From Candidatus Iainarchaeum sp. (GTDB lineage Archaea > Iainarchaeota > Iainarchaeia > Iainarchaeales > JAXPJC01), in NCBI GenBank assembly GCA_018304445.1, contig JAGVWD010000066.1, forward strand, positions 1 through 5,815: a DNA stretch of 5,815 bases. The letters are read 5' to 3'. The position numbers were made by a program, and so were the translations under genes. Under the pieces are notes generated by a model. That model made no database searches and was not told the origin of the DNA. It worked only from the letters and a program-made list of their open reading frames with translations. Position 1 is the stretch's first letter, and the number at the start of each line of letters is the position of its first letter. Positions 1 to 5,815 of this stretch are shown here, piece after piece.

Positions 1-89
1 TTGGGATTGGAGAAATTAGCAATGAGAAAATGCTTGTGAAAATAAAGGCAATTCTTTCAGACCCCTCAATTGCCCCTTTTCTCAGGTAA
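1..89 (+). CDS. 3' end of an unidentified protein-coding gene (partial)
   Basis: An open frame with codons starting at base 3 runs to TAA at 87-89 and gives 28 residues ending in SDPSIAPFLR. The other two plus frames hit stops early (at about 19 and 37), and this tail has an ordinary mix of charged and hydrophobic residues, so it is probably the C-terminus of a gene entering from the left. The stop lies 4 bases from the stop of the convergent lipid gene, and a T-rich stretch follows at once. The fragment is too short to assign a family. Confidence 0.6.
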   Translation, partial: GIGEISNEKMLVKIKAILSDPSIAPFLR

Positions 90-120
90 TATTTTATTTT
101 CTCTTTTTTCCGGCCTTTTT
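90..120 (+). terminator. T-rich transcription terminator of the left-hand gene
   Basis: Directly after the stop at 87-89 the plus strand has runs of T (91-109 and 115-120) interrupted by few other bases. This is the usual form of an archaeal intrinsic terminator, which needs a T tract but no strong hairpin. It lies inside the 3' end of the opposite-strand lipid gene, whose Lys-rich tail (VKKAGKKRK) is encoded by the complementary A runs. Confidence 0.55.
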
Positions 121-885
121 AACTGAAGAGGTTATTTTTTTGAGGGTTGAGGAGAATTTCTCAATGCTTCCGTTGGATGCTTCCAAAGCGCTTCCCACAT
201 GGATTATGTCCGCGCCTGCTTTTATTGTATTGTAGGCGTGCTTTTCATTTTTTATTCCTCCGGCAACAACAAGCGGAACATCAATCAGGTTTTTCACGTA
301 GGAAATCATTTTCTGGGGGGCGGGTTCGGGCGCTCCGCCTCCTGATTCAAGGATTATTAAATGCGAGCCAATGTACTGGCCTGCAAGCGCCGTAATTCCC
401 CCGAGGTAATCAAAGCTTCTTGGAATTAACTGCGCCCGGCCAACCCATCCCACCGCGCGGCCTGGCTCGACAATTATATAGGATGTTGGGATAACTTCCA
501 AACCCAATTGCTTTACAGGATAGCTTGCGGTTATTTGCGCGCCGCTCAAATAATATGGGTCAAGGGAATTCAGCATCTGCATGAAGTAAATCGCATCCGC
601 ATATCTGCTTATTGTTGCAATATTCCCGGGAAAAAGAATCACTGGCAGCGAGGAATTCTCCTTTATTGCCTTTATGCATTCGTCCAATAATGCGCCCTGC
701 GCGCCAACGCTTCCCCCAACTGCAAACGCATCCAATCCGTTTGCTTCCGCCGCCTTGGCAATCCTTCCGCACTGCTCAGGAATATATTTTGGCGGGTCAA
801 GCTGCATAAAAGTGAGCGCCCCGCTTTTATCAATCCCGTCAAGGATTTTCTGATACACCTTCCCGAAATGCCCTTCCTTCTGCAT
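94..885 (-). CDS. Geranylgeranylglyceryl phosphate synthase (phosphoglycerol geranylgeranyltransferase)
   Basis: The 263-residue product belongs to the GGGP synthase/PcrB TIM-barrel family. This enzyme joins geranylgeranyl diphosphate to sn-glycerol-1-phosphate and forms the first ether bond of archaeal membrane lipids. Family landmarks appear in the expected order: LDPPK (29-33; the aspartate of the DPxK motif), VGGS (56-59), LFPG (84-87), YYLSGAQ (111-117), VEPGRAVGWVG (139-149), ESGGGAPEP (180-188), AGGI (208-211, phosphate-binding loop) and GADIIHVGSALE (224-235). The VEPG.xVGxVG pattern and the length fit group II archaeal enzymes; I recognise the family by motif, not by search. The start is set at ATG 885 because the longer reading begins with TTG at 927 inside a TATA-like box. 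From 885 the spacing suits a transcript with a leader of only a few bases. The C-terminus is Lys-rich (KKAGKKRK). DPPK replaces the more usual DPDK/DPEK. Confidence 0.93.
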   Translation of the reverse strand: MQKEGHFGKVYQKILDGIDKSGALTFMQLDPPKYIPEQCGRIAKAAEANGLDAFAVGGSVGAQGALLDECIKAIKENSSLPVILFPGNIATISRYADAIYFMQMLNSLDPYYLSGAQITASYPVKQLGLEVIPTSYIIVEPGRAVGWVGRAQLIPRSFDYLGGITALAGQYIGSHLIILESGGGAPEPAPQKMISYVKNLIDVPLVVAGGIKNEKHAYNTIKAGADIIHVGSALEASNGSIEKFSSTLKKITSSVKKAGKKRK

Positions 886-913
886 AAAATCACAAGAATT
901 ATTAATCAAAACA

Positions 914-923
914 GGTTTAAAAA
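914..923 (-). promoter_or_regulatory. BRE/TATA-like promoter of the GGGP synthase gene
   Basis: Read on the minus strand the sequence is GCTTTTTAAACC, a good archaeal TATA box. Its centre is about 34 bases before the ATG at 885, so initiation about 26 bases downstream would fall near 893 and give a leader of about 8 bases. No Shine-Dalgarno sequence is visible. The box overlaps the alternative TTG start at 927, which argues against that start. Confidence 0.6.
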
Positions 924-962
924 GCAAGCGCCTGCCGAAACATCAAAAGTACATTCAACGCA

Positions 963-979
963 TTTTTGGGCTTTATTTT
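963..979. repeat. 17-bp direct repeat, copy 1 (downstream of the propeller gene)
   Basis: TTTTTGGGCTTTATTTT on the plus strand is identical to 2984-3000. The two copies lie in the same orientation, 5 bases beyond the stop and 34 bases beyond the start of the surface-protein gene, so they bracket it. This copy is also about 80 bases upstream of the lipid-gene start. Confidence 0.8.
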
Positions 980-984
980 GCAGG

Positions 985-2949
985 TCAGCCGCCCTTGAGC
1001 AGCTTTGTGAAAAATACAAGGTTGAAATCCCCGCTTGTATCGGGCCCCACACCCCAGACAAGGTCAAGCTTATCAAGTCCTGTTTCTGCCTTTGCATCTG
1101 GATTTGCCCTTGCCACATTTGCCCCAAGAGAATTGCTGGTTAGGTTCACTATGCTGTCAAAGCTTGAGCTGGAAGCATTATAGCGCCTATAGAACAAGTC
1201 ATCCCCTGCACTCCACATATGCCAGAAGAAATAAACATTATTGTCGGAATCAACGCTCATTGAGGGCATCCATCCTTCAACTGCAGTAACAGCAGCTAGT
1301 GGGCTCCAGTTGCTGATATTGCTGCAGTCTGATGTGCATGACCTGTAGAGAATTCCCTGCCAAGAGCAGTCAAATGCCACATAAATTTTTCCAGCAGAAT
1401 CCTGAGCCATGTATTGATGCAACCTGCCATAATAGCAATCGCTGCCTGCGCTGAGATTTACATCAGCACTCCAGTTGCTTAGGTTGTTGCAGCCAGTTGT
1501 GCAGGTTTTGTAGAGGATGTTTCCATCCCAGAAGGTTAGGTGCTTTGTGCCGTCGTTGTTTACTATAATTTGGGAGTTGGCTGCTGTTGTGTTAACAGTC
1601 AATTGGCTGCTCCAGTTGCTTAGGTTGTTGCAGTCAGCAGTGCAGTTTGTGTATGAAATGCCGGGGGTTGTATCAAGGGTCATATAAAGCGTGTTGGAAT
1701 CTGCAGCAAGCGATGCCCTGAAGGTATTAAATGAGAAATGTATTGGTGTAGACCAGTTATTTTGGTTTGTGCAGTTCTGCCTGCACTGGCTGTAAAATGT
1801 GGTATACCATCCGAAGGTTGGAGGATACATATGGCGCCATGCAACATTTATGAAGCCGTTTGAATCAACAGCAATTGTAGGATAGGCAGACCCAATTTGC
1901 GCACCTATGGGGTTTTTGCTTATGTTTGCTGGAGCGCTCCAGGTGCTTCCATTGTCATCGCTCTGGATGAAATATACTTCTGAACTAGTGTCATTGAATT
2001 CTCCGCTTGCATATACAAAATAAAGTACATTGCGCTCTTTGCTTCTTGCAAGCGCCTCCATGTTTCCAGACACATAATCTATGCCGCCTCCATATGCAAA
2101 TGCTGATTTTGCAATGTACTTGTAGAGCATGAAATTGGTGTCTGAGGAGTCCTCGGCGCTTGAGGCCTCATCTGAAACTTCCAGATCAAGGTAATGGCGC
2201 CCTGACGTCTGTATGCCGTATGCATTCCAATCATAGTAGCAGGTCTGCGCTGTTGTGAAGTCCCCTCCCCCGGAGCAGTTCCTGTCGGGCTGCGGGCTCT
2301 GCGCGAGGCTGAGAAGATTCAAATTCTGCACAACAGGAACTTTCTTTTCTCCGGGTAGCGCGCTGTAATAAATATCCGCCTGCGGGTTTGAGTCATCCAG
2401 ATCAAAGACTGTGAATTTTATTATCACTTTCGGCCCGTTGCTCCAGAAGTCGCCTCCGTTGTTTGGGGATAACAGGGCTGTTTGCGGCGGGATGTTCGGG
2501 ATTGTAATTGGCACAAAAAGGGCAGTGCCTGCGCAGGCCGCCTTCTCAACGTGGGCCGCGCCCCTCCTTGTCTTGTAATTTATTTTTATTTTTCCGCTGT
2601 AGGTCTGCCCCTGCGAAAGGCTTGTTATGCAATATATGTTGAAATCAGCTGTTGCATTTATTGCTGATGAGCTTGGGGCGCAGCTGCCCGCCAGGCCTTC
2701 TGTCGCTTCCGCGCTCACATTTGTAATCCTTTCGCCGGTTCCGTTGAGAAGATAAATCACAAAATTGCCGTTTGAATCAACTGTATGATCTGAATAGGCA
2801 AACTTTTCAAGGCCCGTGCAGGTGCTTGCTGTCGGCAGTTTTATGATGCCCGTGAAGATAAGCACGCCGGCAACTATTGCTATTATGACAAGGGCAAAGC
2901 CGTATGTCATCAGGTATTCCAGCGCGGCCTGCGCCCTTCCGGAGTGCAT
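985..2949 (-). CDS. Class III signal-peptide (pilin-like) surface protein with a Cys-modified sialidase-type beta-propeller
   Basis: This 654-residue protein starts MHSGRA|QAALEYLMTYG followed by a hydrophobic helix (about 14-36). It is a class III signal peptide as in archaellins and archaeal type IV pilins, with Q7 at +1 and E11 at +5, normally cut by an EppA/FlaK-type prepilin peptidase. Residues 40-150 look like a pilin-type beta domain, and 155-275 like a linker or second beta domain. From about 296 a propeller begins. Blade 1 carries a canonical Asp-box (SDDNGSTW, 330-337). Blades 2-5 have C-x3-C plus NWS (Cys 389/393, 436/440, 483/487, 538/542), and blade 6 (about 585-604) lacks the cysteines. 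Outer strands repeat DSNGxxxxxW-like motifs (362-371, 517-526, 567-576). About 20 N-x-S/T sequons suggest heavy N-glycosylation. No sialidase catalytic set could be verified, so binding or adhesion is likelier than hydrolysis. It is probably a minor pilin or tip adhesin on the cell surface; host or glycan attachment is inference. Confidence 0.85.
   Translation of the reverse strand: MHSGRAQAALEYLMTYGFALVIIAIVAGVLIFTGIIKLPTASTCTGLEKFAYSDHTVDSNGNFVIYLLNGTGERITNVSAEATEGLAGSCAPSSSAINATADFNIYCITSLSQGQTYSGKIKINYKTRRGAAHVEKAACAGTALFVPITIPNIPPQTALLSPNNGGDFWSNGPKVIIKFTVFDLDDSNPQADIYYSALPGEKKVPVVQNLNLLSLAQSPQPDRNCSGGGDFTTAQTCYYDWNAYGIQTSGRHYLDLEVSDEASSAEDSSDTNFMLYKYIAKSAFAYGGGIDYVSGNMEALARSKERNVLYFVYASGEFNDTSSEVYFIQSDDNGSTWSAPANISKNPIGAQIGSAYPTIAVDSNGFINVAWRHMYPPTFGWYTTFYSQCRQNCTNQNNWSTPIHFSFNTFRASLAADSNTLYMTLDTTPGISYTNCTADCNNLSNWSSQLTVNTTAANSQIIVNNDGTKHLTFWDGNILYKTCTTGCNNLSNWSADVNLSAGSDCYYGRLHQYMAQDSAGKIYVAFDCSWQGILYRSCTSDCSNISNWSPLAAVTAVEGWMPSMSVDSDNNVYFFWHMWSAGDDLFYRRYNASSSSFDSIVNLTSNSLGANVARANPDAKAETGLDKLDLVWGVGPDTSGDFNLVFFTKLLKGG
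1300..1809 (-). repeat. Tandem blade repeats with C-x3-C...NWS signature inside the propeller gene
   Basis: Four successive repeat units (residues about 381-550) carry Cys pairs at 389/393, 436/440, 483/487 and 538/542, each followed 6 residues later by a Trp-Ser. Spacing is 47, 47 and 55 residues. At DNA level a 24-base segment is identical at 1469-1492 and 1610-1633, exactly 141 bases (47 codons) apart, and a diverged version lies near 1304-1331. This points to fairly recent duplication of a blade unit. Confidence 0.85.
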
Positions 2950-2969
2950 GTTTTCTATAATGGCTTTGG

Positions 2970-3009
2970 TATTAATAACCCTGTTTTTGGGCTTTATTTT
3001 TAAGTTTTG
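2970..3009 (-). promoter_or_regulatory. Candidate promoter(s) of the pilin/propeller gene
   Basis: Two minus-strand TATA candidates precede ATG 2949. The distal one, AAAACTTAAAAATAAAG (about 2992-3008), has an A-rich BRE-like flank and would give a leader of about 24 bases. The proximal one, GGTTATTAATACC (about 2968-2980), is centred about 25 bases before the ATG and would give a leaderless mRNA. No Shine-Dalgarno sequence lies between 2950 and 2972, which slightly favours the leaderless reading. Confidence 0.45.
2984..3000. repeat. 17-bp direct repeat, copy 2 (upstream of the propeller gene)
   Basis: Identical to 963-979 in the same orientation. This copy overlaps the distal TATA candidate of the surface-protein gene (minus strand AAAATAAAGCCCAAAAA), so it may include promoter sequence. 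Confidence 0.8.
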
Positions 3010-3023
3010 CCTATGGAAAACAA

Positions 3024-3037
3024 CAAAGGTTTAAATA
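3024..3037 (+). promoter_or_regulatory. Strong BRE/TATA promoter of the small SWIB-like gene
   Basis: CAAAGGTTTAAATATGC is a near-ideal archaeal BRE plus TATA box (TTTAAATA at 3030-3037). Initiation about 26 bases downstream would be near 3060, leaving a leader of about 40 bases before ATG 3100. It is divergent from the promoter of the surface-protein gene. Confidence 0.7.
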
Positions 3038-3085
3038 TGCATAGGGCAGTAGTTATATTGGCTTTGAAAAAAGCTTATTCTGATT

Positions 3086-3091
3086 GGGAGG
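3086..3091 (+). promoter_or_regulatory. Shine-Dalgarno sequence of the SWIB-like gene
   Basis: GGGAGG ends 8 bases before ATG 3100, an ideal spacing. It is the clearest ribosome binding site in the window; the larger genes have weak or no such site. It fixes ATG 3100 as the intended start rather than the in-frame TTG at 3058. Confidence 0.75.
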
Positions 3092-3099
3092 AAAAAACA

Positions 3100-3262
3100 A
3101 TGGCTACTAAGAAAGCATTAAGCATTTGGTGGTTATAGCATATGCTTCAAGGGCTGCAACGAAACAGCGCAGGACATCTTCGGCACAGGCAATCTGGCGC
3201 CGAGCGAAATGACAAAGAAGATCTGGGCATATGTGAAGAAGAAGGGAATAGCCGGCAAGTAA
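3100..3262 (+). pseudogene. Frameshifted small SWIB-like half-domain protein
   Basis: From ATG 3100 the frame gives MATKKALSIWWL and stops at 3136-3138. A second frame (3122-3262) continues with AFGGYSICFKGCNETAQDIF and then GTGNLAPSEMTKKIWAYVKK before TAA. An exact 7-base tandem duplication at 3113-3126 separates the two. Removing one copy joins them into a 51-residue protein starting MATKKAFGGYS. Its second half resembles the N-terminal half of SWIB/MDM2-fold domains, which share a pattern like G.G.M.R.E..KK.W.YIKK; such proteins are DNA- or protein-binding and chromatin-associated in other organisms. It ends after KKKGIAGK, shorter than a full SWIB domain of about 75 residues. There is a C-x3-C pair (CFKGC). 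The excellent promoter, Shine-Dalgarno and terminator imply a recently functional, well-expressed gene. A sequencing or assembly error is a real alternative. The SWIB assignment is by eye and moderate. Confidence 0.7.
3113..3126 (+). repeat. 7-bp tandem duplication causing the frameshift
   Basis: AAGCATTAAGCATT is two perfect head-to-tail copies of AAGCATT. Seven is 1 modulo 3, so the extra copy shifts the frame by +1 and brings in a stop 12 codons after the ATG. Deleting either copy restores an open frame to 3262. Confidence 0.9.
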
Positions 3263-3310
3263 TTGCTTGCTGAGCTTTTTCTTTTTTTTATTTTTCTGAT
3301 TTTTTTGTTG
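3253..3310 (+). terminator. Hairpin plus T-rich terminator of the SWIB-like gene
   Basis: GCAAG (3255-3259) can pair with CTTGC (3266-3270) around a 6-base loop, extended by a G-T and a C-G pair, so the small hairpin spans the stop codon. It is followed by long T runs at 3276-3280, 3282-3289, 3291-3295 and 3301-3306. Together this is the clearest terminator in the window and separates the small gene from the downstream 100-residue gene. Confidence 0.7.
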
Positions 3311-3326
3311 TTGCTATTTAGGAAGA

Positions 3327-3337
3327 TTTTTATATAT
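3327..3337 (+). promoter_or_regulatory. TATA box of the 100-residue basic protein gene
   Basis: TTTTTATATAT follows GGAAGA, a BRE-like purine flank. Its centre is about 25 bases before ATG 3357, the spacing of a leaderless transcript. A GAGGG stretch at 3346-3350 could act as a Shine-Dalgarno only if initiation occurs further upstream than predicted. Confidence 0.6.
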
Positions 3338-3356
3338 CTCTCTATGAGGGATAGTT

Positions 3357-3659
3357 ATGGCACTTCTTGCAAAAAAGCCGAAAGCGCTTGATAGAATGCT
3401 GAACAAAAAAGAAAGGCAACGATGGAAATCATCTAAAGGCATAGCCTATCCCAGAAAGAGGCGCCCTTTAACTGTTGCACAAGTTAAAAAAATTCTTATC
3501 AAGAGCGGAGCACTCCTGAACGAGAAGGATGTTAATGCCAAATCACGTTTGGTGGGGGCTAGCTACGGGAACGAGAATTTTCTGATTGACTTAAGAAAGG
3601 TTCCTAGGAATTTGCTGCGTCTGCTAAAATATGGGCCTGTGCGGCGTGTTAGTGAATAG
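3357..3659 (+). CDS. Small highly basic protein of unknown function
   Basis: The 100-residue product is not one I recognise. It has about 27 Lys/Arg against 7 Asp/Glu, so it is strongly positively charged and may bind nucleic acid. Residues 1-37 are basic and polar, with clusters KKERQRWK (17-24) and PRKRRP (32-37). Residues 38-55 could form an amphipathic helix (LTVAQVKKILIKSGALL), and the C-terminal part (VGASYGNENFLIDLRKVPR, then NLLRLLKYGPVRR) looks like strands and a helix. There are no Cys residues, signal peptide or membrane segment. It has its own TATA box and stands alone between a terminator and the RPA promoter. ATG 3357 is supported by the TATA spacing. It uses a few CGT/CGA/CGG Arg codons, a little unlike the AGG-rich RPA gene. 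Confidence 0.75.
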   Translation: MALLAKKPKALDRMLNKKERQRWKSSKGIAYPRKRRPLTVAQVKKILIKSGALLNEKDVNAKSRLVGASYGNENFLIDLRKVPRNLLRLLKYGPVRRVSE

Positions 3660-3695
3660 GACAAGATAGGCCAAAAGTTTTGAATTTATAAATTA

Positions 3696-3731
3696 TTCAT
3701 CGGCAATCCGCTCCCGAAAGCATTTTAATGG
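3696..3731 (+). promoter_or_regulatory. Composite 36-bp promoter element upstream of RPA (copy 1)
   Basis: The element reads TTCATCGGC, 5 variable bases, GCTCCCGAAAG, then a TATA-like ATTTTAATGG. The same layout occurs at 5780-5815 with 28 of 36 positions identical. CCGAAAG occupies the BRE position. TCGG and CCGA form an imperfect dyad 10 bases apart, which could be an operator. With the TATA centred near 3725, initiation would be near 3750, just before ATG 3758. Confidence 0.65.
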
Positions 3732-3757
3732 ATTTGCAGGACACTTCTTCTGAGAGC

Positions 3758-5131
3758 ATGGAAATCCCTATAGTTGAGAGAATATGCAAGGGTTCTGGAA
3801 AGACCCCTGCTGAACTGCAGAAGCTGATTGAGCAGAAGAGGAATAAATTCTCCGGACTTCTTACCGAGGAAGGCGCGGCGCTGCTTGTTGCAAAGGAACT
3901 GAATGTGAGGCTTGATGCTGATGCTTTTCCTGAAAGGATGAAAATTTCAAATCTGCAGGACGGCATGAAGGGCGTTGTGCTGCTCGCGAGGGTTATGCAG
4001 GCCTATCCTGCAAGAAACTTTGAGAAATCCGGCAAAAAGGGAATGCTTGCAAATCTGTTGGTTGCTGACAATTCCGGGGAAGTGCGCCTGACTCTCTGGA
4101 ACGAGGATGCGAAGAAGGCTGATTCTTTGGGGATAGGGCGCGGAACTGTTTTGATGCTGAAAAACTGCAATGTAACAAGCTATAACGGAAAATTGCAATT
4201 GAGCCTTGCATATGGCGGGGAGCTTGCTGCAAATCCGGAGAGTGCGGATGAGAAGGAGCTTCCGAAAATTGAGAAAAGGGAATTGAAAATCTCAGGGCTG
4301 CAGCCAAACCTGAATTCTGTGGATGTAATTGCAAGGGTTGCGCGGGTTTATGGGAGAAAGGAATTCCAAAGCGCTTCGGGGAAGGGGGAGATGATTGCGT
4401 TTGAAATTGCCGATGAAACCGGAAACATCAGGGTTGTTGCCTGGAATTCAGCAGTTGAGCAGGCAGCAAAACTGGCTGTTGGGGAAGCCGTAAAAATAGA
4501 GAACGCATACACAAAGGAGGGCCTTAACGGGGGCGCGGAGCTGCATCTGGGGTTTAATGCAAAAATTACCCAAAACCCGAAAGACGCAAACCTTCCTGAA
4601 TTGCCAAAGGAGGTGTTTGAAAGGAAAGCGCTTGCGGAATTGGGTGAAAACCAGAATGCGGAAATTTCCGCAACCATTGCCGAAATCAACAGAAGTGCGT
4701 TAAGATATTTTGCATGCAGTTCCTGCGGCAAAAAGCTGCAGAAGCTGGGGGACAAGTTCCTGTGCGAGAAATGCGGCGAGCAGAGGGAGCCGAAAATTGA
4801 ACTGGTTGCATCAGTTGCATTGGAAGATGCAGGCAGCGCAATAAATGCGATCTGCTATGGGGATGAAGCTGAAAAAATTTTCGGCATGGGAAGGGAGCAG
4901 GTAAATTCCGAATTGAGGGCAAAAAGCGCCGAGGAAGTGCTTGAGGAGATAAGGGATAAAATTGCGGGGAAGCAGTTGAAAGCAATAGGGTATTTGCGCA
5001 CAAACAGGCGCACAAATGAAAAGGAATTCGTAATTAAGAATGTAATTGAAATCGGAAAGGAAAAGAAAGCAGCAAAAGAAGCGCGCGCAGAAAAAAGCAT
5101 TGAAGTTGAAGAGCCTGCGAAGTTTTATTAA
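3758..5131 (+). CDS. Replication protein A (archaeal single-stranded DNA-binding protein, OB folds plus zinc finger)
   Basis: The 457-residue product matches euryarchaeal-type single-subunit RPA, which coats single-stranded DNA in replication, repair and recombination. Numbering from ATG 3758: residues 1-55 form the helical N-terminal module typical of archaeal RPA (IVERICKGSGKTPAEL, LLTEEGAALLVAKELNV). OB fold 1 spans about 60-155 (NLLVADNSGEVRLTLWNE) and OB fold 2 about 177-272 (FEIADETGNIRVVAWN). A third OB-type domain (about 296-435) carries a C4 zinc site, Cys 320, 323, 336 and 339 (C-x2-C-x12-C-x2-C). A charged helix follows, then the acidic tail EVEEPAKFY. An upstream in-frame ATG at 3728 would add 10 residues but lies inside the TATA box, so 3758 is preferred. 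The stop overlaps the first ATG of the next gene by one base, suggesting an operon. Confidence 0.93.
   Translation: MEIPIVERICKGSGKTPAELQKLIEQKRNKFSGLLTEEGAALLVAKELNVRLDADAFPERMKISNLQDGMKGVVLLARVMQAYPARNFEKSGKKGMLANLLVADNSGEVRLTLWNEDAKKADSLGIGRGTVLMLKNCNVTSYNGKLQLSLAYGGELAANPESADEKELPKIEKRELKISGLQPNLNSVDVIARVARVYGRKEFQSASGKGEMIAFEIADETGNIRVVAWNSAVEQAAKLAVGEAVKIENAYTKEGLNGGAELHLGFNAKITQNPKDANLPELPKEVFERKALAELGENQNAEISATIAEINRSALRYFACSSCGKKLQKLGDKFLCEKCGEQREPKIELVASVALEDAGSAINAICYGDEAEKIFGMGREQVNSELRAKSAEEVLEEIRDKIAGKQLKAIGYLRTNRRTNEKEFVIKNVIEIGKEKKAAKEARAEKSIEVEEPAKFY
5117..5131 (+). promoter_or_regulatory. Possible internal TATA box for the 214-residue gene
   Basis: GCGAAGTTTTATTAATGC at the end of the RPA gene resembles the BRE/TATA of the RPA promoter (CCGAAAGCATTTTAATGG). 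Its centre is about 34 bases before the third possible ATG of the next gene (5161), the same distance as for the RPA and GGGP synthase starts. It overlaps coding sequence, so coincidence is quite possible. Confidence 0.3.
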
Positions 5132-5775
5132 TGCAATTTGCGCATATGCTATTAGAGAACATGCCTGTAAAACCATTGCCACTAGGCGTGATTAAGAGAA
5201 TTGCAAAGAAACTTTCAAAAAACCCTGACATTGTAAGCAGGTTGCCAATCGCTGATATTCGGGCTGAACGAAAATATGGTAGGGATATAAAGCCATGGGG
5301 CTGGCGCGTTAGAGCAGCAAAAATAAAATATGGAAAGAAAAAGGTTAGCGCTGTCATTAAGAGGGTTCATGATGTTAGTGCAAAACCTCTTGTAAAGGGA
5401 ATTCAAAGAATTGTGAGGGAGCATAATGCAAAAATGCGCCCAAAATTATATGAGTTGAGGATGCCCCATGCCTATCCTATTGGAAAGGACTTTGTTGCAA
5501 TGGCAAGAACGCCTGCTCCAACAATTAAGGATATTATGAATCCAGACTCGCCTGCCCAGAAGGAGAGGGGCAGACGCTTTTTTGAGGCAATGAAAAAAGC
5601 ACACAACATAAGCACTAAGCAGCTTGATGCAGCATTTAAGGAACTTTGTGATAATTTAAAAAAGATAAACACAATAATTGAAACCCAGCCTTTTTGGCTT
5701 TGGAAAGACCAGTTCTTCGTGCTCGGCTATAAAAAGGGGAAATTCATTTTCATGCCTGTTATGGACATAGTATAG
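5131..5775 (+). CDS. Unknown protein linked to RPA, faintly kinase-like
   Basis: The 214-residue product is not one I recognise. The first ATG (5131) overlaps the RPA stop by one base, but ATGs at 5146 and 5161 (residues 6 and 11) are equally possible; 5161 would suit a separate promoter. Residues 15-105 are strongly basic and look mostly helical. Residues 111-136 (MPHAYPIGKDFVAMARTPAP, then TIKDIM) resemble the strand-hinge-helix passage of kinase-like folds, as in patterns such as P..Y..G.DF.VMEY..GPTL. The end (KDQFFVLGYKKGKFIFMPVMDIV) could match the strand pair leading to a DFG-like Asp. No HRD catalytic motif or glycine-rich loop is visible, so if related it is a degenerate or inactive form. 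There is one Cys (173) and no signal peptide. Base composition is more AT-rich than in RPA. Its position suggests a role linked to RPA, but this is not established. Confidence 0.75.
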   Translation: MQFAHMLLENMPVKPLPLGVIKRIAKKLSKNPDIVSRLPIADIRAERKYGRDIKPWGWRVRAAKIKYGKKKVSAVIKRVHDVSAKPLVKGIQRIVREHNAKMRPKLYELRMPHAYPIGKDFVAMARTPAPTIKDIMNPDSPAQKERGRRFFEAMKKAHNISTKQLDAAFKELCDNLKKINTIIETQPFWLWKDQFFVLGYKKGKFIFMPVMDIV

Positions 5776-5779
5776 AACT

Positions 5780-5815
5780 TTCATCGGCGGAATGCTCCCG
5801 AAAGTATTTAAAAGG
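5780..5815 (+). promoter_or_regulatory. Composite 36-bp promoter element (copy 2), for the gene beyond the window
   Basis: This is the second copy of the element at 3696-3731: TTCATCGGC, 5 bases, GCTCCCGAAAG, then TATTTAAAAGG, an excellent BRE/TATA box. It begins 4 bases after the stop of the 214-residue gene. The regulated start would be expected roughly 20-35 bases past the TATA, outside the window. Confidence 0.65.

Follow-up and report, generated by a model that had tools for sequence, protein, structure and literature searches.

Gene content of the window and the duplicated heptamer

The window, by which we mean the entire 5,815-nucleotide stretch of DNA analyzed here, carries at positions 3100–3262 a small gene whose reading frame is broken close to its start by an exact 7-bp tandem duplication. 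The features to which we refer are as follows, each with its coordinates, strand and the basis for its assignment:

94..927, minus strand: geranylgeranylglyceryl phosphate synthase (GGGPS) gene, intact (family search)
985..2949, minus strand: gene for a protein of 654 aa that is hydrophobic at its start; assigned to no family at curated cut-offs
3030..3037, plus strand: TATA-box-like element TTTAAATA, 70 nt before the ATG (exact match)
3087..3091, plus strand: Shine-Dalgarno sequence GGAGG, 8 nt before the ATG (sequence reading)
3100..3138, plus strand: truncated frame MATKKALSIWWL, 12 codons plus stop (translation)
3113..3119, plus strand: AAGCATT, copy 1 (tandem scan of the window)
3119..3121, plus strand: TAA at the junction of the copies, closing the downstream frame on its 5' side (translation)
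3120..3126, plus strand: AAGCATT, copy 2 (tandem scan); either of the two could be the added copy
3122..3262, plus strand: rest of the half-SWIB gene (P0001), 46 codons plus TAA, without a start codon upstream of the conserved core
3253..3295, plus strand: likely terminator, a hairpin (3253–3272) followed by a T-rich tract (terminator scan and folding)
3728..5131, plus strand: replication protein A-like (RPA-like) gene, intact (family search)

Within the window, the perfect AAGCATT tandem at 3113–3126 is the sole exact tandem whose unit measures 7–14 bases. Translation from the ATG at 3100–3102 gives MATKKALSIWWL and ends at the TAG at 3136–3138; the shifted frame encodes 46 residues (3122–3259) up to a TAA at 3260–3262, and the junction of the two copies itself creates the TAA at 3119–3121. 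The first-pass annotation, which had described the two perfect copies and a stop after 12 codons, was correct in its coordinates and its reading. As a pattern, a tandem of this kind is unremarkable by itself because 0.33–0.55 are expected per window: a first-order Markov model of the window gave 0.55, with at least one tandem in 35% of 300 simulations, and we counted 45 exact tandems in 86 related loci (792,148 bases), or 0.33 per 5,815 bases. It is a real finding because relatives of the gene lack these 7 nt, as described below. Direct reading of the sequence revealed no microhomology flanking the duplication, and a DNA hairpin at the site folded no better than those of shuffled sequences (DNA parameters, z 0.12).

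The signals expected around a functional archaeal gene have been retained, as was also reported initially for the promoter, Shine-Dalgarno sequence and terminator. An element of the TTTAAATA type with at most one mismatch was found in 25 of 38 upstream regions, versus 29% of mononucleotide shuffles; these regions are those of the window and of 37 phylum loci, three of 40 loci having been dropped for want of an ATG. All 38 regions had a Shine-Dalgarno-like word, as judged with a loose word list and no shuffle control. The terminator scan found one hairpin with a T tract, where 0.5 were expected, and folding of 3240–3310 with DNA parameters gave a z of −2.96, with 2 of 200 shuffles folding equally well. 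A bacterial sigma-70-type promoter was rejected as a candidate, the single match being at shuffle level (mean 1.1) and the promoter type being wrong for an archaeon. No tRNA genes or Rfam families were found in the window.

The order GGGP synthase, SWIB gene, RPA-like gene is the same in two of the 86 related loci, L035 and L017, whose records carry the title Candidatus Diapherotrites archaeon; there the GGGP synthases are 62% and 60% identical and the RPA-like proteins 36% and 40% identical to those of the window. This makes a Diapherotrites-like DPANN archaeon the probable source of the window. The other window proteins had no match in the 86 loci. Around the RPA-like gene there are open frames of 100 aa (3357–3659) and 214 aa (5131–5775), both below the Pfam and NCBIfam curated cut-offs, the latter with a weak PHROGs match (E 0.01). 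In addition, a 45-nt direct repeat with 73% identity between its copies (3687–3731 and 5771–5815) contains CTCCCGAAAG and an AT-rich box; one copy reaches into the beginning of the RPA-like gene, whereas the other lies at the end of the window. This repeat is perhaps a shared promoter element.

A family of half-length SWIB proteins

A search with the downstream piece, P0001, returned 608 candidates, all 608 of which were related proteins at E <= 0.01. Details were taken for the top 120 and the sequences of 34 were inspected; alignment A1 comprises 62 rows, namely 61 of the best 120 relatives and P0001 itself. The inspected sequences and the A1 rows show that the usual form of the protein is about 50 residues long, with the pattern FGGY...SEMTKK.W..VK. 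P0001 keeps every one of the 16 columns that are invariant in A1 (FGGY, F, G, FG, PS.MTK, W, K, K).

The first-pass annotation called the gene SWIB-like. Its relationship to SWIB held, with the qualifications that only the first half of the domain is covered and that the window piece, at 18.1 bits, falls below the cut-off of 25 for the Pfam SWIB/MDM2 family (PF02201). Two of seven relatives that were scanned passed this cut-off (P0015 and P0066, with 26.4 and 25.2 bits) and five missed it. The family is homologous to the N-terminal half of SWIB/MDM2, and it is the MTKKIWAYVKKK region that matches the first SWIB half. However, its members have about 50 residues versus the 74 positions of the model, and the best-matching stretches of the window piece and all seven relatives fall within positions 5–37 of the 74, so that none of them has the full two-half SWIB domain of about 74 residues. 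Based on sequence similarity, the gene product is a half-length SWIB-type protein, and its role is probably that of a small chromatin- or transcription-associated protein.

An AlphaFold model of the protein was of modest quality (pLDDT 72.7, pTM 0.50), and a structure search with it against the PDB gave no significant match. A sequence search of the PDB with the intact relative P0002 also gave no match, and a profile search returned weak matches alone, including SWIB chains and unrelated isocitrate dehydrogenases. None of the open-licence titles and abstract beginnings listed dealt with half-length SWIB proteins of archaea, which is not proof of their absence from print. The nearest literature, to judge from an excerpt of the paper, concerns SWIB/MDM2 proteins among the transferred genes of Patescibacteria (PMC12455944).

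Further relatives of the small protein come from records (L010, L038, L059 and others) whose titles name Rokubacteria, Methylomirabilota and Deltaproteobacteria, and from six IMG/VR contigs. Either transfer between domains or binning errors could account for the relatives in these bacterial-titled and IMG/VR records. Three further loci (L001, L003 and L005) are titled Falkowbacteria, Thaumarchaeota and Chloroflexi, yet they lie in genomes (G001, G003 and G004) that were placed in the same phylum as the Diapherotrites locus L035; the titles of these three records look misassigned.

Intact relatives and the age of the break

Two relatives show what the unbroken gene looks like. P0002 is a natural protein of 51 aa, in agreement with the intact length of 51 residues proposed initially; it is 93% identical to the window piece, from which it differs at 3 of 46 residues. 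P0003 (80 aa) also differs at 3 of 46 residues, three neighboring ones near the end. Its first 29 residues are identical (29/29) to the translation of window positions 3013–3099, after which it continues with MATKKA and the conserved core in an unbroken frame. The identity of the upstream residues, together with the unbroken frame, indicates that a very close strain has the whole gene. Positions 3013–3099 are presumably untranslated in life, and the N-terminal extension of P0003 looks like an effect of the gene caller.

We also compared 86 loci: the 80 best of the 352 confirmed in genome contigs, together with six from viral contigs. An in-frame start codon precedes the core in 85 of them, the exception being L002. 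We scanned for tandems between 90 nt upstream and 30 nt downstream of the core's first base, with no open frame required, and found no exact 7-bp tandem in any of the 84 loci with a recognizable core (L085 and L086 could not be placed). The same was true of 39 of 40 phylum loci, a set that overlaps the 86 and in which L127 has no core. The same scan did recover the AAGCATT pair of the window. The alternative named at the outset, in which relatives would have both copies and a conserved product of 12 residues, was seen in none of the 84 loci. Two single-copy relatives, L108 and L113, carry AAGCATTTGG at the corresponding place, and since the tandem is absent from relatives, we conclude that the window has a 7-nt insertion that arose by duplication. 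The coding frame is, in other words, broken relative to its intact orthologs. A DNA search with window positions 3000–5815 against 87 genomes of the phylum to which the genome of L035 belongs found no genome of the same species, the best match being 78% identity over the SWIB gene (G061).

The break is either recent or exists in the assembly only, based on the intact signals, the retention of all 16 invariant residues and the fact that we saw no second lesion in the window piece. This agrees with the initial view, which had been based on the signals, and the invariant residues now add to it. The comparison with L104 showed 5, 2 and 23 differences at the first, second and third codon positions over 44 codons, and that with L001 showed 4, 2 and 29, gapped alignments having been left out. 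Intact pairs can be less clear (8, 7 and 14 over 40 codons for L071; 13, 6 and 16 over 44 for L026) and the damaged remnant in L127 still gives 4, 4 and 15 over 22 codons; the test is therefore blunt and excludes only an old loss.

Matches to A1 at E <= 0.001 were found in 40 of the 87 phylum genomes, once in 39 of them and twice in G005; the remaining 47, some of which are perhaps incomplete, had none. Two of the 40 matching genomes hold copies damaged by other lesions. In G035 (L127, minus strand, approximately 1470–1550) there is a 28-residue remnant that has neither a start nor the invariant Trp. In G002, a Diapherotrites MAG (L002, L097), ATG GGA TAA at 4062–4070 of L002 is followed by an otherwise intact frame, the TAA being in frame two codons after the ATG. 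A third genome, G042 (L134, minus strand, 486–484, on a 1.24-Mb contig), has no in-frame ATG, GTG or TTG before the core; a well-placed AGGAGGG is followed by ATA at the start position, and an ATA start and a base error are both possible. The other 37 of the 40 phylum loci have an in-frame start codon. While the copies in G035, G002 and G042 could be sequencing errors, together they make loss of the gene in this phylum plausible.

Origin of the duplication and its meaning

We consider it most probable, at roughly 60%, that a conserved gene for a 51-residue half-SWIB protein has been inactivated by a recent, one-off 7-bp tandem duplication via slippage. The duplication would have arisen just after the fifth codon, most likely through slippage or misaligned repair during replication, which is an ordinary kind of spontaneous mutation. 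Ribosomes starting at the ATG at 3100 would then produce a 12-residue peptide and stop, and the remainder of the gene would lack a start. If cells carry this allele, they would have lost the function of the protein. For Sulfolobus acidocaldarius, an excerpt of PMC7785828 lists tandem duplications among the classes of spontaneous mutation. Loss of the gene seems to be tolerated in the phylum, as seen from the 47 genomes without a match and the damaged copies in G035 and G002. The locus resembles known frameshift pseudogenes caused by short tandem duplications in having an exact out-of-frame duplication, an early stop and a recognizable remainder; it differs from them in that the lesion is young and is known here from assembled sequence. 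Two points count against a frameshift in the organism: a gene that is nearly always single-copy where present should seldom show a broken consensus allele, and without microhomology or an unusual hairpin the site is not marked as a slippage spot.

The main alternative, which we regard as possible though distinctly less probable, is that the organism's gene is intact and the duplication is an artefact of assembly, either because two read stretches or contig ends with a 7-base overlap were abutted without being merged or because two strains were mixed at the site. An exact duplication with undisturbed flanks is what we would expect an unmerged overlap to look like, and the window is probably a metagenome record. 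The intact protein of the near strain and the conserved residues kept in the rest of the gene are likewise consistent with an artefact, and a mixture of strains is possible given that P0003 is identical to the window upstream but has its three neighboring differences near the end. Arguing against this alternative, the window has no second exact tandem in the 7–14-base unit range and the adjoining GGGPS and RPA frames are intact. Furthermore, the other lesions of the same gene in two related genomes suggest that loss does occur, although these could be errors too.

The first-pass annotation also thought phase variation conceivable, the two-copy form being the off state of a reversible slippage switch that is turned on by loss of one copy. 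An exact two-copy repeat near the start of a gene with intact signals and intact relatives would fit such a switch, as would the variable length of the tail ahead of FGGY and the short tandem repeats that it contains in some relatives. The distance from the start to FGGY is 4–35 residues in 118 of the 120 listed proteins, two having been set aside because FGGY or an initial M was missing and some of the long values, such as that of P0003, looking like gene-caller extensions; it is 4–31 residues in 97 distinct locus copies. Six of the 97 copies have tandem repeats in the tail, five of them exact. However, the units of these repeats are 6 or 15 nt and therefore in frame, which is partly a matter of ascertainment because an open frame was the condition for including the 97 copies and repeats that break it could hardly show there. 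Duplication within the tail looks natural, and there is no sign of its reversal.

Several other observations make a switch improbable. Usual contingency loci have repeat numbers far above two, whereas this site has only two copies and no homopolymer or multi-copy array. No hypermutable repeat tract is conserved among the relatives, as the two-copy 7-bp form was absent from every locus scanned, 84 from the set of 86 and 39 from the phylum set of 40, which overlap. The product is unlike a surface structure. No second state of the site was seen, and P0003 shows the existence of an intact form, not of two states in one population. The idea of phase variation has gained no positive support. In pneumococcus, an excerpt of PMC4022640 describes loss of the capsule by tandem duplication, and titles in its reference list name tandem duplication as a cause of high-frequency phase variation. 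The present locus is like the pneumococcal one, as represented in that excerpt, in having a tandem duplication within a coding frame, but the gene is archaeal, shows no sign of reversal or of two states, and has no indicated surface product. Among the open-licence titles and abstract beginnings listed there was no paper on phase variation of such a gene, which is not proof of absence from print.

Two further explanations are very improbable. In the first, ribosomes would hop 7 nt from GCA at 3115–3117 to the identical GCA at 3122–3124 and make the whole protein; the take-off and landing codons are indeed identical on direct reading, but any tandem duplication creates such a pair, no stop directly follows the take-off codon, local structure is not notable (z 0.12 with DNA parameters) and the relatives scanned have no such tandem. 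In the second, the 12-residue peptide would be the true product, and it does have a start and a Shine-Dalgarno sequence; against this, its initial MATKKA is that of P0002 and P0003, the remainder derives from the junction and relatives encode the long form. When the 43-aa frame around the peptide served as a protein query, no candidate came back, a weak test given that such short frames are rarely called, and one whose length range did not extend to P0003 (80 aa).

Taken by itself the lesion matters little, as it is one more young frameshift or assembly slip in a gene for which 47 of 87 phylum genomes have no match. In the protein searches, the orphan piece and the truncated frame of the window were both absent from the called proteins that came back. 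Short genes broken in this manner vanish from protein databases, so that it is easy to underestimate how often tiny conserved genes are lost.

The half-SWIB family is of more interest than the lesion. The MDM2 domain has a two-fold pseudo-symmetry, on which the matches listed from the open-licence literature held nothing on point, and there are indications that the family resembles both halves of the domain. With the full-length SWIB protein in L086 (from 3965), the A1 profile scored 30.0 bits for the N-terminal half and 9.8 for the C-terminal half; the C-terminal half alone scored 12.9 bits against A1, versus 8.1 for the best of 1,000 shuffles (869 of 1,000 reported). The PDB chains 1v31 and 1uhr gave very weak, individually insignificant matches to both halves. 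A resemblance to both halves, for which L086 is the one clear case beside these weak scores and to which the AlphaFold model lends no support, suggests from sequence comparison that the protein could be a homodimer and possibly an ancestral half.

Our broadest proposal is tentative and on balance unlikely to hold in full. It is that a widespread and hardly described half-SWIB family of DPANN archaea and some bacteria forms homodimers that rebuild the pseudo-symmetric SWIB/MDM2 fold, that it represents the ancestral half before duplication, and that short tandem repeats come and go in its Lys/Ala-rich N-terminal tail, a process of which the window would have an out-of-frame product. If the half-SWIB family does dimerize, it would bear on the origin of the SWIB/MDM2 fold.
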